NCBI RefSeq assembly: GCF_000336775.1
Contig: NZ_AOLJ01000014.1
Coordinates: 16,151-79,725, forward strand
DNA from: Haloferax gibbonsii ATCC 33959
GTDB taxonomy: Archaea > Halobacteriota > Halobacteria > Halobacteriales > Haloferacaceae
Length of the DNA: 63,575 bases
Reading direction: 5' to 3'
Part shown: positions 1 to 63,575 of the stretch, piece by piece
How the letters are laid out: each line of letters opens with the position of its first letter
How positions within the stretch are numbered: position 1 is the first letter of the stretch
Notes under the pieces: model-generated
What the model was told of the DNA's origin: nothing
The model's database searches: none
The model's input: only the letters and a program-made list of their open reading frames with translations
Position numbers and translations under genes: made by a program

Positions 1-261
1 GGCGAGGGTCTTGCCCGACCCCGTCGGCGCGCAGATGAGGGCGTTGTCGCCGTCGTGGATGCGCGGGATGGCCCCGCGCTGGGGCGGGGTGAAAAAGCCG
101 CCGTTGCCGGGGACGAACTCCCCGAACCGGTCGACCCACCACTCCTGGACGGCGGGATCCAACAGGTCGAGGACGTCCTCGTCGGCGACCGTCACCGACT
201 CGGGGTCGAACTCGTAGTCGCCGCCTCTCGACGCGAGAAGCGAGCGGCCGCGCCGGGTCAT
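1..261 (-). CDS. Superfamily 2 DEAD/DEAH-box helicase, N-terminal fragment
   Basis: Only the first 87 codons lie in the window; the gene runs off the left edge. A Q-motif-like FTPPQ near residue 57 and a Walker A motif APTGSGKT at about residues 78-85, the last residues visible, mark it as an ATP-dependent superfamily 2 helicase. The spacing and the wording of the Q region resemble archaeal Lhr-type helicases, but the diagnostic C-terminal half is missing, so the subfamily is inference. The ATG at 261 follows a short gap shared with the divergent beta-lactamase-fold gene, so the two probably use back-to-back promoters. Confidence 0.75.
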   Translation of the reverse strand, partial: MTRRGRSLLASRGGDYEFDPESVTVADEDVLDLLDPAVQEWWVDRFGEFVPGNGGFFTPPQRGAIPRIHDGDNALICAPTGSGKTLA

Positions 262-355
262 TACCTCGGGGTTAGCCTGCGCGGGTATGAGGGTTGTGCC
301 CGCGGCCGAGCCAGCGGGCGCAAGGACTAACGCCGCCGCCGTGGTATCTCGGCGC

Positions 356-1102
356 ATGCGCGTCACGTTCCTCGGAACCGGTAGTGCGATGCCCGTCACC
401 GGCCGCGCCCAGACCGGGCTCCTCCTCGAATCGGACAGCAACGCCCTCCTCGTGGACTGCGGGTCGGGCGTCCTCGCCCGACTCGCGGAGACGGAGGTCG
501 GCTACGAGGGCGTCTCGTCTGTCCTCCTCACGCACCACCACCTCGACCACGTGTCGGACCTGATGGCGCTCGTGAAAGCCCGGTGGCTCGCCGGACAGGA
601 CCGACTCGAAATCGTCGGCCCCGAGGGAACCGAGGACCTCGTCGAGGGGCTGTTCGACGTTCACGACTACCTAAAGGGACGCCTCGACGTGCAGGTTCGG
701 GAGGTCGGGCCGACCGAGTTCGGCGTCGCCGGCTTCGACGTGATGGGGTTCGAGGTCCGCCACTCGATGCCGACGCTCGCCTACCGCTTCAGCAACGAGC
801 GGGGCGAGGCCGACTTCGTCTTCTCGGGGGACACAGAGGCGTTCTCCGCCCTCGGCGACTTCGCCGACGGCGCGAGCGTCCTCGCGCACGACTGCTCGTT
901 CCCGGACGACGTGGACGTGTCGAACCATCCGACGCCGTCGCAGGTGGGCGAGGCGCTCGCCGGCTGGGACATCGATTCGGTCTACCTGACGCACCTCTAC
1001 CCGCACGCCGACCGCGTCACCGACGACCTCCGAGCGAGCGTGAGCGAACGGTTCGACGGCGAGGTTCGGGTCGCAAAAGACGGCTTGGTCGTCGAACTCT
1101 GA
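356..1102 (+). CDS. RNase Z-like metallo-beta-lactamase protein
   Basis: This 248-residue protein opens with the beta-lactamase-fold signature FLGTGSA and has the metal-binding motif THHHLDH at residues 59-65, followed later by FSGDTEAF and a THLYPH segment near the C-terminus that supply the remaining ligands. It belongs to the RNase Z/ElaC side of the family, which cleaves tRNA precursors or degrades RNA with two zinc ions. It is shorter than bacterial tRNase Z and I see no flexible-arm insertion, so a role other than tRNA 3' processing is quite possible. An upstream in-frame start would add 23 arginine- and alanine-rich residues; I prefer the ATG at 356 because the family begins at this beta strand. 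Confidence 0.85.
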   Translation: MRVTFLGTGSAMPVTGRAQTGLLLESDSNALLVDCGSGVLARLAETEVGYEGVSSVLLTHHHLDHVSDLMALVKARWLAGQDRLEIVGPEGTEDLVEGLFDVHDYLKGRLDVQVREVGPTEFGVAGFDVMGFEVRHSMPTLAYRFSNERGEADFVFSGDTEAFSALGDFADGASVLAHDCSFPDDVDVSNHPTPSQVGEALAGWDIDSVYLTHLYPHADRVTDDLRASVSERFDGEVRVAKDGLVVEL

Positions 1103-1114
1103 GTTCGAGTCCGA

Positions 1115-1861
1115 CTATTCTCCGCGGATGACGGTCCCGGGCGACTCGCCGGCGACGAACGCCGACAGCCCCTCGGGGCCGAAGACGTGCGCCGGCGCGC
1201 CGAGCGCGAGCAGTTTTCTGACCTTCGCGGCCATGCCGCCGGTCACGTCGGTCGACTCCGACCCGCCGAGCGCGTCGGCCGCGTCCGCGAACGCCGTAAT
1301 CTCGGGAATCACGTCGCCGCCGGCGTCGAGGACGCCGGGGACGGTCGAACAGAGCCCGACGCGGTCCGCGCCGAGTCCGGACGCGAGCGACACCACGAGG
1401 TCGTCGCCGCTGACGATGGTCGCGCCCTTGCCCGCGTGCGCGATGACATCTCCGTGGAGGACCGGGACGAAGCCCTCGTCGAGCATCGTCTCGGTCGCCG
1501 TGAGGGGAAGCGACAGCGAGCCGTCGGCCTCGCGCGCGCCGGCCGAGAGCGGATGGACCGGCAGGGCCGAGACGCCGCGGCCCGCGAGGGCGTCGAGGAC
1601 GGCGTCGTTGAGTCGTTTCATCGCGTCGTGGATGGCGCGCACGCCGCGGGCGTCGTGGCTTCCGGACTCCGAGGAGACGCCGTGTTCGGCGGCGTGGTGG
1701 TGGCCGAAGCTCCCGCCGCCGTGGACGACGACGACGCGGCCCGACTCGGCGAGGGTCGCGACCGCGTCCGCCGCGGCCGCCAGTCCCTCCTCGTCCACCG
1801 TCTCCGGTTCGTCCTTGTCGGTGACGACGCTCCCGCCGAGTTTGAGGACGACGAGGCTCAC
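1115..1861 (-). CDS. ipk: Isopentenyl phosphate kinase
   Basis: A 248-residue amino-acid-kinase-fold protein that phosphorylates isopentenyl phosphate to isopentenyl diphosphate in the archaeal variant of the mevalonate pathway. The N-terminus VVLKLGGSVVTDK and the loop VVHGGGSFGHHHA, which carries the catalytic histidine typical of this enzyme, are clear. The start is a GTG at 1861 whose first bases overlap the stop of the mevalonate kinase gene as GTGA, so the two are translationally coupled. The pairing with mevalonate kinase supports the assignment over carbamate or glutamate 5-kinase, which share the fold. Confidence 0.93.
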   Translation of the reverse strand: MSLVVLKLGGSVVTDKDEPETVDEEGLAAAADAVATLAESGRVVVVHGGGSFGHHHAAEHGVSSESGSHDARGVRAIHDAMKRLNDAVLDALAGRGVSALPVHPLSAGAREADGSLSLPLTATETMLDEGFVPVLHGDVIAHAGKGATIVSGDDLVVSLASGLGADRVGLCSTVPGVLDAGGDVIPEITAFADAADALGGSESTDVTGGMAAKVRKLLALGAPAHVFGPEGLSAFVAGESPGTVIRGE

Positions 1862-2946
1862 GCCGAGTTCCCTCCGTCTCCTTCGCGCTCGGGGTCCGTT
1901 TCTGCCTCTGCTTCCGCGTCCGCTTCGGGCGGGACCTCGACTCTGACGCCCTCGGTGGCGAGTTCGGCGCGGAAGGCGTCCTCGCAACCGGGGGTGAACC
2001 GGAGCGCGGTCTGGGTCTCGGGCGTCGGGTCGAGAGAGACGATACAGCCGCCGCCGCCCGCGCCGGTCAGTTTCGCGCCGTACGCGCCGGCCTCGCGGGC
2101 GGCCCACACCATCGAGTCGAGCGAGCGCGAGGAGACGCCGAGGGCTTCGAGCAGGCCGTGGTTGAAGTTCATGAAGCGGCCGAGTTCCGAGAGGAGCTCC
2201 TCGGGCGGTTCGTCGGCGTCGGGGTCCGACTCGGCCAGCAGTTCCTCGCCCCGGCGGACGATGTCGCCGACGGTCGAGACCGTGTCGGCGGCGAAGTCGT
2301 ACTCCTCGCGGAGCGCGCGGACGCCGGAGACGAGCGCGCCGGTGTCGCCCGCACCGCCGTCGAAGCCGATGACGAACGGGAGGGGCGGCGCGTCGATGGT
2401 CCGGCAGTCGTCGCCCTCGACGCGGACGGCCCCGCCCATCGCGGAACAGAAGGTGTCGGCGCGGGAGGCCTGTCCGTCCTGGACCTCGTGTTCGGCGCGG
2501 TAGGCGCGTTCTGCGATTTCGCGGGGCGCGAGTTCGACGCCGAGTTCGCGGGTCGCGGCGTCGATGCCGGCGACGACGACCGCCGCGGAGGAGCCGAGGC
2601 CGGCCCCGAGCGGGATGTCGCTTTCGACGGTGATGTCGAAGCCGGCGTCGGGCGCGTCGGCGGCCTCGCGGGCCTGGTCGACCGCGGCGTCGATGTAACC
2701 CATCGCGGCCTCCACGAGCGGTGCCGGAACGTCCACGTCGGGCCGGTCGCCGGTCGAGCCGCGGTACTCGACGGTGAAGCCGTTGAGACTCAGGTCCTCG
2801 GCGCGGACGCGGACGTGGTCGTCGTCGCGAGCGGCGACGGTGACGGTCGCCCGGCGCTCGACCGCGCAGGGGACCGCCGGTTCGCCGTAGACGACTGCGT
2901 GCTCCCCGAACAGGTACACCTTGCCGGGAGCGCTCGAAACGGTCAT
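1858..2946 (-). CDS. mvk: Mevalonate kinase
   Basis: This 362-residue GHMP kinase converts mevalonate to 5-phosphomevalonate, the first phosphorylation on the way to archaeal ether-lipid isoprenoids. It starts with SSAPGKVYLFGEHAVVYGEPA, the family's N-terminal signature, and has the ATP-binding glycine/serine loop IPLGAGLGSSAA near residue 110 and the C-terminal GAGGGGC motif near residue 320. The last 35 residues are a low-complexity Ala/Glu/Asp tail not needed for the fold and common in halophiles. A TATA-like element lies about 27 bp upstream of the ATG, so the mRNA is probably leaderless. It is cotranscribed with isopentenyl phosphate kinase. Confidence 0.95.
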   Translation of the reverse strand: MTVSSAPGKVYLFGEHAVVYGEPAVPCAVERRATVTVAARDDDHVRVRAEDLSLNGFTVEYRGSTGDRPDVDVPAPLVEAAMGYIDAAVDQAREAADAPDAGFDITVESDIPLGAGLGSSAAVVVAGIDAATRELGVELAPREIAERAYRAEHEVQDGQASRADTFCSAMGGAVRVEGDDCRTIDAPPLPFVIGFDGGAGDTGALVSGVRALREEYDFAADTVSTVGDIVRRGEELLAESDPDADEPPEELLSELGRFMNFNHGLLEALGVSSRSLDSMVWAAREAGAYGAKLTGAGGGGCIVSLDPTPETQTALRFTPGCEDAFRAELATEGVRVEVPPEADAEAEAETDPEREGDGGNSA

Positions 2947-2970
2947 ACCCCGGAGTTGCTACGGGATTCG

Positions 2971-2978
2971 CTTAAGGG
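2971..2978 (-). promoter_or_regulatory. TATA box of the mevalonate kinase operon
   Basis: CTTAAGGG on the plus strand (CCCTTAAG read on the minus strand) is centred about 28 bp upstream of the mvk ATG, the spacing expected for a leaderless haloarchaeal transcript. Confidence 0.55.
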
Positions 2979-3054
2979 TATCCGACCGCGGCCGAACCCG
3001 GCGGTGATCGTCGGTGGGAACGGTCGCGGAAAAACGGCGTTCGGAGCCGCCGGC

Positions 3055-3390
3055 TCAGGCGTCGATTTCGACTTCGTCGCGCTCCTCGTCGTCGAGGTCG
3101 GCCAGTTCGTCGAGGTCGTCGCCGCCGCCGCGGATGTAGCGGACCGCCGCGGCGATGCCGACGAGGAGGACGAACCCGACGAGCAGCGCCATACCGGGGC
3201 CGCCGCTCGACTCGGATTCGTCGGTCTCGTCGGCGTCGAGCTCCGCGTCGTAGTCGTCGTACGATTCGTCCTCGGTTTCGAGTGCCGCCGCCTCGTCGCC
3301 GCCGCGCTTGGAGAGGAGCGGCGCGCTGTTGGTCGGGCTGAACTCGAAACCGTCGTGCAGGTGGACCTCGAAGAGGGTGAAGTCGGCCAT
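3055..3390 (-). CDS. Small single-pass membrane protein of unknown function
   Basis: I do not recognise a named family. The 111-residue product starts MADFTLFEVHLHDG, continues with a soluble segment and an acidic linker (residues 35-65, rich in Asp, Glu and Ser), then has one hydrophobic helix (GMALLVGFVLLVGIAAAVRY, about residues 69-88) and a charged acidic C-terminus. This fits an anchored protein with an N-terminal domain outside or inside the membrane, of undetermined topology. ATG codons at 3390 and 3396 are both possible starts; the shorter gives the MADF start. It stands alone upstream of mevalonate kinase on the same strand. Confidence 0.75.
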   Translation of the reverse strand: MADFTLFEVHLHDGFEFSPTNSAPLLSKRGGDEAAALETEDESYDDYDAELDADETDESESSGGPGMALLVGFVLLVGIAAAVRYIRGGGDDLDELADLDDEERDEVEIDA

Positions 3391-3540
3391 ACCCATCAGT
3401 ACGCTCACAAGATGGATATGCCTTGTGGCGACGGGACGACGCGGGTCGCCGTGAGACACGACGACCTCGCCCCGCGGTGACGCCCGGTGGGGTGTGCTGG
3501 ATTCGCTGTGTTCTTGTTCCGCCGCCCGCGAACCTCCCGT

Positions 3541-4605
3541 ATGGACGACGACCGACGCGCCTTCCTCGAAGACCTGCTCACCACACCCAGTCCGTCCGGC
3601 TACGAGGTCGCCGGCCAGCGCGTGTGGGTGGACTACGTCTCGCAGTTCGCCGACGACGTGACGGTCGACGACTACGGCAACGCCGTCGCGGTCCACGAAG
3701 GAACCGGCGAGGGCCCCGAAATCGCCTTCACCGGCCACGCGGACCAAATCGGCTACATCGTCCGCGACATCGACGACGACGGATTCGTCCGTATCGGTCC
3801 CATCGGCGGCGCGGACCGCACCGTCTCGAAGGGCCAGCACGTGACGGTCCACGGCGACGGCGGCGACGTGGCCGGCGTCATCGGCCAGACCGCCATCCAC
3901 CTCCGCGACGTGGGAAGCGAGGAGTACGACGACCTCGAAGAGCAGTTCGTCGACATCGGCGCGACGAGCAAGGGCGACGCGAAGGACCACGTCGAGGTCG
4001 GCGACCCAGTGACGGTCGAAGCGCGGGTCCGTGACCTCGCGGGCGACCGCGTCGCGGCCAACGGGATGGACAACCGCGTCGGCACCTGGTCGGCCGCGGA
4101 GGGCCTCCGCGCCGCCGTCGAGGCCGACGTGGACGCGACGGTGTACGCCGTCAGCACGGTTCAGGAGGAAGTCGGCGTGCAGGGCGCGAAGATGGTCGGC
4201 TACGACCTCGACCCCGACGCGATGGTCGCCGTCGACGTGACCCACGCGACGGACAACCCCGACGTGCCCGGCAAGCGCAAGGGCCCGGTCGAACTCGGCG
4301 AGGGGCCGGTCGTCTCCCGCGGGAGCGCGAACCACCCCAACGTCGTCTCGCTCGCCCGCGACGCGGCCGGGGACGCCGACATCGGCGTCCAACTGCAGGC
4401 CGCCGGCATCCGCACGGGAACCGACGCGGACGCCTTCTACACGAGTCGCTCCGGTATCCCCTCGCTCAACATCGGCATCCCGAACCGCTACATGCACACG
4501 CCCGTCGAAGTGGTCTCCACGAGCGACCTCGACGACGTGGCCGAACTGCTCGGGTCGATGGCCGCGCTCGCGGGCGACGTGGACTCGTTCGGCGTCGAAC
4601 TGTAG
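3541..4605 (+). CDS. M42 family aminopeptidase / endoglucanase-like peptidase
   Basis: A 354-residue cocatalytic metallopeptidase of the M42 family (tetrahedral aminopeptidases, often mislabelled CelM endoglucanase). Family landmarks are the N-terminal LLTTPSPSGYE, the metal ligand region GHADQIGYI, the aspartate region NGMDNRVG, the catalytic and ligand glutamates in QEEVGVQGA, and the C-terminal GIPSLNIGIPNRYMHTPVE. It probably trims peptides released by the proteasome in the cytoplasm; the exact specificity cannot be read from sequence. The ATG at 3541 gives the family-typical N-terminus and length. Confidence 0.9.
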   Translation: MDDDRRAFLEDLLTTPSPSGYEVAGQRVWVDYVSQFADDVTVDDYGNAVAVHEGTGEGPEIAFTGHADQIGYIVRDIDDDGFVRIGPIGGADRTVSKGQHVTVHGDGGDVAGVIGQTAIHLRDVGSEEYDDLEEQFVDIGATSKGDAKDHVEVGDPVTVEARVRDLAGDRVAANGMDNRVGTWSAAEGLRAAVEADVDATVYAVSTVQEEVGVQGAKMVGYDLDPDAMVAVDVTHATDNPDVPGKRKGPVELGEGPVVSRGSANHPNVVSLARDAAGDADIGVQLQAAGIRTGTDADAFYTSRSGIPSLNIGIPNRYMHTPVEVVSTSDLDDVAELLGSMAALAGDVDSFGVEL

Positions 4606-4669
4606 GCGGGCGGACGGCGCCCCCGCGCTGTGCGTAGTTGTCGCACACGCCTCCGGGCGAAAGAAAACC

Positions 4670-4677
4670 GTTAAAAG
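4670..4677 (+). promoter_or_regulatory. TATA box and BRE of rpl11
   Basis: GTTAAAAG, preceded by the purine-rich BRE-like GAAAGAAAAC, is centred 26-27 bp upstream of the L11 ATG, so transcription should begin at or next to the start codon. The 12-mer GTTAAAAGTCGC recurs at the promoter at 9048. Confidence 0.65.
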
Positions 4678-4699
4678 TCGCCACACGGTGTTTCCACGT

Positions 4700-5179
4700 A
4701 TGGCTGGAACTATCGAAGTACTCGTTCCCGGCGGGAAGGCGAACCCCGGTCCGCCGCTCGGCCCGGAACTCGGCCCGACCCCCGTCGACGTGCAGGACGT
4801 CGTCAACGACATCAACGAACAGACGGCTGCCTTCGACGGCATGGAAGTCCCCGTCACCGTCGAGTACGACGACGACGGCTCGTTCAGCATCGAGGTCGGC
4901 GTCCCGCCGACGGCCGCCCTCATCAAGGACGAGGTCGGATTCGACACCGGCAGCGGCGAACCCCAGAAGAACTTCGTCGCCGACATGTCCATCGCACAGC
5001 TGAAGAAGGTCGCAGAGCAGAAGTCCTCTGACCTGCTCTCGTACGACCTCAAGAACGCCTCGAAGGAAGTCGCCGGGACGTGCGCGTCCCTCGGCGTCAC
5101 CATCGAGGGCGAAGACGCCCGCACGTTCAAGCAGCGTATCGACGGCGGCGACTTCGACAACCACTTCGACGACGAGTAA
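4700..5179 (+). CDS. rpl11: Large ribosomal subunit protein L11 (uL11)
   Basis: The 159-residue protein forms the base of the stalk and the GTPase-associated centre with 23S rRNA. The proline-rich N-terminus GKANPGPPLGPELGP is the universal L11 signature, and the C-terminal rRNA-binding domain includes GTCASLGVTIEG. It has its own promoter and is separated from L1-L10-L12 by 305 bp, so the four stalk genes form two transcripts. This matches the split reported for halophilic archaea. Confidence 0.98.
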   Translation: MAGTIEVLVPGGKANPGPPLGPELGPTPVDVQDVVNDINEQTAAFDGMEVPVTVEYDDDGSFSIEVGVPPTAALIKDEVGFDTGSGEPQKNFVADMSIAQLKKVAEQKSSDLLSYDLKNASKEVAGTCASLGVTIEGEDARTFKQRIDGGDFDNHFDDE

Positions 5180-5345
5180 TCGTCTCGGAACCGTCTCGGC
5201 GGTTCGAACCGCCCTTTCCGTCGGGCCGAGTCGACTCGGCCCGCTTTCTTCTCTCCACGGACCCGACTCGACCCGGAGCGACTCGACCGTCGACGACCGC
5301 ACATCGCTCGCGTGCTCGCCAGTTCGCATGTGTGGCTGTGGCACG

Positions 5346-5371
5346 CGAAACCCCCGAATTCGGGGGTTTCG
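5346..5371. repeat. 26-bp perfect palindrome upstream of the L1 operon promoter
   Basis: The half-site CGAAACCCCCGAA is followed with no spacer by its exact reverse complement, giving 13 paired bases centred on GAATTC. It lies about 20 bp upstream of the TATA box of the L1 operon. It could be a binding site for a dimeric regulator, or as RNA a hairpin that ends the L11 transcript; no T-run follows it, which weakens the terminator reading. Confidence 0.85.
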
Positions 5372-5390
5372 GCTCCCGTGGTTCGACGGA

Positions 5391-5398
5391 CTTAAGTT
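5391..5398 (+). promoter_or_regulatory. TATA box of the L1-L10-L12 operon
   Basis: CTTAAGTT is the only good TATA element in this gap. A start site about 26 bp downstream (near 5418) would give a leader of roughly 65-70 nt, in keeping with the strong ribosome binding site in front of L1. Confidence 0.5.
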
Positions 5399-5402
5399 GA
5401 GC

Positions 5403-5480
5403 CTACTCGTCCTGCCGGACGAGGCAGGCAGTAGCCTGTTTCACTGACCCGTAGGAGCAATCCTGCGTACTACGGAGGTG
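5403..5480 (+). promoter_or_regulatory. Structured leader with ribosome binding site in front of rpl1
   Basis: Two foldable segments are visible. In the first, CTACT (5403-5407) pairs with AGTAG (5430-5434) and CCTGCC (5411-5416) with GGCAGG (5423-5428), separated by an asymmetric internal loop. In the second, AGGA-GCAA-TCCT (5453-5464) forms a hairpin with a GNRA-type loop, enclosed by CGTAG (5450-5454)/CTACG (5470-5474) as an alternative. A strong Shine-Dalgarno GGAGGTG (5474-5480) follows, 4 bases before the ATG. Archaeal L1 is known to repress its own operon through an rRNA-like mRNA site, so this leader is the likely target; the first fold may lie partly upstream of the transcript start. 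Confidence 0.55.
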
Positions 5481-5484
5481 AATA

Positions 5485-6123
5485 ATGGCAGACACAATAG
5501 TTGACGCAGTCTCTCGCGCACTCGACGAGGCACCCGGGCGGAACTTCCGCGAAACGGTTGACCTCGCCGTGAACTTGCGAGACTTAGATCTTAACGACCC
5601 GTCGAAGCGTGTCGACGAGAGCATCGTGCTCCCGTCTGGCACCGGCCAGGACACCCAGATTGTGGTGTTCGCGACCGGTGAAACCGCGCTCCGCGCAGAG
5701 GATGTCGCCGACGAAGTTCTCGGGCCCGACGAGCTCGAAGACTTCGGCGACGACACCGATGCGGCGAAAGACCTTGCCGACGAGACCGACTTCTTCGTTG
5801 CCGAGGCTGGACTGATGCAGGACATCGGTCGCTACCTCGGTACCGTGCTCGGTCCCCGTGGTAAGATGCCGACCCCGCTTCAGCCCGACGACGACGTCGT
5901 CGAGACGGTGAACCGGATGAAGAACACGGTGCAGCTCCGCTCGCGCGACCGTCGCACGTTCCACACGCGCGTCGGCGCAGACGACATGACGCCCGACGAA
6001 ATCGCGGAGAACATCGACGTCATCGTCCGTCGTCTCGAGGCGACGCTCGAAAAGGGCCCGCTCAACATCGACTCCGTCTACGTGAAGACGACGATGGGGC
6101 CGTCCGTGGAGGTGCCCGCATGA
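5485..6123 (+). CDS. rpl1: Large ribosomal subunit protein L1 (uL1)
   Basis: The 212-residue protein binds helices 76-78 of 23S rRNA and builds the mobile stalk at the E site. The segment [19 protein letters not shown] is the L1 signature loop of domain II. It is the first gene of the L1-L10-L12 operon; its last four bases ATGA overlap the start of L10. A start ATG 4 bases after GGAGGTG is unambiguous. Known archaeal L1 proteins act as translational repressors of this operon, and the structured leader fits that. Confidence 0.98.
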
Positions 6124-7169
6124 GCGAGTCCGAGGTTCGGCAGACCGAGGTTATCCCGCAGTGGAAGCGTGAAGAGGTCGACGAGCTCGTCGACTTCATC
6201 GAATCCTACGAATCCGTCGGCGTCGTCGGCGTCGCGGGCATCCCGAGCCGCCAGCTCCAGGCCATGCGCCGCGAGCTTCACGGCTCGGCCGCGGTGCGCA
6301 TGAGCCGTAACACGCTCGCGAACCGCGCGCTCGACGAAGTCGACGACGGCTTCGAGGAACTCAAGGAGTACATCGCCGGGCAGGTCGCCCTCATCGGCAC
6401 GAACGACAACCCGTTCGCCCTGTACAAGGAGCTCGAGGCGTCGAAGACGCCCGCGCCCATCAACGCCGGTGAAGTCGCCCCGAACGACATCGTCATCCCC
6501 GAGGGTGACACCGGTGTCGACCCGGGTCCGTTCGTCGGCGAACTCCAGCAGGTCGGGGCGTCCGCCCGCATCATGGACGGCTCGATCAAGGTGACGGAAG
6601 ACTCCAACGTCCTTTCCGCGGGCGAGGAAGTCTCCGAGGAACTCGCGAACGTCCTGGCGGAACTCGGCATCGAACCCAAGGAGGTCGGTCTCGACCTCCG
6701 CGGCGTCTTCTCCGAAGGCGTCCTGTTCGAGCCCGACGAACTCGCCATCGACGTGGACGAGTACCGCGCCGACATCCAGTCGGCCGTCTCCGCCGCGACG
6801 AACCTCTCTGTCAACGCGGTCTACCCGACCGCTCAGACCGCGCCGACGCTCATCGCCAAGGCGACGAGCGAGGCCAAGGCCGTCGGCCTGTTCGCCAACA
6901 TCGAGAGCCCGGACTTCATGCCCGAGCTCATCTCGAAGGCGGACGCCCAGCTTCGGGCGCTCGCGGCGAACATCGACGACGAAGAGGCGCTTCCCGAGGA
7001 ACTCCGCGGCGTGTCCGCGGCTGACACGGGTGCCGCCGAGGAAGAAGAATCGACTGACGAAGAAGCAGCGGACGCCGACGAGGCAGACGCCGACGCCGAC
7101 GAAGACGCCGCCGAAGACGACGGCGACGACGACGAAGACGCTGGCGACGCCCTCGGCTCCCTGTTCTAA
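6120..7169 (+). CDS. rpl10: Large ribosomal subunit protein L10 (uL10, acidic P0)
   Basis: The 349-residue archaeal P0-type protein anchors dimers of L12 on the ribosomal stalk. The N-terminal domain (about 1-110) binds rRNA and L11, the central P0 insertion follows, and the C-terminal helical spine carries the L12 binding sites. The last 50 residues are almost entirely Glu, Asp and Ala and end in GDALGSLF, the archaeal/eukaryotic P-protein tail shared with L12 that recruits elongation factors. Translation is coupled to L1 through the ATGA overlap. Confidence 0.98.
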
Positions 7170-7190
7170 CAACACACAAGGTACACAACA

Positions 7191-7529
7191 ATGGAATACG
7201 TCTACGCTGCGCTCATCCTGAACGAGTCGGACGAAGAGGTCAACGAAGAGAACATCACCGCGGTCCTCGAGGCCGCCGGTGTCGATGTCGAGGAGTCCCG
7301 CGTCAAGGCGCTCGTCGCCGCGCTCGAGGACGTCGACATCGAAGAGGCCATCGAGACGGCCGCCGCTGCCCCCGCGCCCGCCGCGGGCGGTTCCGCCGGT
7401 GGCGAGGTCGAGGCCGCTGACGACGACGACGAGGAAGACGCCGAAGAAGAGGCCGCTGACGAAGGCGGCGACGACGACGACGACGACGAAGAAGCCGACG
7501 GCGAGGGCCTCGGCGCGCTCTTCGGCTAA
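7191..7529 (+). CDS. rpl12: Large ribosomal subunit protein L12 (P1)
   Basis: The 112-residue acidic stalk protein begins [10 protein letters not shown], the archaeal P1 dimerisation domain, followed by an alanine/proline hinge near residues 58-72 and an Asp/Glu-rich stretch ending in GLGALFG. The C-terminal peptide is the conserved factor-binding tail, matching the end of L10 in the previous gene. It is unrelated by sequence to bacterial L7/L12. It closes the operon 21 bp after L10. Confidence 0.98.
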
Positions 7530-7710
7530 CTCCTGCGAGACTCAGCCGCATCCGCGGCGACGCTCGCTTCGAAACTCCGATTTCTTTCGACGCAACTCAC
7601 CAGCGGCAGTTCCGGTCGCGTGTTCGCCGATTCGGACGCGGGCCGCGCCACCGTCAGCGCCGGTGCCGAGCGCGTAGCTTCATATCGAAAGCCGCGGCCA
7701 CTCCGGCGCG

Positions 7711-8994
7711 ATGTTCCTCACCGGCGGGGCAGTCGTCTCCCTGTTCGCTCGAGCGGCGGCGCTCGCGTCGCCCGTCGCGGCCGACCCGACGACCGCCGCC
7801 CTCCTCGGCGTGGTCGTCGGCGTCTTCCTCGGGACCTGTTCGGGCCTCATTCCCGGCCTCCACGCGAACGCGTTCGCTCTGCTCCTCGCCGGCGTCGCGT
7901 CCGAGTTCCCCGGCCCGCCGGTCGCCGTCGCGGCCGCCGTCCTCGCCGCGTCGACCGTCCACACCTTCCTCGACGTGGTGCCGGCGCTGACGCTCGGCGT
8001 GCCCGACGCCGCGCTCGCGCCGGGGGCGTTGCCGGCGCACAAACTCGTTCTCGGCGGGCGGGGACGCGAAGCGCTCAGGCTGTCGGCGCTCGGTAGCGGC
8101 GCGGCGCTCTGTCTGGCGGTGCCGGTCGCGGTGCCGCTCACCGAGGTACTGGTCGAGGGCTATCCCGTCGTCCGGGACCACCTGTGGGTGGTGCTCGCCG
8201 CCGTCGCCGCCGCGCTCGTCTGGACCGAACCGAGTCGGCGGGCCAAACTGGCGGCCTGCGTGACCATCGTCGCCTCGACGGGGCTGGGTCTCGCGGTTCT
8301 CGACCGGCCGTTCGGGGGACCGCTTCCGGTCGGTGGCGTGTTGGCCCCGCTCTTGGCCGGGCTGTTCGGTGTTCCGGTCCTCTTGGCGGCGCGACGCGGG
8401 GCCGGCGTCCCACCGCAGGGTGACGCCGCGCTCGCGACCTCGCCGCGTTCGGTCGCGCGGAGCGTCGCGGCGGGTGCCGGCGGCGGGGCGTTCGTCGGCT
8501 ACCTCCCGGGCGTTTCCGCCGGAGTCGCCGGCACGCTCGCGCTCGCGGCGCTCCCCAGAACCGACCCAGACGAGTCGACCCGGGCCTACGTCACGGCGAC
8601 GAGCGCCGCCACGACGGCGACGACGGTGTTCGCGCTGTTCGCCCTCGCCGGGTTGGGGACGCCCAGAACGGGCGCGCTCGTCGCACTCACGGAGGCGAAG
8701 CTCCCGACCGGCCTCGGCCTCGCGGTGCCGGTGACGGTCGTCTCGGGTCTCTGCGGGGCGGTGTTGGTGCCTGTCGTCGGCGACCGGGCGCTCGCGTTCG
8801 TCGGGAGACTCGACCAGCGCCGACTCGTCACCGCCGTCTGCGCCCTCCTCGTCGTTCTCTCGTGGGCGTTCGCTGGCGTCGGCGGCGTCGTCGTCCTCGC
8901 CGTCGCCGGGGCTGTCGGCCATCTCCCCGTTCGGTTCGGCTGTCGGCGCGTCCACCTGATGTGCGTCCTCATGGGGCCGCTGGTACTCGGGTGA
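7711..8994 (+). CDS. TctA/DUF112-like polytopic membrane protein
   Basis: The 427-residue protein is almost wholly hydrophobic, with about ten predicted membrane helices. The N-terminal segment [19 protein letters not shown] matches the GxxxGxxPGxH-type signature of TctA (tripartite tricarboxylate transporter large subunit)/DUF112 proteins, and a second copy-like segment [17 protein letters not shown] lies near residue 255, consistent with the two-repeat architecture of the family. No periplasmic binding or small subunit is adjacent, so a complete tripartite transporter is not encoded here and the substrate is unknown. A TATA-like TTCATATC 27 bp upstream supports the ATG and a leaderless mRNA. 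Confidence 0.75.
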
Positions 8995-9047
8995 GTCGTG
9001 TCCACGCGGGACACGGATTTCCCCCAGCAGAACCCGGAAAGACAACG

Positions 9048-9055
9048 GTTAAAAG
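9048..9055 (+). promoter_or_regulatory. TATA box of the zinc-finger/EF-1 beta operon
   Basis: GTTAAAAG lies about 27 bp before the ATG at 9078. Together with the following TCGC it is identical over 12 bases to the L11 promoter at 4670-4681. Confidence 0.65.
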
Positions 9056-9077
9056 TCGCGCGCCGGTTTATGAGCGT

Positions 9078-9257
9078 ATGAGCGAGTCCGAACAGCGACA
9101 CGCGCACCAGTGTGTGTCCTGTGGCATCAACATCGCCGGCATGAGCGCGGCGACGTTCAAGTGCCCCGACTGTGGCCAGGAGATTTCGCGTTGTTCCAAG
9201 TGCCGCAAGCAGAGCAACCTCTACGAGTGCCCCGACTGCGGATTCATGGGTCCATAA
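9078..9257 (+). CDS. Small four-CPXCG zinc-finger protein
   Basis: This 59-residue protein has four CxxC pairs (C12/C15, C29/C32, C39/C42, C51/C54), enough for two zinc sites. It matches what I remember of the Haloferax volcanii micro-protein HVO_2753, for which two zinc pockets and a need in swarming and biofilm formation were reported; that identification is from memory. The older family name is DUF1610. It lies 2 bp before the EF-1 beta gene and shares its transcript, hinting at a translation-linked role. Confidence 0.9.
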
Positions 9258-9259
9258 TC

Positions 9260-9526
9260 ATGGGAAAAGTAGCTGCTAAAATCAAGGTCATGCCGAACAG
9301 CCCCGAGCTCGACCTCGACAACCTCGAGGACGCGCTCGAAGACTCCCTGCCCGAGGGTGCGAAGATCAAGGGCTTCGAACGCGACGACGTCGCGTTCGGA
9401 CTCGTCGCCCTCCTGCCGACGGTCATCGTCCCCGACGACGCCGGTGGCACCGAGGCCGTCGAAGAGGCGTTCATCGAAGTCGAAGGCGTCGAGAGCGTCT
9501 CCGTCGAGAACGTCGGCCGTATCTGA
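9260..9526 (+). CDS. ef1b: Translation elongation factor 1 beta (aEF1B)
   Basis: The 88-residue protein begins [19 protein letters not shown] and matches the small archaeal EF-1 beta, the guanine nucleotide exchange domain that reloads EF-1 alpha with GTP. The length equals the single C-terminal exchange domain of the eukaryotic factor. It follows the zinc-finger gene by 2 bp and therefore depends on its promoter. It converges with the small membrane protein gene downstream. Confidence 0.95.
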
Positions 9527-9540
9527 ACTGACGACCGACC

Positions 9541-9545
9541 TTTTT
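9541..9545 (+). terminator. T-run after the EF-1 beta gene
   Basis: Five thymines 14 bp after the EF-1 beta stop, in a 57-bp gap between convergent genes, are a plausible archaeal-type T-run terminator. No strong hairpin precedes it. Confidence 0.4.
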
Positions 9546-9583
9546 CGAAGTCTCGTCCCCGGAGCGACCGCGTTCGACCGCCG

Positions 9584-9841
9584 TCAGCGGCGCTCCATGA
9601 AGTAGACGCCGAGGACGACGCCGAACGTGAGCCCGAGCATTACGCCGATGGCCAGGGAGTCGCCGATGACGCCCGCGACGCCGCCGAGAAGGAAGCCGAT
9701 GGCCAGCCCGATACCGAACTGCTCGGCGCTGTGGCTCGACCCCTCGTGGTCGTCGGAATCGACCATCACGCGGTCGGTCGGTTCGGCGTAGCTCTGTCGC
9801 TGTACGGACTCCGCGCTCAGGGTGACTGACTCCTGGGACAT
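9584..9841 (-). CDS. Small two-helix membrane protein
   Basis: The 85-residue product is not a family I can name. Its first 42 residues are polar with several Ser, Glu and Asp; the second half is glycine-rich and hydrophobic, with two likely membrane helices (about 44-62 and 64-81) in the style IGLAIGFLLGGVAGVIG. The glycine packing resembles glycine-zipper membrane domains. An AT-rich stretch just upstream (around 9850-9870) probably carries its promoter. It stands alone between convergent and tandem neighbours. Confidence 0.7.
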   Translation of the reverse strand: MSQESVTLSAESVQRQSYAEPTDRVMVDSDDHEGSSHSAEQFGIGLAIGFLLGGVAGVIGDSLAIGVMLGLTFGVVLGVYFMERR

Positions 9842-9957
9842 ACCTCATTATTCTTCGTGCTATTCAATAACCCTTGCCCGCGTTCTCAACTTTCGGAAAC
9901 GACCGGTGTGCGAGCGCGCGAGGGCGCGTGAGGACGAGTCGACGCGGACTCCGACGC

Positions 9958-11118
9958 TCAGAACGCCGCGTCGAACGCTCGCTGAAGGTCGGCCTTCATG
10001 TCGTCGATGTGCTCGATGCCGACGGAGACGCGGATGAGGCCGTCGGTGAGGCCCGCTTCGAGTCGCTCCTCGCGGGGGATGGCCGCGTGAGTCATCGCCG
10101 CGGGCTGTTCGATGAGGCTCTCGACGCCGCCGAGGCTCTCGGCGAGCGTGAACACCTCGGTCTCCTCGACGACGGTCGAGGCCTGTTCGAGCGAGCCGTC
10201 GAGTTCGAACGAGAGCATTCCGCCGAAGTCGTCCATCTGCTCGGCCGCGAGGTCGTGTTGCGGGTGGGAGTCGAGGCCGGGGTAGAACACCTCGGAGACC
10301 GCCTCGTGGTCGTCGAGCCACGCGGCGAGTTCGCGGGCGTTGTCGCAGTGGCGGTCCATCCGGACCGGGAGCGTCTTGGTCCCGCGGAGGACGAGGAAGC
10401 AGTCGAACGGCGAGGGCGTCGCGCCGACGGAGTTCTGGTAGAACGCTATCTCCTCGTCGAGGTCCGCGTCGTCGGTGACGAGCGCGCCGCCGACGACGTC
10501 GGAGTGGCCGCCGAGGTACTTCGTCAGCGAGTGCGAGACGATGTCCGCGCCGTGGTCGAGCGGGCGCTGGAGATACGGCGTGGCGAAGGTGTTGTCGACG
10601 GCGCACAGCGCGTCGACCTCGTGGGCGATGTCGGCGAGCGCCTCGATGTCGTTGACGCGCATGAGGGGGTTCGTCGGCGTCTCGACCCACACGAGCTCGG
10701 TCTCGTCGCGGACGGCGTCGCGGACGGCGTCGTGGTCGGTGGTGTCGACGAAGTCGAACTCGAGGTCGTACTTCTCGTAGACCTGCGTGAAGATGCGGTG
10801 AGTGCCGCCGTAGACGTCGTTGCCGGCGACGACGTGGTCGCCCGCTTCGAGGAGGTTGAGCACGGTGTTTATCGCGCCCATCCCCGAGGAGAAGGCGCGG
10901 CCGTGCGAGCCGTGTTCGAGCGCCGCGAGGTTCGATTCGAGGTCGGTTCGCGTCGGGTTCCCCGTGCGGGAGTACTCGTAGCCGCGGTGGTCACCCGGCC
11001 CGTCTTGGGCGTACGTCGAGTTCGCGTAGATGGGCGTCATGAGCGCCCCCGTCTCCTCGTCGGGCTCCTGTCCCGCGTGGATGGCGCGCGTCTCGATGCG
11101 TCGCTCGTCTTCGGACAT
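9958..11118 (-). CDS. Cystathionine gamma-synthase/lyase family PLP enzyme
   Basis: A 386-residue fold-type I PLP enzyme of the Cys/Met metabolism family. It begins with the family N-terminus [14 protein letters not shown], has the YSRTGNPTR cofactor phosphate-binding motif, SSGMGAI, and the cofactor lysine in [15 protein letters not shown]. The family includes cystathionine gamma-synthase, gamma-lyase, beta-lyase and O-acetylhomoserine sulfhydrylase, which cannot be separated safely by eye; the length and motif order fit gamma-synthase or lyase. It would link homoserine, cysteine and methionine, consistent with the methionine synthase genes further on, though it is not in operon with them. 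Confidence 0.85.
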
Positions 11119-11205
11119 ACGAGAAGCGCCGCGCCGACTCGGGTTAAGTCCGTCCCTCCCGCGCGACCACGCGGGGGACACACACGCGCGGTTCGTAACG
11201 TGCAA

Positions 11206-11213
11206 TTTATAAT
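11206..11213 (+). promoter_or_regulatory. TATA box of the L21e-rpoF operon
   Basis: TTTATAAT is centred about 32 bp before the L21e ATG, implying a start site a few bases upstream of the codon. Confidence 0.6.
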
Positions 11214-11241
11214 GGCGACGCAAGTATTCGTTCTCACGACT

Positions 11242-11532
11242 ATGCCGAGCTCCAACGGTCCGATGAAGGGGACGCGAGGAAAGCTCTCGAACAAGCCGCG
11301 CGAGCGCGGCACTTCGCCGCCGCAGCGCGCTATCGCGGAATTCGAGGAGGGCCAGAAGGTCCACCTCAACATCGACCCCAGCGTTCGCGAGGGTCGTTTC
11401 CACCCGCGCTTCAACGGTCTCACCGGCGAGGTCCTCGGGAAGCAGGGCCGCGCGTTCAAGGTGCAGATCAACGACGGCGGCAAAGAGAAGACGGTCATCG
11501 TCCGACCCGCTCACCTGCGCGCCCAGCAGTAA
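11242..11532 (+). CDS. rpl21e: Large ribosomal subunit protein L21e
   Basis: The 96-residue protein is specific to archaea and eukaryotes. The N-terminus is the conserved [20 protein letters not shown] with its GTRGKL motif, and the SH3-like core includes [20 protein letters not shown]. It binds 23S rRNA near the central protuberance. The gene sits 3 bp before rpoF, an arrangement shared by many archaea, and has its own TATA box. Confidence 0.97.
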
Positions 11533-11535
11533 GCG

Positions 11536-11892
11536 ATGACCATCTTCAAAGAAAAGCTCGACGAGGAGTATCTGACGACCTCCGAGGTCAAGGAACTGCT
11601 CGCCGAGGTTGAGGCGGAACGCGCCGCCGACGAAGAGCGCGAGATGCGCTACGAACTGGCCCGTGCGATAGAACACGTCAACCGGTTCGCCCACCTCGAC
11701 CCCGAGGAATCTCGCGAACTCGTCGAGGAGCTCGCCGAGCTCGAGAAGGTCGACGGTCCGACCGCCATCAAAATCGCGGACCTCCTCCCGCAGTCGCGCG
11801 ACGAACTTCGCGCGGTGTTCGCCCAGCAGCGCTACGCGCTCTCGGGCGACGAACTCGACGAAATCCTCAACGTCGTCGCGAAGTACGTCTGA
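11536..11892 (+). CDS. rpoF: RNA polymerase subunit F (Rpb4)
   Basis: The 118-residue subunit pairs with subunit E' (Rpb7) to form the polymerase stalk, which helps open the promoter and contacts the nascent RNA. The all-helical, acidic sequence with the C-terminal HRDC-like domain (LPQSRDELRAVFAQQRYALSGDELDEIL) is typical. It is cotranscribed with L21e, and is followed after 53 bp by the separately promoted DUF655 gene. Its length agrees with other archaeal Rpb4 proteins. Confidence 0.95.
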   Translation: MTIFKEKLDEEYLTTSEVKELLAEVEAERAADEEREMRYELARAIEHVNRFAHLDPEESRELVEELAELEKVDGPTAIKIADLLPQSRDELRAVFAQQRYALSGDELDEILNVVAKYV

Positions 11893-11913
11893 CCGCGTGA
11901 CAGCGCGGCCAAC

Positions 11914-11924
11914 TATTTAAATAT
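11914..11924 (+). promoter_or_regulatory. TATA box of the DUF655 gene
   Basis: TATTTAAATAT is centred exactly 27 bp upstream of the ATG at 11946; a leaderless transcript is expected. Confidence 0.65.
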
Positions 11925-11945
11925 CGGCTCGCCGTAACTACTGGC

Positions 11946-12539
11946 ATGACACGTACGGAGAGCGGTGACGCCGACGCCACGACCGAGTACGTCGTCGTAC
12001 TCGACGTACTCCGCCACGGGCGTCAGGGAGACGACCGACGGCGCTTCGACGCGGCACCCATCGCGTACGCGCTCGGAGAGTCCGACTTCCGTCTCCTCGA
12101 GTTGACCCTCGTCGAAGACGCCGACGTGAGCATCGGCGACCGGCTCGTCGTCTCGCCGGTCGCCGACCGCGAGCTGATTCAGTCCGTCGAAGAACTCTCG
12201 TACGGCGACCTCTCGAACACGGCGACGGCCGAAGTCGACTACGTCGTCGAGGACATCGTCGAGGCCGACGAACGGCGGTTCGTCGACTTCTACAACGACG
12301 CACAGCCCATCACCCTGCGGCTCCACCAGCTCAACTTGCTTCCCGGCATCGGGAAGAAGCTCCGCGACAAGATTCTCGAATCGCGCAAGCGGCAGGGACC
12401 GTTCGAGTCGTTCGAAGACCTCGAAGAGCGGGTCTCCGGGCTTCACCGCCCGAAGGAGGTCATCGTCGAGCGCATCCTCGACGAACTCCGCGACAACGAC
12501 GTGAAGTACAAGACGTTCGTCGGACGCGACGGGCGGTAG
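11946..12539 (+). CDS. DUF655 RNA-binding-type protein
   Basis: A 197-residue archaeal protein of the DUF655 family. The N-terminal half is a beta-rich domain; the C-terminal half contains a helix-hairpin-helix segment, LNLLPGIGKKLRDKILESRKR followed by GPFESFEDLEERVSGL, of the kind that binds nucleic acid backbones in RuvA- and ComEA-like proteins. The family has no established biochemical function. Its place between rpoF and ksgA, conserved in many archaea as I recall, points to RNA or ribosome metabolism; this is inference. Confidence 0.85.
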   Translation: MTRTESGDADATTEYVVVLDVLRHGRQGDDRRRFDAAPIAYALGESDFRLLELTLVEDADVSIGDRLVVSPVADRELIQSVEELSYGDLSNTATAEVDYVVEDIVEADERRFVDFYNDAQPITLRLHQLNLLPGIGKKLRDKILESRKRQGPFESFEDLEERVSGLHRPKEVIVERILDELRDNDVKYKTFVGRDGR

Positions 12540-12581
12540 CGGAACGGGACTTTTACCCGCTCCCGCACGATACCTCTCCCA

Positions 12582-13445
12582 ATGACGAGCGACGGCAGCG
12601 AACAGGTCCGCGGGGCCCGCGCGCGCGACCCGGACGCCCTCATCCGGCGGGCGGGCGCTCGCGGGAACCCGGACCACGACCAGCACTTCCTCGTCGACGA
12701 CCGCGTCGTCGACCGCATCCCGACGTACCTCCCCGAGGACGCGGACCGCTCGCACGTCCTCGAAATCGGCGGCGGGCCGGGCGTCCTCACGGACCGACTG
12801 CTCGGCGTCGCCGACCGCGTCACCGTCGTCGAACAGGACCGGACGTTCGCCGAGCACCTGCGCCGCGAGTTCGCCGACGAGGTCGAAGCGGGACGGCTCA
12901 CCGTCGTCGAGGGCGACGCGCTCGAGGTCGACCTGCCCGAGTTCACCGCGTGCGTCTCGAACCTCCCGTACGGCATCTCCTCGGAGATCTCGTTCCGGCT
13001 GCTCCCCCGCGGGAAGCCGCTGGTGTTGATGTTCCAAAAGGAGTTCGGCGAGCGGATGGCCGCCGAGGCGGGCACCTCGGAGTACGGCCGCCTCTCGGTG
13101 AGCACCCAGCACTACGGCGACGTCGAGGTCTGCGAGCACGTCCCCCGCGAGGCGTTCGACCCCAAGCCGGCGGTCCAGAGCGTCGTCGTCCGCATCACGC
13201 CGCGCGACCCGGAGTACGAGGTCGAAGACGAGGCGTTCTTCCTCGACTTCGTGAAGGCGCTGTTTACCCAGCGACGGAAGACCATCAGAAACGGCATCCG
13301 AAACACGGCGCACATCTCCGGGCTGTCGGACCCCGAAGCGGTCGTCGAGGCGGCCGACGAGGACGTGCTCCGAAAGCGCGCCGGCAACATGGCTCCCGCG
13401 GAGTTCGCCGAACTCGCGGAACTCGCCGCGTCGGTCGGCCGGTAA
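12582..13445 (+). CDS. ksgA: 16S rRNA dimethyladenosine transferase KsgA/Dim1
   Basis: The 287-residue Rossmann-fold methyltransferase dimethylates two adjacent adenosines in the 3' hairpin of 16S rRNA late in small-subunit assembly. Motif I, EIGGGPGVLTDRLL, the catalytic motif NLPYGISSEI and the conserved FTQRRKTIRN segment near the C-terminus are all present. A TATA-like CTTTTACC about 27 bp upstream of the ATG supports the start. The reading frame ends 9 bp before the MscS gene. Confidence 0.95.
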   Translation: MTSDGSEQVRGARARDPDALIRRAGARGNPDHDQHFLVDDRVVDRIPTYLPEDADRSHVLEIGGGPGVLTDRLLGVADRVTVVEQDRTFAEHLRREFADEVEAGRLTVVEGDALEVDLPEFTACVSNLPYGISSEISFRLLPRGKPLVLMFQKEFGERMAAEAGTSEYGRLSVSTQHYGDVEVCEHVPREAFDPKPAVQSVVVRITPRDPEYEVEDEAFFLDFVKALFTQRRKTIRNGIRNTAHISGLSDPEAVVEAADEDVLRKRAGNMAPAEFAELAELAASVGR

Positions 13446-13454
13446 CCTAACTCC

Positions 13455-14687
13455 ATGATACGCCCCGCGCTCGCCGTGACCCTCTCTCGTCTCGCCTCCG
13501 CCGGCACGCCCCTCCAGAGCGACACGGTTCTCGACATCGCGTCGCTGTTCCCGACGTTCGAGCTTCGCGTCGCCGCGAGCCTCCTCGTGACCGTTGCCGT
13601 CGTCGCCGTCTGGCGACTCGGCGCGCGACTCCACGACAAGGAGGTCGACGCCGTCTCGATGCCGGTGTGGCACCTCTCGGTGACGGTGCTCCGACTCGTC
13701 GTCGTCGCCGGCGGCGGTGCGTTCGTCTTCGCGGTCTGGTCGCTGTCGGGCGACATCGGCACGATTTCGGCGCAGTACGACCTCAACAGGCAGACGTTCG
13801 TCCGCATCGCGCTGTCGGCGGCGTTCGTCGTCGGCGCGTACGTCCTGACGAGCGTCCTCGGTCGGTTCATCGGCGAGATTGCGAGCACGCGACCGGAGAT
13901 TTCCGACCACCAGCGCGAAATCATCTACCGCATCGCGCAGGTGACGACCTACCTCGCGACGCTCGCGGTCATCCTCGGTATCTGGCGGGCCGACCTCGGC
14001 GGCTTCCTCGTCGGCGCTGGCTTCCTCGGCATCGTGGTCGGGATGGCGGCGAGACAGACCCTCGGCGCGCTCATCGCGGGCTTCGTCATCATGTTCTCCC
14101 GGCCGTTCGAAATCGGCGACTGGGTCGAAGTCGGCGACCACGAGGGTATCGTCACCGAAATCACGGTCGTGAACACGCGCATCCAGACGTTCGACGGCGA
14201 GTTCGTGATGATTCCGAACGACGTGGTGAGCTCGGAGAGCCTCGTCAACCGGAGCCGAAAGGGTCGACTCCGCCTCGACGTCGAGGTCGGCGTCGACTAC
14301 GAGACCGACATCGACCACGCCGCGGACGTGGCGCAGGCGGCGGTCGAAGACCTCGACGAGGTGCTCTCGGTGCCGAAGCCGCAGGTCGTCGCCAAGCGGT
14401 TCGACGACTCCGCGGTCGTCCTCGGGGTTCGCCCGTGGATAGACCGCCCGAGCGCCCGCCGGTGGTGGCGCGCCCGCACGGCGACCATCTCGGCCGTCCG
14501 CGAGACGTTCGCCGAGGAGGACATCACCATCCCGTTCCCGCAGCGCGCGCTGTCCGAGCGCGACCCCTCGGGGCCGATTCCGCTCACCGATACGAGGCCC
14601 GAGGCGAGCCCCGAAGCCGACGGCGGCGTCGAGGGCGGTGAGGCCGATGGCGACGCCTCGACTGGTTCCACGGAGGCCGACGAATGA
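13455..14687 (+). CDS. MscS-family mechanosensitive channel
   Basis: The 410-residue protein has roughly five hydrophobic segments in its first 205 residues, ending with the pore-lining GFLGIVVGMAARQTLGALIAGFVIMF, followed by the MscS beta domain marked by FSRPFEIGDWVEVGDHEGIV and MIPNDVVSSE. Such channels release solutes when membrane tension rises on osmotic downshift. A 45-residue acidic, low-complexity C-terminal tail is typical of halophile proteins. The last four bases ATGA overlap the following methyltransferase gene. Confidence 0.9.
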   Translation: MIRPALAVTLSRLASAGTPLQSDTVLDIASLFPTFELRVAASLLVTVAVVAVWRLGARLHDKEVDAVSMPVWHLSVTVLRLVVVAGGGAFVFAVWSLSGDIGTISAQYDLNRQTFVRIALSAAFVVGAYVLTSVLGRFIGEIASTRPEISDHQREIIYRIAQVTTYLATLAVILGIWRADLGGFLVGAGFLGIVVGMAARQTLGALIAGFVIMFSRPFEIGDWVEVGDHEGIVTEITVVNTRIQTFDGEFVMIPNDVVSSESLVNRSRKGRLRLDVEVGVDYETDIDHAADVAQAAVEDLDEVLSVPKPQVVAKRFDDSAVVLGVRPWIDRPSARRWWRARTATISAVRETFAEEDITIPFPQRALSERDPSGPIPLTDTRPEASPEADGGVEGGEADGDASTGSTEADE

Positions 14688-15280
14688 CCGACCTCGCCGA
14701 GCGCCGCGGGATGAACACCTCCGTCTACCAGCCCGCGGAGGACTCCGGACTGCTCGCGCAGGCCGCGGTCGGGCGCGTCTCGGGACGCGTCCTCGAAGTC
14801 GGCACCGGCTCGGGCTGGGTCGCAGAGCAACTCGCGACGAAGACCGACGCCGACGTGGTCGCGAGCGACCTCAATCCACACGCCTGCCGGCAGGCGGCCG
14901 AGCGGGCCGCAGCCATCCGCGCCGAGGGCGGCCGCGGCTTCGAGGTCGTTCGCGGGAGCCTCGTCGAGCCGTTCCGCGACGACGCCTTCGACGCGGTGGC
15001 GTTCAATCCGCCGTACCTCCCCGAGGACCTCGAAGCCGCGCGCGACGACTGGATGGAAGTCGCGCTCACCGGCGGCGAGGACGGCCGCGAAATCATCGAC
15101 CCGTTCCTCGACACGGTCGGCCGCGTCCTCAAGCCCGGCGGGACCGTCTTCCTCCTCGTGAGTAGCTTCACGGGCTACGACGAGGTGCTCGCCCGCGCCG
15201 AGGCGAACGGCTTCGGCCACGAGGTCGTCGTCCAGGAGTCGTACCCCTACGAGACCCTCACGGTGCTCGCGTTGGAATAA
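14684..15280 (+). CDS. PrmC/HemK-type N5-glutamine methyltransferase
   Basis: A 198-residue class I methyltransferase with the SAM motif LEVGTGSGWVAEQL and the NPPY catalytic motif (AFNPPYLPEDL, about residue 108) that marks HemK/PrmC enzymes methylating the glutamine of the GGQ loop in release factors. The length equals the catalytic domain alone, like archaeal and eukaryotic Mtq2 proteins that work with Trm112. The substrate is therefore probably aRF1, an inference from family. It is coupled to the MscS gene by an ATGA overlap. Confidence 0.88.
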   Translation: MTDLAERRGMNTSVYQPAEDSGLLAQAAVGRVSGRVLEVGTGSGWVAEQLATKTDADVVASDLNPHACRQAAERAAAIRAEGGRGFEVVRGSLVEPFRDDAFDAVAFNPPYLPEDLEAARDDWMEVALTGGEDGREIIDPFLDTVGRVLKPGGTVFLLVSSFTGYDEVLARAEANGFGHEVVVQESYPYETLTVLALE

Positions 15281-15339
15281 CCAATGCGCATATGTTGATA
15301 CAGGAAATATTATAGGCCGTCATTTCTTAGCCAGGAGTG

Positions 15340-16347
15340 ATGACTGAACTCGTCTCGACGACACCGGGACTGTATCCCCTCCCGGATTGGGCGAAACAGG
15401 AGCTTTCCGACCTCAAGGGTCACCAGAAACACGACCTCATCTCCGGTAACGAGGGCGCGGACATCGTGAGCGCGTACGACCGCGCCCGCGAGGAAGTCGT
15501 CTCCGAACAGACTGACGCCGGTCTCGACCGCGTCGTCGAGGCGCAACTCCGCTGGGACGACATGCTCGCGCACCCGCTGACGGTCCACGAGAACGTCGAG
15601 ACCGGCGGTATCGTCCGCTACTACGACAACAACAACTTCTACCGCGACCCGCAGGTCCGCGGCGAACTCACCTTCTCCGGCGACGTCGCGGCCGAACTCG
15701 ACGCTACCGCCGACCTCCTCGGCGACGAGTCGCTGCAGGCGGTCCTCCCCGGCCCGTACTCGCTTTCGGACCTCGCGACCGACGAGCACTACGGCGACGA
15801 GGCCGACTTCCTCGGCGCAGTCAGCGAGTTCCTCGCCGGCGAGGTCGACGCCTTCCCCGACCACGAGACGCTGTTCCTCCTCGAACCCTCGCTCGTGTTC
15901 TCGCCGCCGGGCGAGGACGTCGACGAGCGCGTCGCCGAGGCCATCTCCGCCGTCTCCGACGCGACCGACGCCGACGTGGTCGTCCACACCTACTGGGGCG
16001 CGCTCGACGAGAAGGTCTACGCGCACCTCATGGACGCCGACGTCGAGGCCATCGGCTTCGACTTCGTCGCCGGTGACCGCGACCAGACGCTCTACAACAT
16101 CAACGAGTACGGCACGAAAGACGACATCGCCCTGGGCCTCGTCGACGGCCAGAACACGCTGGTCGAAGACCCCGACACGGTCCGCGAGCGCGTCGAGTGG
16201 ACCCTCGACAACGTCCAGAGCCAGACGTTCGACACCGCCTACGTGACCTCCAACACCGAACTGTTCTACCTGCCGGAGAACCGCGCGACGGAGAAACTCG
16301 CCGCCCTCGCGGCCGCCACCGAGGACGAACTGGAGGTGGAAGCATGA
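15340..16347 (+). CDS. MetE-like protein, N-terminal-half type without zinc ligands
   Basis: The 335-residue TIM-barrel protein is homologous to cobalamin-independent methionine synthase. Its positions equivalent to the zinc-binding His-x-Cys read HTYWGA (residues 216-221), with tyrosine in place of cysteine, and the C-terminal ligand cysteine is also absent. It thus looks like the N-terminal, non-catalytic barrel of MetE encoded as a separate gene. It overlaps the zinc-bearing partner by ATGA, so the two products likely form one enzyme. A short promoter region upstream holds ATATTATAGG and an ATGCGCAT palindrome. GTG at 15337 is an alternative start. Confidence 0.85.
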   Translation: MTELVSTTPGLYPLPDWAKQELSDLKGHQKHDLISGNEGADIVSAYDRAREEVVSEQTDAGLDRVVEAQLRWDDMLAHPLTVHENVETGGIVRYYDNNNFYRDPQVRGELTFSGDVAAELDATADLLGDESLQAVLPGPYSLSDLATDEHYGDEADFLGAVSEFLAGEVDAFPDHETLFLLEPSLVFSPPGEDVDERVAEAISAVSDATDADVVVHTYWGALDEKVYAHLMDADVEAIGFDFVAGDRDQTLYNINEYGTKDDIALGLVDGQNTLVEDPDTVRERVEWTLDNVQSQTFDTAYVTSNTELFYLPENRATEKLAALAAATEDELEVEA

Positions 16348-17417
16348 GCCGCGACGCCGAGAACCGCGAGCAGTTCCGCCCCGAAGGCCACGAAAACGAG
16401 CACTTCCTGCTCACCACCGTCGTCGGCTCCTACCCGAAGCCCAAGTGGCTCAACCGCGCCAACGACCTCGCGGAGGACCCCGACTCCAAGTTCACCCAGG
16501 AGCACCTCCACGAGGCCCACGACGACGCCTGTCGCGTCATCACCCGCGAGCACGAGCGCTCCGGCCTCGACACCGTCGTCGACGGCGAGATGCGCCGCGA
16601 GGAGATGGTCGAGTACTTCGCCCACCGCATCCCCGGCTACGAGTTCAACGGCCCGGTGAAGGTGTGGGGCCACAACTACTTCGACAAGCCCTCGGTCGTC
16701 GGCGAGGTCGAGTACGACGAGCCGTGGCTGGTCGACGAGTTCGAGTTCACGAGCGACGTGGCCTCCAAGCCCGTCAAGGTCCCCATCACGGGCCCGTACA
16801 CGCTGGCTAGCTGGTCGTTCAACGAGCACTACGACTCCGAGGCCGACCTCGCGTACGCGCTGGCCGACCTCGTCAACGAGGAAATCGAGAAGCTCGTCGA
16901 GGCGGGCGCGACCTACATCCAGATCGACGAGCCCGCGCTGGCGACGACGCCGGACGACCACGCCATCGTCGGCGAGTGTCTCGAACGCATCGTCGCGGGC
17001 ATCTCCGACGAGGTCCGCATCGGCCTCCACGTCTGTTACGGCGATTACTCCCGCATCTACCCCGAACTCAACGACTACCCAATCGACGAGTTCGACGTGG
17101 AACTCTGCAACGGCGGCTACGAGCAGATTGACGTGTTCACCGACCCCGAGTTCGAGCCGGACCTCGCGCTCGGCGTCCTCGACGTGCACACCACCGAAGT
17201 CGAGACCGTCGAGGAGATAAAGGAGAACATCAAGCAGGGTCTGAAGGTCGTCCCGCCGGAGAAGCTCACCGTCTCGCCCGACTGCGGCGTGAAGCTCCTC
17301 CCCCGCGAAGTCGCCTACCAGAAGACGGAGAACATGGTCAAAGCCGCCCGCGAGGTCGAAGCCGAACTCGACGCCGGCGAAATCGACCTCGACGCGCCCG
17401 TCCCGCAGGCCGACTGA
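16344..17417 (+). CDS. metE: Methionine synthase, MetE catalytic half
   Basis: This 357-residue barrel carries the zinc ligands of cobalamin-independent methionine synthase: H229 and C231 in HVCYGD, a glutamate further on, and C314 in SPDCGVKLLP. It transfers a methyl group to homocysteine. The segment GSYPKPKWL near the N-terminus is the homocysteine-binding region. It starts within the stop of its non-zinc paralogue, and the two genes together reproduce the two barrels of full-length MetE. The methyl donor, presumably a polyglutamylated folate or a haloarchaeal analogue, cannot be told from sequence. Confidence 0.92.
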   Translation: MSRDAENREQFRPEGHENEHFLLTTVVGSYPKPKWLNRANDLAEDPDSKFTQEHLHEAHDDACRVITREHERSGLDTVVDGEMRREEMVEYFAHRIPGYEFNGPVKVWGHNYFDKPSVVGEVEYDEPWLVDEFEFTSDVASKPVKVPITGPYTLASWSFNEHYDSEADLAYALADLVNEEIEKLVEAGATYIQIDEPALATTPDDHAIVGECLERIVAGISDEVRIGLHVCYGDYSRIYPELNDYPIDEFDVELCNGGYEQIDVFTDPEFEPDLALGVLDVHTTEVETVEEIKENIKQGLKVVPPEKLTVSPDCGVKLLPREVAYQKTENMVKAAREVEAELDAGEIDLDAPVPQAD

Positions 17418-17576
17418 GCGGCTGAGTGTCCGAGCGCCCGAACAACTCCCCGTTCGTCTTTCTTGTCCGTATCGAACCCAGAGTCGCAGACTCCCATCGC
17501 GTTCTCGCCGCCGTGAGTGTCTCCCCGTCCTGCACGTGAAATAAATGTTAACATAGCACATAGCGTATCGCTCGGT

Positions 17577-18077
17577 ATGGGCACCGAATCAGTCGCACCG
17601 GAACGGACGAACGTCGAACTGTGCCGCCGATACGTCGAGGAGTTCGTCAACGAGGGGGACGCGGCGGCGGCCGATGAGTTGGTCCGCGAGGACGTCGTCA
17701 CTCACCAGTTGGGCGTCGACGTCGACAGAGTGGGGAGAGACGCGCTGGTCGACCAGATACTCGGCTTCCGGGGGGCGGTTCCGGACTGGACCCTCGCTGT
17801 CGAAGACGCGGTCGGCGAGGGCGACCGGGTGATGATGCGGCTCACGGCGCGGGGGACGCCGCAGGAGCCGTGGGGGAACCTCGTCCCGACCGGGAAGTCG
17901 TTCGAGCAACCGGCGTTCTTCGTCTTCCGACTCGAAGACGGCCGCATCGTCGAGCAGTGGAACCTGGTGAACCTGATGGGAATCGCGCGCCAACTCGGGT
18001 TGCTTCCGCCGGGGCCGCGGGTCGTCGCCAAACTGGCGGCCCGGCGCATTCGGTCGCGCCTCGGCGGCGGCCGGTGA
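17577..18077 (+). CDS. SnoaL-like (ester cyclase family) protein
   Basis: The 166-residue protein has the NTF2-like cone fold of SnoaL-type polyketide cyclases: NVELCRRYVEEFVNEGDAAAADELVREDVVTH at the start, then the central GRDALVDQILGFRGAVPDWTLAVEDAV, and the final beta strands FFVFRLEDGRIVEQWNLVN. In prokaryotes outside antibiotic clusters these proteins are mostly of unknown function, sometimes small-molecule isomerases. It is a single gene; ATAAATGTTA about 30 bp upstream can serve as its TATA region. The last 25 residues are basic and may be a non-conserved tail. Confidence 0.8.
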   Translation: MGTESVAPERTNVELCRRYVEEFVNEGDAAAADELVREDVVTHQLGVDVDRVGRDALVDQILGFRGAVPDWTLAVEDAVGEGDRVMMRLTARGTPQEPWGNLVPTGKSFEQPAFFVFRLEDGRIVEQWNLVNLMGIARQLGLLPPGPRVVAKLAARRIRSRLGGGR

Positions 18078-18100
18078 CGCGGTCGAGCCGACAGACCGAG

Positions 18101-18673
18101 TTAGACGCGCTCGGGCTCGAACGAGCGTTCTCGGGTCGCGTCGTCTCCGACGTCGGCACCACCGAGCCCGCGATTGCCCTCACTCCCGATTCGCCACCCG
18201 CCGTCGGCACCGCGGACTAACGGAAGCTCCGTCCCGACGGCGTCTGAAATCTCTTCGGGTGGCACGTCGCACGCCGCGGCGATGCGTTCGAACCGCGAGC
18301 CGCCGGTCAGCGCCTCGGGAACCGGAACCCAGACCGTCGCGGTCCGGTCGTCGGGCGTCGCGAGCGCGAGGTCGAGTCGCACGCCGTCCCGGCGAGAGAA
18401 GCGGGCGAAACCGCTCGCTCCGCGCCGCCGCTCGGGGACCACGTTCGTGACGACGCCCGAATCGACGTGGTCGAGCGCGCGCAGGCCGGCCACGCGGAGT
18501 TCGACGTCGCGGATGTCGGTCGGCCCGAGGACGACCGGACGCACGAGCGTCGAGAGCGTCGCCGCCAGTCGCGCGGTCGTCCACGCCGCCACCGCGGTCG
18601 CGCCGAGCATCGCCACCGCGCCGACGACGAACAGCGCCGCGAGCGCGAGGAGTACGAGTTCAACTTCGACCAT
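18101..18673 (-). CDS. Membrane-anchored protein of unknown function
   Basis: The 190-residue product has one strong N-terminal hydrophobic segment (about residues 5-32, VLLALAALFVVGAVAMLGATAV in part) and then a soluble beta-rich domain. It contains no motif I know. The C-terminal 40 residues are glycine- and acid-rich. The topology suggests a cytoplasmic or cell-surface domain tethered by one helix. It converges on the SnoaL-like gene with only 23 bp between the stops. Confidence 0.7.
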   Translation of the reverse strand: MVEVELVLLALAALFVVGAVAMLGATAVAAWTTARLAATLSTLVRPVVLGPTDIRDVELRVAGLRALDHVDSGVVTNVVPERRRGASGFARFSRRDGVRLDLALATPDDRTATVWVPVPEALTGGSRFERIAAACDVPPEEISDAVGTELPLVRGADGGWRIGSEGNRGLGGADVGDDATRERSFEPERV

Positions 18674-18893
18674 GTGACACGTTTCGCCGGGCGACGAGAA
18701 AACCGTTGTTCGCCGCGCGGTGGACGGTCAGGTCGCGGTGACGGTCGTCGCCGGCAGTCCTGGTGTGACTGATGATAGTCCTTCGCACACTCCATTGTCG
18801 ACGGGAGCGTCCCCGTCGGCTGGAGCGCGGACGAGAGGGGAGACGTGGCCGCCGCTCCTCTCGGCAGAAAACGTGAGAACCGCGAGACGAGAC

Positions 18894-19358
18894 TTACTCG
18901 TAGAGCCAGGTCTCGTCGATGCGCTCGTAGTCGACGAGTTCGTCCTCGTCGAAGAAGAGCGCGATTTCGCGCTCGTTCGCGCCCTCGTCCTCGTGGTCGG
19001 AGCCGTGGATGACGTTCCGGCCGAGGTCGAGACCGTAGTCGCCGCGGATGGTGCCGGGAGCGGACTCTGCGGGGTCCGTCTCGCCCATCATGCCGCGGAC
19101 CTGTCGCGTCGCGTCCTGTCCTTCCCAGACCATCGCGAAGACGGGACCGGACGTGATGAAGTCGACGAGACCCTCGAAGAAGGGCTTGCCCTCGTGCTCA
19201 CCGTAGTGGTCGTGAGCGAGCTCCTCGTCGATCTGCATGAACTTGCCGCCGACCATCTTCAGACCGCGGTCCTCGAAGCGGGAGACGATGTCTCCGATGA
19301 GGCCGCGCTGGACGCCGTCGGGCTTGACCATCACGAAGGTGCGCTCTGCGTCGGACAT
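18894..19358 (-). CDS. ndk: Nucleoside diphosphate kinase
   Basis: The 154-residue enzyme swaps the gamma-phosphate between NTPs and NDPs through a phosphohistidine. The substrate loop [17 protein letters not shown] and the active-site RNVIHGSDH, whose first histidine is phosphorylated, are intact. It is the last gene of the L7Ae-S28e-L24e operon; its ATG overlaps the L24e stop by one base (TGATG), which implies coupled translation. The association with ribosomal protein genes is widespread in archaea. Confidence 0.97.
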
Positions 19359-19558
19359 CAGTTGTCCTCCGACTTGCCGCTCGCGCGGCGGCCGGCCTCC
19401 GTCCACTCGAGGTCGCGGGCCTCGCGGCCGAGGAAGTAGTTCTTCTCGGCCTTCGAGTCCTTGAAGTGGAGGATGGTACCGTCGGTCTTGACGTACATCG
19501 TGCCCGTGCCGGGCTCGATTTCCTCACCGCTGTAGTCGCACGTGCGCTTTTCGACCAT
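19358..19558 (-). CDS. rpl24e: Large ribosomal subunit protein L24e, zinc-less variant
   Basis: The 66-residue protein matches L24e ([19 protein letters not shown], then the [14 protein letters not shown] end). The family usually has four zinc cysteines arranged CxxC and CxxxC; here only the first remains, and the others read Ser in CDYSG and Lys/Ala in [12 protein letters not shown]. It is therefore a C-minus form that should fold without zinc. It lies between S28e and Ndk. Confidence 0.95.
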
Positions 19559-19560
19559 TG

Positions 19561-19785
19561 TTACTGCCCTCCGATGGAGTCGGCGTCACGCTGAGTCTCG
19601 CGGAGCTGGAGGATGTCGCCCTCGCGGACGGGACCCAGCACGTTTCGCGTGATGATACGGCCCTGGTTGGAGCCTTCGCGGATGCGGCACTTGACCTGCA
19701 TGGCCTCGCCGTGCATCCCAGTCTTTCCAACGACTTCGATGACTTCGGCAGGCGTCGAGTCGCTGGCTTGTTCGTCCGCGCTCAT
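19561..19785 (-). CDS. rps28e: Small ribosomal subunit protein S28e
   Basis: The 74-residue OB-fold protein is specific to archaea and eukaryotes and sits near the mRNA exit of the 30S subunit. The segment [24 protein letters not shown] and the end [19 protein letters not shown] are diagnostic. It has a short acidic N-terminal extension of about 12 residues. It lies 6 bp after L7Ae and 2 bp before L24e. Confidence 0.97.
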
Positions 19786-19791
19786 AGTCGG

Positions 19792-20154
19792 TTATCGAAG
19801 GTCCTCGACCTTAGTCGCGATGTCCTCGACATCGTCGGACGCGTCGCCGGCGTCGACGATGGCGGCCGCGGCACTGCCGACTTCGAGGCCGGCGGCGTGG
19901 CCGATGTCGTCCTGCGTCTCGACGAAGATGAACGGAATGCCCTTCTCGTCGGCGAGTTCGGGCAGGTGCATGACGATCTCCTCGGGGGAGACGTCTTCCG
20001 CGATGAGGACGAGCTGGGCGTTGCCCCGCTCGATGGACTTGGTCGTTTCGTTGGTTCCTTTCTTCACGATACCAGTATCTCGGGCGACCTCGAGCGCCTC
20101 GACGGCGCTGTCAGCGAGGTCGGCCGGTACGTCGAAGTCTACGTAGACAGCCAT
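19792..20154 (-). CDS. rpl7ae: Ribosomal protein L7Ae, kink-turn-binding protein
   Basis: The 120-residue protein binds kink-turns in 23S rRNA, box C/D and H/ACA guide RNAs and RNase P RNA. The RNA-binding region [28 protein letters not shown] and the GSAAAAI loop are typical. It is the first gene of the L7Ae-S28e-L24e-Ndk operon. Unlike most genes here it lacks a TATA box at -27; instead a Shine-Dalgarno AGGTGA lies 6 bases before the ATG and a TATA box lies about 150 bp upstream, giving a long leader that itself folds as a kink-turn. Confidence 0.97.
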
Positions 20155-20278
20155 TGTTGTTCACCTATATCCTGCTCGCGGGCTCGACTCCCTCGCCGGT
20201 ATCACACCGGTCGGTCGGTCGCGACCGGTCAACGATTTCCCTACGGCGAGGAGGTTCATCAACCCCGGACAGGCTGTA
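20155..20278 (-). promoter_or_regulatory. Structured leader of the L7Ae mRNA with a predicted kink-turn
   Basis: Read on the minus strand, CCTCGCCG (20251-20244) pairs with CGGCGAGG (20198-20191). Inside lies a kink-turn: C-stem CCGGUC (20228-20223)/GACCGG (20212-20207), a three-base bulge UGU (20206-20204), tandem sheared G.A pairs formed by GA (20203-20202) against GA (20230-20229), a U.U position (20201/20231), then A-U and C-G pairs (20200/20232, 20199/20233). A Shine-Dalgarno AGGTGA sits at 20166-20161. Every position of the kink-turn consensus is met. The function, binding of L7Ae to its own mRNA, is inference. Confidence 0.7.
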
Positions 20279-20528
20279 ACCACTCTTTGCTTCGGCCCCC
20301 ATAAAAGCGCTTTCAAAATCGTACCGCCGTGCGACGCGTCCGCACGACCCGCGAAACACCCGATTTCTCGCCGACCGAAGCGCCACGGATTCGCGTGTCG
20401 ATTGCTCACACGAAACGCTCGTGGCGGGGCGTGACACGCCACCGAAACCGCCGGCTGAACCGACTGGGAGACGAGCGCGCTCGCACCCGACCGAAGGATG
20501 TGAATAGTCGCGCCGGCGTATCGCCCCC
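20279..20528. other. Divergent promoter region between L7Ae and tmcA
   Basis: Beyond the L7Ae promoter this stretch contains only GC-rich sequence and a weak AT-rich element (GTGAATAGT near 20499-20507) that could serve tmcA on the plus strand. I see no small gene or repeat in it. Confidence 0.5.
20300..20307 (-). promoter_or_regulatory. TATA box of the L7Ae operon
   Basis: CTTTTATG on the minus strand, preceded by the BRE-like GAAAGCG, is the best promoter in the gap. It predicts a transcript start near 20278 and a leader of about 124 nt, unusually long for a haloarchaeal mRNA. Confidence 0.6.
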
Positions 20529-22817
20529 ATGACCGAACTCGGCGACGACCCCGACGTCGAGGCGCTCGCCGCCGCCCGTCGCGAGGAGGCGCTGGCGACG
20601 AACCAGCGACGCCTCCTCGTCCTCGCCGGCGACCGGGACGCCGGCATCGACGCCGCCTTCGACGCGGTCCGCGGGGCCGACGTGCCCGACGACGAGGTGA
20701 CGTTCGTCACCGCGCGGGAAGGATTTCGCTTCCACCGCGTCGAACCGAAGCGCGCCTCGTCGCTCCTCGGGACGACCCGGACGCTCGTCGTCCTCGACGC
20801 CCACGAGGACTTCTCGGCGAACGCGCTCGGCCGCGTCGCCGGCGCGGTCGACGGCGGCGGCCTGCTCGTCCTGCTCACGCCACCCCTCGACGAGTGGCCG
20901 ACCCGCTGCGACGCCTTCGACGAGCGATTGGCGGTCCCGCCGTTCTCCGTCGCGGACGTGACCGGCCGCTTCCGCGGCCGACTCGTCTCGACGCTCCGGG
21001 ACCACCCCGGCGTCGCCCTCGTCGACCTCGATTCGGGGACCGTCGAGCGCGACGGCGCGTACCGACAGGGAATCAGTTTCGACGCCGCCCCGCCGCGGAT
21101 ACCGAGAGAGAAGAACCGAAGGTTCCCGCGGCGCGCCTACGAGGACTGCCTCACCGCCGACCAGTCCGCCGCGCTCGCCGCGCTCGAAGCGCTGGCCGAA
21201 CCGGACACCGCCGTCGTCGTGGAGGCCGACCGCGGCCGCGGGAAGTCGAGCGCGGCGGGCCTCGCCGCCGGGAGTCTCGCCGCGGAGGGCGCGGACGTGG
21301 TCGTGACCGCGCCCGGAAAGCGAAACGCCGCCGAGGTGTTCGCCCGCGCGGAGCGACTCCTCTCCGAACTCGGCGCGCTCCGAGGCGGCGGCGCGGACGA
21401 TTTCGACCTCGCGGCCGAGAGCGGCGGTCGCGTCCGCTACGTCCCACCGACGGAAGCCGGCGCGGCGGCGGCCGACGCCGACGCGCTCGTCGTGGACGAG
21501 GCGGCCGCCCTGCCCGTCAGGCTCCTCGAATCGTTCCTCGCCGCGCCCGCGGTCGCCTTCTGTACGACCGTCCGGGGCTACGAGGGCGCGGGCCGCGGCT
21601 TCGCCGTCCGCTTCCGCGACCGCCTCGACGACGCGGACCGCGAGGTGACCGACGCGCGCCTCGACGACCCGATTCGCTACGCCGCCGGCGACCCCGTCGA
21701 GTCGTGGACGTTCCGCGCCCTCCTCCTCGACGCCCGGCCGCCGGTCGACCAACTCGTCGCTGACGCGACGCCCGATACCGTCTCCTACCGGGCGTTTTCG
21801 CCCGACGACCTGCTGGCCGACGAACACCTGCTCCGCGAGGCGTTCGGCCTGCTCGTCCTCGCGCACTACCGGACCGAACCGGACGACCTCGCGCGACTTC
21901 TCGACGCACCGAACCTGACGCTCCGGGCGCTCACCCACGGGGGGCGAGTCGTCTCGGTCGCGCTCCTCGCCCGCGAGGGCGGCCTCGACGCCGACACCCG
22001 CCGGCACATGTACGACGGCGGCCGCATCCGCGGGAACATGCTCCCCGACGTGTTCACGAGCCAACTCCGGGACGAAGCGGCGGGCGTCCCCGTCGGCTAC
22101 CGCGTGATGCGCATCGCCACCCACCACGCGGTCCGGTCGTCCGGCCTCGGCTCGCGGCTCCTCTCGGAGGTACGCGACGAGTTCGCGGGCGACGCGGACT
22201 ACCTCGGCGTCGGCTTCGGCGCGACGCCCGAACTCCTCTCGTTCTGGCGCGACAACGGCTACGGCACGGTCCACCTCTCGACCACCAGAAACGACACCAG
22301 CGGCGAGTACTCGGCGCTCATGATGCGCCCCCTGTCGCCCGCCGGCCGCGACCTCCGGGACCGGCACGCCGAGTGGTTCCTCGGCCGCGTCGGCGACGTG
22401 CTCGGCGACGCCCTCTCGGACCTCGACGCCGACGTGGCGCGGGCCGCGCTCGCCGCCGTCGACGCCGGTGCCGACCCAAGCGCCGACGCCGCGTTCTCGC
22501 CCGGCCTCTCCGAGTACGAGTGGCGCGTCGTCGTGGGCGCGTCCTACGGACCGGGGCTCTACACGACCGCGCCCGGCGCGTTCCGGCGACTCGGCCTCGC
22601 GCATCTCACGAACCCGGACCGGGCCTCGTTGACGCCTCGGGAGGAGCGACTGCTGGTCCGCAAGGTCTTCCAGATGCGACCGTGGGACGTCGTCGCGGAC
22701 GAACTCGACTTCCACTCGACCGCGGGGGCCATGCGCGCGCTCGGCGACGCCTACGAACCGCTCGTGGACGAGTACGGCACCGACGCGGCCCGCGAGGAAC
22801 GCGAGCGATTCCGGTGA
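20529..22817 (+). CDS. tmcA: tRNA/rRNA cytidine acetyltransferase TmcA
   Basis: The 762-residue enzyme uses ATP or GTP and acetyl-CoA to make N4-acetylcytidine in RNA. It has the N-terminal DUF1726 region (about 1-190), a helicase-like domain with Walker A-type EADRGRGKSSAAGLAAG near residue 235 and DEAAALP as Walker B, then a GNAT acetyltransferase domain (ATHHAVRSSGLGSRLL, about residue 535) and a C-terminal tRNA-binding domain. Bacterial TmcA acts on the elongator tRNA-Met wobble base; archaeal members modify more sites. It stands alone. Confidence 0.93.
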   Translation: MTELGDDPDVEALAAARREEALATNQRRLLVLAGDRDAGIDAAFDAVRGADVPDDEVTFVTAREGFRFHRVEPKRASSLLGTTRTLVVLDAHEDFSANALGRVAGAVDGGGLLVLLTPPLDEWPTRCDAFDERLAVPPFSVADVTGRFRGRLVSTLRDHPGVALVDLDSGTVERDGAYRQGISFDAAPPRIPREKNRRFPRRAYEDCLTADQSAALAALEALAEPDTAVVVEADRGRGKSSAAGLAAGSLAAEGADVVVTAPGKRNAAEVFARAERLLSELGALRGGGADDFDLAAESGGRVRYVPPTEAGAAAADADALVVDEAAALPVRLLESFLAAPAVAFCTTVRGYEGAGRGFAVRFRDRLDDADREVTDARLDDPIRYAAGDPVESWTFRALLLDARPPVDQLVADATPDTVSYRAFSPDDLLADEHLLREAFGLLVLAHYRTEPDDLARLLDAPNLTLRALTHGGRVVSVALLAREGGLDADTRRHMYDGGRIRGNMLPDVFTSQLRDEAAGVPVGYRVMRIATHHAVRSSGLGSRLLSEVRDEFAGDADYLGVGFGATPELLSFWRDNGYGTVHLSTTRNDTSGEYSALMMRPLSPAGRDLRDRHAEWFLGRVGDVLGDALSDLDADVARAALAAVDAGADPSADAAFSPGLSEYEWRVVVGASYGPGLYTTAPGAFRRLGLAHLTNPDRASLTPREERLLVRKVFQMRPWDVVADELDFHSTAGAMRALGDAYEPLVDEYGTDAAREERERFR

Positions 22818-22916
22818 GCGCGCGGTGAGCGCGAGCCGTGCCGCGGGCGAGGGGGCGGCGAGCCGACCGTCTCGCTCGCCGACACACCGATAGTCGTCGG
22901 AACCGACGCTCATCGT

Positions 22917-23081
22917 ATGGCCGAGTGTAGCGAACCCGACTGCGAGAACGTCGCGGCGGTCAGGCTCTACGTTCCGTGGGACGCCGACAGAGACGTCTGT
23001 ACGGCCCACGCGAGGGCGCTCGTCCAGCAGGACGGCGTCGTCGCCGAACCCCTCGACGGGGCCGAAGACGACTGGTCGTAG
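22917..23081 (+). CDS. Tiny zinc-binding protein (54 residues)
   Basis: This short gene begins MAECSEPDCENVAAVRLYV and carries C4, C9, C28 and H31, a spacing that can form one zinc site, in a compact acidic protein ending DDWS. It follows tmcA by 99 bp on the same strand. The acidic composition, the Cys/His set and the clear ATG make a real gene likely. Haloarchaea encode many such micro-proteins, most unstudied; I cannot assign a function. Confidence 0.65.
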   Translation: MAECSEPDCENVAAVRLYVPWDADRDVCTAHARALVQQDGVVAEPLDGAEDDWS

Positions 23082-23181
23082 CGCCGCCGGTCGCGAGCGG
23101 GGGCGGCGGCACCCCGACGCGTCGCTGGCCGGAGAAGACAGCGCGCAGAAATTCAGGGTCGGAGACGGGGCCGGTCAGCGC

Positions 23182-23916
23182 TCACCGGAGCGTGACGGCC
23201 ATCATCACTTCGTCGACGTAGTCGCCGTCTATCTTGTAGTGGGCGTCGCGGACGGCTTCGGTCTCCCAGCCGTGGCCTTCGAGGAACGCGATTGCCTCCT
23301 CGTTAGTCGCCGGAACGCTGTTGTAGAGCTTCTCGAAGCCGCGCTCCCGAGCCCAGTCGACGCCGCGGTCGAGGAGCTTGCTCCCGATGCCGTGGCCGCG
23401 GAACTCCGGTCGAGTGCCGACCGTCAGGACGGCGGTGTGGCTCAGCTTCTCCGCCTCGGGCAGGTCGAGGTGGACCCAGCCGGCGAGTTCGTCGCCGACG
23501 GTGGCGACGAACACCATCCGGGAGTTGACGTCGTTGTGCCGGAGGACGACCTCCTCGTGGTCCAGCAGGTCGGCGACCGTCTCGGCCTCGATGTACCGGC
23601 CCTCGTCGGCGACCTCGTGGATGGCGTCGACGAGGCTCTCCAAGTCGACGTTCTGGGCCATCCGAATCGTCACGTCGAGGTCGCCGAGTTCGACCGTCTC
23701 CTCCTCGCCGGGCGCGTAGGCCACCTCTACGTAGTTGCCGACCTTTCGGATGTAGCCGTCCCGTCGCAGAACGGTCAGGTGCGCCCCCAGCGCCGCTGGC
23801 TCGAAGTTGAGCGCCCGCCGCACCTCGTCCTCGCGGACGGTCCCGTGGCGCTCGATGTACTCGTAGATGTCCTTGCGGTCTTTGTGTCCGAAGTTGAGAC
23901 TGTCAGTTACTTCCAT
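23182..23916 (-). CDS. GNAT acetyltransferase with N-terminal winged helix
   Basis: The 244-residue product joins two domains. Residues about 5-60 form a winged helix (DRKDIYEYIERHGTVREDEVRRALNF...LRRDGYIRKVGNYV) like archaeal transcription regulators; residues about 80-240 are a GNAT domain with the acetyl-CoA loop TRPEFRGHGIGSKLLDRGVDWA. Such a fusion could be a regulator with an acetyltransferase sensor or a modifier of a DNA-associated protein. The ATG at 23916 is supported by a TATA box at -27; a TTG nine bases upstream is a weaker start. Confidence 0.85.
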   Translation of the reverse strand: MEVTDSLNFGHKDRKDIYEYIERHGTVREDEVRRALNFEPAALGAHLTVLRRDGYIRKVGNYVEVAYAPGEEETVELGDLDVTIRMAQNVDLESLVDAIHEVADEGRYIEAETVADLLDHEEVVLRHNDVNSRMVFVATVGDELAGWVHLDLPEAEKLSHTAVLTVGTRPEFRGHGIGSKLLDRGVDWARERGFEKLYNSVPATNEEAIAFLEGHGWETEAVRDAHYKIDGDYVDEVMMAVTLR

Positions 23917-23936
23917 GGTACACAATCACACTCATG

Positions 23937-23944
23937 ATTTATAA
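23937..23944 (-). promoter_or_regulatory. TATA box of the winged-helix GNAT gene
   Basis: TTATAAAT on the minus strand is centred 25 bp upstream of the ATG at 23916, predicting a leaderless transcript. Confidence 0.65.
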
Positions 23945-24013
23945 TTGTTGTTCGTGCCGGACCCGACGACAGTCGGTGGAGCCGACGGGTGAATCGGGGT
24001 CCGTGCGCCGCCC

Positions 24014-24454
24014 TCAGCGCCTCTCGGGGACGCAGGTCAGCAGTTGGGCGGTGTCGAGCACGTCGTGGGTCCGCAGCAGGACCTCGGCTGCCTCGCGGAC
24101 CGTGAAGTCCGCGTCGAGGTCGACCCCGTAGCACCGGGCGTACATGTCGAGCCAGTCGTTCATCGCCCGGTGGAGGAGTTCGAACTCCTCGCCGGTGAAG
24201 GAGATCTGCCGGTCGCCCGTCCGCGCGCTGACGTAGAGCGAGACCGCCGGGCCGACGCCGTCGCGGGCGCATTCGAGCGCGCGCTGGTCCGCGGCGGACG
24301 GCGGCGGCGGGTCGAACGACTCCCGCGCCTCTCGCGCCTCGGCGGCGAGGGCTCTGGCGCGCTCCCCGAACCGAACGTCTTCGGGATGTCGCTCCTCGGC
24401 ACCGCGACCGTCGGCGACGGCGCGGGACTCCGAGTGGGTCGCCTCGCGGCTCAT
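24014..24454 (-). CDS. Unknown soluble protein at the end of the ETF operon
   Basis: I do not recognise this 146-residue protein. It begins with a polar, alanine/glutamate-rich region that looks helical (residues 25-50), then a PPPPS linker, and a C-terminal half with SLYVSARTGDRQISFTGEEF and a helical segment containing MNDWLDMYARCYGVDLDADFT. A strong Shine-Dalgarno GGAGGTGAG sits 3 bases before the ATG, and the gene follows the ETF quinone oxidoreductase by 13 bp, so it is the last member of that operon and may be an accessory factor for electron transfer. Two or three cysteines are present but form no known cluster motif. Confidence 0.75.
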   Translation of the reverse strand: MSREATHSESRAVADGRGAEERHPEDVRFGERARALAAEAREARESFDPPPPSAADQRALECARDGVGPAVSLYVSARTGDRQISFTGEEFELLHRAMNDWLDMYARCYGVDLDADFTVREAAEVLLRTHDVLDTAQLLTCVPERR

Positions 24455-24467
24455 GGTCTCACCTCCG

Positions 24468-26132
24468 TCACCCCCACTTGAACTCGACGCCCTTGTCGCC
24501 GCGCGGGTGGGTCCACTCCGTGTCGGCGACGACGGCGCAGGTGCCGCACTCGACGCAGGGCTGGGTGTCGAGGCTGACGACGCGCTCTTCCGAGCCGTTG
24601 GTCCGGACGACTTCCTCGCGGTAACAGCCGCCGCCGAAGTCGACCGCCGAGACGGGACAGGCCGCAACCGCGGCCCCGCTGGCCTCGTAGGACTCGTCGC
24701 GGAGCGCGATGTGCGGGTTGCCGATGTCGGTGTCGTAGGTCAACCCGCCGATGCGGGCTTCGAGGTCCAGCGGCGTCACCGAGCTCTGGTCGCGGACCCG
24801 CGTCCCCAACTCCTCGGCGATGACCGTCGGGAGCGTGACGTAGGGCGTCCGCGTGTCCGGCATCAGCGCCGACAGCGTCGGGACGTTGTAGAGCCGTTCG
24901 AGCCGCCCCGAGAGCGCGCGGATGCCGGCGCGCCCGACCGGCGAGGTGAGCACGGTGTCGACCACGTCGGTCACGCCGTCGTCTTCGGCCACGCCGCGGA
25001 GCAGTTCGTAGCCGCGGGGCCGGAGCTTCTTCATCACGCCCTCGCTCCGGAGCTTGCGGGCGTAGCGAGTCCCCGCTTTCTCGGGCTCGTTGCGCGATTT
25101 GGCCTGCGCGTACGCCTCCGCCGCGAGTGCGCCCGCCGTGACGGCGTGGTTCATGCCCTTGATTATCGGTCCCTGCGCCTGCATCTGACCGGCCGCGTCG
25201 CCGACGAGGAGCAGGCGGCCGAAGTGCGGTTCGCGCAGGGCGACCTTCTTCGAGTCGGGCACGAGCTTCGCGCTGTACTCCAGTTCGGTGTAGTCGTCGC
25301 CGAGCCACTGCGCGAGCAGCGGGTGGGTCAGGAGGGCGTCGAGGAGCTGGTGTGGTTCGGCCTCCTCCGCGACGAGGCTGTCGAGGTGGAACACCGTCCC
25401 GAGCGACAGCGTGTCGCGGTTCGTGTAGAGGAAGCCGCCGCCCCGGACGCCCTCGAAGAGGTCGCCAGAGAACAGGTGCGCCGCGCCCTCGTCTTCCGCC
25501 ACGTCGAACCGGTCGGCGATGGCGTCCTCCGGCATGTCGACGACGGCCTTGACGCCCTGGAACCACTCGTCGGGCTCGTCCCAGTCCATCAGGCCCGCGT
25601 CGCGGGCGAGTTCGGAGTTCACCCCGTCGGCCGCGACGATGATGTCGGCGGTTATCGGGTCGAGTTCGTCCAGCGTGACGCCGACGATGCGGCCCTCCTC
25701 GCGGAGCAGGCCGTTGACGTGGACGCCCGTCAGGAGGCCGCCGCCGGTCTCGCGGGTCCGTTCGTGGACGCGGTCTTCGAGCCACGAGTCCATCTTTCGC
25801 CGGAGGACGGAGTCGGACCACTCGGTGTCGTGTTCGTGGAGGTCCGTGAGGTCGAACGACTCGACCTTGTCGCCGGCGATGTTGTGGATGCGGTACTTCG
25901 TGATGGGCCGCTCGGCGGCCGCCTCCCGGAACCCCGGAAAGAGGTCGTCGATGGTGTACGGCGCGGACTCCTCGGCGTAGATGAGCCCGCCCGAGACGTT
26001 CTTCGACCCGGCCTCGACGCCGCGTTCGAGGACGAGCGTCTCGATGCCGTAGTTGGCGAACGTCGCGGCCGCCGCCGCGCCGCCGGGTCCGGCCCCGACG
26101 ACGAGCGCTTCGTAGTGTTCGTAGTCGCTCAT
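24468..26132 (-). CDS. Electron-transfer flavoprotein:quinone oxidoreductase (FixC-FixX type)
   Basis: The 554-residue flavoprotein passes electrons from ETF to the membrane quinone pool. The N-terminal dinucleotide motif VVGAGPGGAAAA binds FAD, and GDAAGQMQAQGPIIKGMNHAV is the second FAD motif of the FixC family. The last 90 residues form a 4Fe-4S domain with one cysteine in AACPVS and three in CVECGTC, then the family end HPRGDKGVEFKWG; this is FixX fused to FixC, as in ETF-QO proteins. Its ATG overlaps the EtfA stop (ATGA). Confidence 0.9.
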   Translation of the reverse strand: MSDYEHYEALVVGAGPGGAAAAATFANYGIETLVLERGVEAGSKNVSGGLIYAEESAPYTIDDLFPGFREAAAERPITKYRIHNIAGDKVESFDLTDLHEHDTEWSDSVLRRKMDSWLEDRVHERTRETGGGLLTGVHVNGLLREEGRIVGVTLDELDPITADIIVAADGVNSELARDAGLMDWDEPDEWFQGVKAVVDMPEDAIADRFDVAEDEGAAHLFSGDLFEGVRGGGFLYTNRDTLSLGTVFHLDSLVAEEAEPHQLLDALLTHPLLAQWLGDDYTELEYSAKLVPDSKKVALREPHFGRLLLVGDAAGQMQAQGPIIKGMNHAVTAGALAAEAYAQAKSRNEPEKAGTRYARKLRSEGVMKKLRPRGYELLRGVAEDDGVTDVVDTVLTSPVGRAGIRALSGRLERLYNVPTLSALMPDTRTPYVTLPTVIAEELGTRVRDQSSVTPLDLEARIGGLTYDTDIGNPHIALRDESYEASGAAVAACPVSAVDFGGGCYREEVVRTNGSEERVVSLDTQPCVECGTCAVVADTEWTHPRGDKGVEFKWG

Positions 26133-27856
26133 CGTGACTCACCTCGGTCGTCTTCGGCCGCGCCATCGTCCGGCGTTCCGGTCGGCGCGGCACCCCCGTC
26201 GCTCGCCACCGCCGCCTCGAACCGACCCTCCTTGAGCGCCGTCGTCAGCCGCGGCAGCACCTCGAACAGGTCGCCCTCGATGAAGTAGTCCGAGAAGTCG
26301 CGGATGCGGGCGTCGGGGTCCGTGTTGACGGCGACGATGGTGTCGGACTCGTCCATGCCGACCTTGTGTTGGACCGCGCCGGAGATGCCCGCCGCGACGT
26401 AGAGCTTCGGCGCGACGACCTGTCCGGTCTCGCCTATCTGTCTGTCCTCGTGGGTGTACTGCTCGACGTGGCCGTCGAAGTTGAACGACCCCGTGACGAT
26501 GCCGCGGGTGACGCCAACCTCGGCGTCCTCGAACTGGCCGGCGAGGTCCAAGGCGAATTCGATGCCCTTCGTCGGGTCGTCGCCGATGCCGCGGCCGACC
26601 GCGACGATGACGTCGTGGCCGGTCAGGTCGATACCCTCGTCGAGCTGGTCGAAGTCGGTGACGGTGACGCGGAACCAGTCGTCGTCGAGCGGGGCGTCGT
26701 GTTCGACCACGAGGCCCTCGCGCTCGGCGTCGGGTTCGGGCAGGTCGAAGCTCCCCGGGATGACCGACGCGCCCTGCGGGTGGAACTCCCGCGTCGGGTT
26801 GTCGATACAGAGGATGGTCGAGTACTCGAAGCCGGAGAAGTCCGGGCGCTTCATGTGCAGGACGCGCTGGAACTCCTTTTTCTCGCCGGCGACGCCGGTC
26901 TTGACGGGGTTCGAGATGACCTCCTCCGTGATGTAGAGCCCCGAGCAGTCGCTGGCGAGACCGGAGTCGAGTTCGGCCTGCACGAGCGCCGAGAGGTCCC
27001 GGCCGTTGTTCGTCGCCGGGAACAGCACGTACCGCGGCTTGTCGTAGTCGCGCCACGGCTCGTCGCGGCCGCCTCGGACCTCGAAGTTCTCGTGGGTCGC
27101 CCCCGCGCGGGCCATGTCGCAGAATATCTCGGTGTACGGCTTGTGCTGGAAGCGTTCGAGCCGGGCGTCCTCGCGGACGACGACCACGTCCGCGCCGTAG
27201 GCGATGACGTCCTCGACGTGCTTCGACACGTCGGAGCCGATGAGGACCGCGACGACCCGCTCGTCGGTCGTGTAGTCGTCGTTGTAGGTGTCCATCAGGT
27301 CGCGGGCCTTGCCGAGCATCTCCTTGGACACGTCCACGAGTTCGCCCGCCTGTGTCTCGCAGTAGACCCACATGTCGCGGTAGGTCCCCCCGTGGAGCGA
27401 CCGGACGTGCCGCTTGTCCCGGGTCGGGTGGTCGAGGTCCGGGTGGCGCTCCTCGGGCGGCCGGTCGTCCACCTCGATTTCCGTGTCCTCCTCGTCGCTT
27501 CCCTTCACGGAGTCGATGCGGCTTCTGATGAGCCGCTTTACCGAGTCGCGGTCCTCGCCGGCCTCCTCGCGTTCGAGGAGGGATTCGAGGTCCGAGACCT
27601 CCTCGACGCTCTGGAGGGCGTTTCCGACCTCCGCGGTGCTCATCGACGCGAGGTCCATCTCGTCGGCGTCGGCCGGTTCGTCGTCGTCCTCGGAGAACTT
27701 CTCGATGCGGCTCTCGATGAGGGCGATGGCCGGCGCGCGGTTCTGTCCGCGGTGTTCCGCCTGTAGAATCTCCTCTAACTCGCCGAGGTCGTCGATGTCC
27801 TTGATGGCCGGGCCGAGCTCCGAAATCTCGTAGTCGCCGGGGTCGAAGTCGGTCAC
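26129..27856 (-). CDS. etfA: Electron-transfer flavoprotein alpha subunit with N-terminal extension
   Basis: The 575-residue product is far longer than the usual 310-340. The ETF alpha core begins near residue 160 (WVYCETQAGELVDVSKEMLGKAR) and has the C-terminal FAD-binding signature LYVAAGISGAVQHKVGMDESDTIVAVNTDPDARI. The first 160 residues are an acidic extension with two copies of a 42-residue repeat (11-52 and 74-115; both end in an SRI motif). The start is a GTG 2 bp after the EtfB stop. EtfA and EtfB accept electrons from acyl-CoA or other dehydrogenases. Confidence 0.92.
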   Translation of the reverse strand: MTDFDPGDYEISELGPAIKDIDDLGELEEILQAEHRGQNRAPAIALIESRIEKFSEDDDEPADADEMDLASMSTAEVGNALQSVEEVSDLESLLEREEAGEDRDSVKRLIRSRIDSVKGSDEEDTEIEVDDRPPEERHPDLDHPTRDKRHVRSLHGGTYRDMWVYCETQAGELVDVSKEMLGKARDLMDTYNDDYTTDERVVAVLIGSDVSKHVEDVIAYGADVVVVREDARLERFQHKPYTEIFCDMARAGATHENFEVRGGRDEPWRDYDKPRYVLFPATNNGRDLSALVQAELDSGLASDCSGLYITEEVISNPVKTGVAGEKKEFQRVLHMKRPDFSGFEYSTILCIDNPTREFHPQGASVIPGSFDLPEPDAEREGLVVEHDAPLDDDWFRVTVTDFDQLDEGIDLTGHDVIVAVGRGIGDDPTKGIEFALDLAGQFEDAEVGVTRGIVTGSFNFDGHVEQYTHEDRQIGETGQVVAPKLYVAAGISGAVQHKVGMDESDTIVAVNTDPDARIRDFSDYFIEGDLFEVLPRLTTALKEGRFEAAVASDGGAAPTGTPDDGAAEDDRGESR

Positions 27857-27858
27857 GC

Positions 27859-28740
27859 TCAGTCACCCCCCGCGGCCGCGGCGTCGCCGGCGTCGTCGCC
27901 GACCGCCGACTGCATCGCCCCCAGCACGTCCTGCATGGCACCCGTATCCTCCGGGTCGACCATCGTCGCCTCCCGCTCCGCCGGGGCCTTCGGGATCGGG
28001 TCGACCGACGAGACGATGGTCGGCGAGCCGTCGAGGCCGATGTAGTCCGGGTCGACGTTGATGTCGGCGTGGTCCCGCACCGTCAGGTGCTCCTCGTAGT
28101 TCTCGGCGCGCGCTCGGGTCTCCTCGCGCAGGTCCTTCAGCGTCAGGCGCTCGCCCGCCGTCCGATACGACGGCTCGAACTCGGGGTCCGCGACGACGAA
28201 CGCCGGAAGCTCCGTCTCGACGGTCTCTATCTCCTCGATGTCGCCTTCGACCAGTCGCTTGGCGCGCAGCGTCCCCTCCGCTTCGTCGATGTCGAGGGAG
28301 ATGACGTGCGTGACGAGCGGCATGTCGAGACACCAGTTCGTCTGCGGACCGGTGTGGCCCGTCTCCCCGTCCGCGGTCTTGAACCCGGCGAACACCACGT
28401 CCGGCTCGCCGAGCGTTTCGATGCCCGCGCTGAGCGTGATGGCCGTCGCCCACGTGTCGGCGGCCGCCATCTCGCGGTCCGAGACGAGGTGGAGGTCGTC
28501 GGCGTACACCGTCTCCATCGCCTCGCGTAACACCTCCTTGTACCCCGGCGGCCCCATGCTCATCACGCTCACTCGCCCGCCGTGTCGAACCCGCGTCTGC
28601 AGCGCCGCCTCCAGCGCGAAGCGGTCGTTCGGATTCATCACTGTGGGCGTCTTCCCCCGTTCGAGGTGCCCGTCCTCGTCGAACGATACCTGGCCCTCCC
28701 GGAAGTCGGGCACGCCTTTGGTAAGTACCACCATGTGCAT
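27859..28740 (-). CDS. etfB: Electron-transfer flavoprotein beta subunit
   Basis: The 293-residue subunit binds AMP or a second flavin and pairs with EtfA. MVVLTKGVPD at the start and the segment NPNDRFALEAALQ...GRVSVMSMGPPGYKEVLREAM are family landmarks, as is DVVFAGFKTADGETGHTGPQ. A 30-residue Ala/Asp/Gly tail is added at the C-terminus. ATG codons at 28740 and 28734 and a GTG at 28749 are all in frame; I take 28740. AT-rich sequence at 28767-28790 is the probable operon promoter. It is the first gene of etfB-etfA-ETF-QO. Confidence 0.92.
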   Translation of the reverse strand: MHMVVLTKGVPDFREGQVSFDEDGHLERGKTPTVMNPNDRFALEAALQTRVRHGGRVSVMSMGPPGYKEVLREAMETVYADDLHLVSDREMAAADTWATAITLSAGIETLGEPDVVFAGFKTADGETGHTGPQTNWCLDMPLVTHVISLDIDEAEGTLRAKRLVEGDIEEIETVETELPAFVVADPEFEPSYRTAGERLTLKDLREETRARAENYEEHLTVRDHADINVDPDYIGLDGSPTIVSSVDPIPKAPAEREATMVDPEDTGAMQDVLGAMQSAVGDDAGDAAAAGGD

Positions 28741-28870
28741 TGAGAACACTCTCCAGTTAATGCTAGCTCATATTCATAATAATCTTTTGTACTAGGTGGG
28801 CGGAATGTCCGCGCCGCTCATCGGCGTCTTCCTCGGCGGTCACGCCCGCAAAAAATCGGGGTTTCTTCCC

Positions 28871-29849
<979 letters not shown>

Positions 29850-29877
29850 CGCCGGCCGACTCCGCTTCGCTCCCGAG

Positions 29878-30537
29878 TTACCGCTCGTCTCGACGCCGAA
29901 TCAGCCCCGTCTCCGCGTCGGCGACGACCCGAGCGGGCGCGCCGTCGGCGTCCACGCGCAGCGGCATGACGTACAGGTCGAACGTCCGGTCGGTCGGGAG
30001 CGCGTCCAACCCGCGGAGGTTCTCGACGACGAGCAGTCCCGCCCCGAGAATCGCGTGGTGCGCCGGGACGCCGTCGCCGCCGGTCGGGTCCGGGCTGAGC
30101 GCGTCGACGCCGACCGAGAGCCCCCGTTCTGCACAGGCCCGTGCCGTCTCGGGCGCGAGCGCCGGGTGGTCGGGCATGTGCTCCGTCCCCCACTCGTCCT
30201 CCCAGCCGGTTCGGAACACGAGGAAATCCACGCGGGGTTCGAGGTGTTCGGGAATCGCGTCCGGCCCGATTCGACCGCGGGGGCCCGCGTCTCGGCAGTC
30301 GGCGACCCGAGCGGTGAACCGGAGTTCCTCGACCGGGAAGTCGTCGAGCGTCGCGCCGTCCGGTTCGGTGTGTGCGGGCGCATCGACGTGCGTTCCGGCG
30401 TGCGTCCCGAGTTCGAGCCGCGAGACGCGGTAGCCGTCGGCCTCGAAGTCGGCGTGCGACTCGACGGCGACGGGCGGGTCGCCGGGGTACGTCGGCATCC
30501 CGGTCTCGACGCGTCGGGTGAGGTCGAGGAGGGTCAT
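29878..30537 (-). CDS. Cyclase-family hydrolase (kynurenine formamidase-like)
   Basis: The 219-residue protein belongs to the metal-dependent cyclase family that includes bacterial kynurenine formamidase. The signature HAGTHVDAPAH gives the metal ligands, and the N-terminal MPTYPGDPPV and FRTGW segments are also typical. The true substrate is uncertain: members act on formylkynurenine, on isatin or on polyketide intermediates. No tryptophan-degradation gene is adjacent. It converges on the DUF456 gene. Confidence 0.82.
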   Translation of the reverse strand: MTLLDLTRRVETGMPTYPGDPPVAVESHADFEADGYRVSRLELGTHAGTHVDAPAHTEPDGATLDDFPVEELRFTARVADCRDAGPRGRIGPDAIPEHLEPRVDFLVFRTGWEDEWGTEHMPDHPALAPETARACAERGLSVGVDALSPDPTGGDGVPAHHAILGAGLLVVENLRGLDALPTDRTFDLYVMPLRVDADGAPARVVADAETGLIRRRDER

Positions 30538-30603
30538 ACCGTCCCTTAGGCGGGGGTGGGTAAAACGAGTGTTCGTGTCGAGAGCGACTGTCCGTCGCTC
30601 AGT

Positions 30604-32316
30604 TCACTTGTGCGCGAAGTAGACGACGGTCTCGTCGTCGCCGCGGTCGTCCACGCGGACGAAGCCGACGCGCTCGAACTGGACGAGTTCGTCCTCGGGC
30701 ACGTCGCCGAAGTCGGGTTCAGCGACGCCCGTCACGTCGCCGTCCATGGTGCGCATGCGGACCGGGACGCCGTCGGTCGGTGCCCAGTGAATCACGGCCA
30801 CGTCGCCCTCGCGGACCACGTCGAGGTCGTCGCCGGTGGCGACGAGCGAGTCGCCCTCGCGGCGGACCGCGCCGAAGCCCTTCAGCCAGACGCGCTCGCC
30901 CTCGGCGGGCACGTCGCCCGATTCGAGGAGGACGCTGTCGCCGACCGGGATGTCGCGGGTGCCGCGCTCCTCGAAACTCGGGTGGAGCGGCGGGTGGGCG
31001 CTGTCGGGGCCGCCCTCGACGGCGAACTCCTCCCCGTCCCGAACGAGGAAGTAGCGGTCCGTCTCGTCGTCGACGAGGTCGCGGTTGTTCGCGTAGACCG
31101 TGGACATCGAGAGGTCGACGTTCGACGTGGAGGTGCCGAGGCCGACCATCGCGTCCACGATGGCCTGTCCGCGGATGCCGCGGCGGCGGAGGCTCTTGAT
31201 GGTCGGCACGCGCGGGTCGTCCCAGCCTTCGACCTCGCCCGCGTCGATGAGCTCCTTGATGCTCGACGTGGACATCTTCACGTCGTAGGCGTCGACCTGC
31301 ACGTGGCCCCAGTGGACGACCTCGGGGTAGTCCCAGCCGAAGTAGTCGTAGACGAACTGCTGGCGCTTCGCGGAGTCCTGCAGGTCGATGCCGCGGATGA
31401 TGTGGGTGACGCCCGTGAGGTGGTCGTCGACGCCGGACTGGAAGTCGAGCATCGGCCACGCGCGGTAGTCGGCCGCCTCCTCGCGGGGGTGCGGCGTGTC
31501 TATCATGCGGAAGGCGACCCAGTCGCGCAGCGCGGGGTTCTTGTGTTCGATGTCGGTCTTGACGCGGAGGACCATCTCGCCCGAACTGTACTCGCCTTCG
31601 ACCATGTCCTCGAACTCCTCGCGGGTCGTCTCGGGGTCCTTGTCGCGGTGCGGACACGGCTTCCCGTCGTTCTTCAGGTTCGAGAACGCCTCGCCCGAAC
31701 ACGAGCAGGTGTACGCGCCGCCCATCTCGATGAGTTCGCGGGCGTAGTCGTAGTACGTCTCCACCCGGTCGGAGGCGCGAATCACGTCGTCGGGCTCGAA
31801 CCCGAGGTAGTCGATGTCGTCGAGGATGGCGTCGTACGCCGTCAGGTCCGGCCGCTTCGTCTCCGGGTCGGTGTCGTCGAACCGGACGATGAAGGAGCCG
31901 TCGTACATCTCCTTGTACGTCCCGATGACCGCGGGCATGCGGGCGTGGCCGAGGTGCCACGGGCCGTTGGGGTTCGGTGCGGCGCGCATGCGGACCTCGT
32001 CGTACTCCTCGACGTTGGGGAGGTCGGGGAGAAGCGACTCGTCCGCTTCCTCCTCGGCTTCCATCTCGGCGAGTTCCTCGGGCGCGAGGTCTTCGAGTCG
32101 GTCGCGCTTTTCACCCGCCGACAGTTGGTTGACCTCGGCGACGACGGGACCGATGAGTCCCGGAATCTCGCCGCCGTGCTGTCGGAAGTCGGGGTTTTCG
32201 CCCATCAGCGGGCCCATAATCGCGCCCACGTCGGCGTCGCTGTCGTGTTTGACCGCGTTGAGAAGCGCGTGCTTTTCGGCCTCTCGCTCGATGCGCTCTC
32301 GAAGCTCGTCGTCCAT
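30604..32316 (-). CDS. gltX: Glutamyl-tRNA synthetase
   Basis: The 570-residue class I synthetase has the HIGH motif as HLGH within APNPNGPWHLGHARM and the KMSKS motif as KMSTSSIKEL. The archaeal type has a beta-barrel anticodon-binding domain at the C-terminus, seen here from about residue 420 on, and is non-discriminating in many haloarchaea, charging tRNA-Gln for later amidation; that last point is inference. A GTTTTTAG box about 27 bp upstream supports a leaderless mRNA separate from idsA. Confidence 0.95.
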   Translation of the reverse strand: MDDELRERIEREAEKHALLNAVKHDSDADVGAIMGPLMGENPDFRQHGGEIPGLIGPVVAEVNQLSAGEKRDRLEDLAPEELAEMEAEEEADESLLPDLPNVEEYDEVRMRAAPNPNGPWHLGHARMPAVIGTYKEMYDGSFIVRFDDTDPETKRPDLTAYDAILDDIDYLGFEPDDVIRASDRVETYYDYARELIEMGGAYTCSCSGEAFSNLKNDGKPCPHRDKDPETTREEFEDMVEGEYSSGEMVLRVKTDIEHKNPALRDWVAFRMIDTPHPREEAADYRAWPMLDFQSGVDDHLTGVTHIIRGIDLQDSAKRQQFVYDYFGWDYPEVVHWGHVQVDAYDVKMSTSSIKELIDAGEVEGWDDPRVPTIKSLRRRGIRGQAIVDAMVGLGTSTSNVDLSMSTVYANNRDLVDDETDRYFLVRDGEEFAVEGGPDSAHPPLHPSFEERGTRDIPVGDSVLLESGDVPAEGERVWLKGFGAVRREGDSLVATGDDLDVVREGDVAVIHWAPTDGVPVRMRTMDGDVTGVAEPDFGDVPEDELVQFERVGFVRVDDRGDDETVVYFAHK

Positions 32317-32499
32317 TACCGTTGGCTTCCGCGGCGCGCCTAAAAACAGGCCCGGATTGCGGGGAAGGGTCCTCGCGCGGGCAGGGGTACGTGGGATGTT
32401 AGCACTTCAGAGCAAATATGCGTTACGGCGGCGGGGCTCGGGAGGCGGACGGACCGAAGAGAAATCCTCGTGGCCGCGGTTCGCGGGCGCGTCGCGCTC

Positions 32500-33546
32500 T
32501 CAGTAGCCGCGGGTGATGAGGTAGTCCGCGATGTCGCAGAGCAGCTCGCGGGCCTCGTTGTCCGGGAGGACGTCGAGCCGCGACTTGGCCTGTTCGGTGA
32601 GGTCTTCGGCCATCTCGCGGGCGTAGTCGATGCTGCCCGCCTCGTTCAGTTCGGCGACGGCGGCCTCGACGGCGTCCTCGGTGAGCTCCTCGGCCGTCTC
32701 GGCGTCGACGAGGTCGTCCACGTCGATGCCCTGCTGGCGCGCGTGGAGCGAGATGATGGTCTCTTTGTTCTCCACGAGGTCCGAGCCGCGCTGTTTGCCG
32801 AGCTGCTCCGACGGCACCGTCAGGTCGAGCACGTCGTCCTGAATCTGGAACGCGCTGCCGGACTCGATGCCGTACTGGTAGAGCGCCTCGACGACGTCGT
32901 CGTCCGCGCCCATGACGACCGCCGGAACGGCGGCCGCGGTCCCGTAGAGGACCGCCGTCTTCAGTTCGACCATCTGGAGGTACTCGTCGGGGAGCACCTC
33001 GGTGCGGCGCTCGAACTCGATGTCGAGCGCCTGCCCCTCGCAGATCTGCGTGCAGGTGGTCGCGAGTCGGCGGACGGCTTCGAGACCGTCGGCGGGGTCA
33101 GCGCCGGTCTTCGTCAGGAGTTCGAACGCCTTGGCGTACAGCGTGTCGCCGGCGAGGATGGCGGTCGAGTTGTCGTACTCCTTGTGGACCGCCGGAACGC
33201 CGCGACGGAGGTCGTCGTCGTCCATGATGTCGTCGTGGATGAGCGTGAACGACTGGATGACCTCGATGCTCACGGCCGCGACCATCACGTCGATGGGGTC
33301 GCCCGCGAGCGTCGGGAACGCCCGGTAGTCCTCCGACATCGGTTCGACGTCCGCGAGGGACTCCGCGGTCAGGAGTGAGACGGTCGGCCGGAGGCGCTTG
33401 CCGCCGGCTTTCAGGAGGTACCGGGAGGCCTCGTAGAGCCGTTCGGGCTCGGCCATCGGCACGTCCTCGTCGAGCGCGTCGTTGACGAGTTCGCGCCGCT
33501 CGCGAATCGCCTCGAGCACCCGCTTTTCCGTCGCGTCGGGAGTCAT
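32500..33546 (-). CDS. idsA: Geranylgeranyl/farnesyl diphosphate synthase
   Basis: The 348-residue isoprenyl diphosphate synthase makes the C15-C20 chains used for archaeal ether lipids and quinones. The first aspartate-rich motif is DDIMDDDD preceded by LIHD, and the second is QIQDDVLD; GKRLRP near residue 50 binds the allylic substrate. Its ATG overlaps the RNase J stop (TGATG), so they share a transcript. It uses the isopentenyl diphosphate supplied by the kinases at 1115-2946. Confidence 0.94.
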   Translation of the reverse strand: MTPDATEKRVLEAIRERRELVNDALDEDVPMAEPERLYEASRYLLKAGGKRLRPTVSLLTAESLADVEPMSEDYRAFPTLAGDPIDVMVAAVSIEVIQSFTLIHDDIMDDDDLRRGVPAVHKEYDNSTAILAGDTLYAKAFELLTKTGADPADGLEAVRRLATTCTQICEGQALDIEFERRTEVLPDEYLQMVELKTAVLYGTAAAVPAVVMGADDDVVEALYQYGIESGSAFQIQDDVLDLTVPSEQLGKQRGSDLVENKETIISLHARQQGIDVDDLVDAETAEELTEDAVEAAVAELNEAGSIDYAREMAEDLTEQAKSRLDVLPDNEARELLCDIADYLITRGY

Positions 33547-34898
33547 CACTCCACCAGCTGAATCATGTTTCCGTTCCGCGTGACGTGGACGTCGCGACCG
33601 AGGGCGTAGCCCTGACTCTCGGCGAGGTCCACGTACGGAGCGAAGCCTTTCAGGTTCTGGTGAGCCGGGATGACGTGCTGGGGCTGGAGCGCCTGCAGCA
33701 TCTCGTAGTGCCCCTCCTCGCGGAGGTGGCCCGAGACGTGAATCTCGTCGTAGATGCGCGCGCCCTGCATGCGCAGGAGGCGCTCGGACTGGTAGCGCTG
33801 GCCCTCGTTCGTCGGCTCCGGGATGACCCGCGCCGAGAAGATGACCTTGTCGCCGTCGTCGATCTCGTACGGCGTCTCGCCGCGGCCCATGCGGGTGAGC
33901 ATCGCGCGCGGCTCGCCCTGGTGGCCCGTGACGATGGGCAGGTAGTTCTCCTTGCCCTCCTTCATGATTCGCTTGAAGGTGCGGTCGACGGACTTGCGGT
34001 GGCCGTACATCCCGAGGTCGTCGGGGAGGTCGACGAAGCCGAGGCGCTCGGCGGTGCCGGAGTACTTCTCCATCGAGCGACCGAGGAGGACCGGCTGGCG
34101 GCCGATGTCCTTGGCGAACTCGACGAGCGAGGAGACCCGGGAGATGTGCGACGAGAACGTCGTCGCCACGATGCCGCCGTCGTAGTCCTCGACGGAGGTC
34201 ATCACGTCTTTGAGGTGGCGGCGCGCGACGGACTCGGAGGGCGTGCGGCCCTTCCGGCCGGCGTTCGTACAGTCTTCGATGTACGCGAGCACGCCGTTGC
34301 CCTCGCGACCGATTTCGCGGAAGCGCTTCATGTCGATGGGGTCTTCGAGGACCGGCGAGTGGTCCATGCGCTTGTCGAGACCGTAGACGACGGCGCCCTC
34401 GGGCGTGTGGACGACCGGGTTGATGGCGTCGATGATGGAGTGGGTGACGTGGACGAATTCGAGTTCCACGTTGCCGGAGTCGCCGATGGACATCGTCTCG
34501 CCGGCTTCCATCTTGACGAGGTCGTTGTTGACGTTGAACTTGTTCTCGCCTTCGATCTGCTGTTTCACCAGTTCGATGGTGAAGGGCGTGGCGACGACGG
34601 GGGCGTCGTAGCGGTGGGCGAGCTTGGAGATGGCACCGATGTGGTCGAGGTGACCGTGCGTGGGGACGATGGCCTGCACGTCTCCTTCGAGGTCGCTCAT
34701 GACCCGGTCGTCCGGGATAGCGCCCATGTCGATGAGGTCGAGGCTGTGCATCTTTTCGGTCTCGACGTTGTCGTGGATGAGGACCTGCGACAGGTTGAGA
34801 CCCATGTCGAAGACGACGACGTCGTCTCCGGCACGGACGGCCGTCATCTGACGGCCGACTTCTTCGTATCCGCCTATGGTTGCGATTTCGATTTCCAT
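33546..34898 (-). CDS. rnj: Ribonuclease J
   Basis: The 450-residue beta-CASP metallo-beta-lactamase enzyme is a 5'-to-3' exonuclease in archaea. The metal motif HGHLDH lies at residues 81-86, and beta-CASP motifs follow, including the late [31 protein letters not shown]-initiated extension of 27 residues is possible but lacks family similarity. No TATA box lies at -27, and the best one is about 210 bp upstream, so the mRNA may have a long leader. From memory the Haloferax volcanii homologue is HVO_2724. Confidence 0.93.
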
Positions 34899-35278
34899 GG
34901 TTTGTGTCTCGATATTCCGAGCATCGAAAGCCACGATGTGGCGAAGGTGCTCACGGAAAGACGGGTGTCTGGGGGCCACCGGCCCCGGCGTCTTGCAGCT
35001 CGTCGGTCGAATGACCCCGCGTACGAGACGGCCCGAACCGGTCGAACTGGGCGCGCCCGCACTTACCCGCGGGTTTCTGGTACTGAGTTCTACTCACGGG
35101 GGTACTAAAAACTACGTGGGTTCACCGCGCCCGCACGCCCGGGCTCGTGAGAGAACGTCTCACGTGACCCGGGTTTTCCTCCGTTCGACGACGGTTTCGA
35201 CCCGGACGGTCGGATTCGACGGCCATCTCGCACTGTCGGTCCGGCACATTTAAGATAACTACGAGACGGGTTTGATGC
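34899..35278. other. Divergent region between rnj and lsm, with a hairpin in the rnj leader
   Basis: This 380-bp gap has no supported gene. On the minus strand a TATA-like GTAGTTTTTAGT (35115-35104) predicts a start near 35085 and a leader of about 185 nt before rnj. In it GGGGCC (34972-34977) and GGCCCC (34981-34986) can form a tight hairpin. No Shine-Dalgarno precedes the rnj ATG. The lsm promoter occupies the right end. Confidence 0.5.
35248..35255 (+). promoter_or_regulatory. TATA box of the lsm-rpl37e operon
   Basis: ATTTAAGA is centred 27 bp upstream of the lsm ATG; a leaderless transcript is expected. Confidence 0.65.
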
Positions 35279-35509
35279 ATGAGCGGCCGACCCCTCGACG
35301 TCCTCGAAGCGTCACTCGACGAGCCGGTGACGGTTCTCCTCAAGGACGGAAACGCGTACTTCGGCGTCCTCGCTGGTTACGACCAGCACATGAACGTCGT
35401 ACTCGAAGAAGCGCTGGACGAAGACACCGTGCCCGGGGATATCGAACTCGAGCAAGTCCAAGACACAACCATTATACGCGGCGATAACGTCGTCACCATC
35501 AAAGCATGA
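35279..35509 (+). CDS. lsm: Lsm (Sm-like) RNA-binding protein
   Basis: The 76-residue Sm-fold protein forms a heptameric ring that binds uridine-rich RNA. Sm1 is visible as [26 protein letters not shown] and Sm2 as [14 protein letters not shown]. It matches the archaeal SmAP1 type. The gene overlaps rpl37e by ATGA, the conserved archaeal pairing, so both proteins are made from one leaderless mRNA. Confidence 0.96.
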
Positions 35510-35682
35510 CGGGTGCAGGAACCCCTAGCCAAGGAAAGAAGAACAAGACGACGCACGTCAAGTGCCGTCGCTGCGGCGAGAAGTCCTACCACGTGAAGAA
35601 GAAGGTCTGCTCGTCTTGCGGCTTCGGTAAGTCGAAGAAGCGTCGGAGCTACGCCTGGCAGTCGAAGTCCGGCGACAACTAA
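35506..35682 (+). CDS. rpl37e: Large ribosomal subunit protein L37e
   Basis: The 58-residue basic zinc-ribbon protein begins [20 protein letters not shown] and has both CxxC pairs (C20/C23 and C35/C38), so it keeps zinc, unlike L24e in this window. The end [13 protein letters not shown] is the rRNA-binding tail. It overlaps lsm by four bases. Confidence 0.95.
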
Positions 35683-36086
35683 CGACTCTCGACGGTCTCT
35701 GACCGTCTCTGTCTTCTCTCTCGCCGTCTGCGGCGAGAACGAACCCGCGTTCCTGACTCCCGGTTTGTCCCCGCGCCCGTGACACTCGCTAGCACCGAGT
35801 ACGGCGTCGCTCTCCGCCCGTCACGCCCGAGTTCCTTCCTCGTGTGCTCCGGTTCCCCGAACTGTCACTTCATCTCGTCACCGCCCTCGACTGGTTCGGT
35901 TTACCTCCGTTCTCAGCCCTCGCCGTCCGTGCGCCGCATCGTCCGACTCCTCGTCGAATCCCCGCCCCACCGAGCGGTCACCACCGCGCACGAGATATGC
36001 ACTTCTATGCATATTTGCCGGTTACTGAACCCGTCGTTACTGCATAAGGACGGGTTTTTTACCCCCTCGACTCTCTATCGTCTTCC
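35683..36086. other. Upstream region of purF, no gene
   Basis: The first 300 bp of this 404-bp gap show pyrimidine-rich tracts after L37e (CTGTCTTCTCTCTC near 35707-35720, a possible terminator) and no reading frame with haloarchaeal codon use or acidic composition. The last 95 bp hold the regulatory elements of purF, listed separately. Confidence 0.5.
35995..36061 (+). promoter_or_regulatory. purF control region: inverted repeat, third half-site and TATA box
   Basis: ATATGCA (35995-36001) and TGCATAT (36008-36014) form an inverted repeat with a six-base spacer; TGCATAA recurs at 36041-36047. TTTTTTA (36055-36061) lies about 28 bp before the purF ATG and is the likely TATA box. The direct repeat GTTACTG occurs at 36021 and 36036. 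These are positioned where a purine-responsive regulator could bind; that role is inference. Confidence 0.5.
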
Positions 36087-37568
36087 ATGGTATCTGGGCG
36101 GGACGACTCCCACCACCACATCGGCGGACCGACGGAGAAGTGCGGTGTCGTCGGCGTCGCACTCGGCGGTCGAGACGCCGCACGACCCCTGTACTACTCG
36201 CTGTACGCCCTCCAGCACCGGGGCCAAGAGTCCGCAGGCATCGTCACCCACGACGGGTTCCAACAGCACAGTCACGTCCAGATGGGGCTCGTCGGCGACG
36301 CGTTCGGCGCCGACGACCTCGACGGCCTGAAAGGTGAGGCGGGCATCGGCCACGTCCGCTACCCCACCGCCGGCGACGTGTCGAAGTCGTGCGCCCAGCC
36401 GTTCGCCGTCTCGTTCAAGTCGGGGTCGCTCGGGCTCGCGCACAACGGCAACCTCGTCAACGCCGACGAACTCCGCGACGAACTGGAGAACTTCGGTCAC
36501 GCCTTCACCTCCACGGGCGACACCGAGGTCATCGCCCACGACCTCGCGCGCAATCTCCTCGAAGAGGACCTCGTCCGCGCCGTCAAGCGGACTATGGAGC
36601 GCATCCACGGCTCGTACGCGCTCACCATCATGCACGACGAGACGGTCCTCGGCGTGCGTGACCCCGAAGGGAACCGTCCGCTCTGTATCGGCAAACTCGA
36701 CGACGGCTACGTGCTCGCCTCCGAGTCGGCCGCCATCGACACGCTCGACGGCGAACTCGTCCGCGACGTGAAACCGGGCGAACTCGTCGTCCTCGACCCC
36801 GACGGAAGCGGCTTCGACTCGTATCAACTGGTCGAACGCGACAACACGGCCCACTGCTTTTTCGAACACATCTACTTCGCCCGCCCGGACTCCGTGATGA
36901 ACGACACGCTCGTCTACGAGGTCCGCCGCGGGCTCGGCCGGAAGCTCTGGGACGAAAACGGCGTCGACACCGACGTGGTCATGCCCGTTCCCGACTCGGG
37001 CCGCGCGTTCGCCTCCGGCTACGCGGAGGCCGCCCAAGAGGACGACGCGACCGTCGAGTTCGCCGAGGGACTGATGAAGAACCGCTACGTCGGCCGGACG
37101 TTCATCATGCCGACTCAAGACGAGCGCGAGCGCGCCGTCCGCCTCAAGCTCAACCCCATCAAGAGCACCGTCGAGGGCAAGTCCGTGACGCTCATCGACG
37201 ACAGCATCGTCCGCGGGACGACCTCGAATCAGCTCGTCCAACTGCTGTACGACGCCGGCGCGACCGAGGTCCACATGCGCATCGGCGCGCCGCCCATCGT
37301 CGCGCCCTGTTACATGGGCATCAACATGGCCACCCGCGAGGAACTCATCGCCTCGGACAAGTCGGTCGAGGAGGTCCGCGACACCATCGACGCCGACAGT
37401 CTCGGCTACCTCTCTATCGACGCCGTCGCCGAAGTGCTCGAAAAGTCCCGCGCCGACCTCTGTCTCGGCTGTGTCACCGGCGAGTACCCGTACGACATCG
37501 ACGGCGAGGAGACCGACCGCGACGTGAGCCGACCAGTCGTCGGTGCCGAAGCGCCGCTGAGCGACTGA
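36087..37568 (+). CDS. purF: Amidophosphoribosyltransferase
   Basis: The 493-residue enzyme commits PRPP to purine synthesis by adding ammonia from glutamine. The glutaminase nucleophile is C19 in KCGVVGVALGG, so an 18-residue propeptide would be removed by self-processing. The glutaminase domain runs to about residue 240, and the PRPP-binding loop is VTLIDDSIVRGTTSNQLV near residue 365. Cysteines in AHCFFEH and LCLGCVTGEYPYD fit the four-cysteine cluster of Bacillus-type PurF, which holds an oxygen-sensitive 4Fe-4S cluster; presence of the cluster here is inference. Confidence 0.95.
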   Translation: MVSGRDDSHHHIGGPTEKCGVVGVALGGRDAARPLYYSLYALQHRGQESAGIVTHDGFQQHSHVQMGLVGDAFGADDLDGLKGEAGIGHVRYPTAGDVSKSCAQPFAVSFKSGSLGLAHNGNLVNADELRDELENFGHAFTSTGDTEVIAHDLARNLLEEDLVRAVKRTMERIHGSYALTIMHDETVLGVRDPEGNRPLCIGKLDDGYVLASESAAIDTLDGELVRDVKPGELVVLDPDGSGFDSYQLVERDNTAHCFFEHIYFARPDSVMNDTLVYEVRRGLGRKLWDENGVDTDVVMPVPDSGRAFASGYAEAAQEDDATVEFAEGLMKNRYVGRTFIMPTQDERERAVRLKLNPIKSTVEGKSVTLIDDSIVRGTTSNQLVQLLYDAGATEVHMRIGAPPIVAPCYMGINMATREELIASDKSVEEVRDTIDADSLGYLSIDAVAEVLEKSRADLCLGCVTGEYPYDIDGEETDRDVSRPVVGAEAPLSD

Positions 37569-37687
37569 GTTCCGGTTCCGGACCCCGCCGGTTCCGCTCC
37601 CGTTCGTCCCCCCACGCCCAACCTATCGCTCCGTCTGACAGTCACCGGGAGCCTCGATAGCATAATCAACGCGGTCTTTCTTGTCTC

Positions 37688-37756
37688 TCGCACCCGTTGT
37701 TCGAACCGTACTCCGACTCGCCGAGGACCGGGTTGCGAGCGGAGTACGGAGTGCGA
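37688..37756. repeat. Long stem-loop after purF
   Basis: CCGTACTCCG (37706-37715) pairs perfectly with CGGAGTACGG (37740-37749); inside, after a single unpaired A, CTCGC (37717-37721) pairs with GCGAG (37735-37739). Outer bases TCGCAC and GTGCGA can add six pairs across an internal loop. This is too extensive for chance in a short gap. It may be a terminator for either convergent gene or part of an unannotated RNA. Confidence 0.75.
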
Positions 37757-37835
37757 ATCGACGGGGTGGTGGAGCGCCGCGGGAGGGCCCGCACATCCCG
37801 TCTCTGTGACCTGCCGGTCGCACCACGTACTACCG

Positions 37836-37890
37836 CCCGTCCGAATCGGCGGCCCTCGGGCCGCGCGCCCCGCCGCGGGCGTCGGACGGG
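37836..37890. repeat. Second stem-loop between purF and the DUF420 gene
   Basis: CCCGTCCGA (37836-37844) pairs with TCGGACGGG (37882-37890). Within it GCGGCCC/GGGCCGC forms a nearly continuous palindrome around 37849-37864. It ends 45 bp from the DUF420 stop and could terminate that gene's transcript on the minus strand. Confidence 0.7.
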
Positions 37891-37934
37891 TACTCCCTTT
37901 GAACGCCCGAGCGACGGCGCTCTCCGAACGCGCC

Positions 37935-38495
37935 TCAGTAGATGACGTAGAGGAGGACGTAGACGACGTTTCCGAGGACGAACGAGACGAGCCACAGCGA
38001 GGCCGCGACGCGGCCGAACCGGGCGTGTTCCGTCCCGAAGACCTCGGTTATCGGTCGCGTCAGCGCCAACAGCAGCGCGTAGTAGACGACGGGGACACAG
38101 ACGACAGCCAAGAGGATGTGAACCGCCAGCGTCGGGAGGTAGACGAACTGGTAGACTGCGTCGGGGCCGGGGAACTCCGCGGTTCCCTGGACGACGACCT
38201 TGTAGAGATAGAGGACGAGAAACGTCGCAAAGAGGAGGAACGAGGCGAGCATCATGCGCCGGTGGCGCTCGATTTCGCCGCGGCGGACGAACCGGACGCC
38301 GGCGAGGATGGTGACGATGGCGACGGTGCTGATGACCGCGTTCACGTGCGGAATCGCGTTCAGCACGGCCTCGGGAGCAGTCGGAATCGCGGCGCGGGGA
38401 ATCGCGCCGAGCGCCGCGCCGAAGACGAGCGCGAGCGACAGCACCGAGAGAATCGCAGTCAGTCCGCGGACGTGGTCGCGTGCTCGGAACTCCAT
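37935..38495 (-). CDS. DUF420 family membrane protein
   Basis: The 186-residue protein has five to six hydrophobic helices. The pattern PHVNAVISTVAIVTILAGVRFVRRGEIERHRRMMLASFLLF, with histidines at HVN and HRR, and a later VHILLAVVCVPVVYYALL is characteristic of DUF420, a family often found near cytochrome oxidase and heme-copper assembly genes. None of those is here. The function is unknown; the conserved histidines may bind heme. The ATG at 38495 gives the family-typical length. Confidence 0.85.
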   Translation of the reverse strand: MEFRARDHVRGLTAILSVLSLALVFGAALGAIPRAAIPTAPEAVLNAIPHVNAVISTVAIVTILAGVRFVRRGEIERHRRMMLASFLLFATFLVLYLYKVVVQGTAEFPGPDAVYQFVYLPTLAVHILLAVVCVPVVYYALLLALTRPITEVFGTEHARFGRVAASLWLVSFVLGNVVYVLLYVIY

Positions 38496-38592
38496 AGGCG
38501 TATCCCGGTGCCGCGAGGCCAAAATCGTTCTGTCGCCCGCCCGCGGCACGGCGCCTGCAAACGCCCGACATTGCCGAGGCGAAAGGAAAGTC

Positions 38593-38600
38593 ATTTAAAT
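38593..38600 (+). promoter_or_regulatory. TATA box of the tRNA-Leu gene
   Basis: ATTTAAAT lies about 42 bp before the mature tRNA 5' end, leaving room for a short 5' leader of some 15 nt removed by RNase P. Confidence 0.6.
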
Positions 38601-38638
38601 TACCGCGGGGTAAACGAGAGTGCAGCAAGACACAGCGA

Positions 38639-38723
38639 GCGTGGGTAGCCAAGCCAGGCCAACGGCGCAGCGTTGAGGGCGCTGTCCTGTAGAGGTCCGC
38701 CGGTTCAAATCCGGTCCCACGCA
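38639..38723 (+). tRNA. tRNA-Leu (GAG)
   Basis: The acceptor stem GCGTGGG (38639-38645) pairs with CCCACGC (38716-38722), with discriminator A at 38723. The D arm has GCC/GGC, the anticodon arm is CAGCG-TTGAGGG-CGCTG with anticodon GAG, there is a long class II variable arm (TCCTGTAGAGGT), and the T arm is GCCGG-TTCAAAT-CCGGT. No intron is present and CCA is not encoded. It reads CUC and CUU leucine codons. Its 3' half is repeated downstream. Confidence 0.95.
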
Positions 38724-38840
38724 TCGCAAGATGCAGGTGACGTCCCTACACGGACATCACCCACGCACAATCCTTCCACGAAACTACACCCCGGAGAGGT
38801 TCGCCTCTCTCGGGTTCTCCGAACTATTCTTCGACAGCAA

Positions 38841-38948
38841 GGGCGCTGTCCTGTAGAGGTCCGCCGGTGAGAATCCGGCTCGCCGGATTCGAACGTCGAG
38901 ACGAGCGGAGTGAGTCTCGGAAGTTCAAATCCGGTCCCACGCATCGCA
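38841..38948 (+). pseudogene. Broken copy of the tRNA-Leu 3' half
   Basis: The copy begins at the anticodon-loop bases GGG and reproduces the anticodon 3' strand, variable arm, T arm and acceptor 3' strand, but has no 5' half and carries a 54-bp insertion (38869-38922) within the T arm. The insertion consists of two adjacent hairpins, GAATCCGG/CCGGATTC and CGAGAC/GTCTCG. It cannot be a functional tRNA. Confidence 0.8.
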
Positions 38949-38992
38949 TGTGCGGACTCACAGTCCGCAATGAGGCGGCGTAGCCGCCGAAT
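38949..38992 (+). repeat. Double-hairpin insertion in the tRNA-Leu array
   Basis: This segment separates the copied tRNA end from the copied 63-nt flank, which are almost adjacent in unit 1. It holds two small perfect hairpins, GCGGACT-CAC-AGTCCGC (38952-38968) and GGCGGC-GTA-GCCGCC (38974-38988). It has the same two-hairpin design as the insertion at 38869-38922, though a different sequence. Confidence 0.7.
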
Positions 38993-39190
38993 GATGCAGG
39001 TGACGTCCCTACACGGACATCACCCACGCACAATCCTTCCACGAAACTACACCCCAGAGAGGTACTCCTCTCTGGGTTTCTCTGCACTGCTCCTCGTTGA
39101 GGGACACCTCTCCGAACGTCTCGTTATTCACCGGTCAGCGCCCGTGCCGCCCCCCGACTTCGACTACCGACCGCCGTCCCGTGCCGCGAG

Positions 39191-39197
39191 TTTAAAA
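39191..39197 (+). promoter_or_regulatory. TATA box of the MBF1 gene
   Basis: TTTAAAA is centred 27 bp before the ATG at 39221, consistent with a leaderless mRNA. Confidence 0.65.
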
Positions 39198-39220
39198 GGG
39201 TCGAACGAGTAACACGCGGC

Positions 39221-39742
39221 ATGGCCAAGTACTCGACGAACCGGGGCGGTGGCGGCGGCGACGGCGACAGTTGCGAACTCTGCGGTCGCAGCACCGCGAA
39301 GCTCCGGCGCGCGAACGTGGCCGGCGCGGACCTGTTGGTCTGTCCGGACTGCGCGCCGCACGGCGAGAACCGCCACGCGGACCGAAAAAACGAGTCGACC
39401 GACGCCTCGCGCGACGGCTCCGAGCGGAATCGCAAGAAGCGCGCCGCCCAGCGCACCGCCAAGATGTACGACAGCGCGAAGGGCGACTCCAAACACTGGG
39501 AGGAAAAGGGGACGAACTACGAGAAAGACCGGCTCCCCTATCTCGTCTCCGGCTACGGCGGCGTCGTCGAGTCCGCCCGGCAGGACGCCGGCCTCCAGCT
39601 CGCCGACCTCGCCGACGAACTCGAACTCGACGAGAAGCAACTGCTCGCCATCGAGCAGGGCCGGGCCACGCGGGCGAACGTCGGCGGCTCGGCCATCCGC
39701 GCGCTCGAAGAGCGCCTCGACGTGACCCTCGTCGACGAGTAG
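39221..39742 (+). CDS. mbf1: Multiprotein bridging factor 1 (MBF1)-like protein
   Basis: The 173-residue protein has an N-terminal zinc ribbon (CELCG... CPDCA), a charged linker with many Lys and Arg, and a C-terminal helix-turn-helix from about residue 110 (VESARQDAGLQLADLADELELDEKQLLAIEQGRA) of the XRE/MBF1 type. Eukaryotic MBF1 bridges activators and TBP, and archaeal homologues associate with ribosomes and translation. Both domains are complete here. Confidence 0.92.
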   Translation: MAKYSTNRGGGGGDGDSCELCGRSTAKLRRANVAGADLLVCPDCAPHGENRHADRKNESTDASRDGSERNRKKRAAQRTAKMYDSAKGDSKHWEEKGTNYEKDRLPYLVSGYGGVVESARQDAGLQLADLADELELDEKQLLAIEQGRATRANVGGSAIRALEERLDVTLVDE

Positions 39743-39777
39743 CACGATTTTTCTCGGTCGGGCGTCTCGACGCGCAT

Positions 39778-40968
39778 ATGTCCGACTCACTCGCACCCGA
39801 GTCCCCGACGGTCCGGGCGTTCGACGCGACGGTGGCGCGCGTCGATGGCCGGTCGGTCGTCCTCGACGAGACGTACTTCTACCCCGAAGGCGGCGGTCAG
39901 CCCGCCGACCGCGGTGTTCTCGGCGGCGTCGACGTCGAACACGTCCGAAGCGAAGCCGACGGAACGGTCGTCCACGACCTCGCGGCCGACCCCGACTTCG
40001 GCGTCGGCGACGAGGTGACCGGCGTCGTCGACGACGACTTCCGGACGTACTGCATGCGGGCGCACACCGCGAGTCACGTGCTCTACGGCGCGGGTCGCCG
40101 CATCTTCGACGACCTCGGCTACGGCGGCTTCGACATCTCCGCGGAGAAGGTGCGCGTCGACTTCGAGACCTCGACCGAAGTCGACGACGGCGCGCTCGTC
40201 GAACTGGAGCGTCTCGTCAATCGGGCGGTGTGGGACAGCCGCGAGGTGTCGTGGGAGGAGATTCCCGTCTCGGAGGCCCGCGAGCGCGGGGAAATCGCGT
40301 TCAACGTCAAGACCGAGGAGGGCGTCTTCTCCGAGTCCGACACCGTTCGGGTCGTCTCCATCGACGGCTGGGACTGGGCGGCCTGCGGCGGGACGCACGT
40401 CTCGAACACCGTCGAAATCGGGCCGGTCGAGGTGCTCGGCCGGTCGAACCCCGGCGAGGGACTCACCCGCGTCGAGTTCGCGGTCGGCGCCTCGGCCATC
40501 GACCGCCGCGCCGCAGTTCGAACGTCCGCCTACGAGGCCGCCCGAGCGCTCGGAACGAACCTCGACGGTCTCGGGGAGTCGGCCGCCACCGCCGCGGCCG
40601 CGCGCGAAGAACTGGAATCCGAACTCGCAGACCTGAAGTCCGAGGTGCTGCGCGCTCGCCTCGACGACTTCGAGACGGTCGAACGCGACGGACTGACGTG
40701 GCGGGTCGGTGCGGTCTCCGGCTTCGACGCGAACGAGGTCGGCGACGCGGCCAAGGAGGCCCGCGACGGTGCGGACGTGCTCGTCGCCGTCGGCGAGTCC
40801 GACGCCCCGTTCGTCGTCGTCGCCAGCGCCGGCGACGCGGCCGCCGGCGACGTCGTCGCCGAGGTGACAGACGAGTTCGGCGGCGGCGGCGGCGGGGGAC
40901 CGACCTTCGCGCAGGGCGGCGGTCTCGGCGCGCCGGCCGACGAGGTGCTGGCATACCTGTGCGACTGA
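39778..40968 (+). CDS. AlaX-type alanyl-tRNA editing protein with DHHA1 domain
   Basis: The 396-residue protein resembles the editing half of alanyl-tRNA synthetase: DETYFYPEGGGQPADRG opens it, the zinc-binding HTASH is at residues 96-100 and CGGTH at 203-207. After about residue 240 comes a coiled-coil and a DHHA1 domain ending in a glycine-rich GGGGGGGPTFAQGGG. It removes serine or glycine mistakenly attached to tRNA-Ala and corresponds to the long AlaX-L class. It has no aminoacylation domain. Confidence 0.9.
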   Translation: MSDSLAPESPTVRAFDATVARVDGRSVVLDETYFYPEGGGQPADRGVLGGVDVEHVRSEADGTVVHDLAADPDFGVGDEVTGVVDDDFRTYCMRAHTASHVLYGAGRRIFDDLGYGGFDISAEKVRVDFETSTEVDDGALVELERLVNRAVWDSREVSWEEIPVSEARERGEIAFNVKTEEGVFSESDTVRVVSIDGWDWAACGGTHVSNTVEIGPVEVLGRSNPGEGLTRVEFAVGASAIDRRAAVRTSAYEAARALGTNLDGLGESAATAAAAREELESELADLKSEVLRARLDDFETVERDGLTWRVGAVSGFDANEVGDAAKEARDGADVLVAVGESDAPFVVVASAGDAAAGDVVAEVTDEFGGGGGGGPTFAQGGGLGAPADEVLAYLCD

Positions 40969-41062
40969 GTTGACTCTGGCCACCGATACTGTGTCGTGCT
41001 GACGCCCGACGGACGACCGGCGGTTCAATCATCTTTTTCAATGATGGTCCGTACTCACCACC

Positions 41063-42208
41063 ATGGAAACCGTAGGGTCTGCCACGGGTCTGACCGACGA
41101 GCAGCGGGCCATCCGAGACGTCGTCCACGAGTTCGCCGTCGAGGAGATTCGCCCGACCGCGCGCGAGGCCGACGAGACGGAGACGTTCCCGGAAGACGTG
41201 TGGGACGGCCTCGCCGAACTCGACCTGACCGGCCTGACCGTCCCCGAGGAGTACGGCGGGTTCGGTGCCGACCGCGCCACCTACGCCGTCGTCAACGAGG
41301 AGGTCGCCTACGGCCAACTCGCCGTCGCGACCGCGCTCTCCGTGCACTGTCTCGCGACCGAGTGTATCGCGGAGTTCGCCACCGACGAACAGAAAGAGAC
41401 GTGGCTCCCCGAGATGGCTCGCGGCCGACCGGTCGGCATGTTCGGTCTCTCCGAACCGGACGCCGGGTCGAACCCCGCGGAGATGTCGACAGTCGCCCGA
41501 CGAGACGGCGACGAGTACGTCATCAACGGCAAAAAGCAGTGGATAACGAACGGCCAGCGCGGCGGCGTCTGCATCCTCTTCGCCAAGACTGACCCCGACG
41601 ACCCCTCGTCAGTCACGCAGTTCCTCGTCCCGAAGGAGGCCGGCTACGAGGTCGGCAAGAAAGAGGAGAAACTCGGTCTCCGCGCCTCCGACACGACGGC
41701 GCTCCTCTTCGACGACGTTCGCATCCCCGCTGAAAACCGACTCACTGAGGAGGGCAAGGGCCTCTCCGCCGCCTTCCGCATCCTGACCGGCGGCCGAATC
41801 GGCATCGCCTCGCAGGCCGTGGGACTCGCGCAGGCCGCGCTCGACGACGCCATCGACTACGCCAACGAGCGCGAGCAGTTCGACAAACCCATCTCGAAGA
41901 TTCAGGCGATTCGCCACAAAATCGCCGACATGGGCACGCAGGTCCACGCCTCGCGGATGCTCGTCCGCGAGGCCGCCCGCGTCGCCGACGCCGGCGACGA
42001 CCCGCGGACCGCGGCGTCCATCGCGAAGTACTTCGCCAGCGAGGCCGCGGTCGACGTGACGAACGAGGCCGTGCAGGTCCACGGCGGCTACGGCTACACC
42101 ACCGATTTCGACGTGGAACGCTACTACCGCGACTCGAAGATCACGACCATCTACGAGGGGACCAGCGAGATTCAAAAGGAGATTATCGCGCGGTCGCTCC
42201 TCGACTGA
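41063..42208 (+). CDS. Acyl-CoA dehydrogenase
   Basis: The 381-residue FAD enzyme introduces a double bond into acyl-CoA and hands electrons to ETF. Signatures are FGLSEPDAGSNPAEM, the FAD-binding QAVHGGYGYTTDF region (as VQVHGGYGYTTDFDVERYYRDSKI), and the catalytic region IYEGTSEIQKEI. Chain-length specificity cannot be read. It is transcribed alone. The ETF genes at 24468-28740 encode its probable acceptor. Confidence 0.93.
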   Translation: METVGSATGLTDEQRAIRDVVHEFAVEEIRPTAREADETETFPEDVWDGLAELDLTGLTVPEEYGGFGADRATYAVVNEEVAYGQLAVATALSVHCLATECIAEFATDEQKETWLPEMARGRPVGMFGLSEPDAGSNPAEMSTVARRDGDEYVINGKKQWITNGQRGGVCILFAKTDPDDPSSVTQFLVPKEAGYEVGKKEEKLGLRASDTTALLFDDVRIPAENRLTEEGKGLSAAFRILTGGRIGIASQAVGLAQAALDDAIDYANEREQFDKPISKIQAIRHKIADMGTQVHASRMLVREAARVADAGDDPRTAASIAKYFASEAAVDVTNEAVQVHGGYGYTTDFDVERYYRDSKITTIYEGTSEIQKEIIARSLLD

Positions 42209-42247
42209 GCGGTCGGGTCAGCCCGCTTTTTCACTCGGCCGCGTCGC

Positions 42248-42661
42248 TCACGGACTACGGGCGAGCGTCGGCAGCCCTCGCTCGCGGACCACGTCAGCGG
42301 CGGCGAGTCCCGCGAGAAGCATACACCCGACGAGCGTCACCCACGCGCCGACAGCCGAGACGAACGTCTCGTCCCACAGTTGGATGAACCGCAGGACTGC
42401 GACGGTCCCGACGACGCCGACGACCAGTTCCGCGCGGCGGGACCGCCGTCCGGCGAGCGCGGCGAGAGAGAGCAGGACGACTGTCGGGAAGAGGACGATG
42501 CCGTGGACGAGCTCCAGACCGTTTCCCATGCCGCCGTAGTAAACGGAGATAACCGGTCCTTCGTGGGCCGGGTCGACCTGTATCCACGGGAGGAAGACGC
42601 CGACCGCGACGACGAGCGACGGGAGGACCGGAGCGAGGCGTTCGCGGAGCGGGGATGCCAT
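42248..42661 (-). CDS. Four-helix membrane protein of unknown function
   Basis: The 137-residue protein has four hydrophobic stretches (about 12-27, 46-68, 77-95 and 101-124). A motif FLPWIQVDP after the first helix and YYGGMGNGLELVHG in the first loop recur in haloarchaeal membrane proteins, but I cannot name the family. It converges on the acyl-CoA dehydrogenase gene and is divergent from the HAD gene, with which it shares a 75-bp promoter gap. Confidence 0.7.
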   Translation of the reverse strand: MASPLRERLAPVLPSLVVAVGVFLPWIQVDPAHEGPVISVYYGGMGNGLELVHGIVLFPTVVLLSLAALAGRRSRRAELVVGVVGTVAVLRFIQLWDETFVSAVGAWVTLVGCMLLAGLAAADVVRERGLPTLARSP

Positions 42662-42736
42662 ACCGGAGGCGACGCCGGTTTTCCGTATAGGCCTTCTCCC
42701 GAAGCGCCTTTTCCCCGCGGTTCCCTACTGCGGGCA

Positions 42737-43291
42737 ATGACGCTCCCCGACCTCTCGGCGTTCGACGCCGTCGTGTACGACCTCGACGGTACGCTCGTCA
42801 ACCTCCGCGTCGACTGGGACGACGCCGCCAGCGACGCCGCGGCCGTCCTGCGCGACGCCGGCGTCGACGCCGACTCGCTGGACCTCTGGAAGATGCTCGA
42901 CGCGGCCGACGCGGCCGGCGTCCGCGACGAACTGGAGCGAGAGCTCGCGGCGCACGAGCGAGAGGGCGCGTGGGTCTCCGACCGCCTCCCGCTCGCGGAC
43001 CACCTCGCCGCCGACGGCGTTCCCTCCGGCGTCTGCTCGCTCAACGCCGAGGACGCCTGCCGGGTCGCGCTCGACGTGCACGACCTCGCGGACCACGTCG
43101 ACGCCGTCGTCGGCCGCGACACCGTGGCGACCCGCAAGCCGGACCCGGAGCCGCTGCTCGCGACGCTCGAACGGATGGCGGTCGACCCCGACTCGGCCGT
43201 GTTCGTCGGCGATTCCGCCCGCGACGAGGTGACCGCCGACCGCGCGGGCGTCGCCTTCAGATACGTCGACGGCGGCCCGTCGGGCGTCTGA
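42737..43291 (+). CDS. HAD-superfamily hydrolase (phosphoglycolate phosphatase-like)
   Basis: The 184-residue HAD protein has motif I as VVYDLDGTLVNL with both aspartates, motif III lysine in RKPDPEPLL and motif IV as VFVGDSARDEVTAD. A small cap insertion after motif I covers about residues 20-85. The closest general class is phosphoglycolate phosphatase-like subfamily I. The natural substrate is unknown, and no metabolic neighbours help. Confidence 0.88.
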   Translation: MTLPDLSAFDAVVYDLDGTLVNLRVDWDDAASDAAAVLRDAGVDADSLDLWKMLDAADAAGVRDELERELAAHEREGAWVSDRLPLADHLAADGVPSGVCSLNAEDACRVALDVHDLADHVDAVVGRDTVATRKPDPEPLLATLERMAVDPDSAVFVGDSARDEVTADRAGVAFRYVDGGPSGV

Positions 43292-43485
43292 GACGAGGCT
43301 CTGAGGAAGCAGAAATCGAGAGACGCAGGGCGAACAGGCGGCACGTCCGCTCCGCCGGACGGCGTGCCGCGCTCCCGCGTCTCGCCCGGCGGCGATGCTC
43401 AACGCACGGGGGCGCTGGCCGCGGAATCGGTCATAAACCTCCGCTCCGGCGCGGCCGTTAAGCCCGCCGAGTCCTACGGTCACGC

Positions 43486-43899
43486 ATGGGATTTCCGGTC
43501 TCGTACTACTGTCCGCACTGCGGCGCGGTCGTCGAACTCGAACGCGACGGCTACCTGGCCGACAAGTCGGTGACGCCGTACCCGCTCGAAGGCTGGTCGT
43601 ACGCCGACCCGACCGACGACTTCGAAGACGCCGAGGGCGTCCGGTTCGCCTGCGGCGAGAGCGACGCCCCCGGCCTGTCGTGGACCGGTGACGTGGTCGA
43701 CGCCGACGACGTGGAGAACCCCACGCTGGCGTCGCCGTGCGGCCGCGAGTTCTACCTCTCGTTCGTCAGATACGAAGACGGCCGCGAGGTCGAGGCGGTC
43801 CCCGAGAGCGACTACGTCGTCATCGGCGGGGGAGGCCCGTCCGGTCCGTCGGGCCCGCGAGGTCCGGACGCGGGGCCGCGCGGTCCCGACGGGTTCTGA
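43486..43899 (+). CDS. Zinc-ribbon protein with a collagen-like tail
   Basis: The 137-residue product starts with YYCPHCGAVVELERDGYLADKS, half of a zinc ribbon; further cysteines in RFACGE and SPCGRE could complete the site. The middle is acidic and beta-rich. The last 25 residues are Gly-Pro-X triplets (GPSGPSGPRGPD, then GPRGPDGF), resembling a short collagen-like run. I do not know the family. It is a single gene. Confidence 0.75.
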   Translation: MGFPVSYYCPHCGAVVELERDGYLADKSVTPYPLEGWSYADPTDDFEDAEGVRFACGESDAPGLSWTGDVVDADDVENPTLASPCGREFYLSFVRYEDGREVEAVPESDYVVIGGGGPSGPSGPRGPDAGPRGPDGF

Positions 43900-43991
43900 G
43901 TCTTCGGGAGCCTCCGCGCCCGCGACGGGCGTCCGCGTCGTGCGAACGCGCGTCACTCCGTATTCAATAGCTCGCGCGTCGACTATCTATC

Positions 43992-44339
43992 ATGGTTCCC
44001 ATTCAGTCCACGTTCGGTCTCGGTGACGCGCTGTTCTTCGTCCCGTTCGTCGTCATCGCCGTCGTCATCTTCGCGTTCGCCGGCGCGGTGGTCTACCTCG
44101 AACACAGAAAGGAGATGGCGCTCATCGAGAGCGGCCACTACGACGAGGTCGGCCGCGACTCGCGGGCGTGGATTCTCGGCGGCGGCCTGCTCGTCCTCGC
44201 GCTCGGCCTCGGAAGCGTCGTCTCGGCGCTCCTCTCCGGCGGCGCGGTCGGCGACGGCGTGACCGCGGTGTTCGTCGGTCTCGCGGCGCTCGCGTACTAC
44301 TTCTACAAGCGCCGCGCGGTCGGAACGACCGCCGCCTGA
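43992..44339 (+). CDS. Small membrane protein (DUF6249-like)
   Basis: The 115-residue protein has an N-terminal membrane helix (about 10-33), then a conserved-looking loop VYLEHRKEMALIESGHYDEV, and two further helices (58-80 and 85-103). The loop YLEHRKEMALIE is typical of the small bacterial and archaeal DUF6249 type. Function unknown. It converges on rtcB with 22 bp between stops. Confidence 0.7.
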   Translation: MVPIQSTFGLGDALFFVPFVVIAVVIFAFAGAVVYLEHRKEMALIESGHYDEVGRDSRAWILGGGLLVLALGLGSVVSALLSGGAVGDGVTAVFVGLAALAYYFYKRRAVGTTAA

Positions 44340-44361
44340 GCCGCGAAAAGCGGTCGGGAAC

Positions 44362-45822
44362 TCAGCCCTTGATGTTGCAGACGGGGAACGTCCGCGCGAC
44401 CTTGTCGCCGATGCCCAGTTCGTCCGAGACGCGGACGACCTCGTCCACGTCCTTGTAGACGCCGGGCGCTTCTTCGGCGACCGTCGCGCCCGACTGGGCC
44501 TTCACGTATATCTTCTCCTGCTCGCGGAGTTCGTCCTGCACCGTCTCGCCCCAGTACTCCTGTTTCGCCTTGGTTCGGCTCATGAGTCGGCCCGCGCCGT
44601 GGGCCGTCGAGCCGAAGGTGAGGTCGAGCGACTGGTCGCCGCCGCGGAGGACGTAGCTCCCCGCGCCCATGCTGCCGGGGATGATGACCGGCTGGCCCAC
44701 GTCGGCGTAGGCGGGCGGGAGTTCGGGTCGCCCCGCGGGGAACGCCCGCGTCGCCCCCTTCCGGTGGACGTAGAGTTCGCGCTCCTCGCCGTCAACTTCG
44801 TGAACCTCTTTCTTGGCGATGTTGTGCGCGACGTCGTACAACAGGCGCATCTCCATGTCGCGCCAGTCGCGGTCGAACACGTCGGCGAACACCTCGCGCG
44901 TGCGGTGCATGATGAGCTGTCGGTTCACCCACGCGAAGTTGATGGCGGCGCACATCGCGCCGTAGTACTCTTCTGCGAGCGCGGAGCCGGCGGGCGCGGC
45001 CGCGAGCTCCTTGTCCGGCAGCTCGTCGAGCAGGTCCTTGTGTTCCTTCTCGATGCGTCGGAGGTAGTCGGTGCAGGTCTGGTGGCCGAGGCCGCGGGAG
45101 CCGCAGTGGATGAGCACGACGATTTGGTCGGCTTCGAGGCCGAACGACTCGGCCACGTCCTCGCGGTAGACGTCCGTGACGCGCTGGACTTCGAGGAAGT
45201 GGTTCCCGGAGCCGAGACTGCCGATTTGGTTGCGGCCGCGGTCTTTCGCCTTCTGCGAGACGAACTCGGGTCGGGCGTCGTCGCGGAAGCCTTCGTCCTC
45301 GCAGTGGGCGAGGTCGTCGTCCGTGGCGTAGCCGGCGTCGACCGCCCAGCGCATCCCGCGGGCGAGGATGTCCTCGATGGTCTCGGCGTCGCCCTTGACG
45401 ACGCCGCCGCCGCCGAGGCCCGAGGGAACCGCCTCGAACAGGGCGTCGACGAGTTCCTCCTCGTGTCCCTGGAGGTCCTCGTAGGTGAGGTTCGTCGTCA
45501 TCATGCGGACGCCGCAGTTGATGTCGTAGCCGACCGCGCCGGGCGAGAGACAGCCGTCCGTGGCGTCGGTCGCGCCGACGCCGCCGACCGGGAACCCGTA
45601 GCCCTGGTGGCCGTCGGGCATGCAGATTGCGTGCTTGGTGATTCCCGGCAGGTGCGTCGCGTTCCGTAGCTGTTCGAGCGTCTTGTCGTCGCCGATGTGG
45701 TCGAGCAGCGCCTCGGAGGCCAACACCCGCGCGGGGGCGTTCATCTCGCCCTCCCGCGGAATCTCCCAGACGTGCTCGCGAACCCGTCGCAGTTCGATGT
45801 CGCCGAACTCGCGCGTTTCCAT
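44362..45822 (-). CDS. rtcB: RNA-splicing ligase RtcB
   Basis: The 486-residue GTP-dependent ligase joins tRNA halves after intron removal and repairs RNA with 2',3'-cyclic phosphate ends. The metal-binding cysteine is in GYDINCGVRMM, histidines in HCGSRGLGHQ, and the guanylated histidine is in the STAHGAGRLMSR segment. There is no intein, which some archaeal RtcB genes carry. The activator archease is two genes upstream. ATG at 45822 matches the family N-terminus. Confidence 0.95.
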   Translation of the reverse strand: METREFGDIELRRVREHVWEIPREGEMNAPARVLASEALLDHIGDDKTLEQLRNATHLPGITKHAICMPDGHQGYGFPVGGVGATDATDGCLSPGAVGYDINCGVRMMTTNLTYEDLQGHEEELVDALFEAVPSGLGGGGVVKGDAETIEDILARGMRWAVDAGYATDDDLAHCEDEGFRDDARPEFVSQKAKDRGRNQIGSLGSGNHFLEVQRVTDVYREDVAESFGLEADQIVVLIHCGSRGLGHQTCTDYLRRIEKEHKDLLDELPDKELAAAPAGSALAEEYYGAMCAAINFAWVNRQLIMHRTREVFADVFDRDWRDMEMRLLYDVAHNIAKKEVHEVDGEERELYVHRKGATRAFPAGRPELPPAYADVGQPVIIPGSMGAGSYVLRGGDQSLDLTFGSTAHGAGRLMSRTKAKQEYWGETVQDELREQEKIYVKAQSGATVAEEAPGVYKDVDEVVRVSDELGIGDKVARTFPVCNIKG

Positions 45823-45859
45823 ACCGGGACAATCGACGCGGCGACTCAATAGGATTCCG

Positions 45860-46972
45860 TCACGCGCCCGCGGACCGCCCGGACGCGTCGCCGCCGCTTT
45901 CGGCGTCGCCCGCGCCGCGGTCGGAGAGCGCGCGGTCGACGGACAGCGGCCCGCCGCCGGTCACGAGCAGCGCCGACACGAGACCGAAAAGCGAGATGTG
46001 CGCCAGCACGGGGTCGTCCGGCAGGCCGAACAGCGTCGTCGTGAACAGCAGGAAGGCGACGGCGGAGGCCGCTCGGGTGAACGCGCCGGCGACGAGCAGG
46101 ACGCCGACGAGCGCCTCGGTCAGCCCCGCGCCGACGACCCACAGTTCCGGTGCGACCGGGACGACCGCGGTGAGGTCGTACTTGGCGACGACCGCGAGCG
46201 CGTCGCCGGGTTCCATGAGCTTCTGGGCGACGCCGAGGTAGACGAACGTGAGGCCGAGACCGACCCGGAGAACCGCGGGCACGTAGGCTTCGAGGTGGCG
46301 AGTCCGCTCGACGAACGGGAGGGCGACCCGTCGGTAGAACGGGTCGACCCGAGAGTAGAACGTCCGGTCGTCGGCCGCCATCGAGGCGACGGCGTGGTCG
46401 GCGCTGGGGCGACCGCCGCCGACGAGCGCGATGGCGAGGAAGCCGGGAACGTACTCGAACGCCAGCACGAGCGCCGGTTCGACCGCGAGTCCGACGAGGT
46501 AGCCCGCGAGGCCGACCGCGGCGACGAGGCGCGTCCCGAACCCGAACAGCAGGAGGAACCCGACCGTGATGCCGAACAGTCTGACGAAGACGGGCGACGA
46601 GGACTGGACGGCGGGCGAGAAGAAGTAGCCCGAAAAGCCCGCCCCGACGAGCGGGAGCCCAACCGCGAGGCGGAGGAGCCACGGGAGAAGCGACTCGTAG
46701 GACGCCATCGTTCGGCGGAACGCCCGAACGTCGTTCGGGAGCGGTCGGAACCGCAGGTAGGCCGCACCGGCGACCGCGACGCCGACGCCGCCCGCGCCGA
46801 GGACGGCGAGGTTGAACGGGTCGGTCAGCGCCGCCAACAGAAACGCCGCCACTTCGACGGGGTCGCTCCCCGGCGTCACGTACTTGACGTGCGCGCTCGC
46901 GTTCCCCGCCCCCGCCGCGAGGAGCGCGACGAGGCCGGCGAGTCGGGTCGCCCCGCGGACGTGCTGTGTCAT
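45860..46972 (-). CDS. DoxX-family membrane protein
   Basis: The 370-residue protein begins with a signal-like segment ending in GNASAHVKYVTPG and then has about eight to nine membrane helices. The C-terminal third (VLRVGLGLTFVYLGVAQKLMEP...LTEALVGVLLVAGAFTRAAS) is a DoxX domain, and an N-terminal related half precedes it. DoxX proteins take part in thiosulfate oxidation or redox homeostasis, but many are unassigned. It lies between archease and rtcB, all on the minus strand; the gap to rtcB is 37 bp. Confidence 0.8.
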   Translation of the reverse strand: MTQHVRGATRLAGLVALLAAGAGNASAHVKYVTPGSDPVEVAAFLLAALTDPFNLAVLGAGGVGVAVAGAAYLRFRPLPNDVRAFRRTMASYESLLPWLLRLAVGLPLVGAGFSGYFFSPAVQSSSPVFVRLFGITVGFLLLFGFGTRLVAAVGLAGYLVGLAVEPALVLAFEYVPGFLAIALVGGGRPSADHAVASMAADDRTFYSRVDPFYRRVALPFVERTRHLEAYVPAVLRVGLGLTFVYLGVAQKLMEPGDALAVVAKYDLTAVVPVAPELWVVGAGLTEALVGVLLVAGAFTRAASAVAFLLFTTTLFGLPDDPVLAHISLFGLVSALLVTGGGPLSVDRALSDRGAGDAESGGDASGRSAGA

Positions 46973-47063
46973 GTCTCGGGTTACGACCGACCGACCATAA
47001 CGGCGCGGGATGAATACAGCCGAAACCGGGCGAGAGAAGGTATGAAACGATTGAATCGGAACG

Positions 47064-47474
47064 TCACACGTCGAAGACGACGTACGCCTCCCAGCCGGCG
47101 TCGGTCTCCGCCAGTCGCATCTCGGAGTAGGTGACGGCCTTCACGTCGCGGGCGTCCACGTCGGCGAAGGGGACGCCGCGCGCGGACGCCTCGACGGCCC
47201 ACTCGTCGCCCTCCCGCCGGACGGTCGCCTCGTGGGCCGCCGGGAGGACGCCACGCACGTCGCGCTCGTAGATGAGTTGGTCGAGGTAGTCGAACAACAG
47301 CGCCTCGCGGCCCTCAGCGCGGACGGCGACCGAAAAGCGGTCGCCCGTCTCGGCGGGGTCGTCGCACATCGCGGCGGTGAGCCCGTCGGCGACGGCGGCG
47401 AAGACGGCACCGAGGCTCTCGCCGTCGGCCTCGACGGCCACGTCGGCGGTGTGGTCGCGGAGCGTGAATCCCAT
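47064..47474 (-). CDS. Archease
   Basis: The 136-residue protein activates RtcB by helping guanylation and turnover. MGFTLRDHTADVAVEADG at the start (the HTADV motif with its conserved aspartate), YLDQLIYERDV in the middle and the AVTYSEMRL segment identify the family. It is on the same strand as rtcB with the DoxX gene between, so the functional pair is split by an unrelated gene. Confidence 0.93.
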   Translation of the reverse strand: MGFTLRDHTADVAVEADGESLGAVFAAVADGLTAAMCDDPAETGDRFSVAVRAEGREALLFDYLDQLIYERDVRGVLPAAHEATVRREGDEWAVEASARGVPFADVDARDVKAVTYSEMRLAETDAGWEAYVVFDV

Positions 47475-47620
47475 ACCGGAGGGAGGGACGCCGCCGACCC
47501 TCGTCCTTTCGGTCGGCGACGGGTGCGCGTCCCGACTCCCGCGTTGGTGCGCCGCTCGTGTCGGTGAGCTATCCTGTTTGCCGACGGCGGCTTCGGTCGG
47601 ACCTGCAAACGGACGGTGGA

Positions 47621-47628
47621 GTTATATT
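47621..47628 (+). promoter_or_regulatory. TATA box of the GNAT gene at 47651
   Basis: GTTATATT is centred 26 bp before a GTG codon and fixes that codon as the likely leaderless start. Confidence 0.6.
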
Positions 47629-47650
47629 CTCGCTCCGGCTACGACGGGAC

Positions 47651-48127
47651 GTGAGCGTCAACGTGGAGATGCGGGTCGACGCCCCCGGCCAGCGCGAGTA
47701 CGCCGAGGAGGCGTGGGACCTGAAAGAGCGGATTCGGGTCGATGAGGGGCTCCTGAAACAGCGCCGGGGCTTCTTCATGGACGCCTACCGCCGGTCGAAC
47801 ACGTATCTCCTCTACGAGAACGACGCGCTCGTCGCGTTCGCCTCCACGCGGCGCGACGGCTACATCCTCTTTCTCGCGGTCTCGCCCGACGCCCGCGGCG
47901 AGGGCTACGGCAAGCGACTCGTCGCCGAGGTCGCGAGGGAGCATCCGGTCGTGACCTGTCACGCCCGGACGACGAACACGAACGCCCTCGACTTCTACGA
48001 GCGGATGGGCTTCGAGGTCCGCCGCCGCATCGACAACTACTACGAGGACGGCGGGGCCGCCTTCTACCTCCGACTCGGGGAGGAAGCCGGCCTCAGAGAG
48101 AAGCTCTCGGAGTTCCTCCGCCGGTAA
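47651..48127 (+). CDS. GNAT-family N-acetyltransferase
   Basis: The 158-residue protein has a complete GNAT core: VSPDARGEGYGKRLVAEVA is the acetyl-CoA pyrophosphate loop, and HARTTNTNALDFYERMGFEVRRRI the final segments, as in RimI-like enzymes. The substrate is unknown. I choose the GTG at 47651 because the TATA box points to it; an in-frame ATG at 47558 would add 31 basic residues upstream of the promoter and is unlikely. Confidence 0.85.
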   Translation: MSVNVEMRVDAPGQREYAEEAWDLKERIRVDEGLLKQRRGFFMDAYRRSNTYLLYENDALVAFASTRRDGYILFLAVSPDARGEGYGKRLVAEVAREHPVVTCHARTTNTNALDFYERMGFEVRRRIDNYYEDGGAAFYLRLGEEAGLREKLSEFLRR

Positions 48128-48236
48128 TCCACTGACGGAACCGCATTCGACGCAGATTCGGAGAGCCGCCGCGCCGCCGTCGACCCGGTTGCGTGTATCC
48201 TTAATTTTTATTCACTTCCTAGTATATGTGGTTGAT

Positions 48237-49205
48237 ATGTACATCGGAGTGCTCACCGTCCCGCTCGGAGACGAACCCCTCGACGACGCGCTCGACTACC
48301 TGTCCGGTATCGGCGTCGACGGCGTCGAACTCGCCGTCGGCGGCTGGCCCGGCGAGGACCACGTCGACCGAAGCGCCGTCCTCGCGGACGACGACGCGCA
48401 GGCCGACCTCCTCGATTCGGTCGAGAGTCGAGACCTGCAAATCAGCGCGCTCGCGACGCACAACAACCCGCTTCACCCCGTCGAGGAGACGGCCGCCGAG
48501 GCCGACACCGAACTCCGCGAGGCCATCGAACTCGCGGACGCCCTCGACGTGAACACCGTCACCTGTTTCTCGGGACTCCCCGCCGGCGGCCCGAACGACG
48601 AGGTCCCGAACTGGATTACCGCGCCGTGGCCGACCGAGCACGCCGACGCCCACGACTACCAGTGGGAGGTCGCCGTCGACTACTGGTCGGACCTCGCCGC
48701 GTTCGCCGACGACCACGGCGTCGACATCGCCATCGAGATGCACCCGAACATGCTCGTCTACGAGCCCACGGGCATGCTGAAGCTCCGCGAGGCGACGAAC
48801 GAGCGCATCGGCGCGAACTTCGACCCCTCGCACCTCTACTGGCAGGACATCTCCATCACCGACGCGATTCGGTTCCTCGGCGAGGAGGACGCCATCCACC
48901 ACTTCCACGCGAAGGACACGAAGGTCTACGAGTCCGAGTCGCGCATCAAGGGCGTCCTCGACACGACCTCCTACGCGGACACCGCCGACCGCTCGTGGCT
49001 CTTCCGCTCTATCGGCTACGGCCACGACGAGGGCCACTGGAAGGACGTGGTCTCGACGCTCCGGATGGTCGGCTACGAGGGCGCGCTCTCCATCGAACAC
49101 GAGGACGCGCTCACGTCGTCCAAGGAGGGGCTCGAAAAGGCCGTCGACGTGCTCTCGCGGGCCGTCTTCGAGACGCAACCCGGCGAAGCCTACTGGGCGG
49201 AGTAA
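48237..49205 (+). CDS. Sugar phosphate isomerase/epimerase (xylose isomerase-like TIM barrel)
   Basis: The 322-residue protein has the AP-endonuclease-2/xylose-isomerase fold: GVDGVELAVGGWPG near the start, IAIEMHPNMLVY with a metal-binding glutamate, NFDPSHLYW, FHAKDTKVY and a final SIEHED ligand. This set of Glu, Asp, His and Glu residues is the usual divalent-metal site. Members act as sugar isomerases or inositol catabolic enzymes. It precedes the Gfo/Idh oxidoreductase and probably works with it in a sugar pathway. TTAATTTTTA at 48201-48210 is its TATA region. Confidence 0.88.
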   Translation: MYIGVLTVPLGDEPLDDALDYLSGIGVDGVELAVGGWPGEDHVDRSAVLADDDAQADLLDSVESRDLQISALATHNNPLHPVEETAAEADTELREAIELADALDVNTVTCFSGLPAGGPNDEVPNWITAPWPTEHADAHDYQWEVAVDYWSDLAAFADDHGVDIAIEMHPNMLVYEPTGMLKLREATNERIGANFDPSHLYWQDISITDAIRFLGEEDAIHHFHAKDTKVYESESRIKGVLDTTSYADTADRSWLFRSIGYGHDEGHWKDVVSTLRMVGYEGALSIEHEDALTSSKEGLEKAVDVLSRAVFETQPGEAYWAE

Positions 49206-49251
49206 TCCATGTCTGAACCGCTCTCAGTCGGCGTCCTCGGCTACCGCTTCA

Positions 49252-49366
49252 GGCCCACCTTTTTGCGGTTCGGGGCCGCTTCGCGACCCGCTCTCCCCAA
49301 AAATCTGGACCAAAAAGTGCCGCGAGACTCGGCCTCCGGCCTCGCCCGCGGTACCGCATCGGGCAC
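49252..49366 (+). mobile_element. Putative small non-coding insertion (MITE-like) before the oxidoreductase gene
   Basis: The insert has no transposase. It contains CTTTTTGCGG near its left side and CCAAAAAGTGCCGCG in the middle, local palindromic GC modules such as CGGCCTCCGGCC, and ends near the Shine-Dalgarno GGAGGTG. The flanking 39-bp repeat is far longer than a normal target duplication, so replication slippage or recombination may have been involved. The identification as a mobile element is inference. Confidence 0.4.
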
Positions 49367-49373
49367 GGAGGTG
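49367..49373 (+). promoter_or_regulatory. Ribosome binding site of the oxidoreductase gene
   Basis: GGAGGTG lies 5 bases before the ATG at 49379 and is inside the inserted stretch, so the second copy of the start, not the first, has the proper ribosome binding site. Confidence 0.75.
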
Positions 49374-49378
49374 GCGCA

Positions 49379-50497
49379 ATGACTGAACCGCTCTCAGTCG
49401 GCGTCCTCGGCTACCGCTTCATGGGGAAGGCGCACTCCAACGCGCTCGCCCGCCTGCCGATGTTCTTCCCCGACGCGCCCGACGTGGAGCGCTCCGTCAT
49501 CGTCGGCCGCAACGAGGAGGCGCTCGCCGACGCCGCCGACCGGTTCGGCTTCGAATCGACTGCGACCGACTGGCGCGACGTGGTCGACGACGTGGACGTG
49601 TTCTACAACCTCGGCCCGAACCACCTCCACGCCGAACCCTCCGTCGCCGCGCTCGAAGCCGGTGCCAGCGTCTTCTGCGAGAAGCCGCTCGCGCCGACGC
49701 TCGACGAGGCCGAGGCGATGCGCGACGCCGCCCGCGCGGCCGACGGCGTCGCCGGCTGCGCGTTCAACTACCGCTTCGTCCCCGCCATCCAGTACGCGAA
49801 AGGACTCATCGAGAACGGCGAACTCGGCGAGATTCGGCACGTCCGCGGGCGCTATCTCCAGGACTGGCTCGTCGACCCCGAAGCGCCGTGGTCGTGGCGA
49901 AACGACGCGGAACTCGCCGGCTCCGGCGCGCTCGGCGACCTCGGCGCGCACACGGTCGACCTCGCGCGCTTCCTCGTCCGCGACGCCGCGGGCGACATCG
50001 AACGCATCTCCGGGCACCTCCAGACGTTCGTCGACGAGCGGCCCGTGCCCGGCGCGGACGAGTACAAGCCCGTGACCGTCGACGACGCCTACACCGCGCA
50101 GGCGGAGTTCGGAAACGGCGCGGTCGGGAACTTCGAGGCCTCGCGGTTCGCCGACGGGCACAAGAACGACCACACCATCGAGGTTCACGGCTCCGAGGGG
50201 AGCCTGCAGTTCTCGCTCGAACGCCTCAACGAACTGGAGGTGAAGACCGGCGACGCCCGCGGCTACGAGACGGTGCTCGTCACCGACGAGGACGACCCCT
50301 ACCTCGACCACTGGTGGCCCCCGGGCCACGTCCTCGGCTGGGAACACACCTTCGTCCACGAGAACTACGAGTTCCTGTCGGCGGTCGCCGAGGGCGGCGA
50401 GTTCTCCCCCTCGTTCGAGGACGCCTACGAGGTCCAGACAGTGCTCGACGCCATCGAGCGCTCCGACGAGACCGGCGAGTGGGTCAGCCTCGGCTGA
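49379..50497 (+). CDS. Gfo/Idh/MocA-family oxidoreductase
   Basis: The 372-residue protein has the NAD(P)-binding Rossmann start SVGVLGYRFMGKAHSNAL and the family motif CEKPLAPTLDEAEAM with the catalytic EKP lysine. GCAFNYRFVPAIQYAK and LGDLGAHTVDLARF are also conserved. Members oxidise or epimerise sugars and inositols. It follows the TIM-barrel isomerase on the same strand, which suggests a shared sugar pathway. The upstream region contains a duplicated copy of its start. Confidence 0.92.
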   Translation: MTEPLSVGVLGYRFMGKAHSNALARLPMFFPDAPDVERSVIVGRNEEALADAADRFGFESTATDWRDVVDDVDVFYNLGPNHLHAEPSVAALEAGASVFCEKPLAPTLDEAEAMRDAARAADGVAGCAFNYRFVPAIQYAKGLIENGELGEIRHVRGRYLQDWLVDPEAPWSWRNDAELAGSGALGDLGAHTVDLARFLVRDAAGDIERISGHLQTFVDERPVPGADEYKPVTVDDAYTAQAEFGNGAVGNFEASRFADGHKNDHTIEVHGSEGSLQFSLERLNELEVKTGDARGYETVLVTDEDDPYLDHWWPPGHVLGWEHTFVHENYEFLSAVAEGGEFSPSFEDAYEVQTVLDAIERSDETGEWVSLG

Positions 50498-50548
50498 CGG
50501 CGTCGAACTGAGCGAAAAGGAACGAACCGCGGGCGAGTCGCCGCCCGC

Positions 50549-51397
50549 TCAGAACTCGATGACGCCCTCGTCGGTGATGACCTCGTCGATGAGGTCGACC
50601 GGCGTGGCGTCGTAGGCGGGGTTCTCCAGTTCGATGCCCTCGACGGGTTCGAGCATGACCTCGCTGGGCGAGCGAATCTCGTTTTCGAAGCGGAAGCCGC
50701 CGTCGACGACCTTCGCGCTGGAGCCGACGACCGTGACCGGCACGCCGACCTCGTTGGCGGCGGCGACGAGCGGGAACGTCCCGATGCGGTTGTAGAGCGT
50801 CTCCTCGACGATGCAGTCCATGCCGATGATGACGCGGTCGCACTTGGGGAGGAACATCCCCGACGCGCCGTCGACCATCAGGTGCGGTTCGACGTCGTCG
50901 ATGGCGGCGAGTTCGCGCGCGAACTTCCGGCCGAGGAAGCGCGGGCGGGCCTCGGTCACGTAGGCGGTGAGTTCCGCGCCGTCGGCGACGGCGAGTTCGA
51001 CGGCCTCCATGACCGTCGAGGAGTAGTCGTGAGTGAGGAACGTCTGGCCGTCCTCGATGGTCGCGGCCGCCTGTTGGGCCGCGCGGCGCTTGCCCGTCTC
51101 GACGGTCTCGACCACGCGGTCGATGGTCGCCAAGGTGAGTTCCCGCGCCTCGTCGAGGTCGTCGACCTCGCCTTGGATGCTGTGCAGCACGTCCTGTAAG
51201 GCGTTGTACAAAGACGCGTGCGACGGGTTCGCCCGCTTGAGCGCGCCGACGTTGCGCTCGAGGTCGCGTTCGAACTCCTCGACGGTCGCGTAGTCGCGCT
51301 CCGTCAGCTCCGCGAGCGCCCGCGTGGCCTTGACGGCGACGACCGAGGAGCTGTGCGTCTGCATCTCGCGAATCTCCTCGATGGTCTCGTCTATCAT
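50549..51397 (-). CDS. eIF2B/ribose-1,5-bisphosphate isomerase-family protein
   Basis: The 282-residue protein belongs to the eIF2B alpha/beta/delta and MtnA-like superfamily. An N-terminal helical region (1-110) is followed by the Rossmann-like core with FLTHDYSSTVMEAV, VTEARPRFLGRKFA, GMDCIVEETLYNRIGTFPLV and the final NPAYDATPVDLID. The archaeal relatives include ribose-1,5-bisphosphate isomerase of the AMP-degradation pathway and putative translation factors; this sequence cannot be assigned to either with confidence. It is a single gene. Confidence 0.82.
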   Translation of the reverse strand: MIDETIEEIREMQTHSSSVVAVKATRALAELTERDYATVEEFERDLERNVGALKRANPSHASLYNALQDVLHSIQGEVDDLDEARELTLATIDRVVETVETGKRRAAQQAAATIEDGQTFLTHDYSSTVMEAVELAVADGAELTAYVTEARPRFLGRKFARELAAIDDVEPHLMVDGASGMFLPKCDRVIIGMDCIVEETLYNRIGTFPLVAAANEVGVPVTVVGSSAKVVDGGFRFENEIRSPSEVMLEPVEGIELENPAYDATPVDLIDEVITDEGVIEF

Positions 51398-51488
51398 ACG
51401 AGAACGTCGCCGTATCGTGTGAAAGAGTTTCCGGGAGCGAGCGCCGCCGCGGGCGCGGACGCGGACCTCGGGCGGGGCTCGGTTCGGC

Positions 51489-51776
51489 TCAGTTCTCCGC
51501 GTCGATGTCGGTGTCCAACTCCGCTTCGGGGGGCGTCCCGCCGTCGCCCGCGTTGGTCCGCTTGGCGTAGACGAACAGGGCGACGGCGGTCACGAACCAG
51601 ATGACCGCGCCGACGCGAATCGCGAACTCGGCGCGCGCGCCCCACGTCTGGAGCCCCGCGTTCACGGAGAGGACCGCGACGATGGGCGACCCGACGAGAA
51701 TCGTCGTGACGAAGGTCATCTGCATGACCCACCCGTAATCGACGCCGTCCGGATTCGAGCGCTCGACTGGTTGCAC
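51489..51776 (-). CDS. Two-helix membrane protein (DUF5822-like)
   Basis: The 95-residue product begins VQPVERSNPDGVDYGWVMQ and has two hydrophobic segments separated by about 15 residues, ending with an acidic tail DTDIDAEN. I recall this start as a small haloarchaeal family (DUF5822). Both a GTG at 51776 and a GTG at 51791 are in frame; the first is favoured because a weak AT element (near 51803) is at the right distance. Function unknown. Confidence 0.65.
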   Translation of the reverse strand: MQPVERSNPDGVDYGWVMQMTFVTTILVGSPIVAVLSVNAGLQTWGARAEFAIRVGAVIWFVTAVALFVYAKRTNAGDGGTPPEAELDTDIDAEN

Positions 51777-51858
51777 GGGTAGCAGTATCACGGCGACGGC
51801 TAATGCGTGCCGGTTCGCGTTCGCGACCCGCGTCCCGACGGTCCGGTGTGCCCCGGCC

Positions 51859-52365
51859 TCAGCAGGCGGCGCTTTTCGAGGTCGGTTCGGTCGGAACCTC
51901 GTAGTCGACGAGGATGCTCGACGACCCGTCCTCGTGTTCGATGACGACCCGGTAGCGCTGGCCCGCCTCGCAGACGGGGTTCAGCGCGCCGTCGGAACCG
52001 GCACCGTCGATGTGGGCGTACTCGCCCGCGGGGCCGACCGTCTCGCCGCCGGTCCACACGTCTTCCCACGCGATGCGGTTGTTGGCGTCGTCGACGACGA
52101 ACACCCGACTGCCGTCTTCGAGACTGCCGAACTCGTGGGTGATGTTGATGTACGCGCCGTTCGCCCCGTTATCCGGGCCGTCGGGGTGGTAGTCCACGTC
52201 GAACGACACCTGCGGTTGTGGCTCGGAGAGCACGTCCTCGAACCCCATCACCATCACGCCGACCGTGGCGGCGAGGAGGACGACGATGACGACGAGGAGC
52301 GAGACGCCGACGACCGGCGAGAGGCCGCGGGCGGAGCGGTCGTTGGAGGGCGACGAGGCGGGCAT
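51859..52365 (-). CDS. Type IV pilin-like protein
   Basis: The 168-residue protein has an archaeal class III signal: a short basic stretch, then ARGLSPVVGVSLLVVIVVLLAATVG, a hydrophobic helix from about residue 14 on, with cleavage by the prepilin peptidase PibD expected just before LSPVVGV. The rest is a beta-rich head with acidic residues and cysteines at the C-terminus (PVCEAG and SAAC) that may pair. It could be a PilA-type adhesion pilin or another pseudopilin. The C-terminal half is not one I can match. Confidence 0.82.
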   Translation of the reverse strand: MPASSPSNDRSARGLSPVVGVSLLVVIVVLLAATVGVMVMGFEDVLSEPQPQVSFDVDYHPDGPDNGANGAYINITHEFGSLEDGSRVFVVDDANNRIAWEDVWTGGETVGPAGEYAHIDGAGSDGALNPVCEAGQRYRVVIEHEDGSSSILVDYEVPTEPTSKSAAC

Positions 52366-52507
52366 GCGTCGTTCGTACAGGCGCGTTCCGCCGAGTAAAG
52401 TGTTCCCTCGGCCGCAGGTTCGGGTGAGCGGGCGCAACGAGCGAACCTCGCGCGGCGCGCTGGGGGTGGCTGATAAGGCTGATAACCCGGACGCGCGAAC
52501 GGCACGC

Positions 52508-53317
52508 ATGGTCACGGTACGGTCCATTCGAGCGAAGGCTGGTAGCGAGCCCATCACGATGCTCACGGCGTACGACGCGCCGACCGCGAGCGTCGTCGAC
52601 GAGGCGGGAATCGACATCATCCTCGTCGGCGACAGCATGGGCAACACGGCGCTCGGTTACGACTCGACGCTGCCGGTGACCGTCGAGGACGTGGCGAGCC
52701 GGACCGCCGCGGTGGCGCGCGCGGCCGACGACGCCCTCGTCGTCGCCGACATGCCATTCCTCTCGTTCGGCGTGGACGAGGCGTCGAGCGTCGAACACTG
52801 CGGTCGGATGCTCAAGGAGGCCGACGCCGACGCGGTCAAACTGGAGTGCGGCCCCCACACCGTCGAGCTGACAGAACACCTCGTCCGGCTCGGTATCCCC
52901 GTGATGGCCCACCTCGGTTTGACCCCCCAGCGCGTCAAGGAAGTCGGCTACGGCAGGCAGGGGACGGACCGCGACGACGCACAGGTGATTCTCGACCTCG
53001 CGAAGGCCCACGCCGACGCGGGCGCGTTCTCGCTCGTCCTCGAACACGTCCCGGCGAACCTCGCGAAACAGGTCACGGCGGCCATCGACATCCCGACTAT
53101 CGGCATCGGGGCGGGCCCCGACTGCGACGGGCAGGTGCTCGTCGTCGACGACGTGGTCGGGATGAGCGACCGCACGCCGCCGTTTGCGGCCCAGTTCGGC
53201 GACGTGAAATCGGAGATGGAGAAGGCGGTCGGCGCGTACAGGGACGCCGTCGAGGCCGGCGAGTTCCCGGCCGACGAACACAGCCACGTCGAAGACGACC
53301 TCGACGAACTGTACTGA
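52508..53317 (+). CDS. panB: 3-methyl-2-oxobutanoate hydroxymethyltransferase PanB
   Basis: The 269-residue enzyme makes ketopantoate from 2-oxoisovalerate and a folate-borne one-carbon unit, the first step to pantothenate and coenzyme A. It has the signatures MLTAYDAPTASVVDEAG, ILVGDSMGN, VVADMPFLSFG, VKLECG, MAHLGLTPQRV and IGIGAGPDCDGQVLV. The metal ligands are Asp in VGDS and VVADMP. It is divergent from the pilin gene, leaving a 142-bp gap. Confidence 0.96.
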   Translation: MVTVRSIRAKAGSEPITMLTAYDAPTASVVDEAGIDIILVGDSMGNTALGYDSTLPVTVEDVASRTAAVARAADDALVVADMPFLSFGVDEASSVEHCGRMLKEADADAVKLECGPHTVELTEHLVRLGIPVMAHLGLTPQRVKEVGYGRQGTDRDDAQVILDLAKAHADAGAFSLVLEHVPANLAKQVTAAIDIPTIGIGAGPDCDGQVLVVDDVVGMSDRTPPFAAQFGDVKSEMEKAVGAYRDAVEAGEFPADEHSHVEDDLDELY

Positions 53318-53350
53318 GGAGGTTCGCGTCCGCGTCCGCGCGGCTTCAAC

Positions 53351-54133
53351 TCACGCGACGCGGCTGTCGAGGAACGCTTTCACGGTCTCGTTGAACGCCG
53401 CCGGCTGTTCGAGCATCGCCAGGTGCGCGGCGTCTTCGATTGTCCCGAGTTCGCAGTCGGGCATCGTCTCGGCGAGGTACTCGTGGTACGACGGCGGCGT
53501 CAGTCGGTCGTACTCGCCGACGAGCGCGAGCGTCGGAACCGAAATCCCCTCGATTTCGTCGCGCACGTCGAAGGTGTGACACGACCGGAAGTCGCGGCGG
53601 GTGACGGCCTGTCCCGCGTCGTACATCGCTTCTTTGGAGCCCTCGACGAGTCGCTCGTCGTCGGTGTGGAACAGTTTGTCCTCGCCGTGGAGAAAGGAGA
53701 CGGCGCGGTCGAAGTCGTCGTCGAGCCAGTTCAGCAGGTCCGAGAGCACGGCGAGTTTCGCGCCCGTGCCGGCGAGGACCAGCGCGTCGAGGTCGAGGTC
53801 GCGTTCGAGCGCGAGCGTCAGGACGACCGCGCCGCCGAGCGAGTTGCCGACGAGGACGCTCGCGTCGGTCTCCTCGGCCACGGCGACCACGTCGTCGACG
53901 TAGGCCGAGAGCGTCTCGTAGCCGACGTCGGCGTTCACGTCGTCGCTGTCGCCGTGGCCGCTCAGGTCCAGCGCGGCGACCGGGTAGTCGCTCGCGAGGC
54001 GGAACTGACCGCGCCAGACGCCGTGTGCGCCGCCGCTCCCGTGGACACAGAGGACTGTCGGTCCCTCTCCGCCCGCGTCGCGGTATCGATAGGCTGTCTC
54101 CCGTCCGTGGTGGTCCGCCGAGGCCGTCTCCAT
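53351..54133 (-). CDS. Alpha/beta hydrolase
   Basis: The 260-residue protein has the alpha/beta-hydrolase pattern: CVHGSGGAHGVW (oxyanion loop), VGNSLGGAVVL with the nucleophile serine, LVGEYDRLTPP with an acidic residue and EDAAHLAMLEQP with the catalytic histidine. It could be an esterase, lactonase or haloperoxidase-like enzyme; the substrate cannot be predicted. ATG at 54133 is preferred over one nine residues upstream. It converges with panB. Confidence 0.88.
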   Translation of the reverse strand: METASADHHGRETAYRYRDAGGEGPTVLCVHGSGGAHGVWRGQFRLASDYPVAALDLSGHGDSDDVNADVGYETLSAYVDDVVAVAEETDASVLVGNSLGGAVVLTLALERDLDLDALVLAGTGAKLAVLSDLLNWLDDDFDRAVSFLHGEDKLFHTDDERLVEGSKEAMYDAGQAVTRRDFRSCHTFDVRDEIEGISVPTLALVGEYDRLTPPSYHEYLAETMPDCELGTIEDAAHLAMLEQPAAFNETVKAFLDSRVA

Positions 54134-54345
54134 ACCTCGAAACTGGTCGCCGCGAACCAATAAACCCCCACGCCGGCACCGAGTTTCGGGGGCGGTCGTC
54201 CCCTCTCGACCGTGTGGGCGACTGCCGTGGCCACTAGTTTGACGTTACTCCGCCGCGAATAGCACGGTGAGGCGTGACGACTGTGAACCGCAATTCAACC
54301 GAAATGCGGCATATCGGTGTCGTCACCCGATTCGTCGGAGAAAGA

Positions 54346-54377
54346 TTTATATATTCAAAACGCTAACCTTGGGTTAG
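54346..54377 (+). promoter_or_regulatory. Promoter of the hsp20-cdc48 operon with an inverted repeat
   Basis: TTTATATATT (54346-54355) is a strong TATA box. Directly downstream lies CTAACC-TTG-GGTTAG (54363-54377), a six-base inverted repeat that covers the expected transcript start near 54378-54385. A protein bound there would block polymerase, so it is a candidate operator; this is inference. Confidence 0.6.
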
Positions 54378-54384
54378 ACTTACC

Positions 54385-54636
54385 ATGAGCATGCAACAGT
54401 TCGCCGGCGGGAACGAGCGGTTCATTCGCCGGTACGAATACGAAGACTGCTGGGTCATCGCGGCCGACGTGGGCCTCTCAGAAGACGAGGTCGACGTGGA
54501 CATCGTCGGGTCGACGGCCATCGTCGTGGCCGACACCGGCGACCGCGTGACCGAGACGGAGTTCGAACTCCCCGCCGGCGGCGACGCCGACGTGGCGGTT
54601 CGAAACGGCGTGCTCACCATCACCCTCACCAAGTAA
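54385..54636 (+). CDS. Hsp20/alpha-crystallin-like small protein
   Basis: The 83-residue protein is the size of an alpha-crystallin domain without the flanking arms. The pattern DCWVIAADVGLSEDEVDVDIVGSTAIVVADTGDRV and the FELPAGGDADVAVRNGVLTITLTK ending match the Hsp20 core, including the terminal strand. It ends directly at the cdc48 start codon (TAAATG), so the two are translated from one mRNA and the small protein may aid delivery of clients to the unfoldase. Confidence 0.8.
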   Translation: MSMQQFAGGNERFIRRYEYEDCWVIAADVGLSEDEVDVDIVGSTAIVVADTGDRVTETEFELPAGGDADVAVRNGVLTITLTK

Positions 54637-56901
54637 ATGAAACTCATCGTCAAACCCCTCAAACAGAAGGACGCCGGTCGCGGACTCGCCGCTATCGACC
54701 GAGCCGCGGCCGCGGAACTCGACCTCGAAGGCGGAGATTTCATCCGCATCGACGGTCCGAACGACGGGACCGCCATCGCCCGCGTCTGGCCCGGTTACCC
54801 CGAAGACCAGGGAACCGGTATCATCCGCATCGACGGTCGTCTCCGCCAGCAGGCCGGCGTCGGCATCGACGAGCGCGTGGACGTGGAGAAAGCCGACGTG
54901 AAGCCCGCAAAGCGCGTCACTATCGCGCTCCCGCAGAACCTCCGCATCGGCGGTAACATCGGGACCTACATCCGCGACAAGCTCTCCGGCCAGCCGGTCG
55001 CGCAGGGCCAGAGCGTCCAGCTTCCGCTCGGCTTCGGCTTCATGAGCGCGTCGAACCAGTCGGTCCCCATCAAAATCGCGTCGACCGACCCCGACGGCAC
55101 CGTCGTCGTCACCGACAACACCGAGTTCCAGGTGAGCCAGAAGCCCGCCGAGCAGATTAAGGACTCCGCGCCGGGCGACGACGGCGGCCCCTCCGTCACC
55201 TACGAGGACATCGGCGGCCTCGACAAGGAACTCGAACAGGTCCGGGAGATGATCGAACTCCCGATGCGCCACCCCGAGCTGTTCAAGCGCCTCGGCATCG
55301 AGCCGCCGAAGGGCGTTCTCCTGCACGGCCCGCCGGGGACGGGGAAGACCCTCATCGCGAAGGCCGTCGCCAACGAAATCGACGCCTCGTTCCACACCAT
55401 CTCCGGCCCGGAGATCATGTCGAAGTACTACGGGGAGTCCGAAGAGCAGCTCCGCGAAATCTTCGAGGAGGCCACGGAGAACTCGCCCGCCATCGTCTTC
55501 ATCGACGAGATAGACTCCATCGCGCCCAAGCGCAGCGAGGCCGGCGGTGACGTGGAACGCCGCGTCGTCGCCCAACTGCTGTCGCTCATGGACGGCCTCG
55601 ACGAGCGCGGCGAGGTCGTCGTCATCGGCGCGACCAACCGCGTGGACGCCATCGACAACGCGCTCCGCCGCGGCGGGCGCTTCGACCGCGAAATCGAAAT
55701 CGGCGTGCCGGACCGCGACGGTCGCAAGGAGATCATGCAGGTCCACACGCGGAACATGCCGCTGACCGACGACGTGGACCTCGACGCCTACGCCGACAGC
55801 ACGCACGGCTTCGTCGGGGCGGACCTCGAATCGCTGGCCAAGGAGTCGGCGATGCACGCCCTGCGGCGCATCCGGCCGCAACTCGACCTCGACGCCGAGG
55901 AGATAGACGCCGAGGTGCTCGAAGGCCTCAAAGTCACGGAAGACGACTTCAGACAGGCGCTCAAGAGCATCGAGCCCTCGGCGCTCCGCGAGGTGTTCGT
56001 CGAGGTTCCCGACGTCACGTGGGAGGACGTGGGCGGACTCGAATCCACCAAGGAACGCCTCCGCGAGACCATCCAGTGGCCCCTCGAATACCCCGAGGTG
56101 TTCCAGCAGATGGACATGGACGCCGCCAAGGGCGTTCTGATGTACGGCCCGCCGGGCACCGGGAAGACCCTGCTGGCGAAGGCCGTCGCCAACGAGGCGG
56201 AGTCGAACTTCATCTCCATCAAGGGCCCCGAACTCCTGAACAAGTTCGTCGGCGAGTCCGAAAAGGGCGTCCGCGAGGTGTTCAAGAAGGCCCGCGAGAA
56301 CGCTCCGACGGTGGTGTTCTTCGACGAAATCGACTCCATCGCGACCGAGCGCGGCCGCGACTCGTCGAGTTCGGGCGTCACCGAGCGCGTCGTCTCCCAA
56401 CTGCTCACCGAACTCGACGGCCTCGAAGCGCTCGAAGACGTGGTCGTCATCGCGACGACCAACCGGCCGGACCTCATCGACTCGGCGCTCCTGCGCCCCG
56501 GCCGCCTCGACCGCCACGTCCACGTGCCCGTGCCCGACGAGGACGCCCGCCGCGCCATCCTCGACGTGCACACCCGCGAAAAGCCGCTGGCCGACGACGT
56601 CGACCTCGATAAAATCGCGTCGAAGACCGACGGCTACGTCGGTGCCGACCTCGAAGCGCTCGCCCGCGAGGCGTCGATGAACGCCTCCCGCGAGTTCATC
56701 CGGAGCGTCGAGAAGGAGGACATCGGCGAGAGCGTCGGTAACGTCCGCGTGACGATGGAACACTTCGAGAACGCCCTCGACGAAATCGGCGCGAGCGTCA
56801 CCGACGACGTGCGCCGCCGCTACGAGGAGATCGAAGAGCGCTTCCAGAAGAGCGAGGTCGAACGCGACCGCGAGACCGAAGTCGGCCGCACCTTCCAGTA
56901 A
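54637..56901 (+). CDS. cdc48: CDC48/VCP-family AAA ATPase
   Basis: The 754-residue hexameric unfoldase has an N domain (1-190), then D1 and D2 AAA modules. Both have Walker A GPPGTGKT (about residues 230 and 504), Walker B as [10 protein letters not shown] and [10 protein letters not shown], and arginine fingers in the VE/ERG region. The C-terminal tail is short and acidic, ending TFQ, rather than the eukaryotic HbYX form. It unfolds ubiquitin-like SAMP-tagged or misfolded proteins for the proteasome. Confidence 0.96.
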
Positions 56902-57218
56902 GCGCCTCGTAACGCCCCTTCAGACGTATTTTTCGAACGCGTCCCAGCCACCGAGCGACGGCGACTGTTCGCCTACCATCCGCCCGACTCAGAGGCGCGA
57001 CCGTCACGTTCATATCACTCCCGTCTGCTACGTAGTGGTACGCGGTTCTCGGGATACGCAATAATCAACGAGTTCTACGTTTATTTCACCGGAAATGCGG
57101 TGTGTCTCCCGTCGTTTGTAAAGAATGTACTCGGTCAGTAGTTGTCGGTTCGGCGCGAGACGGAGACCGGGCGGTCCGGCGGGGCGGGGCAGTCGCCCGG
57201 TCGAGGTGGTCTCCCCGT
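56902..57218. other. Intergenic region between cdc48 and the Bcp gene
   Basis: The 317 bp between these convergent genes hold a T-run at 56929-56933 that can end the cdc48 transcript, an AT-rich island around 57056-57086, and a small hairpin CACCG/CGGTG (57087-57102). No credible protein gene is present; an unannotated RNA from the AT-rich island cannot be excluded. Confidence 0.5.
56929..56933 (+). terminator. T-run after cdc48
   Basis: Five thymines 28 bp after the cdc48 stop in otherwise GC-rich DNA are a plausible archaeal terminator. Confidence 0.4.
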
Positions 57219-57686
57219 TCAGCCGTCCAGTTCGTCGAGGTCGGCGAGGATTTCGTCGGCGTGGCCGTCGGGCGAGACGCCCTCGTAGACCCGCTCGACG
57301 GTCCCGTCGGGGCCGACGAGGTACGAGTTGCGGAAGACGCCGTCGAACGTCTTGCCGAACATGTTCTTTTCGCCGTACGAGCCGTACGCCGAGGAGACGC
57401 TGCCGTCTTCGTCCGACAGGAGCGTGAAGGGGAGGTCGTACTTCTCGGCGAACGAGTCGAGGTCCGAGACGGGGTCGTCGCTGATGCCGAGAACCGTCGC
57501 GTCGCGCTCCTCGAACTCGTCCCACGAGTCGCGGAAGCCGCAGGCCTCGGTGGTACAGCCCGGCGTGTCGGCGCGCGGGTAGAAGTAGACCACGACGTGC
57601 TCGCCGCGGAAGTCGGAAAGCGAGACGAGGTCGCCGCGCTGGTCGGGCAGTTCGAAGTCGGGGGCGTCGTCGCCAATGTCGAGCAT
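57219..57686 (-). CDS. bcp: Thioredoxin-dependent peroxiredoxin (Bcp/PrxQ type)
   Basis: The 155-residue protein reduces peroxides using thioredoxin. The peroxidatic cysteine C44 in ADTPGCTTEACGFRD and the resolving C49, five residues later, mark the BCP subfamily. The remaining fold elements (VVVYFYPR, KYDLPFTLLSD, NSYLVGPDGTV) are conserved. ATG at 57686 is preferred over a GTG two codons upstream. It is a single gene. Confidence 0.93.
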   Translation of the reverse strand: MLDIGDDAPDFELPDQRGDLVSLSDFRGEHVVVYFYPRADTPGCTTEACGFRDSWDEFEERDATVLGISDDPVSDLDSFAEKYDLPFTLLSDEDGSVSSAYGSYGEKNMFGKTFDGVFRNSYLVGPDGTVERVYEGVSPDGHADEILADLDELDG

Positions 57687-57722
57687 AGCCACCAGTTCCG
57701 GCGGCGGGAAGAAGGGTCTTTC

Positions 57723-58697
57723 TCAGTCGAGTTTCTCGGCCGCGCCGCGCTCGACCAGCGGGTCGGCGTTGGCCGACGGGAGCGTCACCACGTCCTCGGT
57801 GGCGAGGTCGTACTCGCGCTCGTCGACGCCGAGGATGGTCCCCACGTCGGCGGTGATGCGGACCGTCTCGCGCTCGTCGGCGAGGCCGGAAAGCGGGTCG
57901 TCGGCGGAGGGTTCCACCGTGTCGGCTTCGCCCGCTGACGGGGCCGCGGTCTCCGGGTTTGGTTCGTCCGGCGGAACCGCGGGACCGGAGTCCGCGGGGG
58001 CGGAATCGGTCGACGCCGCGGCGGCCTCGGTGGCCGGTCGGTCGGTCCCCGACTCCGCGTTCGATACGTCGTCGCCGGTCCCGCCGCCCATCGCGTCCGC
58101 GAGCACGTCGCCCGCGGCCGAGTCGCCGGTGGGGGTCTCGGAGCCGTCGGTGGCCGTCTCGGAGCCGTCGGCGTCGGTGCCGATGCCGGTCGGCGCGGTC
58201 TCTGGGTCGGGTTCGTCCGGCGGAATCGCGGGTCCGGAATCGCCGGGCGCGCCCGGTTCCGCGGTCGTCACGTCGGTCGCCGAAACGGCGTCCTTCGGGG
58301 AGTCGGCGGCCGACACGTCTTCGAGCGCGGAGAGCACCGTGCCGCGGTTCTCCTCGATGCGGTCGACGAGGTCGTCGAACAGCCGCTTTTCCTCGTGGGT
58401 CAGCCCGTCCGTCTCGGAGGACATCCCCGCGGCCGCGAAGCTCGCGGCCTTGACGACCTTGCCGACGCGGCGCTCGTAGATGGAGGTGACGACCTCCTCC
58501 GCGGTCTCGATTTCGTCCGTGAGCCGCCGAATCTCCGGCGAGTAGTGGGTGCCGAGCTGTTCGGCCTTCTCCTCGCGTTTCGCCTTCTGCTCGGCGATGA
58601 ACTCCGCGACGTCCTCGTAGAACGACTCGCGGAGGTGCTGTAGGCTGTCTTTCTGTCGCTCCGTCCGAAGCACGCTCCTGAGGTCGTCTACGTTCAT
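57723..58697 (-). CDS. gins: GINS complex subunit with a long acidic linker
   Basis: The 324-residue protein is the archaeal GINS subunit that, with MCM and GAN/Cdc45, forms the replicative helicase. The N-terminal A domain (about 1-130) has [20 protein letters not shown] and [28 protein letters not shown]. The C-terminal B domain lies after about residue 270 ([28 protein letters not shown]). The stretch between is a Ser/Thr/Pro/Asp-rich linker with two near-identical 18-residue modules ([10 protein letters not shown] and [10 protein letters not shown]). It starts within the PriS stop (ATGA). Confidence 0.92.
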
Positions 58698-59851
58698 TCT
58701 GTCACCTTCTCGGCTCGACCGCGGGTCATGAGAAACACGCCGAGGCTCTCGTCTACCGACTGCACGCCCGAGTCGAGTGTAAAGCTATCGCCGTCGAACT
58801 CGACCTCGCCGGGGTCGGTCACTTTGACGGCGATGTCGCGGCCGCGGAAGCGGTCCGGGACCGCGTCGGAGAGGGGGTCGAAATCGTCGATTTCGTCGCG
58901 GTCGAGCGGTTCGACGACGAGTCCCGACCCGCCGTGGAGGCTCTTCGGGAGGCGAATCAGCCGTTTCGTGTCGGTCGTCACGGGTTCGTCTATCGGCGAG
59001 GTCTCGTCCTCGACGGTCTCGTGGGCGAGCGCCTCGACCAGGGTCCGGACGCCCGGGCCGCCGGCCTCGACGTTGCCCTCGCGGACGGCGTCGGGGTTGT
59101 TCCGGAACGCGCCGAGAATCGTCTTCGCGCGCCCGTCGCCGATGCCGTCGAGTTCCTTCAACCGCGAGAGCGCGGCGTCTTCTTCCATCTCCAACAGCGC
59201 GTCCACGAACGCGAGGAGTCGCCGGTGGGTCCGCCGGCCCCACCCGCCCTCGGTTCGGAGGACGCGCTGGGTCGTCGTCCCGTGCTGTCGCGTCTCGACG
59301 AGCGCGTCGAAGTCGAGGTCGATGGCGCGGATGTAATCGACCACCTCGCGGCGGGCCTCGCTGTCGAGGCCGCGGACCGACTCGTCGCGCACGTGGACGT
59401 GGTAGCCGCGGCCGCCGGAGAACACGGCCTGCATCTCCTCGAACGCGAAGTCGTCTTCGAGGAGGTTCAGCAGGTCCAACAGGGCCTCCTTCCCGGCGTC
59501 GAGCATGTCGGCGTACCCCGTCGTCTCGGGGTCGACGCCGGGGAGGTGGTCCGCGTCGATGTCGAAGACGAGGTCGGCCTCGCGCCAGTCCTTGTCGTCC
59601 ATCGAGGCCGCGCCGGGGTCCGAAAACCGGGCCGACGAGAAGTAGACGTGCCGGGGCGCGCTCCGGGCGAGGTAGTCCGAGAGGTCGCCGAGGTCGAGAA
59701 GCGACTGGTGGCGGTGCATCCGCGTGCCGCCGGCCGACCACGGGATGACGCCCCACTCACGTTCGCCCGGGGCGGGCGGGAGCGGAACGTCGGTGCTCCG
59801 GTAGTAGTCACCGAAGCGACCTTCGAGGTACTCGCGAGTGCGCCCGTCCAT
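58694..59851 (-). CDS. priS: DNA primase small (catalytic) subunit PriS
   Basis: The 385-residue catalytic primase subunit synthesises the primers. The metal-binding aspartates are D97 and D99 in VFDIDADH, and [10 protein letters not shown] (residues 145-154) is the nucleotide-binding motif. The N-terminus has the RxM-like [11 protein letters not shown] segment. It is coupled to the GINS gene by ATGA, the common euryarchaeal pairing that links priming to helicase assembly. The large subunit PriL is not in this window. Confidence 0.95.
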
Positions 59852-59976
59852 ACACCTCGGGTTCCGGAGGCGCGGGTAAAGCCATTACGTCTCCCCACGG
59901 CCGTGGTCGTTTCTCTCACGTCCGTGATGTGCGTATGCTTATCATTGTCGTTCGTGTATGAGGCGGTGTGACCGAC
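59852..59976. promoter_or_regulatory. Divergent promoter region between priS and the aldo/keto reductase
   Basis: GCTTATCA (59937-59944) is the likely TATA box of the reductase. A 12-bp palindrome CCACGGCCGTGG lies at 59895-59906 about midway between the two genes and could bind a regulator. I see no clear priS TATA box. Confidence 0.45.
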
Positions 59977-60954
59977 ATGGAGTACACTTACCTCGGCGAC
60001 ACCGGCCTCGAAGTCTCGCGGCTCTGTCTGGGCTGTATGAACTTCGGTTCCAGCGCGGAGTGGATGATGAACGACAGGCAGGCGAGTCTCGACCTCCTCG
60101 AGGGCGCGCTCGACGCCGGCATCAACTTCCTCGACACGGCGAACGCCTACTCCCGCGGGGAGTCGGAGGAGATCGTCGGCGAGGCCATCGCCGAGCGCGA
60201 CCGCGAGGAACTCGCCATCGCGACGAAGGTCTACTTCCCGATGGGCGACGGGCCGAACAAGTCCGGGCTCTCGCGCAAGCACATCATCGACCAGGCGCAC
60301 GCGAGCCTCGACCGCCTCGGCACCGACTACATCGACCTCTATCAGATTCACCGCTGGGACGACGGGGTCCCCATCGAGGAGACGCTCTCGGCGCTCGACT
60401 ACCTCGTCGAGGAGGGGCTCGTCCGCTACGTCGGCGCGAGCACGATGTCTTCGTACCAGTTCACGAGGGCGCTGTACACCGCCGACGTGGAGAACTTCGA
60501 ACGCTTCGCCTGCATGCAACCGGAGTACAACGCGGTCGACCGCCACGAGGAGGCGAACCTGCTTCCGGTCTGCGAGGGCGAGGGCATCGGCGTCATCCCG
60601 TGGTCGCCGCTCGCGGGCGGCTTCCTCACGGGCAAGTACGAGCGCGACGCCGAGGTCCCGGCGGACACGCGCGCGGAGTCGGACGAGTACACGTCGAACC
60701 GCTTCACCGACGAGAACTGGGCCGTCATCGACGCGATTCGCTCGCTCGCCGAGGAGAAAGGGGCGACGCCCGCGCAGGTGTCGCTCGCGTGGCTCCTCCA
60801 CAAACCCGTCGTGGACGCGCCCATCATCGGGCCGCGCCGACTCGACCACCTCGAAGAGAACGTCGGCGCGCTCGACGTGGACCTGAGCGAAAGCGATATC
60901 GAGCGAATCGAGGCCCCGAAGACGCCGCGGTGGCCCGCGCCGGGTAAAGACTAA
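59977..60954 (+). CDS. Aldo/keto reductase
   Basis: The 325-residue NADPH-dependent TIM barrel begins MEYTYLGDTGLEVSRLCLG. The catalytic tetrad residues appear as FLDTANAY (Asp and Tyr), IATKVYF (Lys) and YQIHRW (His). LYQIHRWDDGVPIEETL is the family motif. It probably reduces or oxidises a sugar or aldehyde. A GTG at 59968 three codons upstream coincides with the predicted transcript start and is a possible leaderless start. It precedes the ABC transporter genes on the same strand. Confidence 0.9.
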   Translation: MEYTYLGDTGLEVSRLCLGCMNFGSSAEWMMNDRQASLDLLEGALDAGINFLDTANAYSRGESEEIVGEAIAERDREELAIATKVYFPMGDGPNKSGLSRKHIIDQAHASLDRLGTDYIDLYQIHRWDDGVPIEETLSALDYLVEEGLVRYVGASTMSSYQFTRALYTADVENFERFACMQPEYNAVDRHEEANLLPVCEGEGIGVIPWSPLAGGFLTGKYERDAEVPADTRAESDEYTSNRFTDENWAVIDAIRSLAEEKGATPAQVSLAWLLHKPVVDAPIIGPRRLDHLEENVGALDVDLSESDIERIEAPKTPRWPAPGKD

Positions 60955-61074
60955 GCGTCAACGGCGCTATATTTTATAAACAATCGTTACAAATACTCTA
61001 TTGATTGAATTTCGGACTGCCGAGACTATTGACAAGTAATTTACTACAACACCGGTAGTGGCCAGCACCAAAAC

Positions 61075-61083
61075 TATAAATAA
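61075..61083 (+). promoter_or_regulatory. TATA box of the ABC transporter operon
   Basis: CTATAAATA is centred about 31 bp upstream of the ATG at 61110. A second AT-rich element (TATTTTATAA at 60970-60979) and the inverted bases CAATC/GATTG (60981-60985 and 61012-61016) lie further upstream and may be regulatory. Confidence 0.55.
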
Positions 61084-61109
61084 TCACTAATTGTAGAATA
61101 CAGACTGTA

Positions 61110-62660
61110 ATGGTTGATGCTGACTCACGCAAGGGCAAGCGTACTGGCGTCTCTCGACGCAATTTTGTGAAGGCGGCCGGCGCATCGGGCGTCGCCGTCG
61201 GACTGGCCGGGTGCATTAGCACCGGCGGCGGAGACGGGAACGGCGGCGGAAACGGTGGCACCGACACCGACACCGACACGCCGATTAACACCGAAGAGAC
61301 CACCGACGACATCACGCTTCAGTGGGCCGCCGACACCCGCGTCGCGGAGTCGGAAGAGGAAGTCGTGCAGGCGCTCCGGGACGCCGGCCTCCCGGAGAAC
61401 ATCGATATCGACATCCTCGCCGGGTCGCAGGTGACGGACAACCGGCAGGCGCAGTACCAGCAGTGGCTCTCCGGCGGTCGCTCGGAGCCGACGCTGCTCA
61501 TGATGGACAGCGGGTGGACGATTCCGTTCATCGCGCGGAACCAACTGCAGAACCTCTCGCAGTCGCTCCCGGAGGAGCTGACAAGCACCATCGAAGAGGA
61601 GTACTTCGAGGCCAGCGTCTCGACGGCGAAGGGGTCGAACGGCGACCTCTACGGCCAGCCGCTGTTCCCCGACTTCCCGACGGTCCAGTACCGAAAGGAC
61701 CTGCTCCGAAACGCGGGTTACACCGACGACGACTTCTCGACGTGGGCAACCGAGTCGATGTCGTGGGAAGACTTCTCGCGCGTCACGAAGGAGGCGCTCG
61801 ACGCCAACCCCGACATCGAGAACGGGTTTACCTTCCAGGCGAACGTCTACGAGGGGCTGTCGTGCTGTGACTTCAACGAGTTCATGACCTCGTACGGCGG
61901 CGCGTACTTCGGCGGCCGCGAGAACCTGTTCGGCCCCATCGGCGACCGACCCATCACGGTCGAAGAAGAGCCGGTTATCAACGCGATTCGGATGGTCCGG
62001 ACGCTCATCCACGGCGAGGACGACGAGTACGCCCTCGACGGCATCACGGGCGGCATCTCGCCCGAGGCGGTCCTCCAGTGGACCGAGGACCCGTCCCGAC
62101 AGCCGTTCACGACGGGCAACGCGGTCATGCACCGCAACTGGCCGTACTCCATCGTCATCAACGGCGCGGAGCCGTCGGAGGAGAACGACCAGACCGGCTT
62201 CGGCGAGGACCTCGGCGTCATGCCGATTCCGTACGGCGTCACCGCCGACGAGGCCCAGTACGAGGGCACGGGCGGCCCCGTCGCCGCCCTCGGCGGCTGG
62301 CACATGACGATGAACCCGAACTCCTCGGACGAACAGAAGCAGGCCGCGGTGCAGGTGCTTCGGACGATGCAAACCGAGCAGTTCCAGCTCGATATGTTCC
62401 GCATCATCGGCTGGATTCCGCCGCGCCCGTCGCTGCTCGAATCCGACCAGGCCGCCGAGGTGCCCATCATCGGGCGCTACCTCGACGCCCTGAAGGTCGC
62501 CGGCGAGAACGCGATTCCGCGCCCGGTCACCGTCGTCTGGCCGCAGCAGTCCGGTCGCATCTCACAGGAGGTCAACGCCGCGTTCGCCCAGGAGAAATCC
62601 CCCGAACAGGCGATGTCCGACCTCGCATCACAGCTCGAACAGATCGAGCAGAACGCGTAG
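61110..62660 (+). CDS. ABC transporter substrate-binding lipoprotein (sugar type)
   Basis: The 516-residue protein carries a twin-arginine signal, SRRNFVKAAGASGVAVGLAGC, with R16 and R17 and a lipobox cysteine at C35, then a Gly/Thr/Asp linker. The mature part resembles extracellular solute-binding protein family 1 (maltose/trehalose type). Transport of the folded protein by Tat and membrane anchoring through a lipid are typical in haloarchaea. It is the first gene of an ABC operon and follows a reductase, so a sugar substrate is likely. Confidence 0.92.
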   Translation: MVDADSRKGKRTGVSRRNFVKAAGASGVAVGLAGCISTGGGDGNGGGNGGTDTDTDTPINTEETTDDITLQWAADTRVAESEEEVVQALRDAGLPENIDIDILAGSQVTDNRQAQYQQWLSGGRSEPTLLMMDSGWTIPFIARNQLQNLSQSLPEELTSTIEEEYFEASVSTAKGSNGDLYGQPLFPDFPTVQYRKDLLRNAGYTDDDFSTWATESMSWEDFSRVTKEALDANPDIENGFTFQANVYEGLSCCDFNEFMTSYGGAYFGGRENLFGPIGDRPITVEEEPVINAIRMVRTLIHGEDDEYALDGITGGISPEAVLQWTEDPSRQPFTTGNAVMHRNWPYSIVINGAEPSEENDQTGFGEDLGVMPIPYGVTADEAQYEGTGGPVAALGGWHMTMNPNSSDEQKQAAVQVLRTMQTEQFQLDMFRIIGWIPPRPSLLESDQAAEVPIIGRYLDALKVAGENAIPRPVTVVWPQQSGRISQEVNAAFAQEKSPEQAMSDLASQLEQIEQNA

Positions 62661-62708
62661 AGCAACGTCTTTACCGAGACGTAACCAACATACACGTTAT
62701 CATTTGAC

Positions 62709-63575
62709 ATGGCTACAGAACAACAATCAGGGGAGGCACTTTCCGACACCCGGCGGAGCGGCCCGTACGCGTCGGCCGTCAACTGGATGGAGTCGCTCTC
62801 CGAGACGCAGTTCGCGTACCTGCTTCTGACGCCCGCGCTCGTTCTCTTGGGGGTAATCGCCGTCTACCCGCTGGTCTCGACGTTCAGCATGTCGCTGTTC
62901 GCCGACCAGTTGACGGGGAGCGCGCGACTCGGCGAGTTCGTCGGATTGCAGAACTACGTCGACCTGTTCACCGGCGCGCGCAACTACGCGCTCCCGTCGC
63001 AGTTCCTCCCGACGTTCAGCTCAGAGTTCCCGTTCGTCACGAACATCTACTCCAGCGCGCTCGCGGTGACGCTCATCTTCACCGTCTTCAGCGTGCTGTT
63101 CGAAACGCTCATCGGCTTCGGTCAGGCGCTCATCCTCGACCAGGACTTCCGCGGTCGGCGCTGGGTCCGCGTCGCCATCATCATCCCGTGGGCCGTTCCC
63201 ATCGTCATCCAGGGGATGATCTGGTACCTGATGTTCCAGCCGAACATCGGATTCCTCGTCGGCACGTCAGAGAACCCGGCGCTGTTGAACCAGCTCGGTC
63301 TCATCGGCACGACGCCGCTTCGGAACACCGCGGACGCGCTGTTCCTCATCATCGTGGCCGACGTGTGGAAGACCTCGGCGTTCATGGCGCTTCTCATCCT
63401 CGCGGGGATGCAGAGCATCGACCGCTCGCTGTACGACGTGGCGAAGGTCGCCGGCGCGTCGCGCTGGCAGCAGTTCAAGCTCATCACCTTCCCGCTCATC
63501 CTGCCGACGGTGCTCGTCGCGATGCTGTTCCGCACCATCGACGCGATGCGCGTCTACGGTATCATCCAGACCATG
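62709..63575 (+). CDS. ABC transporter permease, MalF type (truncated by window end)
   Basis: The 289 visible residues hold a soluble N-terminus, a first membrane helix (YLLLTPALVLLGVIAVYPLV), and further helices including LIFTVFSVLFETLIGFGQAL. The conserved EAA loop begins as DVAKVAGASRWQQFKLITFPLILP. It couples to the ATPase of the importer and belongs to the MalF/UgpA class. The gene continues past 63575; the second permease and ATPase presumably follow. It starts 48 bp after the substrate-binding protein. Confidence 0.93.
   Translation, partial: MATEQQSGEALSDTRRSGPYASAVNWMESLSETQFAYLLLTPALVLLGVIAVYPLVSTFSMSLFADQLTGSARLGEFVGLQNYVDLFTGARNYALPSQFLPTFSSEFPFVTNIYSSALAVTLIFTVFSVLFETLIGFGQALILDQDFRGRRWVRVAIIIPWAVPIVIQGMIWYLMFQPNIGFLVGTSENPALLNQLGLIGTTPLRNTADALFLIIVADVWKTSAFMALLILAGMQSIDRSLYDVAKVAGASRWQQFKLITFPLILPTVLVAMLFRTIDAMRVYGIIQTM

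Follow-up and report, generated by a model that had tools for sequence, protein, structure and literature searches.

Small Hairpin Units with Proposed Target-derived Flanks behind the tRNA-Leu(GAG) Gene of Haloferax gibbonsii and behind Other Haloarchaeal tRNA Genes

The second unit found downstream of the tRNA-Leu(GAG) gene of Haloferax gibbonsii ATCC 33959 belongs to a class-wide family of hairpin units located directly behind haloarchaeal tRNA genes. These units come and go, and the tRNA gene is left intact. The explanation that we prefer, with middling confidence, is that small hairpin units are inserted or copied at gene ends, carry flanks derived from the target and are lost by recombination between those flanks; the insertion chemistry is a part that we infer. 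In the two Haloferax genomes that were scanned, roughly half of the tRNA genes have a structure of this type next to them, and a strict pattern for it is present in nearly all Halobacteria sampled; apparently, the structure has escaped annotation. It reflects either a new route by which small DNA multiplies with essential genes unharmed or a class-specific biology of the tRNA 3′ end. Given that no description of these units was found, among open-licence papers only, their novelty is provisional.

The locus was analyzed within a window of 63,575 nucleotides (63.6 kb), the term being used here for the whole stretch of DNA studied. Its layout is as follows.

38639-38723, + strand: intact tRNA-Leu(GAG) gene (ARAGORN; Rfam RF00005, 44 bits)
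38703-38728, + strand: first tail (A), T-loop through 3′ end with 5 nt of flank, an exact 26-nt repeat
38724-38814, + strand: first downstream flank, with a GCATC-GCAA-GATGC hairpin, a GGTGA..TCACC hairpin and an end hairpin (38790-38814)
38840-38868, + strand: start of the second unit, an exact 29-nt copy of the anticodon loop to the T-arm
38869-38922, + strand: insert 1 (54 nt), within the T-loop of the second unit
38871-38890: hairpin a of insert 1, with four two-sided compensatory changes across four species
38883-38894: inverted T-arm of insert 1
38897-38919: purine-ladder hairpin b of insert 1
38923-38948, + strand: second tail, an exact repeat of A
38949-38992, + strand: insert 2 (44 nt), comprising hairpins c (38951-38969) and d (38974-38988)
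38993-39076, + strand: second copy of the flank, exact over 63 nt, and its end hairpin (39053-39076)

Much of this arrangement had been recognized in a preliminary description of the DNA, which reported an intact tRNA gene whose 3′-half blocks and 63-nt flank recur identically in a second unit that is split at two sites by segments made of hairpin pairs. All of this was borne out. The exact direct repeats pair 38676-38704 with 38840-38868 (29 nt), 38703-38728 with 38923-38948 (26 nt) and 38730-38792 with 38993-39055 (63 nt). Given that the window has just five exact direct repeats of at least 18 nt lying no more than 400 nt apart, and that these are three of them, they are not attributable to chance. 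Inserts 1 and 2 each consist of two adjacent hairpins, and their insertion points correspond to hairpin loops of the first unit, namely the tRNA T-loop and the GCAA loop of GCATC-GCAA-GATGC, one base of which is replaced by insert 2. Insert 1 is an instance of the unit order described below, with CCGGATTCGAAC, hairpin b and GTTCAAATCCGG. The two end hairpins differ in sequence and retain their pairing, again as reported. A third, decayed unit suspected near 39096 was discarded, since the identity of 17/30 is reached by 20% of random 30-mers; an 18-mer selected post hoc matched at 14 of 18 positions.

All four occurrences of the acceptor end CCCACGCA in the window are at the tRNA-Leu(GAG) locus. 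The GGTGA..TCACC hairpin is followed by an 8-nt copy of this acceptor end (CCCACGCA, at 38760) in both units (38736-38768 and 38999-39031), and every one of the 15 Haloferax genomes read has the 8-nt copy after this hairpin, even where there is only one unit. In searches against Rfam, only the tRNA exceeded its gathering score; BcKCsr7 reached 24.5 bits against a cut-off of 59. The second unit is not an assembly artefact, because the locus contains no N and the unit is present in three relatives.

The preliminary description had also called for a comparison of related strains. Across 15 Haloferax genomes, the tRNA-Leu(GAG) gene and the first flank are present in every genus member, and the arrangement differs in the number of units. 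The second unit is common to genomes G000, G007, G012 and G004, in which seven two-sided pair changes were counted against one single change and 99.4% of cells are paired, these values being drawn from four species only. Genomes G009 and G013 possess one unit that carries insert 2, which is the expected outcome if the two 26-nt tails of the two-unit form recombine. In G003 the second unit is truncated, and the remaining members of the genus have one unit. This pattern suggests that the two-unit form is probably old in the genus and has been lost repeatedly.

In a wider survey, self-tail copies were counted as exact copies of at least 12 nt within 450 nt of the tRNA. In the source genome, about 31 of 53 tRNAs have an exact copy of their own 3′ end (12-29 nt, often 18-24 nt) no more than 450 nt downstream and none has one upstream, the counts being possibly inflated because single-N assembly joins interrupt the copies at tRNA-Arg(TCT), Thr(CGT), Thr(GGT) and Met. 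Inverted copies of the tRNA's own tail number 21 downstream and 0 upstream in the same genome. In H. marinum, 26 of 51 tRNAs have a downstream self-tail copy and none has one upstream. At four loci of the source genome (L039, L042, L045 and L067), the single-N joins in tRNA repeat arrays have duplicated sequence to either side, probably inflating the copy counts.

A copied tail usually extends from the T-loop through the last base of the tRNA, and the usual order of a unit is A (tail), h1 (trailer hairpin), A′ (inverted tail), h2 (purine-ladder core) and A. Many h2 hairpins form ladders, with two-base-pair steps, G-A/G-A mismatches and GNA triloop ends. Bases 5′ of A′ are enriched for the complement of the local acceptor-strand end; the effect is modest, and the observed mean was reached in 0 of 2000 permutations. 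Copies farther from the tRNA are more degenerate (mean identities of 18.8, 17.4 and 16.1 of 20), and divergence of the tail copy is close to that of the flank (0.065 versus 0.091), which together suggest that copies are generated and then decay and are not strictly conserved. Genome-wide, the ladder motif is not in excess (105 sites versus 99 for the reversed control), and the notion that it is a generic genome repeat was rejected on that ground. Among the ladder sites listed, 25 of 100 lie behind tRNAs on the same strand, where 0.33 would be expected.

The distribution of the units across the Halobacteriota was assessed with a strict pattern, GATTYGAA-N18..48-GTTCRAATC, with the reversed pattern as control. 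The strict pattern was detected in 283 of 292 Halobacteria genomes, covering 75 of 77 genera and 11 families, and the reversed control gave 0. About 13 of some 310 genomes of other Halobacteriota contained one or two matches each, which is near the control level. On named haloarchaeal contigs, 70 of 77 stricter palindromes have a same-strand tRNA no more than 400 nt away on their 5′ side, and an exact 21-nt copy of the adjoining tRNA's tail is carried by 39. These results establish the architecture, its association with tRNA 3′ ends and its near restriction to the Halobacteria.

A recurring match, GATTCGAAATCTGCTG, is the tRNA-Ser(CGA) gene itself and was set aside as a false positive of the strict pattern in some genomes. 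Outside the Halobacteria, a tail, inverted tail, hairpin and tail follow a tRNA on one Woesearchaeota contig (SURF_65; L289, 6210-6452), with no obvious recombinase among the listed nearby ORFs. In Bifidobacterium, hairpins formed of inverted and direct copies of a tRNA 3′ part, ending in CCA, occur at about 562-620 of L277 and about 1618-1676 of L278; a tRNA gene was not predicted on either contig piece.

Cores are shared between units behind different tRNAs. In all, 43 pairs of cores at least 85% identical were found behind different tRNAs. One 31-nt core is identical between tRNA-Ala(GGC) of the source genome and tRNA-Ser(TGA) of H. marinum, and another, at 94% identity, is shared by H. marinum, behind tRNA-Leu(TAG), and a member of another family, behind tRNA-Arg(CCT). 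The cores behind orthologous tRNAs of the source genome and H. marinum are mostly different. The arms of each unit match the local tRNA, even where the cores are near-identical. Comparison of the source genome with a close relative (G011) revealed that flanks free of units are mostly 95-100% identical and that many unit-bearing flanks differ by gaps that measure tens of bases and reach 269 nt. The entire unit is absent exactly between the two tails at tRNA-Lys, tRNA-Arg(GCG) and tRNA-Ala(GGC). The tRNA-Lys case is a loss, given that H. marinum has the orthologous unit with 93% core identity. Near-identical cores with local-tRNA arms, and the clean presence or absence of whole units between tails in close relatives, are also established. 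No fresh insertion was caught in these comparisons; the two polarized cases, tRNA-Lys and tRNA-Leu, are both losses.

Of the three readings offered in the preliminary description, repeated integration and loss comes nearest to these data, in that copy number varies among the 15 Haloferax genomes and the source genome and a close relative differ at several tRNAs by entire units, cleanly present or missing between tail copies. No integrase signature was found, there being no PF00589 gene on contig C14. Simple slippage fails to account for the inverted arm or the common cores. A small RNA family, the remaining reading, may apply, given the marked strand bias in folding.

The preferred explanation of target-flanked hairpin units can be formulated as a series of steps. 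A core would enter the T-arm region by moving or being copied; the same event would copy the direct and inverted tails on either side from the target, such that the tRNA gene stays intact; and the unit could later be deleted by homologous recombination between the direct tails. As a possible mechanism, a hairpin-capped break at the T-loop might be copied through to give A′-h2-A and then be joined to an intact sister chromosome. Haloarchaeal cells are polyploid. No enzyme for unit insertion was identified. A more specific proposal, which we put forward as tentative, is that the bare hairpin core is a new mobile unit, devoid of genes and terminal repeats of its own, that invades gene ends and above all tRNA T-arms, building direct and inverted flanks from the target each time by means of an enzyme, either the host's or unknown, whose substrate would be folded single-stranded DNA. 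To our knowledge, no known short transposable element rebuilds each arm from a new target, a step that the preferred explanation requires. The purine-ladder cores are short, and they could have arisen by convergence.

The main rival is a functional RNA trailer, co-transcribed with the tRNA, whose tRNA-like tail (T-arm and acceptor strand) would be recognized by tRNase Z or other enzymes; the inverted tail could pair with either tail, such that the precursor would switch between two 3′ ends and so tune maturation or stability. We regard this reading as unlikely, although a selected RNA would likewise be expected to show the near-universality, strand bias and compensatory changes of the units. 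In Haloferax, RNase P and tRNase Z process tRNA-like elements (PMC4946936); these elements resemble the units in being tail-plus-T-arm structures open to cleavage by tRNA-processing enzymes, the cleavage of the units themselves being a prediction. The sense strand is the more stable in 121 of 136 elements and the antisense strand in 15 (Wilcoxon, 1e-19), G-A mismatches making such a fold comparison strand-biased for DNA and RNA alike. This strand bias suggests a part in the process for the folded sense strand, either as RNA or as single-stranded DNA. Compensatory changes that conserve pairing, as expected of a structured RNA, were found at the tRNA-Leu second unit in four species only, and the enrichment of the own-acceptor complement before the inverted T-arm points the same way. 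In an energy-neutral fold, G·U pairs exceeded A·C pairs (110 versus 50), but the difference is not significant in the arms (39 versus 25), where it was rejected as proof of RNA, and it is absent from the ladder (13 versus 12). Similarly, the minimum free energy fold joins the 5′ acceptor strand to the distal tail in 90 of 105 predicted precursors, but shuffling of h1 hardly alters distal pairing (431 of 525), and a precursor switch encoded by h1 was rejected because the shuffle control was about equal. A trailer RNA is also difficult to reconcile with the flank-like divergence of the tail copies and with the many tRNAs and close relatives that have no unit. Together, these data show the unit to be a strand-specific folded element, which would work as RNA or as single-stranded DNA.

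Two further explanations account for parts of the data but not for the shared cores. Scars of integrase-borne elements, in which the tails would be attL and attR and the intervening elements largely lost, are considered improbable. Archaeal integrases favor tRNA 3′ ends, where they duplicate the tail (PMC8371274), deletions mediated by repeats have been documented in Haloquadratum (PMC3119063), and a direct repeat of the tRNA 3′ part beside an intact gene is what was found; yet no PF00589 integrase gene or remnant adjoins the site on contig C14, and the units are of one short size in hundreds of genomes, behind most isoacceptors. Since inverted tail copies and common hairpin cores are not products of such scars, plain integrase scars are an unlikely source. 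A neutral origin, by which hairpin-driven template switching and slippage at structured tRNA genes would yield the tail, inverted tail, tail order, is likewise doubtful in our estimation. The A, A′, A order is the outcome of two template switches, tandem arrays are in keeping with it, and the excess of double over single pair changes fits templated correction of hairpins, which would itself produce compensatory changes. By contrast, near-identical h2 cores behind different tRNAs in different families, and the near absence of the units from other Halobacteriota, are left unexplained.

Several known systems share features with the units. Archaeal tRNA-targeting integrative elements (PMC8371274) likewise use the tRNA 3′ end and keep the tRNA intact, whereas the hairpin units are about 60-150 nt, have neither integrase nor cargo, and contain an inverted tail and a hairpin core. 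The PATEs, MITEs and small mobile repeats of Haloquadratum walsbyi (PMC3119063) are also short non-coding palindromic haloarchaeal repeats that can be lost via recombination between short direct repeats; the PATEs possess subterminal IS605-type palindromes and make no target duplication (PMC3119063). Each insert at tRNA-Leu(GAG) is a hairpin pair, in line with two near-terminal palindromes, but the target tail is duplicated exactly, and unit flanks in general are direct and inverted copies of the target gene's end at tRNA 3′ ends. Integron attC sites have inverted core-site arms around a variable hairpin and a strand-specific fold, features shared by the units. The arms of the latter are tRNA T-arms, however, and the units are short and non-coding, with no cassette genes or cassette array, and no integron integrase was found on the contig.

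Related structures are present at protein genes. The source genome contains nine sites of a second hairpin family, TTTTTGGTCCAGATTTTT-hairpin-GAAAAAGGTGG, and at seven of them 15-63 nt of the neighboring gene end is duplicated around the hairpin. A gene in another Haloferax has its end likewise duplicated around TTTTTGGTCCAGATTTTT-hairpin-GAAAAAGGTGG. The arms of this protein-gene family are not target-derived. One of the nine sites lies in the window, as follows.

49213-49421: oxidoreductase-like ORF with CCCACCTTTTT-hairpin-AAAAATCTGGACCAAAAA, likely the second instance in the window, at a protein gene

Here, the 39-nt start of the ORF is duplicated (49213-49251 and 49383-49421), the two copies flanking CCCACCTTTTT-hairpin-AAAAATCTGGACCAAAAA. 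Duplication of gene ends around ladder-type hairpins at protein genes implies that the phenomenon is not confined to tRNAs. In another Haloferax genome (G001:C11; L036, 600-1000), the 3′ end of a GNAT-like gene occurs three times in tandem, with ladder hairpins between the copies.
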